DNA of 64,000 nucleotides. Origin: Hyphomicrobiales bacterium (GTDB lineage: Bacteria; Pseudomonadota; Alphaproteobacteria; Rhizobiales; Rhizobiaceae). Shown here piece after piece: positions 1 through 64,000 of this stretch. Below the pieces are notes generated by a model. The model made no database searches and had not been told where the DNA came from. It worked only from the letters and a program-made list of their open reading frames with translations. Both the position numbers and the translations under genes were made by a program. Position 1 is the first letter of the stretch, and each line of letters begins with the position of its first letter. The DNA lies in assembly GCA_900472785.1 (NCBI GenBank), contig UCJH01000024.1:67449-131448 (forward strand). The letters are read 5' to 3'.

Positions 1-671
1 GACCGCGCCGCCATGTCGCCGCAGGTGACGTCATTGGTCATGCGCCCTTCGACGGCGGCCGCCTCCACGACATCGACCAACGTGATCTTGCCGAACGGCA
101 GATGCAGGTCGCCGAGCGACACGAAGAAGGACGAGGCATTGTAGCCGGAGATATAATGGATGTAGCTCGGTTCGCCCGGCTTGGCCGGATAGGTCATCAA
201 CGCCGCGCCCACGGTCGACGCCACCAGCCCCGTCTTCAGCCAGAGCGGCGAGCGGCGCGGGCGGTCGCCGATGAACAACACCATCAGGAAAAAACAGACC
301 GCAGCAAGGACCACAAGGCCGGCGACTAGGAGATGCAGGTAGGATCCGGCCAGAAACCGAAGCGCCGATCCGTCGAGGCCAGTGAAGGCCAGATCGAAGA
401 CATGTAGCGAAAAGCCTTTCAGCTGAAATTTTGCCTCCGACATGGCCGAAATCATCACGACAAGCGTCACGGACGCATAAATTGAAAAAACCGGACGCCG
501 GCTCAAAAGGAAAAGCACACCAGCAAAGGCTGCGATGACGGTCGTCATGAAGGGTACGAAGGCCCAGCGCGTATCAAAATAATGCAGCAGGTAAAGCGTC
601 GCGGCAGCAAGAACGAAGGCGATAAAAGGGTTTGCCAGCGCAGCCACCGCCCGAGCAAAAATAGGTTTCAT
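1..671 (-). CDS. Membrane sulfatase / phosphoglycerol-transferase-like protein, N-terminal part (truncated by window edge)
   Basis: Reading leftward from ATG at 671, 223 codons stay open to the window edge. The visible part has about four hydrophobic segments (residues roughly 10-30, 38-55, 60-75, 110-130). A stretch ending in KPGEPSYIHYISGYNAS follows, as seen after the membrane domain of LTA-synthase/MdoB-like proteins. That family transfers phosphoglycerol or phosphoethanolamine to envelope glycans or lipids using an outward-facing sulfatase domain, which would lie outside the window. The sulfatase call is inference from this N-terminal architecture only. A GGAG stands about 9 nt before ATG 671. 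An in-frame ATG at 689 overlaps a PhoB-box-like repeat (684-716) and is less likely. If that repeat acts as an activator, a later GTG start near 650 is possible. Confidence 0.5.
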   Translation of the reverse strand, partial: MKPIFARAVAALANPFIAFVLAAATLYLLHYFDTRWAFVPFMTTVIAAFAGVLFLLSRRPVFSIYASVTLVVMISAMSEAKFQLKGFSLHVFDLAFTGLDGSALRFLAGSYLHLLVAGLVVLAAVCFFLMVLFIGDRPRRSPLWLKTGLVASTVGAALMTYPAKPGEPSYIHYISGYNASSFFVSLGDLHLPFGKITLVDVVEAAAVEGRMTNDVTCGDMAAR

Positions 672-683
672 ATCAAGGGCTCC

Positions 684-716
684 GTTCATGACAATCTCAT
701 GAATATTTCATGACAA
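684..716 (-). promoter_or_regulatory. PhoB-box-like triple 11-bp direct repeat
   Basis: Read on the minus strand, three abutting 11-bp units occur: TTGTCATGAAA (716-706), TATTCATGAGA (705-695) and TTGTCATGAAC (694-684). The Pho box of proteobacteria is built of 11-bp direct repeats of the type CTGTCAT plus four A/T-rich bases, so spacing and sequence both fit. It lies only 13 nt before the chosen start of the membrane sulfatase-like gene. It could therefore repress that gene, or activate a transcript whose translation starts further in. Function is inferred. Confidence 0.5.
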
Positions 717-760
717 ATCTCATCCGCAGCCCAGGAAGACAAGGAACGCAGCCATATTCG

Positions 761-775
761 TTAAATCGCTGTTAA
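761..775. promoter_or_regulatory. Perfect TTAA-N7-TTAA motif (CtrA-type box)
   Basis: TTAA at 761-764 and TTAA at 772-775 are separated by exactly seven bases, the classical full CtrA recognition pattern of alphaproteobacteria. A third TTAA follows at 785-788. The site is about 90 nt upstream of the minus-strand membrane protein start and about 200 nt upstream of argC, so the former is the likelier target. Binding is inferred from the pattern only. Confidence 0.4.
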
Positions 776-973
776 TATGCATGGTTAAGAAGGCGTGAAG
801 GAATCGCACGGACGGCATCGGCGATTGCGATCCGGGCAGGCAGTGTATATATGCTCGAAAAGCCGTTCTCGGTCTTGTAGCAAGGCTTCGGCGGGCAGTT
901 AAGGCGTTGATTCAACCGGGTCGGAAACCGAATCCGAAACCTGCTTCAAGCATCTGGAAACACGAGGTTATTC

Positions 974-1906
974 ATGAAACCGAAGATCTTCATCGATGGC
1001 GAGCACGGCACCACCGGTCTGCAGATCCGCGTTCGCATGGCAGATCGTCCGGATGTGGAGCTTTTGTCTATTCCGGAGGCCGAGCGGCGCAATGCGGCGA
1101 TGCGCGAAGATCTCCTGAACAGCGCTGACGTCGCCATTCTCTGCCTGCCGGATGATGCCTCCAAGGAGGCGGTCGGTATGCTCGAAGGCAACAACAGCGT
1201 CCGGATCATCGACACCTCGACGGCCCATCGCGTGGCGCCCGGCTGGGCCTACGGTTTTGCCGAAATGGACAGCGACCAGCCGGAAAAAATCCGCTCGGCG
1301 CGTCTGGTGGCCAATCCCGGCTGCTATCCGACCGGCGCCATCGGCCTGATCCGCCCGCTCCGCCAGGCCGGCATCCTGCCGGAACGTCATCCGGTGACCG
1401 TAAACGCCGTTTCCGGCTATACCGGCGGCGGCAAGCAGATGATCGCGCAGATGGAAGACGAAAGTCATCCGGAGCATATCGCATCTCCGCATTTCCTCTA
1501 CGGCCTGCCGCTGAAGCACAAGCATGTCGGCGAGATGCAGACGCATGGCCTGCTCGCCCGGGCACCGATCTTTTCACCCTCTGTCGGGCGCTTCCCGCAG
1601 GGCATGATCGTGCAGGTCCCGCTCTATCTCGAGGACCTGAACGACGGCGCCACGCTTGAAAGCGTTCACGCGGCTCTGACCGCGCATTATGCCGGTCAGT
1701 CGATCGTCGAGGTTGTGCCATTGGCGACAAGCGCTGCCATGGCCCGCGTCGATGCAGTCGAACTTGCCGGCAAGGACACGATGAAACTCTTCGTCTTCGG
1801 TTCGACCGGTGGAGAACAGATCAACCTCGTTGCCCTCCTGGACAATCTCGGCAAGGGTGCCTCGGGTGCTGCCGTCCAGAACATGGACCTCATGCTGTCG
1901 GCTTAG
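974..1906 (+). CDS. argC: N-acetyl-gamma-glutamyl-phosphate reductase
   Basis: ArgC reduces N-acetylglutamyl phosphate to N-acetylglutamate semialdehyde with NADPH, the third step of arginine synthesis in the cytoplasm. The 310-residue length is that of the short (type 2) family. The N-terminus [14 protein letters not shown] is the nucleotide-binding segment. The catalytic cysteine is Cys117 in [11 protein letters not shown], and the [11 protein letters not shown] motif follows. The start is the ATG after the sequence CACGAGGTTATTC. It stands 46 nt before the next gene, a TauE permease, with no terminator seen between them, so co-transcription is possible. Confidence 0.95.
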
Positions 1907-1952
1907 GCCGCATGCCGATCCAGCAAGCGCAACGCGAGGACGAAGTACCATC

Positions 1953-2744
1953 ATGGGCGATACCGGTTTCCTCGCGCCCCTTGTTTTGAGGATCGCAGCC
2001 TCGTTGCCGGATCAAGGTCTTTATCTGCTCGCAGCCTGCACCTTCATCGCCGGCATGGCGCGCGGTTTTTCGGGGTTCGGCGCGGCCCTTATCCTCATTC
2101 CGATCGGCGGGTCGATCGTCGGCCCGAAGATCATATCGCCGGTGCTGCTGGTCATCGATACGCTGGCCGCAGCCGGCATGCTGCCGGCCGCGTTCCGTGG
2201 CGCGAACCGGCGCGAAGTCTTCACCATGGCCTCCGGTGCGTTGATCGGCGTTCCGCTGGGCACGGCTGCGCTGGCGCTGGCCGATCCGCTCATCCTGCGC
2301 TGGGCGATCACGGTTGTTTCGGCTTGCCTGCTGGCCCTTCTGGTCTCTGGCTGGCGCTATCATGGCCAGCCATCCGCGCCGTTGACAGCCGGGGTCGGCG
2401 GTGTTGCCGGGATATTCAGCGGAGCGGCGCAACTGGGCGGGCCGCCGGTCGTCGCCTACTGGCTGAGCGGCGCCAGCGAGGCTTTCGTCGTCCGTTCGAA
2501 CCTCATGCTCTACTTCGCGATTTCGTCGCTTCTGACGGCAATCAGCTATACGATCGGCGGCCTGTTCGTCGAAAGGGTTTTTGCCCTGACGCTGGTGATC
2601 CTGCCGCTTTATGGCTCCGGGCTCTATATCGGCTCACGTCTGTTCAAGCTGGCAAAGCCATCGACCTTCCGGTTCATCTGCTACGTGCTGATCGGCGCGT
2701 CTGCCGTTCTGGGCATGCCGGCACTCGACACTTTGCTGCGCTGA
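1953..2744 (+). CDS. TauE/SafE family (sulfite-exporter-like) membrane permease
   Basis: A 263-residue, strongly hydrophobic protein with about eight predicted membrane segments and two internal half-repeats. The first half carries ARGFSGFGAALILIP and the second GAAQLGGPPVVAYWL, the glycine-rich signature of TauE/SafE (DUF81) permeases. These move small organosulfur or organic anions; the substrate cannot be read from sequence. The chosen ATG is preceded by GAGGA about 12 nt upstream. Longer in-frame starts would overlap argC and lack family similarity. It converges on ctaA with a gap of only 6 bp and no visible terminator. Confidence 0.8.
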   Translation: MGDTGFLAPLVLRIAASLPDQGLYLLAACTFIAGMARGFSGFGAALILIPIGGSIVGPKIISPVLLVIDTLAAAGMLPAAFRGANRREVFTMASGALIGVPLGTAALALADPLILRWAITVVSACLLALLVSGWRYHGQPSAPLTAGVGGVAGIFSGAAQLGGPPVVAYWLSGASEAFVVRSNLMLYFAISSLLTAISYTIGGLFVERVFALTLVILPLYGSGLYIGSRLFKLAKPSTFRFICYVLIGASAVLGMPALDTLLR

Positions 2745-2750
2745 TACGCC

Positions 2751-3854
2751 TCAACCGCGCCCGGGGATGGCGATCTCGTGCGGATATTCGCCGACGAAGC
2801 CGCGCCAGTGGGCGATGGCAAAGCCGAGCACGACAAGCGCACCGCCTTGATGCAGCACGCCCCATCCGACCGGGACCTGCAGCAGGAGGGTCACGATGCC
2901 GATCATCGCCTGGATAGTGACCAGTGCAAACAGAAGCACGGAGCGGCGGGCATGCGTCGTTTGCGGCGCTGCGCGAAGCGACGCAATCATGTGCATCAAA
3001 ACCAGCGCGAAGAGAAAATAGGCGCCGCAGCGGTGGATGAACTGCACCGTCTTCGGATTCTCGAAGACGTTCAGCCAGAATGGTTGCTGGACGAAAAGAT
3101 CGCCCGGGATCATGGCACCATCCATCAGCGGCCAGGTATTGTAGCTGAGGCCGGCATCAAGGCCGGCGACCAGCGCGCCGAGATAGATCTGGACGAGCGC
3201 CATGACGGCGATGATCGCAGCCATCGTCTTCGAACGCGCAGTCGGCGCAGCCTCCCCTGCATGCTGAGAAAGCCCCCGCATGATCCACATGCAGGAGGCG
3301 AAGATCAGACAGGCGATCACGAGATGTGTTGCGAGCCTGTACTGACTGACATCCGTACGGGCAACGAGACCGGACGACACCATCCACCAGCCGATGAACC
3401 CTTGAAAACCGCCAAGCGCCAGTATGCCGACCAGCGGCAGCTTCAAATGCCGCTCGATGCGCCCCGTCACCCAGAAGAACAGAAGCGGCAGGGCGAAAAT
3501 CAGACCGATGGTGCGGGCGAGCAGCCGGTGCGCCCATTCCCACCAGAAGATCGTCTTGAATTCATCGACGGTCATGCCCTGGTTGATCTGCTGGTATTGC
3601 GGGATTTTCTGGTAGAGCGCGAACTCTTCTTCCCATTCCTGCGCACTGATCGGCGGAATGACGCCATGGATCGGCTTCCATTCGGTGATGGAAAGCCCGG
3701 ATTCCGTCAGCCGCGTCGCACCACCGACAAGCACGAGGGCGAAAAGAAACAGAAGCACGAAACCCAGCCAGAGCCGCACATGGGCGCGGTTGCGATCGAC
3801 CCGGTCGGTTGCCCGGACGAACGGCGGCTCGTCGATGATCTGTGCACTGGTCAT
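2751..3854 (-). CDS. ctaA: Heme A synthase (COX15/CtaA)
   Basis: Converts heme O to heme A for aa3-type cytochrome oxidase; an inner-membrane protein with eight expected helices. The 367 residues include the family landmarks [18 protein letters not shown] near the N-terminus, [12 protein letters not shown] (heme-binding His in the EWxHR motif), and later histidine motifs FIHRCGAYF and [10 protein letters not shown]. The ATG at 3854 is preceded by AGGAG at 9 nt; the in-frame TTG at 3872 is less likely. The gene stands alone, divergent from a DUF2842 gene, away from ctaBCDE. Confidence 0.93.
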
Positions 3855-4037
3855 GATGCTGGCTCCTGACAACTCAAGCGCGATCCGTGCCGCGAGAGGC
3901 GAATTGTCTCAGCGATCGGGCTTCAAGCGTGTTGATTTGCACCAGAGCAGCATGCAAAACAAGACTTACCCCTTTGCGGCATGCCGTCGCGGCTGAAAGC
4001 TGCCGGCAGGACAGGCCGCCGAACCGGAAAGACCGCA

Positions 4038-4250
4038 ATGCCCGTACGTCTTCGAAAGCTGATAGGCACCGTCCTGATCGTCATTCTCGTCATCGTCTAT
4101 GCGCTGGCGGCAACGACCTTTGCCACGCTCCTGCTCGGCGCGTCGCCCTGGTGGGTGCATCTGCTGTATTTCTTCCTCACCGGCTTGCTTTGGGTTCTCC
4201 CGGCCATGCTGATCATCAAATGGATGGAAAAGCCGGCAAAGCCGCGCTGA
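4038..4250 (+). CDS. DUF2842 family small membrane protein
   Basis: A 70-residue protein with two hydrophobic segments (about residues 8-30 and 38-60) separated by a short loop with SPWWVHLLYF, and a basic C-terminal tail. Size, two-helix layout and position divergent from ctaA match the alphaproteobacterial DUF2842 family, whose function is not known. The start is the ATG after GGAAAGACCGCA; an upstream in-frame ATG at 3981 would add 19 residues without membrane or family character. It sits 12 nt before the metallophosphoesterase gene, so the two are probably transcribed together. Confidence 0.65.
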   Translation: MPVRLRKLIGTVLIVILVIVYALAATTFATLLLGASPWWVHLLYFFLTGLLWVLPAMLIIKWMEKPAKPR

Positions 4251-4262
4251 AAGGCCCGCCCC

Positions 4263-5018
4263 ATGCGCATCGCCGTCATCGCTGATATCCATGGCAACGA
4301 TCTCGCGCTGGAAGCCGTGCTCGCCGATATTGCTGCCCACGGCATAGGCGATGTGGTCAATCTGGGCGACTATCTGAGCGGCCCGCTCAATGCCGCCCGG
4401 ACCGCTGACATCCTTATGGAGCGCACGTTTCCGTCGATCTGCGGCAACCACGACCGCTGGCTGACGACGCGGGCACCAGCGGACATGAACAGCTGGGACA
4501 GGTTCTCCCACGCAGATCTGGCCCCGCGCCATTTGGACTGGCTGCGTTCATTGCCGCCAACGCTGGTCTACCGCGAGGACATCCTGCTCTGCCATGGCAC
4601 CCCGGCCAGCGACACCACCTATTGGCTTGAGGACCTGACGGCCGAGGGCGTGCTGCACATGTCGTCTCGCAAACGGATCGAGGAACTGGCCGGCGATCAG
4701 GATTTCCCGGTCATTCTTTGCGGCCATACCCATATTCCGCGCGCCGTGCGCCTCGCCGATGGACGCCTGATCGTCAATCCCGGCAGCGTCGGCTGCCCCG
4801 GCTACGACGATGACGAACCGGTTTTCCACAAGGTCGAGACGGGCTCGCCCGATGCATCCTACGCCGTCCTGGAAAAGACCGGACGGGAACGAGCCGGTAC
4901 GGCATGGACGGTCAACTTTCACCGTGTCCGCTACGACAACCTGGCCATGGCAAAGCTTGCCGCCGAACGCGGCCATGCGGAATGGGCAAATGCCCTGTCC
5001 ACCGGCTGGCTGGACTGA
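4263..5018 (+). CDS. Calcineurin-like metallophosphoesterase (YfcE/MJ0936 type)
   Basis: A 251-residue cytoplasmic enzyme with all metal-binding motifs of the family: DIHGN (D8, H10), GDYLSGP (D36), GNHD (N62-H63) and a late GHTHIPR. Such proteins hydrolyse phosphomonoesters or phosphodiesters with a two-metal centre; the physiological substrate is unknown. The C-terminal LIVNPGSVGCPGYDD is typical of the YfcE-like subgroup. The start codon follows the upstream DUF2842 gene by 12 nt. No strong ribosome-binding site is seen, which fits translational coupling. Confidence 0.85.
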   Translation: MRIAVIADIHGNDLALEAVLADIAAHGIGDVVNLGDYLSGPLNAARTADILMERTFPSICGNHDRWLTTRAPADMNSWDRFSHADLAPRHLDWLRSLPPTLVYREDILLCHGTPASDTTYWLEDLTAEGVLHMSSRKRIEELAGDQDFPVILCGHTHIPRAVRLADGRLIVNPGSVGCPGYDDDEPVFHKVETGSPDASYAVLEKTGRERAGTAWTVNFHRVRYDNLAMAKLAAERGHAEWANALSTGWLD

Positions 5019-5095
5019 CAAAACACTGCGACACGGCGTGGCCTTATCATTTTGCTAACCTTTTTTCCCGGTTTTCCGGGATGGGGAATGCCGCC

Positions 5096-5102
5096 CTATA
5101 AT
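5096..5102 (+). promoter_or_regulatory. Possible -10 element (TATAAT)
   Basis: A perfect TATAAT occurs in the AT-rich patch just before the long leader of the acetyltransferase gene, about 70 nt upstream of its ATG. No good -35 element is visible at the usual distance, so this is a weak call. Confidence 0.25.
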
Positions 5103-5173
5103 TTTTTAAAGGAAGTGACAGCGTTTGCGCGTTAGAAGGCAAGGCGGAAACGGATGGTTGGACAAGCGCAGAT

Positions 5174-6442
5174 ATGACGGATGTCGACTACAACATGATG
5201 CCCGTTGACGAGGTACGCGGTCGCGCATCGCGTGCGGCACGTGCTGCAGCAGTCGAAGCAGCAGCCACCAACAGCTTGAAGCTTTCCGTGCATGTCAATC
5301 TTGAAGCGCTGGAAGCGGACTGGCGGCAACTCGAGGCATCGAACAGTATTTCGCTGCATCAGGGGTTCGACTGGTGCAAGGCATGGGCACAGAGCCATGA
5401 CAATTCGCTGCTGCTGGTGCGCGGCAATCTCGGTCAGAAAACCATCTTCATCCTGCCGCTGGAGCTTGTCCGCGGACGGTTGTTCCGCACCGCGCGCTTT
5501 ATCGGCGCGCCGCACAGCAACATCAACACCGGCTTGTTTTCGACGGATATGGGCGATCTGACGCCGCAGCAATTTGCGACGTCGGTGATCGAGCAGCTCG
5601 GTGAAAAACTGTCCCGTGTCGCCGATATCGTGACTCTGGAGAAAATGCCGTTCGACTGGCGCGGCGAGCGCCATCCCCTTTCCAGCCTTCCGGCCGTGAA
5701 AAACCAGAACTCGTCCTACCAGTTGCCGCTGTTTGGAAATTTCGAGGCGACGCTGGCGCAGATCAATGCCAAGCGCCGGCGCAAGAAGTTCCGCGTTTCT
5801 GAAAAGCGTCTCGAAGCGCTCGGCGGTTACGACCATGTCGTAGCGAAGACGAGCGAGGAACGCCGCGAATTCCTGGACCTTTTTTTCGCCCAGAAGGCCG
5901 CCCGGTTCAAGGTTCTCGGCCTGCCCAACGTTTTCCAGGATGCCGAGACGCAGGCCTTCTTCCACCAGCTCGCAGCCCTCGGCGAAACGCAGGACGGCCA
6001 GCCGTTGGAACTCAATGCCATCCGCCTGCGCGGAGAAAACGACGGCCGGATCATTGCGATTGCCGGACTGTCGCGCAAGGGCGACCATGTCATCTGCCAG
6101 TTCGGTTCGATCGACGAGGATATCGCGGCCGACAGCAGCCCCGGCGAATTGCTGTTCTACCTGATGATCCGCCGTCATTGCGCGGAGGGTGCAGCACTCT
6201 TCGACTTCGGCATCGGCGACCAGCCCTACAAGCGCTCGTGGTGCACGGTCGAGACGATCCAGCGCGACATCATCCTGCCCCTGACCCTGCGTGGACGGAT
6301 CGCTGCATGGTCGCACCGCATGGTCGTTTCCATGAAGAGCGCGATCAAGAAGAACCGCCAGGTCTATGCCTTTGTCCAACGCCTGCGGCAGCGCCGGCAA
6401 GGCACGGCCGCGACCGCCCCTTCCGAGGCGGACGGCGACTGA
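5174..6442 (+). CDS. CelD/BcsL-type GNAT acetyltransferase of the polysaccharide locus
   Basis: A 422-residue cytoplasmic protein of the CelD group (COG5653), acetyltransferases found in cellulose and exopolysaccharide clusters. It has the typical two-part layout: an N-terminal domain with HQGFDWCKAWA and a C-terminal GNAT-like domain around residues 190-350. The C-terminal domain includes the basic KRRRKKFRVSEKRLE and the closing FDFGIGDQPYKRSW motif seen in this family. It probably acetylates a sugar of the polymer made by the downstream locus. It converges on the GumC-like gene with only 16 bp between stop codons. It may correspond to one of the upp genes of Agrobacterium; that match is inference. 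Confidence 0.75.
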   Translation: MTDVDYNMMPVDEVRGRASRAARAAAVEAAATNSLKLSVHVNLEALEADWRQLEASNSISLHQGFDWCKAWAQSHDNSLLLVRGNLGQKTIFILPLELVRGRLFRTARFIGAPHSNINTGLFSTDMGDLTPQQFATSVIEQLGEKLSRVADIVTLEKMPFDWRGERHPLSSLPAVKNQNSSYQLPLFGNFEATLAQINAKRRRKKFRVSEKRLEALGGYDHVVAKTSEERREFLDLFFAQKAARFKVLGLPNVFQDAETQAFFHQLAALGETQDGQPLELNAIRLRGENDGRIIAIAGLSRKGDHVICQFGSIDEDIAADSSPGELLFYLMIRRHCAEGAALFDFGIGDQPYKRSWCTVETIQRDIILPLTLRGRIAAWSHRMVVSMKSAIKKNRQVYAFVQRLRQRRQGTAATAPSEADGD

Positions 6443-6458
6443 ACTTTTCTCCTGGGTG

Positions 6459-8606
6459 TCAGGCTGCGCGACGACCCGGATGTCCCGGCTGCGGCAGGCT
6501 CGTCGCCGTCATCAGCACGATATCGTTGTAGCCGGCATCGCCGAATCCGGTGATCAGCTCGATGATGTCCTCGTCGCTGACGGCCGGGGCCGACAGGATG
6601 ATTTCCGTTTCGGTCGATCGCATCACCTTCCGCACTGCGTTGACGTCGGCCGGGCCACACTCGACCAGCACCGTGTCATAGGCATTCGACAGCGCATCGA
6701 CGATCATCTGCAGCCGCTCGATGCCCCGCATGGCGATCACAGGATCGGCGTCGCCCTGCGGAATGACATGGGCGTCCGAAAGCCGGTCGGCATGGATCGT
6801 CTCCGTGAACGGCACCTCGCCGGCAAGCAGGTTGGTGATCCCGGGCAGTTGCGTCGACTGGGCCATGAGGCGCGTCGGGCAGGCAGAGCCGGTCAGGTCG
6901 ATCAACACGATCTTGCGTCCCTCCTCCGCGATCAGCCGCGCCAGCATGACGGCCGCCGTCGAGCCCTGGTCGCCGGCAGGCGATACCGAAACGGCGACGC
7001 GGATATCATTGGTGCAGATGTGATAGGCGACGGATTCGACCGAAAAATCGTCGGCATCTGTATCGGCCGCAGAAACAGATGCGCTTTCCGAAACCGGCTG
7101 CTCGAGCAGGCTGCGGGCAACCTGCGGCTCGGCCTTTTTGACCTGTACCGGGGTCGCGGCAACGACGGGCTGTTCGGCAGGACGCTGATCTTCTTCATAA
7201 TCCACCGGGCGCAGGGCACGACCGCTGAAAAGCTCGCTCAGCATGATGACGACGCAGCTGATCAGGAAGGCGGCCAGGGCCGCGACGATGGTGATCGGCA
7301 GGACCTTCGGGAAATGCACCTCGGTCGGTTCGACGGCCTTTGAGATGATGCGGCCATCGGCAGGGGTCGAATTCGCGCCGGTGCGCGATGTCGCCTCCCG
7401 GTATCGTGCAAGATAGGTTTCCAACAGCTGCCGCTGCGAGGTGGCTTCGCGCTCGAGTGCCCGCAAGCCCACTTCGTCCTCGCCGGCCTGCGCCGAGGTC
7501 GCCTTCAGTGTATTGAGCTGCTGAACGAGCTGACGCTCGCGCAGCTGCGAGACGCTTGCCTCATTCTCCAAACTGCCAAGGATTTTCTGGGTTTCGGCAC
7601 GGATCTGCGCGCGGATCCCCTGCAATTGCGATTTCAGAGCCTTCAGCCGCGGATGACCGTCGAGCAACGTCGTCGACAGATCGGCAATCTGCCCCTGCAT
7701 CGTCGATTCCGTCTCCTTCAGGCGCTGGATCATCGCCGAACCGACGACATCGTTCAGCGTGTCGACGGCACGACCGTTGGACAGTGCGGACCGAACGCCT
7801 TCAGCCCGCGCCTCCGCATTGGCGCGTTCGCCCCGCACCCGGGCAAGCTCCGTGGAAATGTCGTTCAGCTGCTTGATGGCAAAAGTGCTGTTGTCACCCG
7901 TCGGCAGGAGATCCTGCGACGCCCGATAAGCAGCGGCTTTCGCTTCCGCGTCGCGCACCTTTTCACGCAGGTTGGCAATTTCCGGCTCCAGCCAGCGCGT
8001 CGCCTCGGAGTTGGAATCGAGCTTGGCGCCGCTTTGCAGCGAGAGATAGATCCTTGCCATCGCATTGGGTATCGCGGCGGCGAGCTTCTGGTCCTTGGAA
8101 GTGAACTGCACCGCGATCACGCGGGATTTCTCCACCTGATAGACCTGCAGTTTCTGCTGGAATTCCTTCAACACACGCTCTTCCGGCGGCAAGTCGAGCG
8201 GGTTCTTCTTGATGCCGAGCATGACCAAAAGGTCCGAGATCGCCGAGGGATTGGCGGTCGGATCGAACTCCTGCAATTCATAGAGCTTCATCTCGCGGGC
8301 AACCTGCTTGATGAGGTCGACAGATCGCAGCACCTGGACCTGGCTCGAAATGGCGGACTCGTCAAAGGATGCATCGGCCGGCGGCTGCTGCGCCTGGTTG
8401 ACGCCGGTAAACTCCGGCTGGCGCGATTCGATCAGAAGGCGGGTTTCGCTCTGGTAGTCGGGCGACATGAGGCTGGCGCCGACGAAAGCCATGCCGGCGA
8501 AGCAGACCGTCGCCAGAAGGACTCGGCCCTTCTTGTTCCAGATGGCACGGAAGAGCCCGCCGAGATCGATATCGACATCCTGATGACCGCCATTGACGCC
8601 CGACAT
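6459..8606 (-). CDS. GumC/Wzc-like polysaccharide co-polymerase with degenerate kinase domain
   Basis: A 715-residue inner-membrane protein. Residues about 15-60 hold the first Wzz-domain helix (IWNKKGRVLLATVCFAG). A long coiled-coil periplasmic region (about 180-400) follows, then a second helix near 420-445 with the preceding proline-containing Wzz motif. The C-terminal part (535-715) has the fold signature of bacterial tyrosine kinases but lacks a real P-loop: AGDQGSTAAVM replaces the usual GxGKST. Walker A' survives only as KIVLIDLTGS, and there is no tyrosine-rich tail. It should regulate chain length and export without ATP-driven autophosphorylation. It diverges from the Wza-like gene. 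The ATG at 8606 was chosen because upstream residues lack family character. Confidence 0.85.
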   Translation of the reverse strand: MSGVNGGHQDVDIDLGGLFRAIWNKKGRVLLATVCFAGMAFVGASLMSPDYQSETRLLIESRQPEFTGVNQAQQPPADASFDESAISSQVQVLRSVDLIKQVAREMKLYELQEFDPTANPSAISDLLVMLGIKKNPLDLPPEERVLKEFQQKLQVYQVEKSRVIAVQFTSKDQKLAAAIPNAMARIYLSLQSGAKLDSNSEATRWLEPEIANLREKVRDAEAKAAAYRASQDLLPTGDNSTFAIKQLNDISTELARVRGERANAEARAEGVRSALSNGRAVDTLNDVVGSAMIQRLKETESTMQGQIADLSTTLLDGHPRLKALKSQLQGIRAQIRAETQKILGSLENEASVSQLRERQLVQQLNTLKATSAQAGEDEVGLRALEREATSQRQLLETYLARYREATSRTGANSTPADGRIISKAVEPTEVHFPKVLPITIVAALAAFLISCVVIMLSELFSGRALRPVDYEEDQRPAEQPVVAATPVQVKKAEPQVARSLLEQPVSESASVSAADTDADDFSVESVAYHICTNDIRVAVSVSPAGDQGSTAAVMLARLIAEEGRKIVLIDLTGSACPTRLMAQSTQLPGITNLLAGEVPFTETIHADRLSDAHVIPQGDADPVIAMRGIERLQMIVDALSNAYDTVLVECGPADVNAVRKVMRSTETEIILSAPAVSDEDIIELITGFGDAGYNDIVLMTATSLPQPGHPGRRAA

Positions 8607-8665
8607 GCGCTTTACTCCGAACCAACACAACTTGCCGGCCACCGTAAACAAACATGGTAACACAA

Positions 8666-8772
8666 GGGTTAATGGGCGCGGGAAAGGGATTGTCGGCGTC
8701 CGCCCCTTCCCTGACTTGAGAAAACGACGGTCCGCTCAGGATTTTTCGGCGGCCTTTACCGGCTATTAACCC
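8666..8772. promoter_or_regulatory. Symmetric ATTAACCCT half-sites in divergent polysaccharide promoter
   Basis: The sequence ATTAACCCT occurs on the minus strand (complement of AGGGTTAAT, 8665-8673) about 60 nt before the GumC-like start. It occurs again on the plus strand (8765-8773) about 54 nt before the Wza-like start. Both genes thus carry the same 9-mer in the same orientation and at nearly the same distance. TTAACC resembles the CtrA half-site. A regulatory role is inferred. Confidence 0.35.
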
Positions 8773-8825
8773 TAACGGATCGATAACGTCTGGGTATGGC
8801 AGGAATTCCGGAGCGCGAGAGCCTA

Positions 8826-9401
8826 ATGACGTTCGCACGATTGAAAACAGGTTTGGCACTCACGGCGGTTGCGCTGTGCGTCACCGTTGCCGGCTGCACC
8901 AGCTATCAGCCTGCCCCGCGGGCATTCAGCGAAGCGACGATCCAGCCTTACCGCGTCGATAGCGGCGACCGGCTGCGCATCAGCGTCTTCGAGCAGGCGG
9001 GCCTGACGGGCAGCTACACTGTAGACCAGGCCGGCTATGTCGCCTTCCCGCTGATCGGCGCCGTGCCGTCGCGCGGCCACACGCTGCCTGAAATGGAAAA
9101 GCTGATCGCCGAAAAGTTGCGCCAAGGGTATCTGCGCGATCCCGACGTGACGATCGAGGTTGATCGCTACCGTTCCATCTTCATCATGGGCGAAGTCGGC
9201 CAGTCCGGTCAGTATTCCTACGTGCCGGGCATGACCGTCCAGAACGCCATCGCCGTCGCCGGCGGATATTCTCCGCGCGCCAACCAGGCGAATGTCGATG
9301 TCACGCGCAAGATCAACGGCAAGATTCTAACCGGTCGGGTCTCGATCTCGGATCCGATCATGGCCGGCGACACCATCTATGTTCGCGAGCGGCTGTTCTG
9401 A
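8826..9401 (+). CDS. Wza-like polysaccharide export outer-membrane lipoprotein
   Basis: A 191-residue protein with a lipoprotein signal peptide ending in VTVAGC, so the mature protein begins at Cys about residue 23 and should sit in the outer membrane. A polysaccharide export domain follows (YRVDSGDRLRISVFEQAGL, about residues 40-115). A SLBB-like part contains VGQSGQYSYVPGMTV. This is the short form of the Wza/ExoF family. It forms the export port together with the divergent GumC-like protein. It begins a plus-strand operon: the next gene starts 5 nt after its stop. The ATG at 8826 gives a proper signal peptide, unlike the in-frame ATG at 8796. It would correspond to UppC of Agrobacterium. 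Confidence 0.9.
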   Translation: MTFARLKTGLALTAVALCVTVAGCTSYQPAPRAFSEATIQPYRVDSGDRLRISVFEQAGLTGSYTVDQAGYVAFPLIGAVPSRGHTLPEMEKLIAEKLRQGYLRDPDVTIEVDRYRSIFIMGEVGQSGQYSYVPGMTVQNAIAVAGGYSPRANQANVDVTRKINGKILTGRVSISDPIMAGDTIYVRERLF

Positions 9402-9406
9402 CAGCC

Positions 9407-10564
9407 ATGCCGGACCCCCGCCCGCTGCGCATCATCCATTGTTTTCGATCTCCGGTGGGCGGCATTTTCCGTCATGTCCGGGATCTGGCCGAGGCGCATG
9501 CGAAAGCTGGACACGAGGTCGGCATTCTCTGCGACAGCACGACGGGCGGGACTTTCGAGGATGCACTGTTCGACGAGATACGGCCGTATCTGGCGCTCGG
9601 ACTGGTGCGTCTGCCCATACAACGCTCGGTTGGACCGAGCGATCTGGTTGCCCTCTGGGGCAGCTATAAGGAAATCAGGAGTTTGCGGCCGGATATTCTG
9701 CACGGACACGGCGCCAAGGGCGGCGGTGTTGCGCGGATCATCGGCTCAGCCTTGCGGGTAAACAGGTATTGCGTCGCCCGCCTCTATTCGCCGCATGGCG
9801 GCAGCCTGCATTATGACGGTTCGCGGCTCAGCGGAAAAATGGTATTCCTCGCGGAAAGATTGCAGGAATTTCTGACCGACGCGATGGTCTTCGTCTGCGA
9901 TTTCGAACGCAACAGCTACGCGGCCAAGGTCGGCCGGCCGCGCGTGCGCAGCGAACGCATCTACAACGGCATCGACGATCGCGACTTCGAGACGGTCCAT
10001 GCCCGACCGGATGCCGTGGATTTTCTCTATATCGGCATGCTGCGCGACCTCAAGGGGCCCGATCTCTTCATCGATGCCTTTGCCCGCACCGAACGCCTGA
10101 TCGGCCGGCCGCTCTCGGCCATCATGATCGGCGACGGGCCGCAGAAGGACGACTACGAGAAGATGATGATGGAGCGCGGGCTTGGCCGCCGCATCGAGAT
10201 GCTGCCGGCGATGAAGGCGCGCGACGCCTTCTCCTTTGCCCGCCGCGTCGTCGTCCCCTCGCGCGCCGAATCCATGCCCTATATCGTGCTTGAGGCTTTG
10301 GCCGCGCGCAAACCGGTCATCGCCGCCCGCGTCGGCGGTATCCCCGAGGTATTGGGTTCGGACAGCGCCGCCCTTTCGGTCCCGAACGACGCGCAGTCGC
10401 TCGCCGAAATCATGGCCACCGCGATGACGGATCCAGGCTGGGCTGAGCGCGTCATGCCCGAGGCGACCGCGTTCAAGGCAGATTTCTCCACATCGACGAT
10501 GGCGGCCCACATGCTGCGGTTATATCGCGATCTTGTGCCAGCATCGTCCGTCACGACACCGTGA
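9407..10564 (+). CDS. Family 4 glycosyltransferase
   Basis: A 385-residue GT-B enzyme that adds a sugar to the lipid-linked polysaccharide repeat at the cytoplasmic face. The N-terminal acceptor domain has a glycine-rich loop (SPVGGIFRHVRDL). The C-terminal donor domain has FLYIGMLRDLKGPDLFIDAF, the GT4 ESMPYIVLEALA motif with the catalytic E-x7-E pattern, and GGIPEVLG. It is the second gene of the plus-strand operon, 5 nt after the export lipoprotein. Donor sugar and linkage cannot be read from sequence. Confidence 0.87.
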   Translation: MPDPRPLRIIHCFRSPVGGIFRHVRDLAEAHAKAGHEVGILCDSTTGGTFEDALFDEIRPYLALGLVRLPIQRSVGPSDLVALWGSYKEIRSLRPDILHGHGAKGGGVARIIGSALRVNRYCVARLYSPHGGSLHYDGSRLSGKMVFLAERLQEFLTDAMVFVCDFERNSYAAKVGRPRVRSERIYNGIDDRDFETVHARPDAVDFLYIGMLRDLKGPDLFIDAFARTERLIGRPLSAIMIGDGPQKDDYEKMMMERGLGRRIEMLPAMKARDAFSFARRVVVPSRAESMPYIVLEALAARKPVIAARVGGIPEVLGSDSAALSVPNDAQSLAEIMATAMTDPGWAERVMPEATAFKADFSTSTMAAHMLRLYRDLVPASSVTTP

Positions 10565-10621
10565 TCAGCGCCGGGTCGTAAGCGTTTTTTAGGGGCTTTC
10601 TGCTATCTCCGAGCTGGGCCA

Positions 10622-12199
10622 ATGGCGGAAAGCATCATGAACCAGATCGACAAACCGGAAACCTTCGACACGGAAGCGCTTCGCAAGAAGATTTCCGAGA
10701 TCCGCACGATCGGGGTTGATGAAAAGACCGAGGAACCAAACGCCAGCGAACTCAATCCGCTCGCTCGGCGCATCGCGCAACAGTTCCGGGCCGACACCTA
10801 TTCACCGGCCATGATCATCGGCCTGATGCGGTTGTTCGAATTCACCAGCCTGTTTGCCATCGGCTACGCCATTCTCATGCTTTACGTGTCGCCCGGATGG
10901 AACGACTGGCTCATCTACACGGGCACCCTGCTCTGCGGCTCGGCCTTAACAGTCGGTTTTCTTCAACTGGCCGACGCCTTTCAGGTCACCTCGCTCCGAT
11001 CCGCGATCCGCGCGCTGCCACGCCTGATGGGTGCCTGGATGCTCGCCTTTGCTGCCCTTGCGGTCGTCCTGTTCTTCACCAAGGTCGGCGGTCCCTATTC
11101 CCGCGTCTTCTTCGGCGCCTGGTTCCTCTCCGGTGCGGCCTTCCTCTTTCTCGAGCGCGCCTTCATCGCCTATTCGATCCGCAACTGGGTGCGAAACGGG
11201 ATCATGGAACGTCGGGCCGTCATCGTCGGCGGCGGGCAGGCCGCAAAGGACCTGATCCGCTCGCTCGAAAGTCAGCCCGACAACGACATCCGCATCTGCG
11301 GCATCTTCGACGATCGCGACGACCGCCGTTCGCCAAGCGTGATCGCCGGTTATCCGAAGCTCGGCACCGTGGCAGAGCTCGTCGATTTCGCCCGCCTGAC
11401 CCGCATCGACATGCTGATCATCTCGCTGCCGCTCTCGGCCGAGGCCCGCATCCTGCAGCTTCTGCGCAAACTCTGGATCCTGCCGGTCGATATCCGGCTT
11501 GCCGCCCATGCCAACAACCTGCGCTTTCGTCCGCGCAGCTATTCGCATGTCGGCAAGGTGCCGATGCTCGACATTTTCGACAAGCCGATCACCGATTGGG
11601 ATTCCGTCGCCAAACGCGCCTTCGACATTTTCTTCAGCATCGTCGCGCTGGTCTGCCTCTGGCCGGTGTTCATCGGTGCCGCAATCGCCGTCAAGGTCAA
11701 TTCGCCAGGTCCGATCATCTTCAAGCAGAAGCGCCATGGCTTCAACAACGAGACGATCGACGTCTACAAGTTCCGCTCGATGTACACCAATATGAGCGAC
11801 CCGACGGCCCGCAATGCCGTGACCAAGGGCGACCCGCGCGTCACCTCCGTGGGCCGCTTCCTGCGCAAGTCCTCGATCGACGAACTGCCGCAGATTTTCA
11901 ACGTGCTCAAGGGCCAGCTCTCGTTGGTCGGCCCGCGCCCGCATGCCGTGCTTGCTCAGACCCAGAACCGCAACTATTCGGACGTCGTCGAAGGCTATTT
12001 TGCCCGTCACCGGGTCAAGCCCGGCGTCACCGGCTGGGCGCAGATCAACGGCTGGCGCGGCGAAATCGACAATGACGACAAGATCAAGTTCCGCACGGCC
12101 TTCGATCTCTACTACATCGAAAACTGGTCGCTGCTGTTCGATCTGAAAATTCTGTTCCTGACGCCGATCCGGCTGCTCAACACCGAAAACGCCTATTGA
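10622..12199 (+). CDS. Polyprenyl-phosphate hexose-1-phosphate transferase (WcaJ/ExoY type)
   Basis: Starts repeat-unit assembly by moving a sugar phosphate onto undecaprenyl phosphate. The 525 residues have the long WcaJ-type layout: four hydrophobic segments in residues about 65-180, a nucleotide-binding-like middle domain (RRAVIVGGGQAAKDLIRSL), and a membrane-anchored catalytic domain from about 325. The catalytic domain holds KRAFDIFFSIVALV, KFRSMYTN, the RKSSIDELPQ motif (catalytic Asp-Glu pair), LSLVGPRPHA and VKPGVTGWAQING. An alternative ATG at 10637 has a better-spaced GGAA. The stop overlaps the next gene's start (TGATG). It matches the role of UppE in Agrobacterium. Confidence 0.9.
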   Translation: MAESIMNQIDKPETFDTEALRKKISEIRTIGVDEKTEEPNASELNPLARRIAQQFRADTYSPAMIIGLMRLFEFTSLFAIGYAILMLYVSPGWNDWLIYTGTLLCGSALTVGFLQLADAFQVTSLRSAIRALPRLMGAWMLAFAALAVVLFFTKVGGPYSRVFFGAWFLSGAAFLFLERAFIAYSIRNWVRNGIMERRAVIVGGGQAAKDLIRSLESQPDNDIRICGIFDDRDDRRSPSVIAGYPKLGTVAELVDFARLTRIDMLIISLPLSAEARILQLLRKLWILPVDIRLAAHANNLRFRPRSYSHVGKVPMLDIFDKPITDWDSVAKRAFDIFFSIVALVCLWPVFIGAAIAVKVNSPGPIIFKQKRHGFNNETIDVYKFRSMYTNMSDPTARNAVTKGDPRVTSVGRFLRKSSIDELPQIFNVLKGQLSLVGPRPHAVLAQTQNRNYSDVVEGYFARHRVKPGVTGWAQINGWRGEIDNDDKIKFRTAFDLYYIENWSLLFDLKILFLTPIRLLNTENAY

Positions 12200-13458
12200 T
12201 GGCGATCGGCGTCTCGCAGGCCTCCGCTTTCCGGCCGCAACTCGCCGCAGTTGCCATCCTTGGATCGGCGATGGTGACCTTCGGCGTCTTCCTGTCCGGC
12301 TTCGTGATCGCCGAGCCTGCGCCATACGAAGTCTTCATGGCCGCGCTGATCGGCCTCTGGGCGCTGTTTGGCCTGAAGATCTCGCGCTACACCGCGCCGC
12401 TGCTTGCTCTCCTCATCCTGTTCATCACCGGCGGCCTTCTGTCGCTAACGGTGATGAAGGACCTCGCGACCGGCCCGATGTACATCGCCGTTTCCGCGTT
12501 TCTTGCCCTGTCTTCCGTGTTCTATGCCGCGATCATCGAAGCCCGTCACGAGCGGCTCAAACTGATCTTCAATGCCTGGGTTGCGGCCGGCGTCATCACC
12601 TCCCTGCTGGGCATTCTCGGTTATTTCGGTGCCATACCCGGCGGCGAACAATTCACGCTCTACGACCGCGCCAAGGGCGCCTTTCAAGACCCCAACGTCT
12701 TCGGACCGTTTCTGGTCGCCCCTTCCCTCTACCTGATGCACGGCCTTCTGACCGACCGGCTGTCGCGCGCGCCTATCCGCATCGGCTGCCTCCTCGTCAT
12801 GGCGCTTGGCCTTTTCCTGTCCTTCTCCCGTGCCGCCTGGGCGCTCTATCTGTTCTGCGCCTGCGCGCTCGTCTTCATCATGCTGATGAAGGAGCGAACC
12901 GGTGCGTTCCGCTTGAAGATTCTGGTGCTGACGCTCGGCGGCGCGGTCCTGATGATCTCCGCCCTTGTCGTCGCCCTGCAGTTCGAACAGGTGTCCAGCC
13001 TGTTCTCGAGCCGGACCCAACTGGTGCAGGACTATGACGGCGGCCATCTCGGCCGGTTCGAGCGTCACCGCATCGGTTTCCTGATGTCGATGGAAAAACC
13101 TCTTGGCATCGGGCCGATGGTCTTCAGCAATATCTTTCCCGAGGACGAGCACAATATCTGGCTGAAATCATTGACCTCCTATGGCTGGCTCGGCTTCGTG
13201 TGTTATGTCACGCTGATCCTCTGGACGGTCTCGATCGGTTTCCGCTTCCTGCTGCTCGACCGTCCCTGGCAGCCTTTCCTGATGATCTCCTGGATCGTCC
13301 TCATCGGCCATACCGCCATCGGCAACGTCATCGACACCGACCACTGGCGCCATTTCTATCTGCTGCTCGGCATTGTTTGGGGCTGCGGCGCGCTGGAGTA
13401 CCGATATCGCCACGCAGCCGTCGCTGCAGCGTCACGACAGCGTGCAAAGCTCCTTTAA
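12199..13458 (+). CDS. O-antigen ligase / Wzy-like polymerase family membrane protein
   Basis: A 419-residue protein with about 11-12 hydrophobic segments and a large periplasmic loop in the second half. The loop carries LGRFERHRIGFLMSMEKPLGIGPMVF and EDEHNIWLKSLTSYGW, the H-N-x-x-L pattern typical of WaaL/Wzy family proteins. It most likely polymerises or ligates the repeat units made by the neighbouring genes. Its ATG overlaps the stop of the sugar transferase gene, pointing to translational coupling. No Wzx flippase is found in the locus, so that function must lie elsewhere or be served by another protein. Confidence 0.83.
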   Translation: MAIGVSQASAFRPQLAAVAILGSAMVTFGVFLSGFVIAEPAPYEVFMAALIGLWALFGLKISRYTAPLLALLILFITGGLLSLTVMKDLATGPMYIAVSAFLALSSVFYAAIIEARHERLKLIFNAWVAAGVITSLLGILGYFGAIPGGEQFTLYDRAKGAFQDPNVFGPFLVAPSLYLMHGLLTDRLSRAPIRIGCLLVMALGLFLSFSRAAWALYLFCACALVFIMLMKERTGAFRLKILVLTLGGAVLMISALVVALQFEQVSSLFSSRTQLVQDYDGGHLGRFERHRIGFLMSMEKPLGIGPMVFSNIFPEDEHNIWLKSLTSYGWLGFVCYVTLILWTVSIGFRFLLLDRPWQPFLMISWIVLIGHTAIGNVIDTDHWRHFYLLLGIVWGCGALEYRYRHAAVAAASRQRAKLL

Positions 13459-13503
13459 CAATTTGATTCTAAACATGTTCAGGCGAGAAGGCGGCTGATT
13501 TCA

Positions 13504-14682
13504 ATGCCGAAGCGCAGCGGATCGATCATGACCAGCGATGCAAACCCGGAAACGCCCATGCGGATTCTTGAAGTGCTGGAACCAAGCGGCGGCGGTTCGG
13601 GCCGTCATTTTCTCGACCTTTGTCGTGGGCTTGCCGAGCGCGGCCATCACGTGGAGGCGGTCTATTCGCCACTGCGCGCGGAAGAAACCTTTTTGCGCGA
13701 GCTGAAAGCGATTGGCCTGCCGGCCATCCACTCCGTCGCGATGCAGCGCGCGCCGGGACGATCCGACATTGCCGCACACAAGGCGCTCGGCAAAATCATC
13801 CGCGGTGGCGGTTTCGATGTCATCCACGGACACAGTTCCAAGGCTGGTGCCCTCACCCGGCTGCGTATACCCGGCCGGCATGTTCCGCGCATCTATACGC
13901 CGCACGCCTTTCGCACCATGGACCCGACCCTTGGCCTCGGCGGACGCCTGATCTATGGCGCGATCGAACTGCTGCTCGCCCGGCTCTTCACCGATCACCT
14001 GATCTGCGTGTCGGATGACGAATATCGTCATGCGCATGGTCTCGGCATTCCCCGGCACAAACTTTCGGTCATCCGCAATGGCGTGGCGCCTCCGCCCGGC
14101 GGCATGGCGCAGACCGTGCGTGCGAGTTTCGGCATCGGTCCGGAGACGCTGGTTTTCGGCTTCATCGGCCGCCTGTCTCCACAGAAAGCGCCCGAGCGGC
14201 TGCTTCAAGCTTTTACCCATGCCGCATCCCGGCTCGGTGACGCGCATCTGGTGATGGTTGGTTCCGGCGAACTGGAATCGGAAACAAAAGCGGCGATCCG
14301 CGCAAGCGGCTTACAGAACCGCATCCACCTGACCAGCGCGTTCTCCGGCCCGCAGGCCGTCTCCTGTTTTGACCTCCTGGTGATGCCGAGCCGCTACGAG
14401 GCCATGTCCTATGTCATGCTGGAGGCCGCGGCCGCCGGAAAACCGATCATTTCCACCGACATCGGCGGCGCCGGAACCGTTATCGAAAACGGCGCGAACG
14501 GCTTCATCGTTCCCAACAGCGACGACATAGCGGGCCTATCAGCCGCCATGGTCAACGCGGCGCAACCCGGCACCTATGAGGCGCTGCATGCCGCCGCGAC
14601 GGCGCGCAAGCATGACTACGCACTCACCGTGATGATCGACAAGACCGAGGCGCTTTATCGGGGTCTGACGGCTCGAAAGTAG
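13504..14682 (+). CDS. Family 4 glycosyltransferase, last gene of the polysaccharide operon
   Basis: A 392-residue GT-B glycosyltransferase, clearly a paralogue of the one at 9407-10564. It has EPSGGGSGRHFLDLCRGL at the N-terminus, HGHSSKAGALTRL in the acceptor domain, and FGFIGRLSPQKAPERLLQAF plus RYEAMSYVMLEAAAAGKP in the donor domain. The start is uncertain: ATGs at 13504, 13528 and 13558 are all in frame, and the first has a GAGAAGG about 12 nt upstream. It follows the ligase gene by 45 nt and is the last gene before the tRNA. Confidence 0.85.
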   Translation: MPKRSGSIMTSDANPETPMRILEVLEPSGGGSGRHFLDLCRGLAERGHHVEAVYSPLRAEETFLRELKAIGLPAIHSVAMQRAPGRSDIAAHKALGKIIRGGGFDVIHGHSSKAGALTRLRIPGRHVPRIYTPHAFRTMDPTLGLGGRLIYGAIELLLARLFTDHLICVSDDEYRHAHGLGIPRHKLSVIRNGVAPPPGGMAQTVRASFGIGPETLVFGFIGRLSPQKAPERLLQAFTHAASRLGDAHLVMVGSGELESETKAAIRASGLQNRIHLTSAFSGPQAVSCFDLLVMPSRYEAMSYVMLEAAAAGKPIISTDIGGAGTVIENGANGFIVPNSDDIAGLSAAMVNAAQPGTYEALHAAATARKHDYALTVMIDKTEALYRGLTARK

Positions 14683-14789
14683 CCGCTGCTCTCATCTCCG
14701 GATCTCCGTACAACTCGACCATTTTGTTGCCGATTGCCATTTTTTCCCCTTGCACGGCGCAGCCCGAGACTATAGGTCTTGCGGCGGCT

Positions 14790-14866
<77 letters not shown>

Positions 14867-15019
14867 AAATTCCCCACCGGAAATCGATCATCAGAATAAT
14901 ATTCGCCTTCAAGGCGAGCGGCATATGATGCGCTTAAGTCCTGACCGGGATTGCATTTTACGGGTGCCTACGATTGTCAACCGGCCTGTTGGCTGACCGT
15001 TGGATCTTCCGGTATACGT

Positions 15020-15565
15020 CTATCGCACCTGGTCCAGAAGACGCTTGCATTCGAGAAGATCGTAGAGCGCCTCCTGCAGAAGGGCGCGGTCTTCCTTGCC
15101 GACGGAAGTCTTGCCGAGCGAGATTTCCGGGACGTCATCGTTGCCGCCGACGAAAGAGAAGAAGCGACGGCTGGCCGGCGCCTTGGCACGGCCGACGATC
15201 TGGTCGTCGTCCGGATTGCCGAGCTTCGGCTGCTGCGGCTGCGCCGGCGTCTCGTCATTGTTGGCAGCAGCCAGCGCCTCGACGGTCGCCAGATCGCCGC
15301 TGGCGATGGCGGAGACGAACTTGTTGCCATTGGCCTTGAGGAGTTTCTGGACACCCTTGATGGTGTAGCCGTGATCATAAAGCAGGTGACGGATGCCCTT
15401 CAGCAGATCGACATCGTCCGGGCGGTAATAGCGACGTCCGCCGCCGCGTTTCATCGGCTTGATCTGCAGAAAACGCGTTTCCCAGAAGCGCAGGACATGC
15501 TGCGGCAGATCGAGATCATCGGCCACCTCGCTGATGGTGCGAAACGCATCCGGGCTTTTTTCCAT
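15020..15565 (-). CDS. MerR-family transcriptional regulator
   Basis: A 181-residue cytoplasmic protein. Its N-terminal winged-helix domain has [21 protein letters not shown], the first helix-turn-helix, followed by the wing motif [15 protein letters not shown] and [16 protein letters not shown]. The rest (about 100-181) is low-complexity and poorly conserved, with no metal-binding cysteines, so it is not a metal sensor of the classic type. It sits just downstream of ihfA, the usual place in Rhizobiales; its regulon is not known. The ATG at 15565 starts at the family N-terminus. Confidence 0.85.
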
Positions 15566-15749
15566 GTCTTCCCCATTTGAAGGCCGCGGCCGCGTCCTTA
15601 TCACCCGCGGCGCTGGGCGCGGGACAACAACGCGATTCGATGATTATACGAATCGTGTCTATTTCAACGGCTTATGGATGAGTTTTCAACCATGTTAACG
15701 CATTGCCGCCCAAATATCCGTCGGGCGGTGCCGGTCTGCATCAGGGAGG

Positions 15750-16088
15750 TCAGGACGCCGCCGATGCCGGCTTCTGCTTTGCCTTGCGCGCCACATGCGA
15801 TTTCAGCACGCGCTGCTTCAGCACATTGGAGGCCTTGAAGGTCATGACGCGGCGGGGAGAGATCGGCACTTCCTCGCCGGTCTTGGGGTTGCGGCCGATG
15901 CGTTCGTTCTTGTCGCGCACCTGAAAGGTTGCAAAGGAGGAAAGCTTGACGCTCTCCCCGCGCACGATCGCATTGCAGATTTCATCGATGACCGTTTCGA
16001 CCAGTTCGGCCGATTCCGTGCGGGAAAGGCCGACCTTGCGAAAAACAGATTCAGCCAAGTCCGCCCGTGTTACCGTTTTTCCGCTCAT
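15750..16088 (-). CDS. ihfA: Integration host factor subunit alpha
   Basis: A 112-residue nucleoid protein of the HU/IHF family that bends DNA as a dimer with IhfB. It starts with [20 protein letters not shown]. It carries the IHF-alpha arm motif [19 protein letters not shown], whose proline intercalates into DNA, and ends in a basic tail ([14 protein letters not shown]) somewhat longer than in E. coli. It lies between fabH and the MerR-type gene in the order conserved in Rhizobiales. Confidence 0.95.
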
Positions 16089-16183
16089 CTTCCCCCACCG
16101 ATTTTATTGAAATATCGATTAGCTCGCGAAGACTATTGCCCTTGTCTATTCCGGTCAAGCGCCTGCCTTATATCAGTAATTTT

Positions 16184-17155
16184 TTACCAGCGCAGCAGCA
16201 CGGAGCCCCAGGTGAACCCGCCGCCCATGGCTTCGAGCAGAACCAGATCGCCGCGCTTGATGCGGCCGTCGGCGGCAGCGGTATTGAGCGCCAGCGGGAT
16301 CGAAGCGGCCGAGGTGTTGCCGTGAAGATCGACGGTGACGACAACCTTTTCGAGTGGAATACCGAGTTTCTTCGCCGAACCGTCGATGATCCGGCGGTTG
16401 GCCTGATGTGGAACCAGCCAATCAAGATCGTCCGCCGTGGTACCAGTCGCCGTAAAAGCTGCTTCGATCACGTCGGTGATCATCCCGACGGCATGCTTGA
16501 AGACCTCGCGACCCTCCATGCGCAGATGACCGACGGTCCCGGTCGTCGATGGGCCGCCATCGACATAAAGCTTTTCCTTGTGTGCACCGTCGGAGCGCAG
16601 CTGGGTCGTCAGCACGCCGCGATCGCTGTTGGCGCCTGTTCCTTCCTGCGCTTCAAGGATGATCGCGCCGGCGCCATCGCCGAACAGGACGCAGGTCGTG
16701 CGGTCGGTCCAGTCGAGAATACGCGAAAACGTCTCCGCCCCGATGACCAGCACGCGTTTGGCAAGGCCGCCGCGGATATAGGCATCCGCCGTCGTAACGC
16801 CGAAGATGAAGCCGGAACAGACGGCCTGCACGTCGAAGGCTGCGCCATGGTGCATGCCGAGCCGGTTCTGGATGTTGACGGCGGTGGCCGGAAAGGTGTT
16901 GTCGGGCGTCGAGGTGGCAACGATGATCAGGTCGAGATCGGCGGACGTCAGGCCGGCATTCTCGAGCGCGGCGCGCCCTGCCGCTTCTCCCAGCGATGCG
17001 GTGGTCTCCCCCTCGCCCGCGATGTAGCGCTGCCGGATGCCTGTGCGCTGCACGATCCACTCATCGGATGTGTCAACTTTGCTTTCCAGATCGAGATTGG
17101 TCACCACCTGCTTCGGAAGCGCTGCCCCGAAACCGCGAACCACAGAACGGATCAT
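16184..17155 (-). CDS. fabH: 3-oxoacyl-[acyl-carrier-protein] synthase III
   Basis: Condenses acetyl-CoA with malonyl-ACP to start fatty acid synthesis. The 323 residues carry the complete catalytic triad: Cys113 in VCSGFIFG, His250 in [11 protein letters not shown] and Asn280 in [10 protein letters not shown]. The family C-terminus [13 protein letters not shown] is intact. It starts 4 nt after the plsX stop codon on the same strand, so plsX-fabH is an operon linking phospholipid and fatty acid synthesis. Confidence 0.96.
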
Positions 17156-17159
17156 CTAT

Positions 17160-18218
17160 TCAAACCTCATCAGTCATGCCACCGGCAGCGCTTTCGGAAG
17201 CGGCCACAGCACGATATTTCTGCAAATCATTGGCGATCTTCGCCTTCAAGCCATTCCTGACCATATCATAACCAACGTCGATCGCTGCGGCGAAGCCTTC
17301 GGCATCCGTGCCGCCATGGCTTTTGATGACCACGCCGTTCAGGCCAAGGAAGACGCCGCCGTTGACCTTGCGCGGGTCCATCTTTTCCCGCAGCCGGTCA
17401 AAGGCCCCCTTCGCCAGGATGTAGCCTATCTTGGCAAGCAATGTGCGCGACATTGCGGCACGCAGATATTCGGCGATCTGGCGCGCCGTGCCTTCTGCGG
17501 CCTTCAAGGCAATATTGCCGGAAAAACCTTCGGTCACCACGACATCGACCGTTCCGCGACCGATATCGTCTCCCTCGACGAAACCGAAATAGTCGATGCT
17601 GTCGAGACCGGCTTCCCGCAGCAAGCGCCCGGCTTCCTTGACCTCTTCCTGGCCCTTGATCTCCTCGACCCCGACATTCAGGAGACCAAGCGTCGGACGC
17701 TCCACCTCGAACAAAGCGCGGGCCATCGCGCCGCCCATCAGCGCAAAATCCATGAGCTGCTGCGCATTGGCGCCGATCGTCGCGCCGACGTCGAGCACGA
17801 TGCTCTCGCCCTTCAAGGTCGGCCAGATCGCGGCGATGGCCGGGCGCTGGATGCCCGACATCGTCCGCAGGCAAAACACCGACATCGCCATCAGCGCGCC
17901 GGTATTTCCGGCGGAAACGACGACATCCGCCTCATCCTTGCCGACTGCGTCGATCGCATTCCACATGCTCGACTTGCCGCGACCGCGGCGCAGGGCCTGG
18001 CTCGGCTTCTCGTCCATGGCGATCGCGATTTCGCTGTGGTGAAAAACGCTGGCAGCCTTCAGCTTCGGATGCCTATCGAGAAGCGACGCACATTCCGATT
18101 CGACACCGAAGAGCACGAACCGGATATCCGGGTGACGCTCGAGCGCCTTTGCGGCACCCGGAATGACGACCTGCGGACCAAAGTCGCCGCCCATGACATC
18201 AAGAGAAATTCTGACCAC
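17160..18218 (-). CDS. plsX: Phosphate acyltransferase PlsX
   Basis: Transfers acyl groups from acyl-ACP to phosphate, giving acyl-phosphate for PlsY and glycerolipid synthesis. The protein begins [17 protein letters not shown], the family N-terminus. It contains [23 protein letters not shown] and [13 protein letters not shown] motifs. I chose the GTG at 18218 (352 residues). It yields the usual short N-terminus and has AGGA 10 nt upstream; a GTG at 18245 is also in frame. Downstream fabH follows by 4 nt. Confidence 0.93.
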
Positions 18219-18420
18219 GCGTGTCTTATCCTTTTTTCCTGCCACACCGCATGTTTCGTCTCAGCGCAAGGATTTGAGCGATGGAGACACACGTGTTTTC
18301 ATGACGTTTGGACCACGGGACACCCCGTTCTCCGGGAGTGATGGCCCAACGGGCTGGATTGCGGCCAAAATACCGTTTTTCGGTTCCGTGACAACCGATT
18401 TGTGGCAGGCGCTTGACGCC

Positions 18421-18972
18421 TCAATCCTTTTTCCAGTCCTTCAGCGCGGCGAACGGATTTGGACGGACATCGTCATCGACGGTGCTTTCGATGCGCTCCC
18501 CGAAAGCCGCCCCGTCCTTGCGCGGATAGGGATCGATGGCAAGTGCCGCGTGCTCGGTCACCACAGTGCCGGCATCGATCGTATCGCCTGTGAATATATC
18601 CGGGAGATCCGGTCCTTCCGGATCGACGAACATCTCGCCGGTATCGTTGGCGGCGATCCGCGCCAGCCGGGAGCCTTCCGGCACGAAGATCGTATCGATC
18701 GCCTCGTCGATCTGCGATTCCACCGGTTCCAGCGTCACGACACAAGCCTGCACGATCCTTGCCGCGACGCGCCCACGAATCCGCACGCCATCCTTCTTCC
18801 AGCGGTTGATCTGCAGTTCGGCAGTCAGAGATTCGACAGCGACGACATCCCACAACGCGGCAAGCGCGGCACGTTCCCTGTCATCGGCGGACATGCGCAC
18901 GGTTACCGCATTGGCGGAGATATTTCCCACCTTCACCGGGTAGGAAAATGCCGGCTTTTCGTCATTCATCAT
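18421..18972 (-). CDS. DUF177 (YceD-like) protein
   Basis: A 183-residue acidic protein of the DUF177/YceD family, which in bacteria lies upstream of rpmF or plsX and is linked to ribosomal RNA maturation in some species. It has the characteristic ARIVQACVVTLEPVESQI segment with one conserved cysteine, followed by acidic EDL-rich loops. The ATG at 18972 has AGGA 7 nt upstream. No rpmF gene is present in the 202 bp before plsX, unlike in gammaproteobacteria. Confidence 0.8.
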   Translation of the reverse strand: MMNDEKPAFSYPVKVGNISANAVTVRMSADDRERAALAALWDVVAVESLTAELQINRWKKDGVRIRGRVAARIVQACVVTLEPVESQIDEAIDTIFVPEGSRLARIAANDTGEMFVDPEGPDLPDIFTGDTIDAGTVVTEHAALAIDPYPRKDGAAFGERIESTVDDDVRPNPFAALKDWKKD

Positions 18973-19027
18973 TCTGTGATCCTTTCAGACGACGGAAGGC
19001 CGCGTGACAACACGGGGCCGGTCCTCG

Positions 19028-19567
19028 TCAGACCCGGGGCGCGGGCATGTCGAGCATGCCGCTTTCCACCAGATCCTCGTCATAGCCAGCAAGCACGGCC
19101 TCGGCTTCAAGCAAATATGCCGCCAGTCCCTGCATCGATATATCGGCGGGCGACGGCCCGGGATGGAAGTTGCGCTTTAGCGCTTCCGTCAACGCGGTCG
19201 CATCCTTGACTTCCAACGCCGCGGAATAGGTTTCGAGCCGTCCGTAAAACATGCCGGCCAGTTTCTTCATGCGCTTGGGAACCGCGACGTCGCCGACGCC
19301 GAGCTCGCGAATCGAATGATCGACATCCTCGAAAAATGCATCGACGATTTCCTGGGCGATCTCCTGGCCTGCTCGGGCAGAAAGCCGCGTGCGTCGGAAA
19401 TACAGGATCAGCACCGCCGACAGCATCTCGAAACGGCCCATGACGGTGTCGGGAACACCGAGTTCGGCATAGAGAACAGGACGGCGCGCAGAAGCCGTCA
19501 AAAGGCCGTACTGGCGCTCGACGATTGCGACATTGTTATTTTTTTTGCCGAACAGTCCAAAAATCAT
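19028..19567 (-). CDS. Ubiquinol-cytochrome c chaperone (CBP3/UQCC1-like)
   Basis: A 179-residue cytoplasmic or peripheral membrane protein of the Ubiq_cyt_C_chap family, which helps assemble the cytochrome bc1 complex. Family landmarks are VERQYGLLTASARRPVLYAELGV cut by natural helices, GRFEMLSAVLILYFRR and FFEDVDHSIRELGVGD with the acidic patch. The start is uncertain between adjacent ATGs at 19570 and 19567. It is divergent from bamE with 137 bp between starts, and followed by the DUF177 gene, the usual Rhizobiales order. Confidence 0.85.
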   Translation of the reverse strand: MIFGLFGKKNNNVAIVERQYGLLTASARRPVLYAELGVPDTVMGRFEMLSAVLILYFRRTRLSARAGQEIAQEIVDAFFEDVDHSIRELGVGDVAVPKRMKKLAGMFYGRLETYSAALEVKDATALTEALKRNFHPGPSPADISMQGLAAYLLEAEAVLAGYDEDLVESGMLDMPAPRV

Positions 19568-19704
19568 CATAAAGCCCAAGTTTGGCTGCTTCAAAGTGCG
19601 CGCACCCACGCATCCTGTTATTGCATGATTGCTGAAGCTGGTTTACCGAAGCAGGCACGAATTGCAATGGCGCATCTGCCATCTTTACCCCAAGGGAGAT
19701 GTCG

Positions 19705-20223
19705 TTGACGAAACGGTATTTCAAGTCCGAAATGAAACTGCGTAGCATTGTTATAACATTGGCGATCTGTGGCACTGCGCTGACGGGGTGCAAGACAACG
19801 GACATGATGGGTACCGGCGAAGTCCTCAACCAGGGCTACGTCGTCGACCAGGAAACTCTGGCGCTGGCGCCTGTCGGCGCGAGCCGCGAACAGGTGCTCC
19901 TGTCGCTCGGGACGCCGTCGACCACCGCCACCTTCGACAACGAGGTGTTCTACTACATCTCGCAGAAGCGGACGCGACCGGTGGCTTTCATGAAGCCCAA
20001 GCTCGTCGACCAGAGTATTCTGACCGTCTACTTCGACAAGGACGGCGTCGTCGAAAGACTGGCACATTATACGCTTCAGGACGGCAAGGTCTTCGACATG
20101 ATTTCCCGCACGACGCCGACGGGTGGCCGTGAAATGACCTTCCTCAGCCAGCTGCTGTCCGGCAACGGCATCGGCAAGAGCATGGCAAAGTCGATCTTCG
20201 GCGACGGCGGCAAAGGCAACTGA
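19705..20223 (+). CDS. bamE: BamE/OmlA-type outer-membrane assembly lipoprotein
   Basis: A small lipoprotein of the BAM complex, which inserts beta-barrel proteins in the outer membrane. After a basic N-terminus and hydrophobic core the lipobox ALTGC ends the signal peptide, and the SmpA/OmlA domain follows (VGASREQVLLSLGTPSTTAT, then FYYISQKR). I prefer the TTG at 19705 because AAGGGAG stands 6 nt before it. The ATG at 19699 abuts that same sequence too closely, and ATG 19732 is a third option. It is followed by a strong terminator at 20244-20280. Confidence 0.87.
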   Translation: MTKRYFKSEMKLRSIVITLAICGTALTGCKTTDMMGTGEVLNQGYVVDQETLALAPVGASREQVLLSLGTPSTTATFDNEVFYYISQKRTRPVAFMKPKLVDQSILTVYFDKDGVVERLAHYTLQDGKVFDMISRTTPTGGREMTFLSQLLSGNGIGKSMAKSIFGDGGKGN

Positions 20224-20243
20224 TCCGCTCCTCACTCTTGCAT

Positions 20244-20280
20244 AAAAAACCCGCGGAACCAATTTCCGCGGGTTTTTCTT
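20244..20280 (+). terminator. Rho-independent terminator after bamE
   Basis: AAACCCGCGGAA pairs with TTCCGCGGGTTT around a CCAA loop and runs into a T tract. It is preceded by an A tract, so it can also work on the minus strand. Confidence 0.9.
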
Positions 20281-20328
20281 TGGCATTTCAACGTTGAACG
20301 AGGTTTGTATCGAACCTCGATGAGAGAG

Positions 20329-20353
20329 GCGCTGCACGGTCACCGTGCAGCGC
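20329..20353. repeat. Near-perfect 25-bp palindrome downstream of hppA
   Basis: GCGCTGCACGGT (20329-20340) and its exact complement (20342-20353) flank a single base, 6 bp past the hppA stop codon. There is no T tract on either side, so it may stabilise the hppA mRNA end rather than terminate by itself. Confidence 0.5.
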
Positions 20354-20359
20354 GCGCTG

Positions 20360-22498
20360 TCATCCAGCCAGAACGGCGAGAAGCAGCAGGGCGACGATGT
20401 TGGTGATCTTGATCGCCGGATTGACCGCAGGGCCGGCCGTATCCTTGTAGGGATCGCCAACCGTATCGCCGGTCACGGAAGCCTTGTGGGCATCCGAGCC
20501 CTTCAGGTGCCGGGTTCCGTCCTTGTCGACAAAGCCGTCTTCAAAGCTTTTCTTGGCATTGTCCCAGGCACCGCCGCCCGAGGTCATCGAGATTGCGACG
20601 AAGATGCCGTTGACGATGACTCCGAGAAGCGAGGCGCCAAGAGCTGCAAAGGCAGACGCCTTCGAGCCGGAGATCAGCAGCACGCCGAAATAGACGACGA
20701 TCGGTGCCAGCACCGGCAGTAGCGACGGTACGATCATTTCGCGGATCGCCGCTTTCGTCAGCATGTCGACGGCACGACCGTAGTCCGGACGATCGGTGCC
20801 TGCCATGATGCCCGGTTTTTCGCGGAACTGGCGACGCACCTCTTCGACCACGGCGCCGGCTGCACGGCCCACGGCCGTCATCGCGATACCCCCGAAGAGG
20901 TAAGGGATGAGACCGCCGAAGATGAGGCCTGCGACGACGTAAGGGTTGGACAGGTCGAACGAGATCGTGCCCACATCCGCGAAATACGGATATTTGTCGC
21001 CATTGGCGGCAAAGTACTTCAGGTCGTTCGAATAGGCGGCAAACAGCACCAGCGCGCCGAGGCCGGCCGAACCGATGGCATAGCCCTTGGTCACGGCCTT
21101 TGTCGTGTTGCCGACCGCGTCGAGCGCGTCCGTCGCCTTGCGCACGTCCGGTGGCAGGTGCGCCATTTCGGCGATGCCGCCTGCATTGTCGGTGACAGGA
21201 CCGAAGGCGTCCAGAGCAACGATCATGCCGGCGATCCCGAGCATGGCAGTGACCGCGATACCGGTGCCGAAGAGGCCGGCCAGTTGGTAGGTGGAGAGGA
21301 TGCCGCCGACGATGACGATCGCCGGCAGAGCCGTCGATTCCAGCGAAACGGCAAGGCCCTGGATGACGTTGGTGCCGTGGCCGCTGACCGACGCCTGGGC
21401 GATGGAATTGACCGGGCGCTTGTTGGTTCCGGTGTAGTATTCTGTGATCACCACGATCAATGCCGTCACCACGAGGCCGAGAATCCCGCAGATGAACAGG
21501 TTGGTGCCGGTAATGTCCTTGCCTTCGACGGCGCCGATCGAGCCCCAGCCGATGGTCAGCGATGTGGCCGCGCCAAGGCCGACGATCGACAGGACGCCTG
21601 TGACGATCAGGCCCTTGTAGAGGGCGCCCATGATCGAGCCGTTGGACCCGAGCTTGACGAAGAAGGCGCCGATGATCGAGGTGATGATGCAGGCACCGCA
21701 GATCGCCAGCGGATAGGCCATGACGACGTCAAGCGTCGCGCTGCCGGCGAAGAAGATCGCAGCAAGCACCATGGTGGCGACGATCGAGACGGCATAGGTT
21801 TCGAACAGGTCGGCAGCCATGCCGGCGCAGTCGCCGACATTGTCGCCGACGTTGTCGGCGATCGTTGCCGGGTTGCGGGGATCATCTTCCGGAATGCCGG
21901 CTTCGACCTTGCCGACGAGGTCGCCGCCAACGTCCGCACCCTTGGTGAAGATGCCGCCGCCGAGACGGGCGAAGATCGAAATCAGCGAAGCGCCGAAACC
22001 GAGCGAGACGAGCGCGTCGATGACCTCGCGCGAGCCTGGCGCCTGGCCGAGGCCCTCCGTGAGGATGAGATAGTAGATGGAGACGCCGAGAAGGGCCAAA
22101 CCGGCGACCAGCATGCCGGTGATCGCACCGGACTTGAACGCGATGTCGAGGCCGGCCGAGAGGCTAACGGAAGACGCCTGGGCAGTGCGCACATTGGCGC
22201 GAACCGAGACATGCATGCCGATGAAGCCGGCAGCGCCGGACAGAACCGCGCCGATCAGAAAGCCGATGGCAGCCGTAACGGAAAGAAGAGCCCAGGCACC
22301 GACGAAGACGACGGCACCGACAAGGGCGATGGTTTTATACTGACGTGTGAGATAGGCCTGCGCCCCCTCGCGAATGAAGCCTGCAATCTCTTGCATGCGG
22401 GCATTGCCCTGGTCGGCGGCAAGCACCGACCGGGTCGTCCAGATGGCATACACCACCGAAAGCAACCCGCATGCGATAACGCCCAATAGAATGGTCAT
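20360..22498 (-). CDS. hppA: Membrane-bound proton-translocating pyrophosphatase
   Basis: Couples hydrolysis of pyrophosphate to proton export across the inner membrane. The 712 residues form about 16 helices. The catalytic core is intact: [31 protein letters not shown] split across loop 5-6, [18 protein letters not shown] and the late [10 protein letters not shown] region. [10 protein letters not shown] has Lys at the position that marks potassium-independent enzymes (Ala in dependent ones). The ATG at 22498 gives the family N-terminus [13 protein letters not shown]; upstream in-frame codons have no membrane character. Single gene, ending at a palindrome. Confidence 0.95.
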
Positions 22499-22696
22499 TT
22501 CGCTCTTTCCTCCGTTTACCCGCAGCTCACTCCGTTCCACAGGCTCAAAAAATCGCATTGAGGCCGCGCTCCCCATCAAGCACAGCGGCTCATGCGGCGG
22601 CCAGAGTGCTGTGACGAATCGGTATCGTCAAGCCCTGCGACGAGGTCAAAACTGGTTGATTTGCAGCACTTAGCCGCTTTTCCGGGGACAAGCAGA

Positions 22697-22710
22697 AGGC
22701 CGTTCGGCCT
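22697..22710 (-). terminator. Possible short hairpin after MFS gene
   Basis: AGGCCG and CGGCCT surround two bases just beyond the stop of the MFS transporter gene. The stem is only 6 bp and the following minus-strand sequence (TCTGCTTGT) is a poor T tract, so this is a weak terminator candidate. Confidence 0.3.
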
Positions 22711-22718
22711 CGATAGGC

Positions 22719-23954
22719 TCAGATCGGTTGCTTTGTCCCGGAACGGATCAAAAACGCCAGAAGCACGAAGCAGACCGTGGTCACCGGCCACACGGCGGCG
22801 CTGAGCATATCCCAGCCATAGGCGGTAAAAACCTTGCCGGAACCGAACGAAGCAAGCGCAACAGCGGCAAACAGGATGATGTCATGGAAGCCCTGCACCT
22901 TGTCCGCCTCATGCGGCCGGTAACTCGCCGCGACGATGGCGGTCGAGCCGATGAACCCAAGGTTCCAGCCGAGCCCGAGCAGAATCAGCGCGCCCCAGAA
23001 ATTCCAGAGCGCGATGCCGGCATGGGCGACGAGAGCGCATAACATGAGGATGGCAAGCCCTGCAGCCACAACTTTTTCGGCACCGAAGCGCGTCACCAGC
23101 ATGCCCGTGAAAAAGCTCGGGGCAAACATGGCCAGCACGTGCCATTGGATACCAAGCGTCGCCAGATCGGTCGAGAAGCCGCAGCCGACGACCATGGCGA
23201 TCGGTGCGCCGGTCATCATGAAGGTCATCAACGCATAGGTGGAGATGCCGCAGATCATGCCGGTCAGGAAGCGTTGCGTCAGCACGATCTCCTTCAACGG
23301 CCGGGAGACGGCCGCCGGCGTCATAGTGACAGGCTGGCGCAGGTCGGGCAGACGCAGGAAAAGGAGCACGACGATCGCGACGAGGCAGACCGGCACAAGC
23401 GCCATGAAGGCACCGGCAAACAGGATCGGCGCAAAGGTGTCCTTGGAAAGGATGACGATCTGCGGCCCGAGCACCGCCGAAATCATGCCGCCGGCAAGGA
23501 TCCATGAAATTGCGCGCGGCTTGTAAAACGCGGGCGAGGTATCGGCGGCGGCGAAACGGATTTTCTGGGCGAAGCCACCGGACATACCGGCAATGCAAAG
23601 TCCGAAGGCGAAAAGCCAGAAATCGCTGCGAAACAGGGCAAGCGCCGCCACGGCGCCACCGCAGGCGCCAAGCAGCGCGCCAAGGATGAAGGCGACCTTG
23701 CGGCCGAGGAGACGGGAAAACAGGGCGACGAGAACCGCCCCCAGCGCGACGCCGATGTTGAAGCCGGTCAGAGGCGCTGTGGCCAGCGACTTGTCCTCGT
23801 CGAGCAGCTGATAGCCGGCGACGCCGCCAACGGCAAAACAGATCGGCCCGAGCGTGCCGAACACGCCCTGCGCGACGGTCAGGAGATAGACGTTGCGGCG
23901 GGCGAGGCGCAGGTCCAGTGTCGTGCCCTGCGCGTTGCCCTGCTGCATGTCCAT
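22719..23954 (-). CDS. Major facilitator superfamily transporter
   Basis: A 411-residue membrane protein with 12 predicted helices. The MFS loop 2-3 motif appears as FSRLLGRKVAFILGALLG, and the second half has a weaker copy (TRFGAEKVVAAGLAI). The substrate is unknown; the nearest architecture is that of drug or small-metabolite exporters. It starts 13 nt after the nusB stop on the same strand, so it probably rides on the ribH-nusB transcript. Confidence 0.8.
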   Translation of the reverse strand: MDMQQGNAQGTTLDLRLARRNVYLLTVAQGVFGTLGPICFAVGGVAGYQLLDEDKSLATAPLTGFNIGVALGAVLVALFSRLLGRKVAFILGALLGACGGAVAALALFRSDFWLFAFGLCIAGMSGGFAQKIRFAAADTSPAFYKPRAISWILAGGMISAVLGPQIVILSKDTFAPILFAGAFMALVPVCLVAIVVLLFLRLPDLRQPVTMTPAAVSRPLKEIVLTQRFLTGMICGISTYALMTFMMTGAPIAMVVGCGFSTDLATLGIQWHVLAMFAPSFFTGMLVTRFGAEKVVAAGLAILMLCALVAHAGIALWNFWGALILLGLGWNLGFIGSTAIVAASYRPHEADKVQGFHDIILFAAVALASFGSGKVFTAYGWDMLSAAVWPVTTVCFVLLAFLIRSGTKQPI

Positions 23955-23966
23955 GCTTTGACAGCC

Positions 23967-24461
23967 CTACTTCTTGACGTCCGTGCGGATCTGGCGGGCA
24001 ATGCGGTCGAGGATCGCATTGACGAGCTTTGGCTCCTCGTCCTCGAAGAAGGCCTTGGCGATCTCGACATATTCGGTAACGATGACGGCCACCGGCACAT
24101 CCTTGCGCTCAACCAGCTCGAACGTGCCGGCGCGCAAAATGGCGCGAACGGTCGAATCCAGCCGCGACAGCGCCCAGTCGTCCTGAAGCGCCGTGCCGAT
24201 CAACGGATCGAGCGTCCTCTGGTCGCGCACCACGCCGGCGACGATCGAGCGGAACCATGAGGCGTCCGCTTTCAGATAGGTTTCACCGTCGAGTTCCTGG
24301 CCAAGCCGATGCGCCTCGTATTCCGCGACGATCTCGAGCACGCCAGTGCCGCCGACATCCATCTGATAAAGCGCCTGCACGGCGGCGAGGCGCGCCGCAC
24401 CGCGTTGGTTGGCCTGCTTGACCGGCGGATTTGCCGGCGGTGTCGAAGACGTGTCGCTCAC
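23967..24461 (-). CDS. nusB: Transcription antitermination factor NusB
   Basis: A 164-residue RNA-binding protein that joins NusE in antitermination of rRNA transcription. The N-terminus carries [20 protein letters not shown], the arginine-rich boxA-binding region, and the C-terminal half has [18 protein letters not shown] and [15 protein letters not shown]. Its start overlaps the ribH stop by 4 nt, the usual coupled ribH-nusB arrangement. A 20-residue N-terminal extension rich in Pro and Asn is typical of rhizobial versions. Confidence 0.95.
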
Positions 24462-24919
24462 TGTTCGCCGCCCAGTTTCATCTTGAGGTCGATCATGGTG
24501 AGAGCGGCGCGCGCAGCAAAGCCGCCCTTGTCGCCTTCGCTTTTCTTCGCACGCGCCCAGGCCTGCGCATCGTTCTCGACGGTCAGAATACCGTTACCGA
24601 TTGCAAGGCTCTCGCTGACGGTGAGATCCATGATGGCACGGCTGGATTCGTTGGCGACGATGTCGAAGTGATAGGTTTCGCCGCGAATGACCATGCCGAG
24701 CGCGACGAAACCGTCATATTCGGCGGCACCATTGTCGGCACCGTCGAGCGCCATGGCAATCGCAGCCGGAATTTCCAGCGCACCCGGAACGGTTACGATA
24801 TCATAGGTCGCGCCAGCCGCGTCCAGCGCCGACTTTGCGCCGTCCAGCAAAGCGTCGGCCATGTCGTCATAGAAGCGCGCTTCCACAATGAGAATATGTG
24901 GGGTCGGGTTGTTGGCCAT
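24458..24919 (-). CDS. ribH: 6,7-dimethyl-8-ribityllumazine synthase
   Basis: Penultimate enzyme of riboflavin synthesis; joins the pyrimidinedione with dihydroxybutanone phosphate and assembles as an oligomer. The 153 residues show the N-terminal [20 protein letters not shown], the [14 protein letters not shown] substrate loop, and [21 protein letters not shown] with the catalytic His. It overlaps nusB. ribD and ribE lie 2 kb away on the same strand, split off by three plus-strand genes. Confidence 0.95.
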
Positions 24920-25104
24920 TTTTCACCTGTTTGAAATTTGGCGCCGGACATCTCCGGCACAGGCGGGGGACAAACCACGATGGCGGCGGAATGGCAAGCT
25001 TTTTTCGCGAAATGGCGGCGTGGCAAGGTTTTCGCGAGACAAACGCGCCAAACCTTTTCAACGGAGCGCCGTATCTGTAACATTTCCAAAAAGCGGAGTT
25101 GCGC

Positions 25105-25605
25105 ATGACCGAAAAGCAGGGACCCATCGTCAATCCGGCAGATCTTGAGCTGGAACATTGGAGCGAAGGCAGCTTCTTTGAATCCCGCGATATATCGTTT
25201 GGGGCTCTGCTCGGCCTCACCAATCTCGGCATCGGATATGGCGAGGTGCCGCCGGGCAAATCCGGCTGTCCGTTTCACAATCACCATGTCGAAGAAGAGC
25301 TGTTCGTGATCATCGAGGGAGAAGGCCAGTACCGGTTCGGTCCCAATCGCTACAAGGTCAAGGCAGGCGACATATTGGGGGCGCCGGCCGGCGGTCCGGA
25401 AACGGCGCATAACCTGATCAATACCGGTTCGGTTCCGCTCAAATACCTGTCGATTTCGGCCAATGCCCGAACCGAAATCTGCGAATATCCCGATTCCGGA
25501 AAGTTTCTCGCCAAGACGCGCGATGCGAATGGAAAGCCGCAGTTCCGTTTCATCGGCAGACCGGACGCCGCCGTCGACTACTGGGACGGTGAACCCGGTA
25601 TCTGA
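25105..25605 (+). CDS. Cupin-domain protein
   Basis: A 166-residue cytoplasmic protein with a single cupin barrel (about residues 40-115). The metal motif 1 is present as CPFHNHHVEEELFVIIEGEG (H58, H60/H61, E65 as likely ligands). Motif 2 is present as PAGGPETAHNLINTG with the last His. The C-terminal 50 residues hold KFRFIGRPDAAVDYWDGE-like sequence, as in cupins of sugar or auxin-like metabolism, but no substrate can be named. GGAG lies 7 nt before the ATG. It is the first of three plus-strand genes set between ribH and ribE. Confidence 0.8.
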   Translation: MTEKQGPIVNPADLELEHWSEGSFFESRDISFGALLGLTNLGIGYGEVPPGKSGCPFHNHHVEEELFVIIEGEGQYRFGPNRYKVKAGDILGAPAGGPETAHNLINTGSVPLKYLSISANARTEICEYPDSGKFLAKTRDANGKPQFRFIGRPDAAVDYWDGEPGI

Positions 25606-25664
25606 AAGCTGTTCCTGCCCTTATTTTCTTGTCCCCTCCCCAACCACCGGAATGAACTGCCTTC

Positions 25665-26183
25665 ATGCAATACGTCCCTACGATCGAAACCGAACGCCTC
25701 ATCCTCCGCCCCTACCGCCGCGACGATTTTGCGCCTTACAGCGTACTCTTTGCCAATCCCGAGGTGACCCGCTTCATCGGTGGCGTGCCGTTTTCGCGCG
25801 AGCAGGCCTGGACGCGCTTTTTGCGTCAAGTCGGGATGTGGCATTATTTTGGTTTCGGATTCTTTGCCCTGCAGGAAAAGGAAACCGGTCATTTCATTGG
25901 CGAAGCCGGTTTTCACGACCTACACCGCGTGATCACCCCTTCGGTTGAAGGCACGATGGAGACCGGCTGGGCCTTGTCCCCCCTCTCCCACGGCCGTGGC
26001 CTTGCAACGGAGGCCGTCGGCGCTGCCTTAACATGGGGCGACCAGCACTTCCCGACGCTGAAGAAGACCTGCATCATCGACATCGCCAATCTGGCGTCGC
26101 TGCGTGTCGCGGCGAAGCTGCAATTCCGGGAGGCGAAACGCACGATCTATCACGGTGCACAGGTGGTGATCTGCGAAAAATAA
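25665..26183 (+). CDS. GNAT acetyltransferase (RimJ/RimL type)
   Basis: A 172-residue protein with the RimJ/RimL layout. It opens with IETERLILRPYRRDDFAPY, has FALQEKETGHFIGEAGFHDL in the middle, and the acetyl-CoA pyrophosphate loop appears as LSHGRGLATEAVGAAL. It may acetylate a protein N-terminus or a small amine; the target is unknown. It starts 59 nt after the cupin gene on the same strand. Confidence 0.85.
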   Translation: MQYVPTIETERLILRPYRRDDFAPYSVLFANPEVTRFIGGVPFSREQAWTRFLRQVGMWHYFGFGFFALQEKETGHFIGEAGFHDLHRVITPSVEGTMETGWALSPLSHGRGLATEAVGAALTWGDQHFPTLKKTCIIDIANLASLRVAAKLQFREAKRTIYHGAQVVICEK

Positions 26184-26435
26184 ACTGCCGCGCAAACAGC
26201 CGCAGCTCAAAGTTTGATGAACAAATTTTAATTTTATTTCAGTGGCTTAAGTCATTTTTTTACCGATATTCCATCCTATCTCAGATGTGTCGGCATGCAC
26301 CGCCCGATCTCATCGGACCGCCAAAGCCGACAATCGCAACCCAAGGCCTTCCGCACGCGTTGTGCGTCGCGGAGACCGTCCTGCGGCAGCCCTGCCAAAC
26401 GCGCAGTCCGCAGGCAACCTATGGAGCATCAGACT

Positions 26436-26786
26436 ATGAACAGGATCGCAAAACTTTCCGCAATCGTTGCCCTTACCGCCCTGCCGTTCGCCGGCGTCTC
26501 CCAAGCCGCGAGTGTTACGGAAAACTGGCCGAAGGAGATCGACCGGACCGTCGCGAACTACAAGATGGACAATTTCAACGTCGTCGATGTTCACACCCTC
26601 AACAAGCTGAACGAAACCCACAGCTGGATCGACGACCAGCATCCGGAAGAACAGGCTTCCTTCCGCAAGGCGCTTGAATCCAATCCGAAGCTGTCGAAGG
26701 AATTGCGGGCACGCAATGTCGAGCTGAACAACGTCGTCGGCGCCGAGGAAGCCGCCGATGGCAGCCTCACCTTTTACATCCGCTGA
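26436..26786 (+). CDS. Small secreted protein of unknown function
   Basis: A 116-residue protein. Residues 1-24 form a clear Sec signal peptide (basic MNRIAK, hydrophobic core, cleavage after VSQA-A). The mature part of about 90 residues is polar, without cysteines, and predicted helical (NVVDVHTLNKLNETHSW, SFRKALESNPKLSKELRARN). I do not recognise the family. An AT-rich stretch upstream (about 26215-26280) probably holds the promoter, and a strong terminator follows at 26813, so it seems to be its own transcription unit. Confidence 0.7.
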   Translation: MNRIAKLSAIVALTALPFAGVSQAASVTENWPKEIDRTVANYKMDNFNVVDVHTLNKLNETHSWIDDQHPEEQASFRKALESNPKLSKELRARNVELNNVVGAEEAADGSLTFYIR

Positions 26787-26812
26787 AGCATCACACCTTC
26801 AGGAAACCCACC

Positions 26813-26845
26813 GGCCTCTCCCTTCGCAAAGGGGGAGGCTTTTTC
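26813..26845 (+). terminator. Rho-independent terminator
   Basis: GCCTCTCCC pairs with GGGGGAGGC around TTCGCAAA and is followed by TTTTT. It ends the small secreted protein gene and stands right at the 3' end of the convergent ribE gene. Confidence 0.85.
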
Positions 26846-27467
26846 ATGCAGCAGGCTTGGGCGCCGGAAATTCCGCAAGCCGGGCGGCATATCGCGCCAT
26901 CGTATCGACCTCGAAATTGACGAAGTCGCCGGCCTGTCGCTGCCCCCAGGTGGTCACTTCGAGGGAGTGGCGGATCAGGAGCACGTCGAAATCCGCGCCG
27001 TTGACGGCATTGACGGTCAGCGATGTACCATCCAGTGCCACGGAGCCTTTGGGCGCCACGAATTTCGCCAGATGCTCCGGCGCACGCAGGCGGAAGCGGG
27101 TTGCCTCGCCTTCGGATTCAACCGAAAGAATCTCGGCCTTGCCGTCGACATGGCCGGACACCAGATGGCCGCCGAGTTCGTCGCCGATCTTCAGGGAGCG
27201 CTCCAGATTGATCCTCCGATTGGCCTTCCAATCGGAAATCGTCGTCAGCCGCAAGGCCTCTTCCCAGGCTTCGACCTCGAACCAGCGCTGGTTCGAGCCC
27301 TGTTCCGGCAAGGTCGTTACTGTCAGGCAGACCCCGGAACAGGCAATCGAAGCGCCGATGTCGATACCATCCGGCTCATAGGCCGTGGCGATCCGCAGCT
27401 TGACGCCCTCGTCAAGCGGAGTCAGCGTTTCGACGGTGCCGATATCGGTAATAATGCCGGTAAACAT
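26844..27467 (-). CDS. ribE: Riboflavin synthase alpha chain
   Basis: Dismutates two lumazines to riboflavin. The 207 residues show the two homologous barrels of the family. The first begins MFTGIITDIGTVETL with IACSGVCLTV. The second carries GHLVSGHVDGKAEIL and APKGSVALDGTSLTVN. The ATG at 27467 overlaps the ribD stop codon, indicating coupling. Confidence 0.95.
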   Translation of the reverse strand: MFTGIITDIGTVETLTPLDEGVKLRIATAYEPDGIDIGASIACSGVCLTVTTLPEQGSNQRWFEVEAWEEALRLTTISDWKANRRINLERSLKIGDELGGHLVSGHVDGKAEILSVESEGEATRFRLRAPEHLAKFVAPKGSVALDGTSLTVNAVNGADFDVLLIRHSLEVTTWGQRQAGDFVNFEVDTMARYAARLAEFPAPKPAA

Positions 27468-28774
27468 CAAATGTCTCTTTCGTAATTCTCGCAAATATCC
27501 GCACCGAAGCGACGCGTTTCCACCAGTGTGAAGCCGGCGGGGATGGATCGCGTATCAAATGGGGATGCGATGCCGCTTTCGCCAAGGGTGCCCGCGCCGC
27601 GAAATAGCAAAATCCGGTCTACAAGTCCGGCATCCAGAAAAGACCGCGCCGTTCTTGCACCGCCCTCGACCACAAGCGAGGACACGCCGCGGGTGGCAAG
27701 TGCCGTCAAAAGGTCGTCGAGCCTGGCTGAATCGCAATCGAGAATTTCAACCCCTGCCGCTTCGAGGGCTTCGCGGCGGCCAACCGCGGGAACCGTTAGT
27801 TCGGAGCGTCGGGCAGGCTTCCCCCCCTCTGTCCTGTCGGACATCTCCCCCTCAAGGGGGGAGATCGCTGGAGACGCATGCTCCGGAATTCCAGACTCGG
27901 TAAGGGAGGCAGAGATGTCTCGGTCAATCTCCCCCCTTGAGGGGGAGATGTCCCGGAGGGACAGAGGGGGGTAAATGTCGGCACTCTCCGCCCCTTTCAA
28001 ATCCGTCACCGCAATCACCGGCACATCGCGGGCGGTCTTCACCAGCTTCGATGAAAGCGGTAGTTCCAGCCTGCGGTCGAGCACGATGCGGATCGGGGAT
28101 TGGTCCTCAAGCCCCTCGATGCGGCTGGTCAATTCGGGATCGTCGGCAAGTGCCGTACCGATGCCGACAAGGATCGCATCGGTGCGGGCGCGCAGGCGGT
28201 GGACCTCGTCGCGCGCCTCTGCACCTGTGATGCGCACCTGCCCTTCCCCCAGGCGGCCAATCATGCCGTCGGCGGAAACCGCAAGTTTCAGAGTCACATG
28301 CGGGCGCTTGCTGCGCTGGCGCATCAGATAGGCTTCGAGCGCCCGCTCGCCTTCGCGCGTCAGGACGCCCAGCGTCACCTCGATGCCGGCCTCGCGCAGG
28401 ATGGCCACGCCATTGCCGGATACCCGCTCGTCCGGGTCGAGCACGGAAACAACCACCCGGCCGATCTCAGACGCAATCAGCGCCTCGGCACAGGGCGGCG
28501 TCTTTCCATGATGCGAACACGGCTCGAGCGTCACATAGGCGGTGGCGCCTCTCGCCTTTTCGCCGGCAATCTTCAGTGCCTGCGTTTCGGCATGCGGACG
28601 TCCGCCGATTGCCGTCACGGCACTGCCGACGATGACCGGACCGGCGCCATCATTGCGGACGATGACGCAGCCGACAGAGGGATTGGTGGAGGTCTGGCCG
28701 AGATGCAAATAGGACAGGCGGATCGCCTCTTCCATAAAGCGCGCATCCTCGTTACGCATGTCATGGGACTTCAT
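27467..28774 (-). CDS. ribD: Bifunctional riboflavin biosynthesis deaminase/reductase, carrying an in-frame RIME insertion
   Basis: Performs the deamination and ring-side-chain reduction steps of riboflavin synthesis. The N-terminal zinc deaminase (residues about 10-150) has HAETQAL and PCSHHGKTPPCAEAL. The C-terminal reductase has KLAVSADGMIG and VEGGARTARSFL. At 435 residues it is about 50 longer than usual. The excess (residues about 268-318, DISPSRGEIDRDIS to SPLEGEMSDRTEGG) is encoded by a RIME-like palindromic repeat that leaves the frame open. The insertion lies in the reductase domain between VIAVTDLKG and RREALEAAGVEIL, probably a surface loop. The ATG at 28774 is 1 nt past the nrdR stop. 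Confidence 0.93.
   Translation of the reverse strand: MKSHDMRNEDARFMEEAIRLSYLHLGQTSTNPSVGCVIVRNDGAGPVIVGSAVTAIGGRPHAETQALKIAGEKARGATAYVTLEPCSHHGKTPPCAEALIASEIGRVVVSVLDPDERVSGNGVAILREAGIEVTLGVLTREGERALEAYLMRQRSKRPHVTLKLAVSADGMIGRLGEGQVRITGAEARDEVHRLRARTDAILVGIGTALADDPELTSRIEGLEDQSPIRIVLDRRLELPLSSKLVKTARDVPVIAVTDLKGAESADIYPPLSLRDISPSRGEIDRDISASLTESGIPEHASPAISPLEGEMSDRTEGGKPARRSELTVPAVGRREALEAAGVEILDCDSARLDDLLTALATRGVSSLVVEGGARTARSFLDAGLVDRILLFRGAGTLGESGIASPFDTRSIPAGFTLVETRRFGADICENYERDI
27821..27971. repeat. RIME-like palindromic repeat inside ribD
   Basis: Two inverted arms of about 45 bp (27821-27865 and 27927-27971) flank a 61-bp centre. Each arm contains GGACATCTCCCCCTCAAGGG followed by GGGAGAT, the sequence of rhizobial intergenic mosaic elements (RIME). 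The arms differ by only a few bases. Such elements are normally intergenic; here the element is translated. Confidence 0.85.
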
Positions 28775-28775
28775 G

Positions 28776-29249
28776 TCAGACGCCCGGGTCGCGGGCAATC
28801 TTGGCGCTGATCTCGGCGATCACCTTCTCGAAATCCTCCGCATGGGAAAATTCGCGGTAAACCGAGGCGTAGCGCACGAAGGCGACGTCATCGAGACCCT
28901 TCAAGGCTTCCAGCACCTGCAGGCCGATCTCTTCCGAAGGGATTTCCGTCTCGCCGGAACTTTCCAGGCGACGGACAATGCCGGAGACGGCGCGCTCGAT
29001 ACGGTCGCGTTCGACGGGCCGCTTGCGCAACGCGATCTCGAACGATCGCGACAGCTTGTCGCGATCGAACGGGACCTTGCGGCCGGTCTTCTTCATGATC
29101 ATCAGTTCGCGCAACTGCACCCGTTCGAACGTCGTGAAGCGGCCGCCGCAATCCGGGCAGATGCGCCGGCGGCGGATGGAGGAGCCGTCCTCTGCCGGAC
29201 GGCTGTCCTTCACCTGGCTGTCTTCAGAACTGCAGTAAGGGCAGCGCAT
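28776..29249 (-). CDS. nrdR: Transcriptional repressor NrdR
   Basis: Represses ribonucleotide reductase genes in response to ATP/dATP. The 157 residues begin with the zinc ribbon [17 protein letters not shown], completed by [14 protein letters not shown] (Cys 3, 6, 31, 34). The ATP-cone domain follows ([20 protein letters not shown] to about residue 140). It lies between glyA and ribD, the order typical for alphaproteobacteria. Confidence 0.95.
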
Positions 29250-29279
29250 GCGCGATCCTGATTCTTCGAGGCCTGTTGC

Positions 29280-30578
29280 TTAGAGGTACGGATACATCGG
29301 GAAGCGGTCCGTGAGCTTCACGACCTTTTCACGAACACCAGCCTCGACAATGGCATTGCCTTCGTCCGAATTGGCGACCTTCAGGCCATCGAGAACCTCG
29401 ACGATCAGATTGCCGATTTCGCGGAACTCGGCTTCCTTGAAACCGCGCGTCGTGCCGGCCGGGGTGCCGAGACGGACACCGGAGGTGACGAACGGCTTTT
29501 CCGGGTCGAACGGGATGCCGTTCTTGTTGCAGGTGACGTAGGCGCGGCCGAGGGCCGCCTCGGCACGCTTGCCGGTGGCGTTCTTCTTGCGCAGGTCGAC
29601 GAGCATCAGGTGGTTGTCGGTACCGCCAGAGACGATGTCGAGACCGCCGGCGACCAGCGTTTCCGAAAGCGCCTTGGCGTTCTTGACGATCTGCGCCGCG
29701 TAATCCTGAAATTCCGGCTTCAGCGCTTCGCCGAAGGCAACGGCCTTCGCGGCGATGACGTGCATCAGCGGGCCGCCCTGCAGGCCCGGGAAAACGGCCG
29801 AGTTGAACTTCTTCGCCAGATCCTCGTCGTTTGTGAGGATCATGCCGCCACGCGGGCCGCGCAGCGACTTGTGGGTCGTGGTGGTCGCGACATGGCAATG
29901 CGGGAACGGCGACGGATGCTGGTTGCCGGCGACGAGGCCGGCGATGTGCGCCATATCGACCATCAGCCAGGCACCGATTTCATCGGCAATCTCGCGAAAA
30001 CGCTTCCAGTCCCAGATGCGCGAATAGGCAGTGCCGCCGGCGATGATCAGCTTCGGCTTATGCTTGCGGGCGCTCTCGGCAACCGCATCCATGTCGAGCA
30101 GGTTGTCACCTTCGCGCACGCCATAGGACACGACATTGAACCACTTGCCGGACATGTTGACCGGCGAACCATGCGTCAGGTGACCACCCGAATTGAGGTC
30201 GAGGCCCATGAAGGTGTCGCCCGGCTGCAGCAGCGCCAGGAAGACGGCCTGGTTCATCTGCGAACCGGAATTCGGCTGGACGTTGGCGAAGTTGACGCCG
30301 AACAGCTTCTTGGCGCGCTTGATCGCCAGTTCTTCGGCGATATCGACGAACTGGCAGCCGCCGTAATAGCGCTTGCCCGGATAACCTTCGGCATATTTGT
30401 TGGTCATGATCGAGCCCTGGGCTTCGAGCACGGCACGCGAGACGATGTTTTCGGAGGCGATCAGTTCGATCTCGTGACGCTGGCGACCAAGCTCCTTCTC
30501 GATCGCGCCGAAAATATCCGGATCGCTATCGGCGAGCGAACGGCTGAAGAAAACATCATTGGCGGCGGAAACGCTCAT
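29280..30578 (-). CDS. glyA: Serine hydroxymethyltransferase
   Basis: Interconverts serine and glycine while loading tetrahydrofolate with a one-carbon unit, using PLP. The 432 residues include [29 protein letters not shown] and the PLP lysine Lys237 in [15 protein letters not shown]. The ATG at 30578 was chosen over 30584 because it gives the family N-terminus. It is followed by nrdR after 30 nt. Confidence 0.96.
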
Positions 30579-30701
30579 TCTCAAAGCTCCTGTGAGACTG
30601 TGGCACGGTGTTTATCGTCCTCGCATGGCAAGGGCAATACGCGCTGTGCGATTTGCGTCATTTCCAGCACCTGAAGCGCCTGTCGGGAATGCCATACACC
30701 A

Positions 30702-30742
30702 ATAAAAAAGGCCGCCCATCGAGCCTGATGGGCGGCCTTTCT
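30702..30742 (-). terminator. Terminator of ldtP
   Basis: A 14-bp perfect stem (AAAGGCCGCCCATC, 30707-30720, with its complement 30727-30740) around a 6-base loop. On the minus strand it ends in TTTTTTATT, as expected for the end of the L,D-transpeptidase transcript. Confidence 0.9.
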
Positions 30743-30762
30743 CAAAAATGCATCCACTTGTC

Positions 30763-32088
30763 TTATTGCGGCAGGTTTTCCTGCTCGACGGAACCGGCAG
30801 CCTGTTCGATACCGGTGGTCGTCTGCAGCGCCAGCTGCTGCTCGCCGTCCATCTGGTAGATGTCGTCGCGGAACTGGACGACGCCGTCCTTTGCAGCCCA
30901 GGCGGTGATGTACTTGAAATAAACAGGCACTTCGACGGCCAGCTTGATCGGATTGTTCTGGCCCGCACGGATCGTCGCCTCAATCTGCTGACGCGACCAG
31001 CCGGGAGTATCCTTCAGCAGCCAGGTCGTCAGATCGCGGACATTCTGCACGCGAACGCAGCCGGAGCTCTCGAAGCGGGCAAGCTTGTTGAACAGGCCCT
31101 GCTGCGGCGTATCGTGCATGTATTCGTTGTTTTCATTGTGGAAATTGATCTTCGTCGAGGCCATGGCATTGGTCTTGCCGGGATCCTGGCGGAAGGTCAG
31201 GTTCGGTGCCTTTTCAGCGTTCCAATCGATCGTTTCCGGCGCAACCTCGTTGCCCTGGCCGTCAATCAGGCGGATCGAGTTCTTCTTCAGATATTCCGGA
31301 TCCTTGCGCATCAACGGCACGATATCCTTCTCGACGATCGAGCGCGGCGACGTCCAGTAAGGATTGAGGATGACCTCGTAGATCTTCGAATTGATGATGT
31401 GCGTCGGGCGGCTGATGCGGCCGACAACCGCCGTGTGACGGGTCGCGACGCGGCCATTCTCGACGGCTTCGATATAGGCGGCCGGAATATTGACCATGAC
31501 ATAGCGCTGGCCGAGGTCGCCGGACATCGACTGCAGGCGGACGAGGTTGGTGTTGAGCTGCTCGAGCCGCGTATCGGCGCCGATGTTCAGCGCCTTCATC
31601 GAATATTCACCGAGCACACCGTCGGACGGCAGGCCGTGGCGAGCCTGGAAGCGCTTGACCGCGCCGTCGACATAGCTGTCGAAGGCATTGGAGATGCCGG
31701 CCGAGCGCGGCAGGTCGCCGGAGACCATCAGACGCTGGCGCAGAGACTGCACGGACGCATCGGAAACGCCCATTTCCAGTCGTACGGAGGAATTGACCTG
31801 CGGCCAGCCGCCGGCCGAGACGATCTGCTGATACTGTGCGATGGCGTTCTGGGTATTTGCCAGCGTATCCATGCCGAAGATCGGATTGTTGGACACGACG
31901 GCTGTGGCGCTACGCGAGGCCTTGGCATCGAACTGGTCGTCCCAGACGCCGCGACGCGGAGCGTTGATGATTTCATCCAGCGCCGTCTGGGCAAGTGCGT
32001 TGCCGGCAACCGTCACAGCGCCGATCGTGGCGGCGGAGCGCAGGAAAGCCCGGCGCGAGAAAGCATCAATTCCGTTTTTCTTCGACAT
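30763..32088 (-). CDS. ldtP: Periplasmic L,D-transpeptidase (YcbB-like) with Tat-type signal
   Basis: Makes 3-3 cross-links in peptidoglycan or attaches proteins to it. The 441 residues start with a twin-arginine signal (SRRAFLRSAATIGAV, cleavage near ALAQ). A scaffold and a peptidoglycan-binding-like repeat (VKRFQARHGLPSDGVLG, about 144-160) follow. The YkuD domain then has the catalytic His325 and Cys344 in ESSGCVRVQNV. The ATG at 32088 starts the signal peptide. The upstream neighbour is the MarR-type regulator LdtR, known in Liberibacter and Sinorhizobium to activate this transpeptidase and tie it to osmotic tolerance. Confidence 0.9.
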   Translation of the reverse strand: MSKKNGIDAFSRRAFLRSAATIGAVTVAGNALAQTALDEIINAPRRGVWDDQFDAKASRSATAVVSNNPIFGMDTLANTQNAIAQYQQIVSAGGWPQVNSSVRLEMGVSDASVQSLRQRLMVSGDLPRSAGISNAFDSYVDGAVKRFQARHGLPSDGVLGEYSMKALNIGADTRLEQLNTNLVRLQSMSGDLGQRYVMVNIPAAYIEAVENGRVATRHTAVVGRISRPTHIINSKIYEVILNPYWTSPRSIVEKDIVPLMRKDPEYLKKNSIRLIDGQGNEVAPETIDWNAEKAPNLTFRQDPGKTNAMASTKINFHNENNEYMHDTPQQGLFNKLARFESSGCVRVQNVRDLTTWLLKDTPGWSRQQIEATIRAGQNNPIKLAVEVPVYFKYITAWAAKDGVVQFRDDIYQMDGEQQLALQTTTGIEQAAGSVEQENLPQ

Positions 32089-32433
32089 AGTCCTACCATC
32101 CAATGCTGCGGCGCATCCTGAACCGAAGCCGTTACCATGAATACGGTTAACAAACGCAAACCAATGGTGCTTTGTTGCGTTCACAATCGCGAGATCGGGC
32201 ACCGGCGAACCGGGTAAGCGAACCGACAAACAACGAGCGGCCGCTCATAAAGCACGTCTGCCTCAGGGTATAGTGGCTGTCACATCAATATGGCCGATTC
32301 GTGTCGTCAGCCTCTCGGCATATCAGAGCAGTTCAGCCAGGCGGTGCTGCGCGGTTTTCCAGCAACATTAAACGGCAAAACCGGGCGTGGGGGACCACGT
32401 CCGGTTTTGACTGGAGGGAATGGCTGAAGCGGA
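32089..32433. other. Intergenic region between ldtR and ldtP
   Basis: These 345 bp should contain the ldtP promoter and any LdtR site. The only clear structure is the terminator of ldtR at 32377-32408. No open frame with coding character is seen. Confidence 0.6.
32377..32408 (-). terminator. Terminator-like hairpin after ldtR
   Basis: AAAACCGG-x-CGTGG pairs with CCACG-x-CCGGTTTT around GGGA, with one internal mismatch, 26 bp past the ldtR stop. The T tract is only four long. Confidence 0.7.
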
Positions 32434-32946
32434 TTAAAGGCGATACATGATCGTGTCGTTCCAGAAGCGGTCGAGGCGCTGCAGGAGCTTGTTCATCTGG
32501 CCGAATTCGTCGGTGCCGATGCCGCCGACCTTCTGGATCGAGCCGATGTGGCGTTCATAGAGCTTGGCGACGGTCTCGGCGATCTGCTGGCCGTCGTCCG
32601 TCAGGCTGATGCGGACCGAGCGGCGGTCGATGCGCGAGCGCTGGTGGTTGATGAAGCCGAGGTCAACCAGCTTTTTAACATTGTAGGATACGTTGGAGCC
32701 GAGGTAGTAACCGCGCGAGCGCAGTTCGCCGGCCGTCAGTTCGGAATTGCCGATGTTGAAGAGCAGCAGCGCCTGGACGGCGTTGACGTCGGAGCGGCCC
32801 GAGCGGTCGAACTCATCCTTGATGACATCGAGGAGACGACGGTGAAGACGCTCGACGAGGTGGAGCGATTCCATGTAGAGCGAACGGATTGCGTCTTCAT
32901 GGGGATCTTTGACGGCAACGACCTGCGGTTTCATTTTCGTGTTCAT
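32434..32946 (-). CDS. ldtR: MarR-family regulator LdtR
   Basis: A 170-residue winged-helix regulator. Residues about 50-125 form the DNA-binding domain: SELTAGELRSRGYYLGSNVS, then KLVDLGFINHQRSRIDRRSV with the wing, and LTDDGQQIAETVAKLYERH. The sequence and the neighbouring L,D-transpeptidase match LdtR of Liberibacter and Sinorhizobium, an activator of ldtP in osmotic stress. An imperfect dyad CGAAT-N9-ATTCG at 33012-33030, about 70 nt upstream of the start, could be its own operator. Confidence 0.88.
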   Translation of the reverse strand: MNTKMKPQVVAVKDPHEDAIRSLYMESLHLVERLHRRLLDVIKDEFDRSGRSDVNAVQALLLFNIGNSELTAGELRSRGYYLGSNVSYNVKKLVDLGFINHQRSRIDRRSVRISLTDDGQQIAETVAKLYERHIGSIQKVGGIGTDEFGQMNKLLQRLDRFWNDTIMYRL

Positions 32947-33011
32947 GATGACTGCCTCACTGTTTTGTTTGGCGGTGTATGTATCTCTTCCCGCCTTGAG
33001 GTAGACACTAT

Positions 33012-33030
33012 CGAATACGTATAAAATTCG
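33012..33030. promoter_or_regulatory. Possible operator in ldtR promoter
   Basis: The dyad CGAAT-N9-ATTCG spans 19 bp in the AT-rich promoter of ldtR, a size usual for MarR-family operators. The arms are short, so this may be chance. Confidence 0.25.
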
Positions 33031-33077
33031 ACTTAAACTACAGCCTTAACGGCACCTTACTATCCACAGCCCTTGTC

Positions 33078-33515
33078 TCAGGGTAAATCAATTCTTGCAG
33101 CCTTGGCCTGTTTGGCCCGCTGGTAGGCGATTGCAGCCCGGAAAAGCACGAAGGTCACGGCCACCGTTAAATGGAGCACGAGCAGCCGCGGCCGGGTCCC
33201 GAAGATCTGCGGATAGATCTCGAACATGGTGATCTCGACAGCGGCCGCCACCACCCACAGCACCGGTCCCCAGGAGACGAGCAGCCACAATCCAAGCGCC
33301 GCGACCGGATAGACGACGGCAAGCGTCGTTGCGGCCGCACGCCATGACAAGGGCAGAAGATCGAAACGCCCCTGCCCGCCCATCGAAAAGCCGATCAGCA
33401 TCGCCCAATAGCTCAGACCGAACCAGAAGCAGGATACGGAAACCAGGCGAAGGAACAATCCGAAGATCGTTTCCGCCAGGGACGGTTTCGGGACATGAAC
33501 AGAATCAGCAGCCAT
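33078..33515 (-). CDS. Small membrane protein, DUF6163-like
   Basis: A 145-residue protein with four hydrophobic segments (about residues 12-38, 50-72, 74-95 and 105-125) and a basic C-terminal end (AYQRAKQAKAARIDLP). It has FWFGLSYWAMLIGF in the first helix and FEIYPQIFGTRPRLLVLHL in a loop. It looks like the rhizobial DUF6163 family, function unknown; that family name is from memory and not certain. The ATG at 33515 was preferred over a longer in-frame start. Confidence 0.6.
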   Translation of the reverse strand: MAADSVHVPKPSLAETIFGLFLRLVSVSCFWFGLSYWAMLIGFSMGGQGRFDLLPLSWRAAATTLAVVYPVAALGLWLLVSWGPVLWVVAAAVEITMFEIYPQIFGTRPRLLVLHLTVAVTFVLFRAAIAYQRAKQAKAARIDLP

Positions 33516-33703
33516 GCCGCAAAAGATACGTGGCGCCACGGGGCTTTGCCAGACGCTTGTTCAGCACCACCATCGAGAGCCTCGTCCAGGGTGTTCTGCG
33601 GACGAAACCACTTCCGTTCATATCGACGCGCATGGGCTGCCAAGGGAACCAGATCTTGCATCAGGCGTTCCTGTTCGACAAACCGTGGAACGGAGAACCC
33701 ATC

Positions 33704-33925
33704 ATGACGGCCACACCTCCAATCAAGACGGACGAGCAGCGTCAGGCAGCCTCGCCGGCTGTGAAGTCCTTGAAGCAGGAACAAGCGAAACAGGCGCAGA
33801 CCTCGCCGGAAGAACAGCTGGAGCGGGGCCTGAAGGAAAGCTTTCCGGCCAGCGATCCGGTGTCGATCACCAGCCCGACAGTTCCGACAGGTCGCGTCGA
33901 TCCCGAAGACCAGAAACAATCCTGA
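33704..33925 (+). CDS. Small hydrophilic protein with ESFPASDP motif
   Basis: A 73-residue, Gln/Glu/Pro-rich protein. The end of its middle section reads EEQLERGLKESFPASDPVSI, a motif shared by many small bacterial proteins of unknown role. No signal peptide or membrane segment. CGGAG stands 8-10 nt before the ATG. A strong inverted repeat starts just after its stop codon. Confidence 0.65.
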   Translation: MTATPPIKTDEQRQAASPAVKSLKQEQAKQAQTSPEEQLERGLKESFPASDPVSITSPTVPTGRVDPEDQKQS

Positions 33926-33928
33926 AAT

Positions 33929-33963
33929 ATTGGTCTGCAGTCCGCAGCGGACTGCAGACCAAT
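33929..33963. repeat. 35-bp inverted repeat, possible transcript end
   Basis: ATTGGTCTGCAGTCCGC (33929-33945) and its exact complement (33947-33963) flank one base. It begins 3 bp past the stop of the 73-residue protein gene. No T tract follows. It may be a terminator-like mRNA end or a binding site; it is also within 110 bp of hemB. Confidence 0.6.
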
Positions 33964-34067
33964 CTCTGCCCTCAGATAGACAAACGTGCCGCACCCGGCA
34001 ACATTTCCCTTCACCGTCTCCCATGATAAACCGCCTCGGCAGATCCAATGTTGAGAGACGAGCAGCC

Positions 34068-35084
34068 ATGACCGACAAGACCAGCCCCGTTGACCTGATC
34101 ACCGGACACCGCCGCATGCGGCGCAACCGCAAGGCCGACTGGACACGGCGCATGGTGCAGGAAAACCGCCTGACCGTCGATGACCTGATCTGGCCGATCT
34201 TCGTCGTTCCGGGCTCGAATATCGTCGAGCCGATCGCGGCCATGCCGGGCGTCAGCCGCATGAGCATCGACAAGGCCGTAGAAGCGGCACGCGAAGCCGC
34301 TGATCTCGGCATCCCGGCGCTAGCGACCTTTCCCAACATCGACATGTCCTTGCGCGACGAGACCGGCTCCAACAGTCTTGCCGTCGACAATTTGATCAAC
34401 GAGACGACGCGCGCCATCAAACGCGCCGTGCCCAACATCGGCATCATCACCGATGTCGCGCTCGATCCCTTTACCAGCCACGGCCATGACGGCATCCTTC
34501 GCGATGGCGAAATCGTCAACGACGAGACGGTCGCCCAGATCGCCAGGGCCGCCGTCATGCAGGCCGAGGCCGGCGCCGATATCATCGCGCCCTCGGACAT
34601 GATGGACGGCCGGATCGGCGCCATTCGCCAGGCGCTAGACGCAGGCGGTCACCAGTCCGTCGGCATCATGTCCTATGCGACGAAATTCGCTTCCGCCTTC
34701 TACGGTCCCTACCGCGAAGCGATCGGCACCGGCGGCCTGCTCAAGGGCGACAAGAAGACCTATTACATCGACCCGGCCAACGGCACCGAGGCCCTGCGCG
34801 ACGCAGCGCTCGACGTCGAGGAAGGTGCGGACATGCTGATGGTCAAGCCCGGCCTTCCCTATCTCGACATCTGTTGGCGGATGAAGCAGGAATTCGGGCT
34901 GCCGGTCTTTGCCTATCAGGTCTCGGGCGAATATGCGCAGATCAAGGCCGCCGCGATGAACGGCTGGATCGATGGCGAACGCGTCATGCTCGAAACGCTG
35001 CTCTCCTTCAAGCGCGCCGGTTGCGATGGCATTCTCAGCTATTTCGCCTTGGACGTGGCGCGGGTTCTCGCCAGACGCGGTTGA
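34068..35084 (+). CDS. hemB: Porphobilinogen synthase (delta-aminolevulinic acid dehydratase)
   Basis: Joins two 5-aminolevulinate molecules to porphobilinogen in heme synthesis. The 338 residues hold both Schiff-base lysines, Lys206 (SYATKFASAFYGP) and Lys260 (MLMVKPGLPYLD). The active-site metal loop reads TDVALDPFTSHGHDG, with Ala/Asp in place of the zinc-binding cysteines of E. coli-type enzymes, so this is a magnesium-type HemB as in Bradyrhizobium and Pseudomonas. The start follows GAGAGACGAGCAGCC. Confidence 0.96.
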   Translation: MTDKTSPVDLITGHRRMRRNRKADWTRRMVQENRLTVDDLIWPIFVVPGSNIVEPIAAMPGVSRMSIDKAVEAAREAADLGIPALATFPNIDMSLRDETGSNSLAVDNLINETTRAIKRAVPNIGIITDVALDPFTSHGHDGILRDGEIVNDETVAQIARAAVMQAEAGADIIAPSDMMDGRIGAIRQALDAGGHQSVGIMSYATKFASAFYGPYREAIGTGGLLKGDKKTYYIDPANGTEALRDAALDVEEGADMLMVKPGLPYLDICWRMKQEFGLPVFAYQVSGEYAQIKAAAMNGWIDGERVMLETLLSFKRAGCDGILSYFALDVARVLARRG

Positions 35085-35093
35085 ACGGGAAGC

Positions 35094-35693
35094 ATGCCGA
35101 TGCCGTCGTCCGATGCGAAGACGCTCGACTTTTACGCCCGGAACGCCGAAGCTTATGTTGCGGCGACAGGAACGACCGCGACCCACGATCTCGACGGTTT
35201 TCTCAATGCATTACCGAGCGGCGGCCGCATCCTGGAACTTGGCTGTGGCAGCGGGCGCGACAGCGCGCATATGCTGGCGCGCGGTTTTGATGTGATGCCC
35301 ACCGATGGCTCGCCGGAAATGGCAAAACTGGCAGAAAGGAGGCTTGGACGTCCCGTCGCCATCCTGCCCTTCGAACAATTGGAGGCGATTGATCTTTACG
35401 ATGCAGTCTGGGCGAATGCCTGCCTCCTGCATGTCCCGAGGCCCAAGCTCTCCGAGATCCTTGCCCGTATTCGCAATGCCCTGAAAACCGGCGGTCTTTT
35501 CCATGCCAGCTTCAAGGCCGGCACATCGGATGGCCGCGACCGGTTCGACCGCTACTACAATTATCCGACGCAGGACTGGCTCTTCGAGCAGTACCGCGAT
35601 GCCGGCTGGGAGACTGTCCGGATCGTGCCGCGAGATGGCGACGCCTATGACGGAGAACCGACCCACTGGCTCCACGTCCATGCCACCAGCTGA
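35094..35693 (+). CDS. Class I SAM-dependent methyltransferase
   Basis: A 199-residue Rossmann-fold methyltransferase with the SAM motif ILELGCGSGRDSAHML (about residues 43-58), motif II FDVMPTDGSPEMAKLAE and YDAVWANACLLHVP. The substrate is unknown. It starts 9 nt after hemB, so the two form an operon. An in-frame ATG at 35100 has a better distance from GGGAAG and may be the true start. Confidence 0.85.
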   Translation: MPMPSSDAKTLDFYARNAEAYVAATGTTATHDLDGFLNALPSGGRILELGCGSGRDSAHMLARGFDVMPTDGSPEMAKLAERRLGRPVAILPFEQLEAIDLYDAVWANACLLHVPRPKLSEILARIRNALKTGGLFHASFKAGTSDGRDRFDRYYNYPTQDWLFEQYRDAGWETVRIVPRDGDAYDGEPTHWLHVHATS

Positions 35694-35772
35694 AACGGCA
35701 GGCTCGAAGCATCACCATTGTTTTCTGCTCCGGCCTTCCCATATCCGATGCTGAAACAACGGAGACAAGCCC

Positions 35773-36237
35773 ATGAGCGTGCATGACGAAAACCTGAGAA
35801 TCCCCTCCCCCGACTGGCGGGCGTATCAGGGCGTCCTGTCGCGCCGGGTCATCGCCTTTGCGGTCGATTATCTGATCGTCGCGCTGCTCTGGGTACCGGC
35901 GGCTGTCGTCGTGTTCTTTCTCGGCATTCTGACCTTCGGCCTCGGCTTCCTGCTTTACCCGGTCCTGTTTGCCGCCGTTGCCATGCTGTATTTCGGCGTC
36001 ACGGTCGGCGGCCGCAACCAGGCGTCGCCGGGCATGAATATGATGGGGCTGGCGATTGCCCGCACCGACGGAAAACCGATGGATTTTCTGACGGCCATCG
36101 TCCATCTGGTGATCTTCTGGATTGCCAATGCACTGCTGACGCCGCTGATTCTTCTGATCGGTCTTTTTACCGATCGCGGGCGCCTGCTGCATGACCTTCT
36201 GATCGGCACCGTGACCATCCGGCGCGACCGCTACTAG
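35773..36237 (+). CDS. RDD-family membrane protein
   Basis: A 154-residue protein with a polar N-terminus, SRRVIAFAVDYLIVALLW (the RDD signature in a variant form: arginine then Asp in the first helix), a second helix near residues 40-75 and a third near 110-135. GGRNQASPGMNMMGLAIARTDG is the typical loop. The role of RDD proteins is unclear (transport or stress). GGAG lies 9 nt before the ATG. Confidence 0.82.
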   Translation: MSVHDENLRIPSPDWRAYQGVLSRRVIAFAVDYLIVALLWVPAAVVVFFLGILTFGLGFLLYPVLFAAVAMLYFGVTVGGRNQASPGMNMMGLAIARTDGKPMDFLTAIVHLVIFWIANALLTPLILLIGLFTDRGRLLHDLLIGTVTIRRDRY

Positions 36238-36391
36238 GCTGGTTCGTCCCCTATAGCGAAAATTCGCGAGGTTTTTCGCCCGATTTTATCCTCAGGCCGG
36301 CTCGTGCAACCGTGCGAGCCGGTTGACCTTTTTCATTCTTCCGCCATGCTGGTGCGATCCGAAGCGGAATGAAGAGCGACCCCCGCAGCCT

Positions 36392-37168
36392 ATGAATACG
36401 CAAACTGCACCGTCTCCACAATTTTATCTGACTGCGCCGGCGGCGTGTCCGTATCTGCCGGACGAGATGGAGCGCAAGGTCTTCACCCATATGGTGGGAG
36501 AGCGGGCGCCCGAACTCAACGACCTCCTGACCCAGGGCGGTTTCCGCCGGTCGCAGAACATCGCCTATCGTCCGGCCTGCGAAACCTGCCGTTCCTGCAT
36601 CTCCGTGCGCATTATTGCTGGCGAATTTAAGCCGACCCGCTCAATGCGCCGCATCGTGGCCATCAACAGCGACGTGGTCGCGACGGAATATCCGGCGGAG
36701 CCGTCCAGCGAACAATACAGCCTGTTTCGCCGCTATCTCGACAGCCGCCATCAGCGTGGCGGCATGTCCGATATGTCGGTGCTCGATTACGCGATGATGG
36801 TGGAGGATACCCACGTCAACACCCGCATCATCGAATATCGCCTGCGCGCGGAGGGCGACGGCCTTGCCGAGAAGGGCAAAGGGGCGCTCATCGCCGCAGC
36901 GCTGACCGACAAGATGGGCGATGGTCTGTCGATGGTCTATTCCTATTTCGATCCCGCCCATGCCGACCGCTCGCTCGGCAGTTTCATGATCCTCGACCAT
37001 ATCCGCAAGGCGCAGGAACGCGGCCTGCCCCATGTCTATCTCGGCTATTGGGTCAAGGGATCGCGCAAGATGGACTATAAAACAAAGTTTCTGCCGCAGG
37101 AGCACCTTATGGCGCGCGGTTGGGAGCGATATGGTGGGCTTGAGGAAACAACCGCCGAATCGGAATAA
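36392..37168 (+). CDS. bpt: Aspartate/glutamate leucyltransferase (N-end rule)
   Basis: Transfers leucine (or arginine in related enzymes) from aminoacyl-tRNA to N-terminal Asp/Glu of proteins, marking them for ClpS/ClpAP. The 258 residues contain [35 protein letters not shown] (paired cysteines), [14 protein letters not shown] and [17 protein letters not shown]. The start is the ATG giving the family N-terminus; an upstream in-frame ATG at 36323 lacks it. A TTG-initiated exporter gene follows after 2 nt. Confidence 0.93.
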
Positions 37169-37170
37169 TC

Positions 37171-38067
37171 TTGTCCCTGCCCATCGATGCCGCTCACCAC
37201 CGCCGGGGACTTGCGATCACCGGCATCGGTGGTCTTGCCCTGTCGTTCGACATCCCGCTGATCCGCGCTTCCGATGGCGAGGTCTGGTCGCTTCTCGCAA
37301 CCCGCAGCCTCTGCACCTTTCTCGTCGCGCTGATCGCATGGTTCGTGCTCAACAAGCTGCTCGGGCGCCGCATCGCGCTTGTGCCGGGCAAGGAAGGCCT
37401 GCTCGCCGGCATCTTCTACGGCCTGGGAAGTTTTACGTTTCTCCTTTCCGTCTTCAACACGGCGACCGCCAACGTCGTCTTCATCGTCGCCTTCACCTCG
37501 ATGTTTGCGGCCGTGCTCTCATGGGTTTTTCTGAAAGAACGCCCGTCGAACGCGACATTGCTGACCATGGCGATCATGGTCTTTGGCGTCGGCCTGATCG
37601 TTCAGGACGGACTGAAAAGCGGCAATTTCTTCGGGGATGCCATGGCCGTCTCGTCGGCCCTGCTGCTTGCCTGCGCCATCACCGTCAGCCGCGCCAGCGG
37701 CAAGGACATGGGGCTGGTACCGCTGGCCACCGCGATTTTCCCCTGCATCATCGGCTATCTGCTTTCGCCGGCTGAGGGCATTGCCATTGCCCAACCCTTC
37801 TGGATCGTTTTCGACGGCACGATCATGATTCCGCTCGCCTTTTTCTGCCTCGCAACAGGTCCGCGCTACCTGTCGGCACCCGAAGTCGGCATGTTCTACC
37901 TCCTCGAAACCATCCTTGCCCCGGTCTGGGTCTGGATCGCTTTCAACGAAGTCCCGACCTCGCAGACGCTGCTAGGTGGCGCCGTGCTGATACTGGCGCT
38001 GGTCGGGCATTCGCTTTGGCAAATGCGGAAGAGGTCGGTAGAGGCAATCCCGCCACCGCTACACTGA
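37171..38067 (+). CDS. DMT-superfamily (EamA) transporter, TTG start
   Basis: A 298-residue membrane protein with ten predicted helices in two EamA halves (about residues 15-145 and 155-290). FNTATANVVFIVAFTSMFAA marks the first half and FYLLETILAPVWVWIAFNE the second. These carriers export amino acids or other metabolites; the substrate is unknown. No ATG is available near the N-terminus; TTG at 37171 has GGAA 6 nt upstream and starts 2 nt after the bpt stop, so bpt and this gene are coupled. Confidence 0.82.
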   Translation: MSLPIDAAHHRRGLAITGIGGLALSFDIPLIRASDGEVWSLLATRSLCTFLVALIAWFVLNKLLGRRIALVPGKEGLLAGIFYGLGSFTFLLSVFNTATANVVFIVAFTSMFAAVLSWVFLKERPSNATLLTMAIMVFGVGLIVQDGLKSGNFFGDAMAVSSALLLACAITVSRASGKDMGLVPLATAIFPCIIGYLLSPAEGIAIAQPFWIVFDGTIMIPLAFFCLATGPRYLSAPEVGMFYLLETILAPVWVWIAFNEVPTSQTLLGGAVLILALVGHSLWQMRKRSVEAIPPPLH

Positions 38068-38093
38068 CGGTCCGTTGCCTGCACTGAAAATTG

Positions 38094-38116
38094 ATGTTAT
38101 AATCACGTTATAACAT
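38094..38116. promoter_or_regulatory. Perfect 9-bp dyad, likely antitoxin operator
   Basis: ATGTTATAA, five bases, TTATAACAT. The dyad overlaps a good -10-like TATAAT and ends 14 bp before the AbrB-type antitoxin start. Toxin-antitoxin operons of this type are repressed by the antitoxin at such sites. Confidence 0.65.
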
Positions 38117-38129
38117 TGGAGCTTTCATC

Positions 38130-38351
38130 ATGAACGTTACCATTCGCAAGATCGGCAATTCCGAAGGTATCATCATTCCGAAAGAAGTCCTCGACCGGCT
38201 CGGGCTAAAGGCGGGAGATGAGCTGCAGATTAATGAAAACGGCGTGAATATCGAGCTAGTCCCGCAAAAAGCGGATCTGGCGGAACAGTTGCGAGCCGCT
38301 CGAATTGGTATGAAAAAATATCATGTCGCTTTGCGTGAACTGGCAAAATGA
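38130..38351 (+). CDS. AbrB/MazE-family antitoxin
   Basis: A 73-residue protein. Residues 1-45 form the swapped-hairpin AbrB DNA-binding fold (RKIGNSEGIIIPKEVLDRLG, then AGDELQINENG). The C-terminal part (about 50-73) is charged and should wrap the toxin. Its stop overlaps the ATG of the downstream Doc toxin (ATGA). GGAG lies about 9 nt before its own ATG. Probably neutralises the toxin and represses the operon at the dyad upstream. Confidence 0.87.
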   Translation: MNVTIRKIGNSEGIIIPKEVLDRLGLKAGDELQINENGVNIELVPQKADLAEQLRAARIGMKKYHVALRELAK

Positions 38352-38737
38352 GGAACATCCAGTGGCTGTCGCGCGAAGCAATCGAAATCATCCATCAGGA
38401 ACAGATTTTAGAGCATGGCGGCTTGGCCGGACTGAAGGATGAGAATGCGCTAGAGTCAGCTCTTGCACGCCCTGTTAACAAGTCTCTTTATGGCGAAGCG
38501 GATATTTACGCCCTCGCTGCAGCTTACCTTTACGGCATCGTGCGCAACCATGGCTTTTCCGATGGCAATAAGAGAACCGGCTGGCTGGCAGCGTTTACAT
38601 TCCTCTACATCAACGGCGTCTTGATCGAAGCCTCGCAGGCGGATGTCATCTTGTTCGTTCTCTCCGTCGCCGCAGGAGAAATCGACGAGGCGGGGGCGGC
38701 GGAATTTCTGCGAGACGTCTCAATCGCTTTCGATTGA
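38348..38737 (+). CDS. Doc-type (Fic-fold) death-on-curing toxin
   Basis: A 129-residue Fic-domain protein of the Doc group, which phosphorylates EF-Tu and stops translation. The catalytic motif is HGFSDGNKRTG (HxFx(D/N)GNKR) near residue 63. The N-terminal LSREAIEIIHQEQILEHGG and the ALESALARP segment match Doc. All active-site residues are present, so the toxin should be functional. It overlaps the antitoxin gene by 4 nt and is followed by parC on the opposite strand. Confidence 0.88.
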   Translation: MRNIQWLSREAIEIIHQEQILEHGGLAGLKDENALESALARPVNKSLYGEADIYALAAAYLYGIVRNHGFSDGNKRTGWLAAFTFLYINGVLIEASQADVILFVLSVAAGEIDEAGAAEFLRDVSIAFD

Positions 38738-38766
38738 AATCTCTTGCGATAACGTCGCAACCGCTA

Positions 38767-41043
38767 TTACCCCGAAAACTTGCCGCTCCTCGGGAAGCCC
38801 TTCGGTACGGCGCGCCCGGCGCTTGCCCGGTCGCCCAGCCATTCGATCAGTTCGTCCTTGTTCTTCACGAAGCTGCGGCCGGCGCTGTCGCTCCAGGTCA
38901 GGCCATCGGCGATGGCGAAGCAGCGGATGTCGGAGATGCCGCCGTCCTTGTAGCGCTGCAGGCGCACGCCCTTGCCGCGGGTCATTTCCGGCAGCTGGCC
39001 AAGCGGGAAAACCAGGAGCTTGCGGTTTTCACCGACAACGGCGACATGGTCGCCGCGCACCGGAATGACGAGCTTCGCCTCGTCCGGCATCGCCACATTC
39101 ATGATCTGCTTGCCCTTGCGGGTATTGGCGACCATCTCGGTCTCAGCGATGGCGAAACCGTTGCCGGCAGCCGAGGAGACGATCAGCTTGCGCGCCGGAT
39201 CATGGACGAAGGCGGTCAGCACGTCCTGGTCGTTTTCCATATCGACCATGATGCGCAACGGTTCGCCGTGACCGCGTCCGCCCGGCAGCTTGTCGCCGCC
39301 CAGCGTATAGGCCTTGCCGCCGGTGGTGACGACGAGGATGCGATCGGTCGTCGACGCCGGAAACGCGATCTTCAGGCCGTCGCCTTCCTTGAACTGCAAG
39401 GTCGAGGTATCCGAGATATGACCCTTCAGCGCCCGGATCCAGCCCTTTTCGGAGATCACGACGGTGATCGGTTCCTTCTCGATCATCGCATGCTGGATCG
39501 CCTCGACGTCAGCGGTCGGGGCGACGGCGAACAAGGTCCGGCGTTTGCCGATCTCTGTCGCCTTGGCGAACTTCTTCTTCACGTCGCTGATTTCGTAAGC
39601 GACAGTCTGCCACTGCTTGTCGTCGGAGGCGAGCAGCGCCTCGATATCGGCTTTTTCGTTGGAGAGCGCATCGAATTCCGTGCGAATCTCGAATTCCTCG
39701 AGCTTGCGCAGCGAGCGCAGCCGCATGTTGAGGATCGATTCGGCCTGCAGGTCGGTCAGCGTGAAGCGGGCCATCAACGCCGGCTTCGGTTCGTCCTCCT
39801 CGCGGATGATCCGGATCACTTCGTCGAGATTGAGATAGGCGACGAGATAACCGCCGAGGATTTCCAGCCGCCGGTCGATCGCCGCCAGCCGGAAGCGCGA
39901 ACGGCGCTGCAGCACCTCCTTGCGATGCGCCAGCCACTCGGTCAACACTTCGTTCAACGCCATGACACGTGGGACGCGGCCCATGGAAAGCACGTTCATG
40001 TTGAGCGGAATGCGGCTTTCCAATTCGCTCAGCCGGAACAGCGATTCCATCAAGATGGTCGGGTCGACCGCGCGGCTCTTCGGTTCCAGCACCAGCCGGA
40101 TATCCTCGGCCGACTCGTCGCGAATGTCCTCGAGCAGCGGCAGCTTGCGGGCGATCAGCAGTTCGGCGATCTTTTCGATCAGCCGCGACTTCTGCACCTG
40201 GAAAGGAATTTCGGTGATGACGATCTGGTAGCCGCCACGGCCCGTTTCCTCGCGCTCCCACTTGGCGCGGACGCGGAAACCGCCGCGGCCGGTCCGGTAG
40301 GATTCGATGATGCTTTCGCGGCTCTCGATGATGATGCCGCCGGTCGGCAGGTCCGGGCCTTCGATACCGCCCTTTTGCGGATTGGCCGGATCGTAGATGA
40401 GGTCCTCCACCGTCGCATCGGGATGCTTGATGAGATACAGCGCCGCGTCGCAGAGTTCATGCGCATTGTGCGGCGGAATTGACGTTGCCATGCCCACCGC
40501 AATGCCCGACGCGCCATTGGCGAGCAGGTTCGGGAAGGCGCCGGGCAGAACGACCGGCTCCTGGTCTTCCTCGTTATAGGTCGGCCGAAAATCGACGGCA
40601 TCCTGCTCGATGCCCTCGAGCAAAAGGCTCGCAACATCCGTCATCCGCGCTTCGGTGTAGCGGTAGGCGGCGGCGTTGTCGCCGTCGATATTGCCAAAGT
40701 TGCCCTGCCCGTCGACGATCGGGTAACGCTGCGAGAAATCCTGCGCGAGACGCACCAGCGCATCATAGACCGACTGGTCGCCATGCGGGTGGAACTTACC
40801 GATGACGTCGCCGACGATGCGGGCGCATTTCTTGAACGAGGAATTGGAGCGAAGCCCCAGTTCGCTCATCGCATGGATGATGCGGCGATGAACCGGCTTC
40901 AGGCCATCGCGGACATCCGGCAACGCCCGGTGCATGATGGTCGACAGCGCATAGGCGAGGTAGCGCTCTTCCAGCGCCGCCTTGAGGTCCACCGGCAGAA
41001 TATGATCGTCTCCGCCCGACGGCGGCAAAAGGCTCTGTCCCAT
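38767..41043 (-). CDS. parC: DNA topoisomerase IV subunit A
   Basis: Breaks and rejoins DNA to unlink daughter chromosomes, with ParE. The 758 residues include [15 protein letters not shown], the catalytic Tyr129 in AYRYTEARM and the C-terminal beta-pinwheel. The quinolone-determining segment reads [15 protein letters not shown]: Gln90 stands at the position of E. coli Ser80, and Asp94 at that of Glu84. It is a single gene, convergent with the toxin-antitoxin pair. Confidence 0.95.
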
Positions 41044-41446
41044 GGGTTCTTGCTACTCCAAGACAGCGGCAACAGCAAGGATTGCAGGGGATTGGGCTGT
41101 GGAGAACCGCCTGTTCAAGGTGGTTGGACAGGCCGTCCTTCCCCCGGCAAAAGCAATCCTCAACCATGCACGTAAAAATTCAAGATCGCACCCCCTCCAC
41201 TTCTCCGCGAAACATGGTATGGCCAGCGCCGTTCAATCCCGGCCCAAATCCGACGAGTTGGACAAGCGATAGACGTACCGTACCCGACAACAGGGTTGGG
41301 CCGGACGGAAAGCACTGAAGGCGCTTTTCTCCTAAAAATAAGCCTGATGACAAAACATGACTCGGTGCCTTAATTCGAATATATTCGCGCACCAAATCGT
41401 ATTAGAAACGCGTTCGAAATTAAACCTTTACACAAGGAACCCAAAG
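41044..41446. other. Divergent intergenic region, parC / secreted protein
   Basis: In these 403 bp I see no gene. The right half is AT-rich. A 12-bp palindrome CGAATATATTCG stands at 41376-41387. An imperfect inverted pair TTAATTCGAA (41370-41379) and TTCGAAATTAA (41413-41423) lies about 25-75 bp before the secreted protein start and may be its control region. Confidence 0.5.
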
Positions 41447-42640
41447 ATGATGCACACGCGCAAATTCCGTCTGATGCTGGCCAGTGCCGCATTTGTCAGC
41501 CTGACCGGCCCGGCCTTCGCCCTGGACGGTGCAGCGCTGATGACCAAGCTGAATGCCGCCTATGCCATCAGCGGCGCGACCATCACCTATGATGGCGTCG
41601 AAGTCGATGGTGATACGGTCACCGTCAAGGGCGCGGCGCTGAAGGTGGCGGCAAAGCCGGACCAGACCGTCAAGATCGGCGACGTGACTATGGATGGCGT
41701 CGAGGAAAATGATGACGGCGGCTACTATGTCGAAACCGTCACCCTGCCCGACGTCAACGTTTCCGACGCCGAAGCCAGCGTCTCGGCAAAGGACATCGCC
41801 ATCGGCGGCATGTCCATTCCGGCCAATGCGGGCGGCGGTACGATCAACGACATCCTGCTCTATGAAACGGCCGGCACCGGTCCGGTTGTCGTGACAGTCA
41901 AGGGCAAGCAGGTGTTTTCGATGGAGGAATCGGAAGGAAACCTGACGAAGCAGGAAAACGATGCCGGCTTCGACTTCGATGGCACGCTGGGCGGCCTCAA
42001 GGCCGATCTCTCGCTGGTCGAGGATGCCAAGTCCAAGGATGCGATCGAAAAGCTCGGCCTGACCAGCCTTTCCGGCGAAGTCACCATCAAGGGCAGCTGG
42101 GAACTCGCGAGCGGCAACTTCAAGCTCGACGAATATGCCATCGATTTTGCCAATATCGGCCGCCTCAACCTGAGCCTCGAAATTTCCGGCTATACACTCG
42201 AATTCTTCAAGGCGATGCAGGAAGCCGTGAAGACGGCGGAGGCCAATCCGAACAAGGAAGAGGCCAACCAGGCCATGGGTCTCGCCATGATGGGCATGAT
42301 GCAGCAGCTGACCTTCAACGGCGCGCAGATCCGGTTCGATGACGCGACGATCACCAAGAAAGTGCTCGACTATGCCGGCGCTCAGCAGGGTGTTTCCGGC
42401 GAACAGCTGGCGCAGTCGCTGAAAGGCCTGGTTCCGATCATGCTCGCCCAGCTCAACGTACCGGAACTGCAGAACCAGGTGACGACAGCGGTCAACTCCT
42501 ATCTGGATGCGCCGAAGAGCCTGACGATCAGCGCGGAGCCTGCAAACCCCGTACCGTTCCCGATGATCATGGGCGCTGCCATGGGCGCACCGAACACCAT
42601 CCCCTCGGTTCTCGGCGTCAAGGTCACCGCGAACGATTGA
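41447..42640 (+). CDS. Large secreted (periplasmic) protein of unknown function
   Basis: A 397-residue protein. Residues 1-26 are a Sec signal peptide (MMHTRKFRLMLASAAFVSL, cleavage near AFA-LDG). The mature protein is acidic, beta-rich and repetitive in style (alternating VEVDGDTVTVKGAALKVAAK-like strands). A helical stretch near residues 260-300 (EAVKTAEANPNKEEANQAMG) follows. No cysteines and no known active-site motif. I do not recognise a family. AAGGA stands 9-10 nt before the ATG, and a strong terminator follows. Confidence 0.7.
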   Translation: MMHTRKFRLMLASAAFVSLTGPAFALDGAALMTKLNAAYAISGATITYDGVEVDGDTVTVKGAALKVAAKPDQTVKIGDVTMDGVEENDDGGYYVETVTLPDVNVSDAEASVSAKDIAIGGMSIPANAGGGTINDILLYETAGTGPVVVTVKGKQVFSMEESEGNLTKQENDAGFDFDGTLGGLKADLSLVEDAKSKDAIEKLGLTSLSGEVTIKGSWELASGNFKLDEYAIDFANIGRLNLSLEISGYTLEFFKAMQEAVKTAEANPNKEEANQAMGLAMMGMMQQLTFNGAQIRFDDATITKKVLDYAGAQQGVSGEQLAQSLKGLVPIMLAQLNVPELQNQVTTAVNSYLDAPKSLTISAEPANPVPFPMIMGAAMGAPNTIPSVLGVKVTAND

Positions 42641-42665
42641 TGCGGTCGCAAGACCCCTTGATTTC

Positions 42666-42697
42666 AAGGCCCGGCGGTTTTCTGCCGGGCCTTTTGC
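42666..42697 (+). terminator. Rho-independent terminator
   Basis: AAGGCCCGGC pairs with GCCGGGCCTT around an 8-base loop and continues in TTGC after TTTT. It ends the secreted protein gene 26 bp past its stop. Confidence 0.85.
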
Positions 42698-42885
42698 ATT
42701 TCGCCCTCGCAACACTCCCGAAATGGCGCACCGTCCAACTGCTCCCCTCTCGACTCATGGAAGCAAACATGCAAATTCCTTGAAATTGTTGAAAGGATTG
42801 GCAGCGGCGGCCCTCGTTTTTCCTCCTGACAACAGCCGGATGTCCCCTGGCATCCTTTCGTGACGGAGCGGGCCTGGAGACGACC

Positions 42886-44310
42886 TTGCGCAACCTCATC
42901 GGCTGGCTCAATCCGCAAAATGCGTCGGTCGAGCGCATCGACCTGAAGAAGAAGAGGTTCGAGCCCGCTCATCCCGTCTACTACAAGGGTCCAGGAGGGC
43001 GCCCGATAAGGCTCCTGCTTCACGCCCGGGCCAATCTGCTCGCTATCTGGCGCAAGAAGCACTACGAAACAGGCATCGGCGTCATGTGGATTTTCCGCCG
43101 TCAGGTTGTCGTGGTGAATGCGCCCGAGGCCATCAAATATGTCGTGGCCACCCGCCACGAGAATTTCGAGCGCAAGAGCCCGCAGATGCGCCGCGCGCTG
43201 GAGCATCTGATCGGCGACGGTCTTTTCATCTCCGATGGCGACACCTGGAAACAGCGACGACCGCTCGTCTCCGACATCGTGCACAAGAACCGCGTGCCCG
43301 TGTTCGGCGGCATCATGACCGGGACGACGGAGGAACTGGTCGAACGCTGGAATCGCCTCGGCGACGGCGCCAGCGTCAACATGCTGCACGAAATGGCGGG
43401 GCTGACGGCGGAAATCATCGCCCGCAGCGTTTTTGGAAACGATCTGGGCGCCGACGGGGCAAACGAGGTGACGGAGGGCTTCACCAGCTACCAGTCGCTG
43501 GTGGACTCTGTGAACCTCGGCTACTTCCTGGGGCTGGACGAAGGCATGCCGCTGCTTCGCACGCCGTCGATGAAACATGCGATCAAGCGGATCCATCGCG
43601 TCATCGACAAGGTCGTGGAGGATCACCTGGCCGGCCATGGCGACAATCGCTCCATGCTTGATCTGCTCATCCGCCGCCAGAAGCGCAATCCCGAGCTCAA
43701 GCTCGATGTCGTTGCCCTGCGCAACGAAGCCGCGACGATCTTCATGGCAGGGCATGAAACGACGGCGGCAACCCTGACCTGGATCTGGTACCTGCTGTCG
43801 CGCGCCCATTGGGTGGAGACGGCCGTGCACGAGGAGATCGCAAACGTATGCGGCGACCGGGTGCCGAGCGTCGATGACGTACCGGCGCTGGAATGGTGCC
43901 GCGCCGTCGTCGAGGAGGCACTCAGGCTTTACCCGCCGGTTCCCATCCTTGCCCGCCAGGCAAAGACCGCCGATCGCATCGGCACACATGACGTCAAGGC
44001 CGCGTCGCTCATCCTGATCGTCCCATGGCTGCTGCACCGAACGGAAGAACTCTTTCCGGATGCGCACAGCTTCAGGCCGGAGCGCTTCATGAACGGCAAA
44101 CGGCCGCTGCCCTACAGCTACATCCCCTTTGCCAGCGGCCCGCGCCTCTGCCCCGGCCTGCAGTTCGGATTGACGGAGGCGATCCTGTGCCTCGCCGTCA
44201 TCGCCCAGAAATTCCGGGTGCGGGTTCAGGAAGGCCACAAGGTCGAGGCGGTTTTCCAGTTGACATTGCGGCCAAAGGGCGGAATGCCGGTAACCCTGCA
44301 CAGGCGCTGA
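42886..44310 (+). CDS. Cytochrome P450
   Basis: A 474-residue heme monooxygenase. The I-helix has MAGHETTAATLTW, the K-helix EEALRLYPPVP (ExxR), and the heme loop FASGPRLCPG, with Cys422 as iron ligand. No membrane anchor, so cytoplasmic. The start is a TTG with GGAG 7 nt upstream; no ATG is available without losing conserved N-terminal sequence. The next gene, a lipid acyltransferase, starts 16 nt after its stop, so the substrate may be a fatty acyl chain or lipid. That link is inference from context. Confidence 0.9.
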   Translation: MRNLIGWLNPQNASVERIDLKKKRFEPAHPVYYKGPGGRPIRLLLHARANLLAIWRKKHYETGIGVMWIFRRQVVVVNAPEAIKYVVATRHENFERKSPQMRRALEHLIGDGLFISDGDTWKQRRPLVSDIVHKNRVPVFGGIMTGTTEELVERWNRLGDGASVNMLHEMAGLTAEIIARSVFGNDLGADGANEVTEGFTSYQSLVDSVNLGYFLGLDEGMPLLRTPSMKHAIKRIHRVIDKVVEDHLAGHGDNRSMLDLLIRRQKRNPELKLDVVALRNEAATIFMAGHETTAATLTWIWYLLSRAHWVETAVHEEIANVCGDRVPSVDDVPALEWCRAVVEEALRLYPPVPILARQAKTADRIGTHDVKAASLILIVPWLLHRTEELFPDAHSFRPERFMNGKRPLPYSYIPFASGPRLCPGLQFGLTEAILCLAVIAQKFRVRVQEGHKVEAVFQLTLRPKGGMPVTLHRR

Positions 44311-44326
44311 GAGGGACTTTTTGGGA

Positions 44327-45325
44327 ATGACGGGGGGAAATATCGCCAAACGCAAGGCTTGGGTGATCGAGAAACACCCGCCGCGACCGGGATTGCGTGC
44401 TCTGTTCGGTGGCCGTGCCTCCCGCGAGGCTTTCGTCCGCTACTGGTTCAGGGAAGGTCCCGGCAACGCTGTGGACATCTTTTTCTATTTTGCGCTGAAA
44501 CTGCTTCCCACAGACGCCTGCTCCGGCTTTGGAGCCTGGGTTGGCCGGTTCGCCATTCCGCGCTGGTTCAAGACACAGGAGCGCCGCGTACGCGCCAACC
44601 TGAAGCGCCTGCGCCCGGATCTCGATGACGCTGGCCGTGATGCGCTGTTTCTAACCAATTGCGAAGCGCAGGGACGCCTGATGGCGGAATATTCCATCGT
44701 CTGCCGCATCGCCGCGACGCCGGGACGGATCATCCGCAAAGGGACGGATCAGATCGTGGAGGCGACACGTCAGGGACCGGTGATCCTCGCCTGCCTGCAT
44801 CTCGGCAACTGGGAAATCATGGGGCCGGAACTGGTGTCGATGGGCGTCGTACCCCATGTCAACTATGCGCCGCCGCCTCGCCGCGGGCGTGGCTGGATCG
44901 TCGATACCGTGCGAAAGCAGGGCGGCGTGCAATTGTTGCCGCCCGGCCATTCCAGCATGCGGCCGGCGGTCAAGCAGTTGAAGGCCGGCGGCGTTCTGCT
45001 GCAATTTTGCGATGAGGGATTTCGCGGAAAGCTGCGCGGTCCGCTGTTTGGGCGCAAGCCGCATCTGGAGGGAAACCTCGCCGTCATCGCCCGGCTGGCG
45101 CGCATGACCGGTGCCCGCATCTGCCCCATTTATACGTTGCGCACCGACAAGGCGAACTTCACGTTTCACTGCGAAACGCCCTTTACCCTGCCTCCCGACG
45201 ACGGCAACGGCGATAGGCTTGTGGAGGATATCAGGCTGATCAACGCCGTCATCGAGCCGATCGTCCACGCCAATCTCGAGCAATGGTACTTCCTCGACAA
45301 CGATATCCCGAAGGACAAGAATTAG
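44327..45325 (+). CDS. Lysophospholipid/lipid A acyltransferase family protein (LpxL/HtrB-like)
   Basis: A 332-residue inner-membrane-associated acyltransferase. The catalytic HX4E motif is HLGNWE (His158, Glu163). PPGHSSMRPAVKQLKAGGVL follows, then the FCDEGFRGKLRGPLFG segment that corresponds to the D-x-G-x-x-G substrate loop of LpxL-type enzymes. One hydrophobic stretch near residues 50-62 anchors it. Acceptor unknown (lipid A precursor or another lipid). GAGGGA precedes the ATG by about 10 nt. It is the second gene of the P450 operon. Confidence 0.83.
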   Translation: MTGGNIAKRKAWVIEKHPPRPGLRALFGGRASREAFVRYWFREGPGNAVDIFFYFALKLLPTDACSGFGAWVGRFAIPRWFKTQERRVRANLKRLRPDLDDAGRDALFLTNCEAQGRLMAEYSIVCRIAATPGRIIRKGTDQIVEATRQGPVILACLHLGNWEIMGPELVSMGVVPHVNYAPPPRRGRGWIVDTVRKQGGVQLLPPGHSSMRPAVKQLKAGGVLLQFCDEGFRGKLRGPLFGRKPHLEGNLAVIARLARMTGARICPIYTLRTDKANFTFHCETPFTLPPDDGNGDRLVEDIRLINAVIEPIVHANLEQWYFLDNDIPKDKN

Positions 45326-45370
45326 AACTGGATGGCAAGCCGAACGGGCCGATCGTCCGGTCGTTTTCCC

Positions 45371-45404
45371 AAAAAAAACCCGGCGATTTTTCCATCGCCG
45401 GGTT
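45371..45404 (-). terminator. Terminator of aspS
   Basis: AACCCGGCGAT pairs with ATCGCCGGGTT around TTTTCC. On the minus strand it ends in eight T residues, 26 bp past the aspS stop. It can also stop the convergent acyltransferase transcript. Confidence 0.92.
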
Positions 45405-45429
45405 CATAAAATCGGTCTCGAAAGACGGG

Positions 45430-47223
45430 TCAGTCTTTCTTCATCGGCGGAATGACCCGCAGCGACAGCTCCGCCAGTTGCTTCGGCATGGCTGGTGCCG
45501 GGGCATTCATCAGGAGGTCCTGCGCCTGCTGGTTCATCGGGAACAGCGTGATCTCGCGCAGGTTCTTGGCGCCGAGCAGCAGCATGACGACGCGGTCGAT
45601 GCCGAAGGCGCAGCCGCCATGCGGCGGGGCGCCATACTGGAAGGCGCGGTACATGCCACCGAAACGTTCCTCGACATCGGTCTGGGACAAGCCGACCAGT
45701 TCGAATGCCTTGACCATCAGTTCCGGCGACTGGTTGCGGATCGAGCCTGAGGCGATTTCGAAGCCGTTGCAGACGGCGTCATACTGATAGGCCTTGATCG
45801 TCAACGGGTCCTGCGTCTGCAGGGCTTCAAGTCCACCCTGCGGCATCGAGAACGGGTTGTGGGCGAAATCGACCTTCTTGTCTTCCTCGCTCCATTCGTA
45901 GAACGGGAAGTCGATGATCCAGCACAGCTCGAAGCGCTCGCGATCGACCAGGTTCAGGTCCTCGCCGGCCTTGGTGCGGGCTTCGCCTGCGAACTTGTAG
46001 AATTTTGCCGGGTCGCCGGCGACGAAGAAGCAGGCGTCGCCCGCTTCAAGACCAAGCTGGACCCGCAGGGCCTCCGTCCGCTCTTCGCCGATGTTCTTGG
46101 CGAGCGGGCCGGAGCCGGCAGTCGTGCCGTCCTCTTCCTTGCGCCAGAAGATGTAGCCGAGGCCCGGCTGGCCGGTCGATTGCGCCCAGGCGTTCATGCG
46201 GTCGCAGAAGGCGCGGGAACCGCCGGTCTTGGCCGGGATAGCCCAGACCTCGACCTTCGGGTTGGAGGCGATCATGTTGGCGAACACCTTGAAGCCGGAA
46301 CCGGCGAAGTGTTCCGTCACGGCCTGCATCTCGATCGGGTTGCGCAGATCCGGCTTGTCGGAGCCGTATTTGCGGATGGCCTGGTCATAGGGAATGCGTG
46401 GCCATTCCTTGGTCACAGGCTTGCCTTCGGCAAACTGCTCGAAGACGCCGGTCATCAATGGACCCATCGTATCCCAGACATCTTCCTGGGTGACAAAGCT
46501 CATCTCGACGTCGAGCTGGTAGAATTCGCCCGGCAGTCGGTCGGCACGCGGGTCTTCGTCGCGGAAGCACGGCGCGATCTGGAAGTAACGATCGAAACCG
46601 GCCACCATCAGAAGCTGCTTGTACTGCTGCGGCGCCTGCGGCAGAGCGAAGAACGTGCCGGGATGAATGCGGCTCGGTACGAGAAAGTCGCGCGCGCCTT
46701 CCGGCGACGAGGCTGTCAGGATCGGCGTCGAATATTCGGCAAAGCCGGCCGAGTTCATGCGCAGGCGCATGTCGGAAATGATCTGGCTGCGCTTGACGAT
46801 GTTCTTGTGCAGCGTTTCGCGGCGCAGGTCGAGGAAGCGGTACTTCAAGCGGATGTCTTCCGGATAGTCCGGCTCGCCGAACACCGGCAGCGGCAGCTCC
46901 TTGGCGGCAGAAAGGACTTCGATCTCCTGCGCGTAAAGCTCGATCTCGCCCGTCGCCATCTGCTTGTTGACGGTTTCGTCCGAGCGCGCCTTGACGAGGC
47001 CGTCGATGCGGATGACCCATTCGCCACGAACCGTCTCCGCCGTCTTGAAGGCCGGTGAGTCCGGATCGACGACGATCTGCGTCATGCCGTAGTGATCGCG
47101 AAGATCGATGAACAGCAGGCCGCCATGGTCGCGGACGCGGTGAACCCAGCCGGAGATGCGGACGGCCTGGCCGACGTCGGACTTGCGAAGAGCGGCACAG
47201 GTGTGGCTGCGGTAACGGTGCAT
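45430..47223 (-). CDS. aspS: Aspartyl-tRNA synthetase
   Basis: Charges tRNA-Asp (and perhaps tRNA-Asn) with aspartate. The 597 residues show the bacterial class II layout. The N-terminal OB-fold carries [20 protein letters not shown]. Motif 2 is [16 protein letters not shown]. An inserted GAD-type domain occupies about residues 290-420. Motif 3 is [13 protein letters not shown]. The start codon gives [13 protein letters not shown], the alphaproteobacterial N-terminus. In related genomes rnd often follows aspS; here several genes lie between. Confidence 0.96.
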
Positions 47224-47472
47224 GGTCTTATCCTGGAAGTGGGGGCCGGCTCGCAGCGAAACGCGCGCAACGGCGGTGTCAAAATCGGGCGGAAAAGCGC
47301 ATGACGGGCCTGATTTGTCAAGGGCGGGCCTTCGTCGTTGGGGTTTCAGATATCTCTGCGTCCCTGCCCTTCAGCGTAGCGACTGCATATCTGCTGGTTC
47401 AGCCTGCCGGCAATAACTGTCTCCGGGGAAAGGCGGCAGATCGTCGAAACGGAGGAAGGTGGTCGGCGCCTC

Positions 47473-48882
47473 TCAGGGAATCGTAAAAATCCTGATCTGG
47501 TCCGTAATGCCGCGCAATGCGACCGTATGGGCGATCGGTGTTACGCCGCGGCGTACCAGCAAATCTGCCGCGCGAGGGTCGTCAAGCACGGAACCTGTGG
47601 TGAAGATTTCCAGCGACGTTGCAAGATGCTGCACACGCGATGCGATATTCACGGTCTGGCCGAAATAGTCCTGCCGCTCGTTGAGGCTAACGGCAATGCA
47701 CGGCCCTTCATGAATGCCGATTTTCAGCAGCAGATCCTCAGCGCCGCGCGCTTCGTTAAGCGTGCGCATCGCATCGCGCATCCGCATCGCCGCGGCCACT
47801 GCCCGGTCCGGTGTCGGGAATGTTGCCATGACGGCGTCGCCGATCGTCTTGACGACGGCGCCGGCTTCCGCGCTGACGATCCCGTTGAGAATACTGAAAT
47901 GCGTCTTTACCAGATCGAAGGCAGCAAGATCGCCGACCCGTTCGTAAAGCTCGGTCGAGCCGCGCAGGTCGGTGAAAAGGAACGTCAGGCTGGTGATCTT
48001 CAGCCGCTGGTCCACGTCGATCGTGTCGGTGCGGTAGATATCGCGAAATGTCTGATTGGTCAGCAGGCGCTTTGCGGTCAGGAACGGGCGTCGTCGGCCA
48101 AGCAGGTCGTGCAGTGCATCATTGGCTATGCAGACCGACGGCAAGGCGCGAACCTGCGTGTGGTTTTCCACAAGGATACGCAGAGGCCCCGGCCGCAATT
48201 CCAAGGTTTCGCGGTGTTGGTGGCCACGATCGAAAACCAGCGAAAGAGACTGTCGCTCCTTTGCCGGCTCGCCCTTCACATCGATGAACTGTGCCGCGTG
48301 CGTGACGGGCTCGAAAACGATGATGAACGCTTCCGGCAGCTGCAGCGAAATGACGGCTTTCTCCCCGGCGGGCAATTCGAGCGCTTCGATGACGAATTCA
48401 TCGACCTTCGCCTCAAACCCCTCCTCCGGCAGGTCGACACCCGATCCCCAATAGATTTGTCTGAAATACTCCACGGGCGGCAACTGATGCGGATTGTGGG
48501 CTGCTATGCGGCGCAGGCGCGGGCTCACGGTAAACGTCACCTCGACCATCTCATCGAGATTGGGTTCGTAACCGGCGGCACAGAGCGCGCATGTATATCG
48601 TTCGGCCTGCACGGTCTTGAGCGAGGTATTCGCGTCCAGTACGCCGCCACATCCCGGGCAAAGAATGTTCCACGACATGTCGAACAGGCCGAGACGCGAG
48701 GCATGCAGAAAGGCAGTGATCGCCTGTTCCTCATCGAAGCCTTCGCTCTTGGCGAAGGCAAGCGCATTCACCCGACCGAGCTTGCGATCGGGGGCATCCC
48801 GGACAAGCCGCTCAAGGACGTTAGCGATATCCGGCATTGCCGACTGGCGCAGGGCCGCGAATAAGGAATGGGATTCACTCAT
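47473..48882 (-). CDS. Adenylate/guanylate cyclase with N-terminal DUF5939-like zinc region
   Basis: A 469-residue soluble protein. Residues about 70-110 hold a zinc-ribbon-like CPGCGG and CALCAAGY. The middle (about 110-290) looks like the DUF5939 domain found before class III cyclases. The catalytic domain (about 300-460) has both metal aspartates in LFTDLRGST and TIGDAVMATF, and the RQDYFGQTVNIASRVQ motif. It probably makes cAMP in response to an unknown signal. Single gene, divergent from aspS-side neighbours with no obvious terminator. Confidence 0.85.
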   Translation of the reverse strand: MSESHSLFAALRQSAMPDIANVLERLVRDAPDRKLGRVNALAFAKSEGFDEEQAITAFLHASRLGLFDMSWNILCPGCGGVLDANTSLKTVQAERYTCALCAAGYEPNLDEMVEVTFTVSPRLRRIAAHNPHQLPPVEYFRQIYWGSGVDLPEEGFEAKVDEFVIEALELPAGEKAVISLQLPEAFIIVFEPVTHAAQFIDVKGEPAKERQSLSLVFDRGHQHRETLELRPGPLRILVENHTQVRALPSVCIANDALHDLLGRRRPFLTAKRLLTNQTFRDIYRTDTIDVDQRLKITSLTFLFTDLRGSTELYERVGDLAAFDLVKTHFSILNGIVSAEAGAVVKTIGDAVMATFPTPDRAVAAAMRMRDAMRTLNEARGAEDLLLKIGIHEGPCIAVSLNERQDYFGQTVNIASRVQHLATSLEIFTTGSVLDDPRAADLLVRRGVTPIAHTVALRGITDQIRIFTIP

Positions 48883-49027
48883 GGACCCATCCTACACCAA
48901 ATCCTGTGTCTGAGCAGCTGTTTTGCCTAGCCGCAGAAGCGCACTGCGCGCAGCAAATCCGCGCCTTTGCTCAGGATATTCGGGTCCAACAAGCCCCTCC
49001 AGAGCTTTCCGGTCAATCGAAGAGCCT

Positions 49028-49846
49028 TCAATCCACAAGGCGACGGAAAGCCTTGCGGGCAGGACGAAAGACATCCTTGATCGCTCGAATCCAGCCTGTC
49101 ATCTGCCAGAGCTTGCTGACCCGCCGCTCCATGCCGATGAAGCGCTCGTTGACGGCCTGGGTTGCAGCAAGGGCGACATCCGCCGGGTTAAACTCCGGAT
49201 AGCGCTGGGAAATCTTTGACAGCGACAGAATAGTTGCGTTTTCCGGAGACCCATCGATGCGGTGCAGTCGACCCCGTGCGATCATCAGCTGCAGCAAGGT
49301 CTGTTCAAAAACCCAATCATGGCTGGCATTCATGCTGAATTTCTGGCCCGGCACACCAGAAAAGCCGCAGAGATAAATCTTGGCATTGCCGACGCACTCC
49401 AGAAGCGAAAGAGCGACCGCAAATCCCGTCGAGGCAAAACGTCCGCTGGGAAAGTTGGGATAAAAAGACGGGAACAGATAATCGAAATCGAGCGTCACCG
49501 GCACCACGGGACTTTTCAGCGGCACATCGATGCTTTCGGTTCTGTAGGACAGGCCGCGGCCGGCCAGCACGCCGATGACAGTTTTTAGTTTTGGCAAGAG
49601 ATCATAGGCGCGCAGCTGATGCCTTTTCGGATCAAGAATCTCTCCAAGGTTTCTAAGCCGTACACAGAGAAGCGCGTCGCGTTGAAGTGGTGCCGACAGG
49701 ACTTTTTCACACTTGTTGAAAAACACGAAGATGGTGTTTGCCGGCAACAGGTTTTCGAGAAGTTCGATATCGACATTTTCATTATTTGCGATCAGCGCGA
49801 TCGATTCGTATGACGAGAACAACGCACGCAGTTCTTCCGGCAGCAT
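49028..49846 (-). CDS. Hypothetical protein, possibly GT29/GT42-like glycosyltransferase
   Basis: A 272-residue protein I cannot place firmly. FASTGFAVAL (about 137-146), KIYLCGFSG (156-164) and SHDWVFEQ (175-182) resemble the Gly-rich, G-F and late His/Glu motifs of sialyltransferase-like families (GT29/GT42) and capsule enzymes. No membrane segment or signal. Its base composition is less GC-rich than the neighbours (many AT-rich codons), hinting at horizontal transfer. It lies alone between a cyclase and an MFS gene. Confidence 0.5.
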   Translation of the reverse strand: MLPEELRALFSSYESIALIANNENVDIELLENLLPANTIFVFFNKCEKVLSAPLQRDALLCVRLRNLGEILDPKRHQLRAYDLLPKLKTVIGVLAGRGLSYRTESIDVPLKSPVVPVTLDFDYLFPSFYPNFPSGRFASTGFAVALSLLECVGNAKIYLCGFSGVPGQKFSMNASHDWVFEQTLLQLMIARGRLHRIDGSPENATILSLSKISQRYPEFNPADVALAATQAVNERFIGMERRVSKLWQMTGWIRAIKDVFRPARKAFRRLVD

Positions 49847-50034
49847 TCGCGATTTTTCCTCAACCAGTTCCAGAAATGCAGACTCTTGACGCGATCTTTA
49901 ACATATCTCCGCGATTGTGACGTCCGTTTGGTGTTGCGCACGCTTTGAAGCGCCGTTTTTCGAAGAACGATGTTTACAATCGAGCTTCGTTTGCGTTTCT
50001 GGTGACCAGAACGTTTGCAACAGGCCGGTGTTCC

Positions 50035-51273
50035 ATGTCCCAGATTCGTCCGCTTATCCCCCTGCTCATAACGGCGGGCATCCTGATCGGGGGGAACGGC
50101 CTTCAGGGCACCTACATCTCGTTGCGCGCGCTCCAAGAGGGATTTTCGACCTCGCTGATCGGCCTTGTGGGCACGGGTTATAATATCGGCTTTGCCATCG
50201 GCTGCATCTACGTGACCCGCATACTGCGATCGATCGGCCATATCCGCACCTTCTCCGCCATGGCAGCGATTGCATCTGCCGCGGCCATCGCCATGGTGCT
50301 GTTCATCGATCCTTGGTTCTGGTTTCTCATGCGGCTGATCGCCGGCATCTGCTTCGCCAGCCTGTTCGCCACCGTCGAAAGCTGGCTGAACGCCCGCGTC
50401 ACCAATGCCAACCGCGCGCGAACGCTCTCCATCTACAGGCTTGTCGATCTCGGTTCGGTCACGGCCGCGCAATATCTCATCCCGACGGTCGGGATCGATG
50501 GTTTCCAGTTGTTTGCCATTACCGCAATGGCCTTGTCTCTGTCGCTCGTGCCCATCTCGTTTGCCGACCGGTCGAGCCCCGGCGCGCCGGAGGCGATCAG
50601 GTTCGACATCAAGGCGCTCTGGAATATCTCGCCGCTGGCGACCATCGGCTGCATCGTCGTCGGCCTAACCAACTCCACCTTCCGTTCGCTCGGGCCAATC
50701 TATGCCGATGGCATCGGCCTGTCGATCACAGCGATCGCCACCTTCATGAGTGTGGGCATTATTGGGGGCGTGGTGCTGCAATATCCGCTGGGCCTCTATT
50801 CCGATCGTTTCGACCGGCGCGTCATTATTCTCCTGGCTACGCTCGGCTCGTTGCTCGCGGGGCTTTATCTCGCGCTCTTTGCCGGCAGCGACGAATGGGC
50901 GAACTTCGTCGGCATTTTCGTCTTCGGCGCTTTCGCCATGCCGCTCTATTCGCTGTGTTCGGCCCATGCCAACGACCACGCAGCGGAAGGCCAGCACGCT
51001 CTCGTCTCGGCCGGCATGCTGTTCTTCTGGTCGCTCGGCGCGATCATCGGGCCGCTGTTCGCCTCGTTCATGCTCGACATTTTTGGACCGCAAGCGCTGT
51101 TCATCTATACCGCCGCAGTGCTCGCCGCCTTCATGCTCTATACCCTGCAGCGAATGACGGCCCGCGGCGGCGTGCCGGCGGGCGCACGACGCATGCGGTT
51201 CCGTAACCTGCTGCGCACCTCCTCCTTCTTCAACAAGCTGGCAGCTGCCCCCGACGACAGGAAGGACGTCTGA
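50035..51273 (+). CDS. Major facilitator superfamily transporter (YcaD-like)
   Basis: A 412-residue membrane protein with 12 predicted helices. The N-half carries GGNGLQGTYISLRA and GLVGTGYNIGFAIGC. The loop between halves has NARVTNANRARTLSIYRL. The second half has LGLYSDRFDRRVIILLAT, a good copy of the MFS loop motif. It resembles E. coli YcaD and related putative efflux carriers; substrate unknown. The ATG at 50035 gives the first helix; the upstream in-frame ATG at 49945 would add 30 residues without membrane character. Confidence 0.82.
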   Translation: MSQIRPLIPLLITAGILIGGNGLQGTYISLRALQEGFSTSLIGLVGTGYNIGFAIGCIYVTRILRSIGHIRTFSAMAAIASAAAIAMVLFIDPWFWFLMRLIAGICFASLFATVESWLNARVTNANRARTLSIYRLVDLGSVTAAQYLIPTVGIDGFQLFAITAMALSLSLVPISFADRSSPGAPEAIRFDIKALWNISPLATIGCIVVGLTNSTFRSLGPIYADGIGLSITAIATFMSVGIIGGVVLQYPLGLYSDRFDRRVIILLATLGSLLAGLYLALFAGSDEWANFVGIFVFGAFAMPLYSLCSAHANDHAAEGQHALVSAGMLFFWSLGAIIGPLFASFMLDIFGPQALFIYTAAVLAAFMLYTLQRMTARGGVPAGARRMRFRNLLRTSSFFNKLAAAPDDRKDV

Positions 51274-51372
51274 TCGACAGGCTGCGGCAAGATGCGCGCC
51301 AGGGGCAATTGCTGAAGGCGGATATCAAGTTTAAACCTCGGCAGACCTGTCGCTGAAGCCGGAAGTCCATTC

Positions 51373-52776
51373 ATGCCGATCCTGACCCGACGTAACCTGC
51401 TCAAAGGCTCCGCCGCCGCCGCTGCTTCCTTTTCGGTCGGAGCGGGATTTGCCGCTCGCGCCCAGATCACGGCCGATGACCTGCCCCTGCTCAAGGCGCA
51501 TTTCACTGATGTGCGTATCGCGGCAGATGGCATCACCCCGAAGGTCATGAGTTATACAGCGGGCGAAACCGCCGCCACCGGCATGCCTCCTGTATTGCGT
51601 ATGACAAAGGGCAAACCGTTTGCCACCCGCCTCATGAATGCACTGGAGGAGCCGACGACAGTGCACTGGCATGGCCTGCGCATTCCCAACGCGATGGACG
51701 GTGTGCCTGAGATCACGCAGCCCTACGTCTATCCGGGGGACGGATTCGATTATGTCTTCACACCGCCGGATGCCGGCACCTTCTGGTATCATCCGCACTG
51801 CAACACACTGACACAGATGGGCCATGGGTTAACCGGCGTGATCGTGGTCGAGAATCCGGAGGATCCCGTCTTCGACGCGGAGATCGTGCTTAACCTGCGC
51901 GACTGGCGCCTCGGTGCCGGCGGCGCCTTCATCACTCCGTTCAAGCCCCGGGATGCCGCCCGTGGCGGCACCTACGGCACCGTGCGCACGGCCAACTGGC
52001 AGCAGGAGCCACGTTACGATGCGCCGACGGGCGGGCTTGTGCGCATTCGCATCGCCGCCACCGACGTGACCCGAATTTATACACTCGCTCTCGAAGGTGC
52101 CGCGGCAAGGATCATCGCACTCGATGCCAGTCCGGTCGCGACGCCCCACCCGCTCGACCTCTTGGATCTCGGCCCCGGCCAGCGCGTCGACGTCGTCCTG
52201 CGCATGCCCGACAACGAAGGTGAAACGGTAACGCTCAGCAACGTCCGCGGTAACAATCCCTGGACGATCGCGACCTTTCGCGCGACCGGGGCGTCGCTCA
52301 AACGCGACCTGCGCGATGTGTCCGCGCTGCCCGCAAACCCGGTCGCTGAAGCGGACCTGTCGACAGCCGAGCGCATCCCGCTCGATTTCACGGCAACGGC
52401 GGAGCATGCGCCGTCACCCAGTCTTTGCGGCACTCTGGGCTACACCTTCTGGGCGATCAACAAGGTTCCATGGCCCGGTGACACTCCCGATCCGATCTCA
52501 CCGCTCGCGGAATTGAAGCTTGGAAAAAGCTATGTGCTGCAGGTCGCAAACCGCACGCCGCACGCCCATCCGATCCATCTGCATGGCATGAGCTTCCGCA
52601 TCCTGAGTTCCAACAAACGGGCAATCCTACCGCCGCCGACCGATACGATCCTGCTGTTGCCGGATGAACAGGCCGAACTTGGCCTCGTCGCCGATAACCT
52701 TGGCGACTGGATGCTGCATTGCCACATCATCGAACATCAGAAGACCGGAATGACCGGATATTTCCGTGTCGCCTGA
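51373..52776 (+). CDS. Multicopper oxidase with Tat signal
   Basis: A 467-residue periplasmic oxidase. The N-terminus has the twin-arginine signal TRRNLLKGSAAAAASF, cleaved near ARAQ. All copper sites are present: HWHGLR and FWYHPHCNT (type 2/3), HPIHLHGMSF, and HCHIIEHQKTGM with the type 1 copper ligands. It probably oxidises Cu(I) or phenolic compounds; a CueO-like methionine-rich insert is not obvious. GGAAG precedes the ATG. It follows the MFS gene by about 100 bp on the same strand. Confidence 0.9.
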   Translation: MPILTRRNLLKGSAAAAASFSVGAGFAARAQITADDLPLLKAHFTDVRIAADGITPKVMSYTAGETAATGMPPVLRMTKGKPFATRLMNALEEPTTVHWHGLRIPNAMDGVPEITQPYVYPGDGFDYVFTPPDAGTFWYHPHCNTLTQMGHGLTGVIVVENPEDPVFDAEIVLNLRDWRLGAGGAFITPFKPRDAARGGTYGTVRTANWQQEPRYDAPTGGLVRIRIAATDVTRIYTLALEGAAARIIALDASPVATPHPLDLLDLGPGQRVDVVLRMPDNEGETVTLSNVRGNNPWTIATFRATGASLKRDLRDVSALPANPVAEADLSTAERIPLDFTATAEHAPSPSLCGTLGYTFWAINKVPWPGDTPDPISPLAELKLGKSYVLQVANRTPHAHPIHLHGMSFRILSSNKRAILPPPTDTILLLPDEQAELGLVADNLGDWMLHCHIIEHQKTGMTGYFRVA

Positions 52777-52860
52777 GTTTTTCGATTGTGACCGCCGCAA
52801 CGAAGGTCTACATCGGATGCCTGTTCAACGCCGCATTTTCGCCATAGTGATTGAAGTTTG

Positions 52861-54006
52861 ATGATTGAGACAACCGCCGACCTCGCCGCTGCCTGCAAAA
52901 CGCTCGCGACGGCACCCTATCTGACGATCGACACCGAATTCCTGCGTGAAACGACCTTCTGGCCGCAGCTCTGCCTGATCCAGATGGCAGGACCGGATGT
53001 CGCCGTGATCATCGATCCGCTGGCGAAAGGGCTCGATCTGGCCCCGTTCTTCGAATTGATGGCCAATCCGGATGTCGTGAAAGTCTTTCACGCCGCCCGC
53101 CAGGACATCGAAATCATCTACAATCTTGGCAGCCTGATCCCGCACCCGATCTTCGACACCCAGGTTGCCGCCATGGTCTGCGGCTTCGGCGACAGCGTCT
53201 CCTACGACCAGCTGGTCAGCCGCATCAAGGGCGAGCACATCGACAAGTCGTCGCGCTTCACCGACTGGAGCCGCCGGCCGCTCACCGAAAAACAGCTCGA
53301 CTACGCGCTCGCCGACGTCACCCATCTGCGGGACGTCTACCAGCACCTAAAGACCGAGCTTGAGCGCGAGGGCCGCTCGCTTTGGCTTACCGAGGAAATG
53401 GCGATCCTCGAAGCGAAGGAAACCTACGACATCCATCCGGATGATGCCTGGCAGCGCCTCAAGATGCGCTTGAAGAAGCCGCAGGAACTGGCCGTGCTGC
53501 AGAAGGTCGCCGCCTGGCGGGAACGCGAGGCCCGCGGCCGCAACGTTCCACGCGGGCGCATCCTCAAGGACGACGCGCTCTACGAGATCGCCCAACAACA
53601 GCCGAAGGACGCCGATGCGCTCGCCCGGCTGCGCACCATACCCAAGGGCTGGGAGCGCTCGACGGCCGGTGCCGCCATCACCGAGGCGGTCAACGCGGCG
53701 CTGGAAATCCCCAAGAACGAAATGCCGCGCCTGCCGCGCCAGAACCAGTCGCCGGAGGGCGCCGCCGCCGCGATCGAGATGCTCAAGGTTCTTTTGAAGC
53801 TGATCGCGGAAAAACAGGGCGTCGCCGCCAAGATCATCGCCAACACCGACGACCTCGAGCGGATCGCCGCCGAGGGCGAACAGGCGGATGTGGGCGCACT
53901 AAAGGGCTGGCGGCGCGAACTGTTCGGTGATGCCGCGCTGAAGCTGATCAAGGGCGAAGTTGCGTTGCGGTTCGTCGACAAGAAGATCGAGGCCGTTGAG
54001 CTTTGA
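52861..54006 (+). CDS. rnd: Ribonuclease D
   Basis: 3'-to-5' exoribonuclease for tRNA maturation. The DEDD exonuclease (residues about 1-175) shows LTIDTEFLRE, VFHAARQDIEII and LDYALADVTHLRDVYQHL (DEDDy type). One HRDC domain follows near 210-290 (VLQKVAAWREREAR, RILKDDALYEIA), and the C-terminal part is of a type seen in alphaproteobacteria. The ATG at 52861 is used; an adjacent TTG is also in frame. Confidence 0.93.
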   Translation: MIETTADLAAACKTLATAPYLTIDTEFLRETTFWPQLCLIQMAGPDVAVIIDPLAKGLDLAPFFELMANPDVVKVFHAARQDIEIIYNLGSLIPHPIFDTQVAAMVCGFGDSVSYDQLVSRIKGEHIDKSSRFTDWSRRPLTEKQLDYALADVTHLRDVYQHLKTELEREGRSLWLTEEMAILEAKETYDIHPDDAWQRLKMRLKKPQELAVLQKVAAWREREARGRNVPRGRILKDDALYEIAQQQPKDADALARLRTIPKGWERSTAGAAITEAVNAALEIPKNEMPRLPRQNQSPEGAAAAIEMLKVLLKLIAEKQGVAAKIIANTDDLERIAAEGEQADVGALKGWRRELFGDAALKLIKGEVALRFVDKKIEAVEL

Positions 54007-54141
54007 GACGAAGATTCCGGTAGGAAGCACCCGCCTGCTCCGTCGCTCGACACCACGATCGGCGGACCAGCGAGAAAACCGCTTGACCCGGTTTGCTCAC
54101 ATGGAGAAAGGTTCGCAGGGCACCTCAGCAAAGCGGACGTC

Positions 54142-55209
54142 ATGCGGGAAATCTCTCCAACACAGAACTGGCTGCTGATTGCCCTCGGATTGTGCCTGAG
54201 CGGTATGATCTACAGCCTGCTGTTCTATCCCAACGGTTCGCTGTTCATCGGCGCGGTCTTTGCTCTGTTTACCGGCATGCCGATCCTTGCTTTCGAACGC
54301 CGTGTTCTTTTAAGGCCGCTGCATCGGCGGATCGAGAAACTGCCGACACTGTCTTTCATTCTCGCATCGATCATCGTCTACGAGATCATCATGAGTGCCG
54401 GCTATGCGGCAGCAGGGCTTTTTCTATCCGCGCTCGGTCTGCTGAACGACTCCTCCTGGATCGAAGTTCTCGTCATTCCGTTCGAGGTGTTCCTGTATGC
54501 GCTTGGCGTCTGCGCGCTCATCATCTTCATCTTGCGCGTGCGTGATCTCCTCGGACGCGACGTTTTCGCCAGCATGCTGATCAGTCGCTATCGCAATCCG
54601 GTCGAAGAGGAGCGGGTCTTCCTGTTCATCGATCTTGCCGATTCGACCACCTTTGCCGAAACACATGGCGACCTCCGGGCGCAGCAGTTTCTCCACGCCT
54701 TGTTTGCCGCTTTTGCAGAGCCTGTGCGCCGCCATCAGGGATCCATCGACGATTATGTCGGCGATGCGGCGATCGTTACATGGCCACTTCGTCGCGGCAT
54801 TCGACATGCCCGCTGCATTCGGTGCATCTTTGATATTCTCGACGAAATCGAAGCCAATGCGGACGTCTGGCGGCGCAGTTTCGGACAGGTGCCGCGCCTG
54901 AGGGCGGCCTTGCACGGTGGTGTCATCATTACCGCGGAAATCGGCGTCGATCATCACAAGATCACCTATTTCGGTGATACGGTGAACACCACCGCACGGC
55001 TGGAAAGCCTGTGCAAGACCCTGGACCGGAGCGTGCTGATTTCGGCAGACCTCGCCCACCGCATCACCCTGCCCGGATCAATCCTGGCGGACGACCTGGG
55101 CGAACACGCCGTCAAGGGCCGTGGCCAGACCGTCGGTGTCCTGTCATTGAAAAAACGGATCCAGGCCGAACGCGCTTACCCGCTCGCCATGCGCATTCCT
55201 GCCGAATAG
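54142..55209 (+). CDS. Membrane-anchored adenylate/guanylate cyclase
   Basis: A 355-residue protein with four hydrophobic segments in residues about 10-135 (two hairpins) and a cytoplasmic class III cyclase domain from about 150. The metal aspartates are in LFIDLADSTTFAE and YVGDAAIVTWP. Further motifs are YFGDTVNTTARLES and DLGEHAVKGRGQTVGV. The soluble cyclase at 47473-48882 is only distantly similar. It starts 135 bp after rnd. Confidence 0.87.
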   Translation: MREISPTQNWLLIALGLCLSGMIYSLLFYPNGSLFIGAVFALFTGMPILAFERRVLLRPLHRRIEKLPTLSFILASIIVYEIIMSAGYAAAGLFLSALGLLNDSSWIEVLVIPFEVFLYALGVCALIIFILRVRDLLGRDVFASMLISRYRNPVEEERVFLFIDLADSTTFAETHGDLRAQQFLHALFAAFAEPVRRHQGSIDDYVGDAAIVTWPLRRGIRHARCIRCIFDILDEIEANADVWRRSFGQVPRLRAALHGGVIITAEIGVDHHKITYFGDTVNTTARLESLCKTLDRSVLISADLAHRITLPGSILADDLGEHAVKGRGQTVGVLSLKKRIQAERAYPLAMRIPAE

Positions 55210-55268
55210 AAAACAACCGTAGCGAACCTGTCGAAGCCGTTCGCCGGGACGGAATGCGGCCGGTGGGT

Positions 55269-56102
55269 TCAGAGGATGAAGTCACCCTTCGACAGCGAAA
55301 CGGCATGATCGATATGGAGGGCAAAATCAGCTATTCTATCTCCGTTCACGTCGGCGTAAACATAGGTGTCGGAGGCCAATTTTTCGTAGCGCAATTCGCC
55401 TGCATGGCCTGAAAACGCCTGCTTTCCAATGAAGTCGAAGGCCTGGTTACCGGCTTTTCTCTCATTCGCGTCGATGGCGGAAAGTCCGATCAGGTCCCCC
55501 TCTTTTTTGGAAAGATTGAAATCCGAGATCGTATCCTGTCCCTTGGGATCGACCGTCGATTCCGACAGAGTCCTGTAAAGGAATATATCCTTACCCGCGC
55601 CGCCAAACAGTTGGTCCGCGCCCAGCCCGCCTTCCAGTATATCGTTGCCGCCCAGGCCTTTCAGGACATCATTGCCGGCCCGGCCCTGAAGCAGATCCTT
55701 GTATCGTGTGCCGTTGACGGTGTCGTCATAGGCCAGCAACAGGTCCTTGATCGCTTCGTTGTCGTTCGCCGTAATCGCATCGTAGAGCAGCTTCGCCGAC
55801 ACCCGAATGCCGGTGATGTTGAAGACGTTGACGCCGTCCTGGACGATATGAAAGCTCTTGATGGTGCCGCCGACGACAGCCGAAATATCCTTACCGCTGG
55901 CCGTCGGGTCGAGAAGGATTTGTCCGTCCGTGCCCCGGTAGATCAGCTTGTCGCCCGTGAAGGCAGCATAGTTCCGGCTGTCGTTGCTCGCGCCGATGCT
56001 CGAGAAATGGTAGCCGTAGTTTTGGTATTCGTTCAGAAAATTGAAGCTGAAAGTGGAAAAATTCGCACCTTCGCCATCGTCGCCCAGATAGATATTCGCC
56101 AC
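55269..56102 (-). CDS. RTX-type calcium-binding secreted protein (GTG start)
   Basis: A 277-residue acidic protein with no N-terminal signal. An N-terminal domain of about 125 residues shared with the neighbour at 56315 is followed by RTX nonapeptides (GRAGNDVLKGLGGNDILEG, GLGADQLFGGAGKD, about 142-180). A C-terminal serralysin-type domain ends in GDFIL, an Asp followed by hydrophobic residues as in type I secretion signals. No ABC exporter lies in the window. The start is GTG with GAAGGG upstream; no ATG is available. A CtrA-type motif lies 84 nt upstream. Confidence 0.8.
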   Translation of the reverse strand: MANIYLGDDGEGANFSTFSFNFLNEYQNYGYHFSSIGASNDSRNYAAFTGDKLIYRGTDGQILLDPTASGKDISAVVGGTIKSFHIVQDGVNVFNITGIRVSAKLLYDAITANDNEAIKDLLLAYDDTVNGTRYKDLLQGRAGNDVLKGLGGNDILEGGLGADQLFGGAGKDIFLYRTLSESTVDPKGQDTISDFNLSKKEGDLIGLSAIDANERKAGNQAFDFIGKQAFSGHAGELRYEKLASDTYVYADVNGDRIADFALHIDHAVSLSKGDFIL

Positions 56103-56185
56103 TGTCGTGCGCCCTTCAATTGACCTTCGCTGACCATTGGTAGCAGGAAAAATCGAGCCGTCTCAACGGGGTGGCAGGGCAATTC

Positions 56186-56200
56186 TTAAGGCTTGGTTAA
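56186..56200. promoter_or_regulatory. Perfect TTAA-N7-TTAA motif (CtrA-type box)
   Basis: TTAA at 56186-56189 and at 56197-56200 are separated by exactly seven bases. It lies 84 nt before the GTG of the RTX-type gene, and downstream of the second RTX gene, so the first is the likely target. Binding is inferred. Confidence 0.4.
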
Positions 56201-56314
56201 TCTTACGGGGCACTTCGAACACGCAACACGATCTCGTCGGATCGTCCGGCGCATCCAACGCATCGTGATGCCGTCATCGCAATGGTCGTGCAGCGCATTT
56301 TCCCTAAACTGATT

Positions 56315-57112
56315 TCAGAGCACGAAATCGGTTTTGTGCAGAATGACGCGGTCGTCGAGATGGACCGACAGGTCGGCGACCTTGTCGCCATTCACGTCGA
56401 CATAGACATAGGTATCGGAACTCTTCAGGTCGAAACGCACTTCTCCGGCGTGTCCGCTGAACTTGGCAGTGCCGATAAATTTGAAGACGTCATTGACCAA
56501 GGATGTCTTCGCATTGGCATCGATGGCGGAAAGATCGATCTTGTCGCCTTGGATAACGGTGAAATCGAAGACAATATCCTGCGTTGCCGTCGTCGTGCCT
56601 GAGTCGGACAATTTCGCAAAGGCGAAGCGGTCGCCGCCCGCGCCGCCGAAAAGATGATCGGTCCCAGAACCGCCAAGAAGCTTGTCGTTGCCGCCGTTGC
56701 CCTTCAACACATCGGCGCCGGCACCGCCGAGCAGCTTGTCGGCCTTGGACGTTCCGTTGACCGTGTCGTTGCCGGAGAGAATGAGCGACAGGAAGGCCGC
56801 ATCGTTCAGGGCGAACACGGCATCACCCACCTTGACGGCCGACAGCTTCAGCCCAGTGATCGAAAGTCCCGTCTGTCCCGCGAAGACGATCTTGATACCG
56901 GTCAGCGTTCCGCCTGTGACATCGGTTATATTGCCGCCGGCGGTCTTGATCTTGAGGTTCGTTCCGGTAAAGGCCGTAAAATTCGAGGCGTCGTCGAAAA
57001 GCTTGAGCGTCGTCGAACTGGTCTGCAGGAAATCATAGTCGAAAAGACCGGCGACACTGGAATTGCTCATATCGACGCCGACGCCGAGATTGCCGTATGT
57101 AAACGTCGCCAT
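56315..57112 (-). CDS. RTX-type calcium-binding secreted protein, paralogue
   Basis: A 265-residue acidic protein of the same design as the gene at 55269. It has an N-terminal domain (FDYDFLQTSSTTLKLFDDAS onward), RTX repeats (GGAGADVLKGNGGNDKLLG, GSGTDHLFGGAGGDRFAF, about 130-170) and a C-terminal domain ending in TDFVL, a likely type I secretion signal. No cysteines. GGAGG stands 6 nt before the ATG. It arose by tandem duplication with its neighbour, with 212 bp between them. Function unknown (surface or matrix protein). Confidence 0.8.
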   Translation of the reverse strand: MATFTYGNLGVGVDMSNSSVAGLFDYDFLQTSSTTLKLFDDASNFTAFTGTNLKIKTAGGNITDVTGGTLTGIKIVFAGQTGLSITGLKLSAVKVGDAVFALNDAAFLSLILSGNDTVNGTSKADKLLGGAGADVLKGNGGNDKLLGGSGTDHLFGGAGGDRFAFAKLSDSGTTTATQDIVFDFTVIQGDKIDLSAIDANAKTSLVNDVFKFIGTAKFSGHAGEVRFDLKSSDTYVYVDVNGDKVADLSVHLDDRVILHKTDFVL

Positions 57113-57198
57113 TGCGTCCTCCGCCCGGATTGCCGATTACAGAAAAGCTACGCAAACTTTTCGAAATAGACAATGCACGGACGCGCGTGCCTCCGAAT

Positions 57199-58722
57199 TT
57201 ATTCTTGGAAGACGAAGGCTATCTTCTTGCCGGTCAGTTTCGACAATTGCTGCAGGCGCCCGTCAAGCCGCTCCCCGGCGAAATCAGCATAGGCGGCGGG
57301 AACGACGAATTCCAGGTCGAGGTCGGCACTTTCCGCCGGCCGGACGCGCAGGTTGCGCACGACGCCGGGCATGGAGGCGGAAAACAAGTAGACCACACGC
57401 AGCAATCCGCCGATCAGCTTGGCGAGCTCCAGAAGGCGCGGCGTGGTGATCGCCGTCAGCGGCCCCGTCGCGCCGTCGTCATTCAGACCCTCGAACCGGT
57501 AGTAGTTGGCAAGCGCGATATAGGCCCGGCCCGCGTGGGTAATGCCGGAGAAGGTGCTGTGGGCGATGATGTTCAGCGCCTGCAGTCCGCGGTAATCCGG
57601 ATGGGCGCGCCAGCTGATGTCGGCCAGCAGACAGGCTGCCTGCCGGTAGCGGCTTTCCTCTTCCGTCTCGGCGATGCCGAAGAACGAAACCATCCGGCCC
57701 GTCCAGTCGGCAAGCTCGCGGGCATGCTCGGGCGATCGGGCTCGCAGGATCGCCAGTTCGCCGGCAGCGGTCAGCAGCGGATCGCGGCTGCGCTCCTGAT
57801 CTGACAGCAGCGAGAACAGATAGCCTTCACGCACGCCGAGCGCCGAGAACGACACGCGCTCCGGCCGCATCAGGGCGATTGCCTCCTGCATCGCGATTGC
57901 ACCGAACGGCAAGAGGTTGCGGCGGCTTTTGGAGATCGACGCATAGGCCGGCGCCTTGGTATCCTTCGGCTCGATCACCTCCGCGAGGAAAGCCATGGTC
58001 TCGTCGAAGGAAATCTCGTAGCCCTGCATCATATGCAGCGGATAATTGCGCACCTCCATGTGCAGCTTGGCAATCGAGCGCCAGGTGCCGCCAACGGCGT
58101 AGAAGGTCCGCCCGGAAGCGTTCTTCAGCACGGCAGCGTCGCGCATGTAGCGCCGCACATGCGAACGCGCCTTGACGATCGAGCCCTCGGCATGTTCGGA
58201 AAGACGGATACCGCCGAGCGGCAATGTTATGCCCTTGCCGATCGTGCGGCCCGCGACATCGATCAGCTCGAGCGAACCGCCGCCGAGATCGCCGACGACG
58301 CCGTCGGGATCGTGATAGCCGCTGACGATGCCGAGCGCGGAGAAATACGCCTCCTCCTCGCCGGTCAGGACGCGCACTTTCTGCGACAGGATGATTTCGG
58401 CACGGCGGATGAAATCCGGGCCGTTGGACGCATCGCGTGCCGCTGCCGTCGCCAGAACGAAAACGGTCGATGCCCGGGCCTGAGTCGACAGGGCTTTGAA
58501 CCGATAGAGCGCCTTGAGTGCCCGCTCGACGCTTTCGGCATCCATGCGGCCGGTGGCGTCGATGCCCTTGCCGAGCCCGCACATCACCTTTTCGTTGAAA
58601 AGCACCGCGGGCGCGCGGCTCAGCCCCTCATAAATCACGAGACGAATGGAGTTCGACCCAATATCGATCACGGAGACCGGGGCGATGCCAGGCAGCCGCC
58701 CCTGCGCTTCTGATTCTACCAT
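57199..58722 (-). CDS. ppx: Ppx/GppA-family exopolyphosphatase
   Basis: Removes terminal phosphates from polyphosphate or hydrolyses pppGpp. The 507 residues contain the ASKHA motifs SVIDIGSNSIRLVIYEGL, GEEEAYFSALG, DLGGGSLELIDV and PLGGIRLSEHAEG, and the C-terminal HD-like helical part (RQAACLLADISWRAHP, IAHSTFSGITHAGRAY). It starts 11 nt after ppk on the same strand, so ppk-ppx is an operon for polyphosphate turnover. Confidence 0.94.
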   Translation of the reverse strand: MVESEAQGRLPGIAPVSVIDIGSNSIRLVIYEGLSRAPAVLFNEKVMCGLGKGIDATGRMDAESVERALKALYRFKALSTQARASTVFVLATAAARDASNGPDFIRRAEIILSQKVRVLTGEEEAYFSALGIVSGYHDPDGVVGDLGGGSLELIDVAGRTIGKGITLPLGGIRLSEHAEGSIVKARSHVRRYMRDAAVLKNASGRTFYAVGGTWRSIAKLHMEVRNYPLHMMQGYEISFDETMAFLAEVIEPKDTKAPAYASISKSRRNLLPFGAIAMQEAIALMRPERVSFSALGVREGYLFSLLSDQERSRDPLLTAAGELAILRARSPEHARELADWTGRMVSFFGIAETEEESRYRQAACLLADISWRAHPDYRGLQALNIIAHSTFSGITHAGRAYIALANYYRFEGLNDDGATGPLTAITTPRLLELAKLIGGLLRVVYLFSASMPGVVRNLRVRPAESADLDLEFVVPAAYADFAGERLDGRLQQLSKLTGKKIAFVFQE

Positions 58723-58733
58723 GCAAGTCCAGT

Positions 58734-60938
58734 TTATCGTTTGCGGCCGCTGTTCCAGCCGGCAATAAGCTTCGGAGCACTGGACTTCAAGGCTTCTCCG
58801 CGCCCGGAAAGGCTTGGATTGGTCATGAAGTAATGCTGTGCGTTGAACGGTTCGGCGCCAGCCGCGACATCCATGCGCCGCGACGTGCCGTCGGGCAGGA
58901 TTTCGTAGCTCTGCTGGTTGTCGATGAGATTGCCCAGCATGATCTGCGACAGTACCTGTTCGTGCACAGTCCGGTTTATGAGAGGAACGAGGGTCTCAAC
59001 ACGCCGGTCCAGATTGCGCGGCATCATATCCGCCGAGCCGATATAAACAAGGGCGTTCTCCGAGGGAAGCCCATGGCCGTTGCCGAAGCAAAAAATACGC
59101 GAATGTTCGAGGAACCGTCCGACGATCGACTTGACGCGGATGTTGTCGGACAGGCCGGGGACCTGCGGCCGCAGACAGCAGATGCCGCGAACGACGAGAT
59201 CGATTTCGACACCCGCAGCACTTGCGGCATAGAGCGCATCGATGATTTCCGGATCGACGAGCGAATTCATCTTCATCCAGATGGCGGCCGGCGCGCCGTT
59301 CCTGGCGTGTTCGATCTCCTGCCCGATATGCCGCAGGATACGCGGGCGTAACGTGTTGGGAGAAATCGCGATCTTTGCGCCCTCTTCAGGCTCGCCATAG
59401 CCGGTGATGAAATTGAAGATGTTCGCCATGTCGTGGGCGATCGTCGGATTGCAGGTGAAGAAGGACAGGTCGGTATAGATCTTGGCGGTGATGGGATGAT
59501 AGTTGCCGGTGCCGAGGTGACAGTAGGTCCGCAGCTTGCCTTCCTCGCGGCGCACAACCATCGACATCTTGGCGTGCGTCTTCAGTTCGATGAAGCCGAA
59601 CACCACCTGCACGCCGGCGCGTTCCAGGTCGCGTGCCCAGCGAATATTGGCCTCCTCGTCGAATCGCGCCTTGAGTTCGACCAGCGCGGTCACGGATTTC
59701 CCGGCCTCCGCGGCGTCGATCAGGGCACGCACGATCGGGCTGTCGTTGGACGTGCGGTAGAGCGTCTGCTTTATCGCCAGAACTTCCGGATCGCGCGCAG
59801 CCTGGAGCAGGAACTGGACCACCACGTCGAAAGATTCGTAGGGATGATGGACCACCATGTCCTTTTCGCGGATGGCGGCGAGGCAGTCGCCGGCATGTTC
59901 GCGGACCCGCTCGGGAAATCGCGCATTATAGGGCTCGAACCGCAGGTCGTCCCTCGGCGCCTTGACGATCTGCGACATGGTGTCGAGCGCCAGAAGCCCC
60001 GGCAGGACGGCAACGCGGTTGTCCGGCACGTTCAGTTCCTGCACGACGAAACGATGCAGCTCCGGCGGCATTTCCGAATCGATCTCGATACGGATCACCG
60101 AGCCGCGCCGGCGGCGCTTCAGCGCCGTCTCGAAGAACCGCACCAGGTCCTCCGCCTCTTCCTCGACCTCGATATCGCTGTCGCGGATGATCCGGAACGT
60201 GCCCGAGCCCTGTACCTCGTAGCCCGGAAACAGCCGGCCGATGAACAGCGAGACGACGTCTTCCAGCGTGATGTAGCGGATCACGGATTTTGCATCGGGA
60301 AGCCGGATGAAACGATCGAGCGCCACCGGCAGGCGCAAGAGTGCCGTCATCGGCTCGCGCCCGCTCTTGCTGATCAGCTGCAGCCCCATGGAGAAGCCGA
60401 GATTGGGGATGAACGGAAACGGATGTGCCGGGTCGATGGCGAGCGGCGTCAGCACCGGAAAGATCGCCTGGTCGAATTCGGTGGCGAGCCAAACCTTGTC
60501 CTGCGCCGAGAGCGAAGCCGGGCGGATGATCAGGATATCTTCCTTGGCGAGATATTGTTGCAGCACGGCAAGAGAGGCCTGCTGCTCCATCTGCAGGTTG
60601 TCGATTTCCTTAAGGATCTCTTCCAGCTGCTCCGCCGGTGTCTTGCCGTCCGGACTGCGTATCAGCAGCCCCTGGCGCACCTGGCCCTCCAGACCGGCAA
60701 CGCGCACCATGAAGAATTCGTCGAGGTTGGCGGCGGAAATCGACAGGAACCGGACACGCTCCAGCAGCGGATGGGCGGTGTTCAGCGTCTCCTCGAGAAC
60801 GCGGCGATTGAACTGCAGCCAGGAAAATTCACGATTGATGAAGCGGTCCGGACTGGACAGCAGGTCTATCGTCTCCCCAACCGGCGCCGGCGTTACAGGA
60901 ATATCCGATGTTGCATTGTCCATATTCGTCAGACCCAT
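58734..60938 (-). CDS. ppk: Polyphosphate kinase 1
   Basis: Makes polyphosphate from ATP reversibly. The 734 residues show the N-domain [19 protein letters not shown], the autophosphorylated-His regions [17 protein letters not shown] and [20 protein letters not shown], and [19 protein letters not shown] near the C-terminus in family form. The start is either 60938 or the in-frame ATG at 60923. The gene is upstream of ppx and downstream of hdaA. Confidence 0.95.
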
Positions 60939-60987
60939 TCTATTTCAGCATGCCGCCTACCGCAGTTTGACGACGCAACTGTGACAG

Positions 60988-61674
60988 TCAATCGGCTTCG
61001 CGGGAATTTCCCAATTCCCTCAGCACTTCCAGCGCAAGTGCCCTGCTGATCCGCGTCCGGCGCGACAGCGCGAGGCGATCGAGCTTTTCCACGATAGTCT
61101 GTGCCGCGTCGAGCGAGCGCTCCATGCGCGTGACGATGTAGCCGACCAGTTTCTCATCGACCGTCAGCTGCCGATCCGAAAACAGCTTGACCAGCACGAG
61201 CGCCAGAAGCTCGTCATCCGGCTCGCCGATCTCGACCACGGTCGCAGCCTTCAGCCGCGAGCGCAGGTCCGCCAGTTCGACCGGCCAGGACATCGGCCAG
61301 AGCCGGGTGGTGATCAGAAGACCCGTGCCGTTTTCGCGCACGCTGTTGATGACGTGAAACAGCACTTGATCGTCGAAGCCGCGGCGATCGGCATCCTCGA
61401 ACAGCACCGGCTGGCGGGCAGCGATCTCCGCCGCATCACCGCCCATGACGGGATGGATGGGAACGGCGCCGCTCTTCTCGCGCCAGATGCTGGCCAGATG
61501 CGATTTTCCGGATCCGACGGGGCCGGCAAGAATGACCACCGGGGACGGCCATTGCGGCCAGGTATCGACGATCGAGACGGCAGCGTTCAACGGATCGGAG
61601 ATCAGGAGATCGTCGCGGCCGGTAGCGGGGTCGTGTTCGAAGGCAAGAGGCAGTTGTTCTGTAATCGGCTTCAT
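60988..61674 (-). CDS. hdaA: DnaA-related regulator HdaA
   Basis: A 228-residue AAA+ protein resembling the central domain of DnaA; with the beta clamp it stimulates ATP hydrolysis by DnaA and so limits re-initiation. It has the clamp-binding-like QLPLAFEHD at the N-terminus, Walker A GPVGSGKSHLASIW and Walker B PVLFEDADRR, and sensor sequence RSRLKAATVVEIGEPDDELL. It starts 3 nt after the AI-2E permease stop and lies upstream of ppk. Confidence 0.92.
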   Translation of the reverse strand: MKPITEQLPLAFEHDPATGRDDLLISDPLNAAVSIVDTWPQWPSPVVILAGPVGSGKSHLASIWREKSGAVPIHPVMGGDAAEIAARQPVLFEDADRRGFDDQVLFHVINSVRENGTGLLITTRLWPMSWPVELADLRSRLKAATVVEIGEPDDELLALVLVKLFSDRQLTVDEKLVGYIVTRMERSLDAAQTIVEKLDRLALSRRTRISRALALEVLRELGNSREAD

Positions 61675-61677
61675 GAG

Positions 61678-62838
61678 TTATGCCGTACTATCGGGCTTTT
61701 TAATCGCCTCTCCGTTTGCGGCGATCAAGGTTTTCGGCGCAGACGGCGCGATCAAGGTCGAGTGACCATGATACAGATCGCTTTCGAGATAACGCCCGAT
61801 GGCAAACCGCACCAGCACGCCGATGGCGGCTGCGGCCGGAACCGCAACCAGAAGTCCGACGAAGCCGAACAACGCTCCGAAGGCAAGCAGCGCAAACATC
61901 AGCCAGACCGGATGCAGGCCGACGCTTTTGCCGACGAGGCGCGGCTGCAGGATATTGCCCTCGAGGAACTGGCCGCTGAAGAAGACGGCCATGACCAGCA
62001 CGATGGACGTATAGTCCGGCCAGAACTGTACGAGCGCGATGCCGACAGCCAGCACAAGCCCGACCATTGATCCGACATAGGGAATGAAACTGATCAGGCC
62101 GCTGAACAGGCCGATCAGCAGGCCGAAATTCAGCCCCACCAGCGACAGGCCGATCCCGTAGTAGAGGCCGAGAATGATGCAGAGCGATCCCTGGCCACGG
62201 ACGAAACCGGCGATCGTCGTGTTCACGTCGCGCGCGATGGCGCGGACTGTCGCGAGTTGCGGCCGGGGGACCCAGCTGTCGACCTTGGCGACCATGCGGT
62301 CCCAATCGAGAAGCAGATAGAAGGCAACCACCGGCGTGACGACGAACAGCGAGATGATGTCGAGCAGCGCCATGCCGGAATTCCACAATTGCTGGAACAG
62401 CGTCGCCAGGAAGCCGGCGCCCTGCTCCAGCAGTTTTGCGGAATTCTCCTTGATCTGCCCCATCTGGCTGCTGATCCAGCCCGGAATGACCGAGGATTGC
62501 GTGTCGCTCAGGAGTTCCTGCAGCTTGGTCACATAGCCCGGCATCTTCTGGATGAACTCCGCCGCCTGCCCGGCGATCAGCGGAATGACGATCATCAGCG
62601 ACAGGGCAAAGACGAGGATGAAACCGATCAGGATGACGATGGTCGCCCAGAGCCGGCTGAGGCCCCAGCGCTCGAGCCGGTCGGCGACGGGATCGAGGAA
62701 ATAGGCGAGCGCCATTCCGGCGATGAACGGCAACAGGATCGAGCTGAAGACGAGCAGGAAGATCACGAACACCGCCAGGAACAAAAGCCAGAACATGACC
62801 TGTCTCCAAAGGCTTGCCGGATTGATCTGGATTGGCAT
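61678..62838 (-). CDS. AI-2E family permease (PerM-like)
   Basis: A 386-residue membrane protein with about eight helices. Family marks are LPFIAGMALAYFLDPVADRLE, VPRPQLATVRAIARDVNTTI, the GSLCIILGLYYGIGLSLVGL region and FSGLISFIPYVGSMVGLVLA. The family includes E. coli PerM and TqsA; substrate unknown. GGAG stands 9 nt before the ATG. It starts the minus-strand string AI-2E, hdaA, ppk, ppx, divergent from purM. Confidence 0.9.
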   Translation of the reverse strand: MPIQINPASLWRQVMFWLLFLAVFVIFLLVFSSILLPFIAGMALAYFLDPVADRLERWGLSRLWATIVILIGFILVFALSLMIVIPLIAGQAAEFIQKMPGYVTKLQELLSDTQSSVIPGWISSQMGQIKENSAKLLEQGAGFLATLFQQLWNSGMALLDIISLFVVTPVVAFYLLLDWDRMVAKVDSWVPRPQLATVRAIARDVNTTIAGFVRGQGSLCIILGLYYGIGLSLVGLNFGLLIGLFSGLISFIPYVGSMVGLVLAVGIALVQFWPDYTSIVLVMAVFFSGQFLEGNILQPRLVGKSVGLHPVWLMFALLAFGALFGFVGLLVAVPAAAAIGVLVRFAIGRYLESDLYHGHSTLIAPSAPKTLIAANGEAIKKPDSTA

Positions 62839-63112
62839 CGTCTGCTCCTTGCCGTCCCGTGGCCGCCGTCCGGCCACCGCTCGAACGACCTTGCCGGATG
62901 GTCTTGTCTGAACGGAGATAGGATGTGCCCGCAAGACTGGTCAAGTCCGCAGCCTGCAGATGCCGTTCAAATCGCCCTGTCCCACGCCGGTCTGGCCGAA
63001 GAACAGCAGCAAAGCGGTGAAAAAGCGGCGATCCGGCCGGCAAGATGCTTGCACTTCCCCCCTCGTCATGCCAATCGCATCCGCAACGTGACGAGCCAGC
63101 GGAGAACGTGCG

Positions 63113-64000
63113 ATGAGCCAGTCGGGAAAGAACGGTCTGACCTACAGCGATGCGGGTGTGGACATCGATGCCGGCAATCTGCTGGTCGAGAAGATCAAGC
63201 CGCATGTGCGCTCGACCCGCCGCCCCGGCGCGGACGGTGAAATCGGCGGCTTTGGCGGCCTGTTCGACCTGAAGGCGGCCGGTTTTACCGATCCGGTCCT
63301 CGTCGCTGCCAATGACGGCGTCGGCACCAAATTGAAGATCGCCATCGATGCCAACAAGCACGACACGGTCGGCATCGACCTCGTCGCCATGTGCGTCAAC
63401 GATCTCGTCGTCCAGGGCGCCGAGCCGCTGTTCTTTCTCGACTACTTCGCCACCGGCAAGCTCGACCCTGACCAGGGCGCCGCGATCGTCGGCGGCATCG
63501 CTGCCGGTTGCCGCGAGGCGGGCTGCGCGCTGATCGGCGGCGAAACCGCCGAAATGCCGGGCATGTATGCCGGCGGCAACTATGACCTTGCCGGCTTTGC
63601 CGTCGGGGCGGCCGAACGCGGGCAGCTTCTGCCGGCCGGCGACATTGCCGAAGGCGACGTCATTCTCGGGCTCGCCTCCTCCGGCGTGCATTCCAACGGC
63701 TATTCGCTGGTGCGCAAGATCGTTTCGCTCTCGGGCCTCGCCTGGGACGCAGCCGCCCCGTTCGGCGAAGGCACCGGTTCAGCGACCCTGGCCGACGTCC
63801 TGATGACCCCGACGCGCATCTATGTAAAACCACTCTTGAAGGCGATCCGCGAGACGGGTGCGATCAAGGCGCTGGCGCATATCACCGGCGGCGGCTTCCC
63901 GGAAAACATTCCGCGGGTGCTCCCAAAACATCTGGCCGCCGAAATCGATCTCGACAGCATCAAGGCGCCGGCCGTGTTCTCCTGGCTTGCCAAGACCGGC
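63113..64000 (+). CDS. purM: Phosphoribosylformylglycinamidine cyclo-ligase (3' end outside window)
   Basis: Closes the imidazole ring in purine synthesis. The first 296 codons are present; the gene continues past the window edge (usual length about 350). Landmarks: [72 protein letters not shown] and [17 protein letters not shown] lies 8 nt before the ATG. It is divergent from the AI-2E gene; the 274 bp between them show no clear hairpin. purN would be expected downstream. Confidence 0.95.

Follow-up and report, generated by a model that had tools for sequence, protein, structure and literature searches.

How does an enzyme of the vitamin B2 pathway come to carry a palindromic DNA repeat inside its coding sequence, and what allows the protein to withstand it? 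The ribD gene of this Hyphomicrobiales bacterium poses this question. In the window (the whole stretch of 64,000 nucleotides analysed here) it lies between two open reading frames, one on each side: 26844-27494, which we take to be of the ribE type, and 28776-29249, presumably of the nrdR type. Pfam recognises both halves of the enzyme (RibD_C, 1.4e-36; dCMP_cyt_deam_1, 2.5e-15), and conserved RibD columns are intact, for example H61, E63, C86 and C95. By TIGR00326 match this is the only full-length ribD in the window's genome, and RibD is probably essential in this strain.

An earlier note, made from the letters of the sequence, had placed an insert at 27821-27971 in the reductase domain and credited it with about 50 in-frame residues. 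The insert is real, and those limits are right to a few bases (Table 1): a profile derived from 15 of the repeat's other copies in the window's genome, with ribD excluded, recovers it on both strands by nhmmer (E 2e-34 minus, 2e-30 plus) and has no second match anywhere in the 64-kb window. The ribD frame stays open across the whole repeat, which encodes the 51-residue peptide YPPLSLRDISPSRGEIDRDISASLTESGIPEHASPAISPLEGEMSDRTEGG within the reductase domain. The element is 156-163 nt long; its outer and inner arms are nested round a 41-nt centre, and one inner arm (27839..27875) contains a small palindrome. The terminal inverted repeats that define a MITE are present as the 16-nt outer arms; a target-site duplication is not clear by eye at the window's junctions.

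Table 1. Coordinates of the ribD locus, its repeat, and two further proteins that carry the repeat.
Feature	Position	Strand	Description and support
ribD	27467..28774	minus	435 aa, deaminase + reductase with translated repeat; ORF, Pfam and TIGR00326
Palindromic repeat	27816..27978	minus	Extent by profile; nhmmer and DNA copies elsewhere in the genome
Outer arm pair	27819..27834 / 27959..27974		16 nt, 94% complementary
Inner arm pair	27839..27875 / 27917..27953		37 nt, 89% complementary
Translated part of repeat	27821..27973	minus	RibD residues 268-318, YPPLSLRDISPSRGEI...ISPLEGEMSDRTEGG
FtsY-like	L317:1528-3168 (window genome, C43); relatives L379-L402		Repeat ahead of SRP54_N
UvrB	L309:1-2505 (window genome, C129)		Part copy in frame, residues 667-684, after UVR motif

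The same repeat is scattered through the window's genome. BLAST with a 231-base stretch returns 88 matching pieces there, two of them at ribD itself, and the stretches fetched around these matches hold the repeat at 40 places, ribD counted. These copies confirm that it is a dispersed palindromic repeat, with the multiple copies per genome that characterise palindromes of the RPE kind. Within the Rhizobiaceae it is matched in 79 of 151 genomes and 64 of 109 genera, and we know of no name for it; the only Rfam models that respond to the repeat are miRNA models, far below their cut-offs. Eight copies stand at contig ends of the window's assembly (L305, L307, L308, L314, L320, L322, L323 and L337), as does a ninth, short piece, so the copy number in this assembly is probably undercounted; runs of N interrupt three of the copies. 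At first look, two genomes of genus g51 hold the most repeat candidates among the genomes listed (198 in G075, 180 in G166). RibD suggests a single universal reading frame for the repeat, a notion contradicted by the own-genome copies, ribD included, in which the three arm frames are open at similar rates (A in 9 of 28, C in 12 of 27, B in 8 of 33), and by an FtsY-like protein whose left arm is read mostly in another frame.

The label RIME (rhizobial intergenic mosaic element), under which the insert was originally described, is not supported. Osteras et al. reportedly defined RIMEs in 1995 in an essential two-component system, a locus that we take to be chvI-chvG, beside pckA. RIME1 is said to be ~108 bp long, with two large palindromes side by side, and RIME2 is reportedly the 109-bp element of S. 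meliloti chvI-chvG. PMC3687685 places pckA next to chvI in S. meliloti. The pckA-side regions of 33 Ensifer genomes were fetched via PF01293 (one region is just 770 bases), and chvI-like (regulator-like) and chvG-like (kinase-like) frames were recognised by short motifs. Between these two genes, loci L349 and L365 hold a two-palindrome repeat of 104-105 nt, with a second copy of the 104-nt repeat in L365; at E 1e-3 it matches 10 of the 33 loci, and in 8 of these the match is longer than 70 nt. The best blastn match between this repeat and the window element is 8 nt (E 0.26), and the window-repeat profile finds nothing in the 33 pckA-side loci; for RIME2 this covers Ensifer loci that may or may not include S. 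meliloti. Because the window element matches none of the chvI-chvG repeat loci, it is not RIME1; it also differs in architecture and size, with nested arms over 156-163 nt instead of side-by-side palindromes over 104-105 nt.

Comparison with the ribD of close relatives, which had been proposed as a check, reveals both presence and absence of the repeat. G001 and G017, the nearest relatives of the window in our sample, have a syntenic ribD without it: the window DNA is colinear with G001 on both sides of a break at 27782-28000, where G001 has 37 nt, and with G017 on both sides of a break at 27779-28014, where G017 has 45 nt. The window's loop is 108 residues long; in 62 relatives from three genera it measures 38-60 (median 44), a count restricted to loops of fewer than 63 residues with no profile match, so that a few that are longer, partly deleted or unclassified are missing from it. 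Relative to G001 the net gain is 60 residues, of which the repeat itself makes up 51. Within the window's genus, the ribD of two of 26 genomes (the window and G013) contains the repeat; 24 are without it, including three with a frame-broken ribD (G015, G017 and G018). The feared outcome, the same ancient insert in all relatives, is thus not what the genus presents. We regard it as likely, with a probability of roughly 0.85, that a MITE-like palindrome was inserted into ribD in this strain's lineage, is translated, and is tolerated in a loop.

The position of the insert in the enzyme is consistent with such tolerance. The proposed modelling of the loop yields a confident enzyme (AlphaFold with 51 aligned sequences, mean pLDDT 86.5, pTM 0.84) in which residues 271-318, between strand 253-257 and helix 330-339, fall below pLDDT 50. 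The insert is probably a disordered loop outside an otherwise confidently predicted RibD fold. In a profile alignment, the insertion point falls between PTWIFTT and EEKKKRLSAFG of RibD chain 2b3z. A short, non-autonomous, MITE-like repeat that is dispersed in many Rhizobiaceae would have entered ribD in the strain's lineage, to be translated in frame as ~51 additional residues. It would survive because it sits in the reductase-domain loop after the strand and before the helix, where length varies anyway and extra chain could remain disordered and clear of the folded enzyme. The repeat would be fit as a protein passenger because its G+C-rich arms are poor in stops and its peptides polar. The loop would act as a sieve: in the window line, G013 and Rhizobium it is the one place in the enzyme where this repeat is found, and in Ensifer it is where an unrelated repeat sits. 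We infer that the repeat transposed, that the whole insert is translated in the cell, that it is near-neutral, and that the insert-bearing RibD is enzymatically active.

Occupation of this loop recurs across genera. Our RibD set comprises 236 frames that reduce to 208 distinct sequences, 28 being merged as identical in their last 330 residues. Into it went 61 of 80 named loci; a further 90 Rhizobium loci were fetched, partly selected for carrying inserts, and in a search of 148 Rhizobium-genus genomes with insert-bearing RibD, 56 matched through the insert unbroken (hand count). Carriers are over-represented in the set, since loci had been ranked by their resemblance to queries with an insert, and broken genes are under-seen because sequences were gathered as open frames; frame-broken genes were left broken and their open piece alone used. 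The profile matches 60 of the 208 distinct loops at E <1e-3, with E-values that refer to the small loop set: 46 of 75 in Rhizobium, 12 of 57 among the named genomes, 2 of 26 in the window's genus, and none of 25 in each of the Ensifer and family sets. A wider scan, which begins 780 nt ahead of the loop and runs through to the gene's end, matches 61 of 208, always in the loop, and no profile match falls outside it. Among named genomes, several Rhizobium species show a like peptide motif at this loop, and Ensifer sp. IC3342 shows a different one there.

That second motif belongs to another repeat. The Ensifer-type repeat occupies the same loop in 14 of the 208 RibD sequences, sequences being assigned to this class by a peptide pattern and a minimum loop length of 64 residues, so that L187, shorter with a like motif, counts as empty. 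These inserts have no significant match to the window-repeat profile, and for their own repeat the lower bounds are 38-57 matches in each of five Ensifer genomes and 5 in the window's genome. Since the Ensifer inserts match a genome-wide repeat of their own, the loop holds at least two repeat families, and the presence of relatives' repeats, another family included, marks it as a place that tolerates foreign sequence. Some Rhizobium inserts (L074, L096, L264, L265 and L075) contain extra segments, RGRATGLDPSF and GEARAGEAGAIDPV, as if other repeats had landed inside the repeat. The contig of a metagenome RibD, L109, ends inside the loop at PPSVLPD, with a profile match that is not significant (E 1); assembly perhaps stopped there at a repeat.

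Descent from one ancient insertion in an ancestor of these genera, inherited by the window, G013 and Rhizobium and lost in frame elsewhere, is the strongest competitor and an unlikely one. In its favour, the RibD copies share loop, orientation and reading frame (L262 apart), arm-specific differences are common to Rhizobium species, and partial in-frame deletions of the repeat (L246, L247, L266, L268 and L271), together with short loops ending like its 3' end, suggest losses within Rhizobium. These short loops contain CAGAGGGGGG (L276, L089 and L273) or GAGGGGGG (L278), and are possibly remnants of the repeat or, alternatively, an old empty site; they score weakly against the profile (E 0.04 or more where listed), and TCAGAGG also stands to the left of the insert in L231, which argues against treating them as established deletion scars. 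Between Rhizobium species, the same-arm distance is smaller than the arm distance within a copy in 7 of 7 bins (0.229 vs 0.233 in the closest) and smaller than the cross-arm distance in 6 of 7, a pattern that fits vertical descent. Concerted evolution of the two arms was considered and set aside, as the arm distance within a copy is about that of the cross-arm distance between species.

Gene trees and copy affinities argue against a common origin of the window and G013 insertions. In a RibD tree of 107 of the 208 sequences (22 Rhizobium carriers picked at random), with loop columns removed, the window groups with G001 and G017 (support 99) and G013 adjoins 18 empty relatives, so that an ancient insertion requires many losses. 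L132 was removed from the alignment because of a stop. On a second tree of 34 rows (L044 and L045 excluded), an AU test rejects a clade of the window and G013 RibD (p 2.7e-31). Not being sisters, the two ribD genes probably received the repeat independently, as the fit of the window's copy to repeats of its own genome also suggests: it scores 113 bits against the window-genome profile, compared with at most 91 on either strand for Rhizobium ribD copies and 57 for G013. The nearest relatives, G001 and G017, have no profile match in the loop, which also speaks against inheritance from a distant ancestor. Within Rhizobium the RibD trees are poorly resolved, and gains and losses there are left uncounted.

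Insertion in the strain's own lineage leaves room for the insert to have been favoured by selection, as a spacer, as an mRNA hairpin that slows the ribosome between folding units, or as an interaction segment, so that recurrence would reflect a gained function. Two repeat families in one loop across several genera, and carriage by many Rhizobium species, are compatible with this. So is a dN/dS of 0.58 in the insert, obtained from 447 non-independent pairs drawn from 57 sequences, whose loops come in 23 lengths, with a rougher alignment in the insert than elsewhere; a value below 1 allows some constraint, through function or through avoidance of harmful peptides. In the remaining RibD, however, dN/dS is 0.13 at equal pS (0.296 and 0.292), an amino-acid change some four times slower, and the loops range from 75 to 147 residues with some copies partly deleted. 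In L262 (Rhizobium) the reading even leaves the usual frame for part of the repeat and then returns, and the gene is still open. The Rhizobium inserts evolve as coding sequence, and of a weakly constrained kind; selection for a function is a shade less probable than the ancient insertion. Bypass or removal of the insert at the RNA level is disfavoured, indirectly, by the frame being kept through all 23 lengths.

A preferred DNA target in ribD, as opposed to tolerance by the protein, would account for all insertions falling inside one short loop, yet it is very improbable: two families with no detectable similarity use the loop, its flanking DNA differs among lineages, and the repeat's PP lies at varying distances from the conserved TAR/SAR motif (14, 22 and 24 residues in L250, the window and L238, respectively). 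An assembly artefact, a worry voiced at the outset and invited by a fragmented assembly with copies at contig ends or interrupted by runs of N, or a pseudogene, is the least likely reading of all, given that the insert lies in the interior of a contig of 242,839 bases and has syntenic flanks, the frame is fully open with its conserved columns, and other assemblies show this loop occupied as well.

The insertion in RibD is one case of a wider pattern, which emerges from the genome search for coding-frame copies that the earlier note had proposed. Screening of the 40 own-genome places identifies Pfam-supported in-frame copies in the FtsY-like protein and UvrB besides RibD, and in these three the repeat is in frame in conserved genes, with orthologues that lack it seen for RibD and the FtsY-like protein, as for palindromes of the RPE kind. 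The FtsY-like protein of the window's genome (SRP54_N and SRP54 GTPase domains) has the repeat at residues 158-207, before SRP54_N. Of the 26 genomes of the genus, 22 have one or two repeat stretches in an intact frame of this protein; G001 is without the repeat, and in G015, G017 and G019 the frame is broken and the repeat lies close by. Also in the window's genome, a copy that includes an assembly gap lies in a di-haem peroxidase frame, and another precedes the domain of a GMC oxidoreductase frame, perhaps ahead of the true start. Among relatives, the repeat occurs in the di-haem peroxidase of six fetched genomes (loci L052, L053, L058, L063, L064 and L070) and in CobN of G018 and, as a protein-level match only, G019 (loci L059 and L061, the latter at protein level), in each case toward the N-terminal part; found with a query in RibD's frame, these further proteins are not an unbiased sample.

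We consider it rather unlikely, by a hair less so than the ancient insertion, that the RibD strand-helix loop and the FtsY region before SRP54_N form a family-wide gateway through which unrelated palindromes become protein, some of the inserts later being kept by selection. Protein-coding palindromes are best known from intracellular bacteria. If the gateway exists, dispersed repeats would time and again supply the core enzymes of free-living bacteria with new disordered segments. RibD and FtsY-like proteins in many Rhizobiaceae, with partial deletions and a second family at the RibD loop, provide dozens of natural replicates in which the tolerance of core enzymes to insertions, and whether inserts are neutral or recruited, can be tested directly. 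They also carry a warning for annotation, as ISPSRGE or ISPLEGEM peptides in rhizobial proteins can derive from repeats.

The insert had been introduced as a type rarely described for rhizobia. As a statement about the literature this may stand, since translated rhizobial inserts seem little described: among the papers listed, titles and abstract openings yielded no translated palindrome of rhizobia, and a search with words for the repeat's sequence gave no rhizobial title among the matches listed. As a statement about genomes it fails, with inserts in 60 of 208 RibD sequences, in the FtsY-like protein of 22 of 26 genomes, and in further proteins. RIME1 and RIME2 are reportedly, like the window element, palindromic dispersed repeats of Rhizobiaceae; the window-type repeat differs in lying inside genes as well. 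In-frame palindromes are described for Rickettsia, Wolbachia, enterobacteria and Neisseria in PMC2573895, PMC2229807, PMC10969869, PMC3733652, PMC3687685, PMC4550343, PMC1273637 and PMC2759123. ERIC/RU-1, RU-2, RU-3 and Correia elements (portions of PMC2759123 and PMC2229807) are, as here, small non-autonomous repeats whose frames fuse with genes, but they belong to other taxa, and repeated landing in one enzyme loop was not found reported in those portions. Closest by description are RPE and their Wolbachia counterparts, which extracts of PMC2229807 and PMC10969869 present as palindromic dispersed repeats of 100-160 bp, many RPE being in frame inside conserved genes with the insert apparently tolerated; the host group of the window differs in its larger genomes and in holding two families in one enzyme loop. 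Translated palindromes are a known kind; new here are the repeat family and its striking recurrence in a single loop of RibD.
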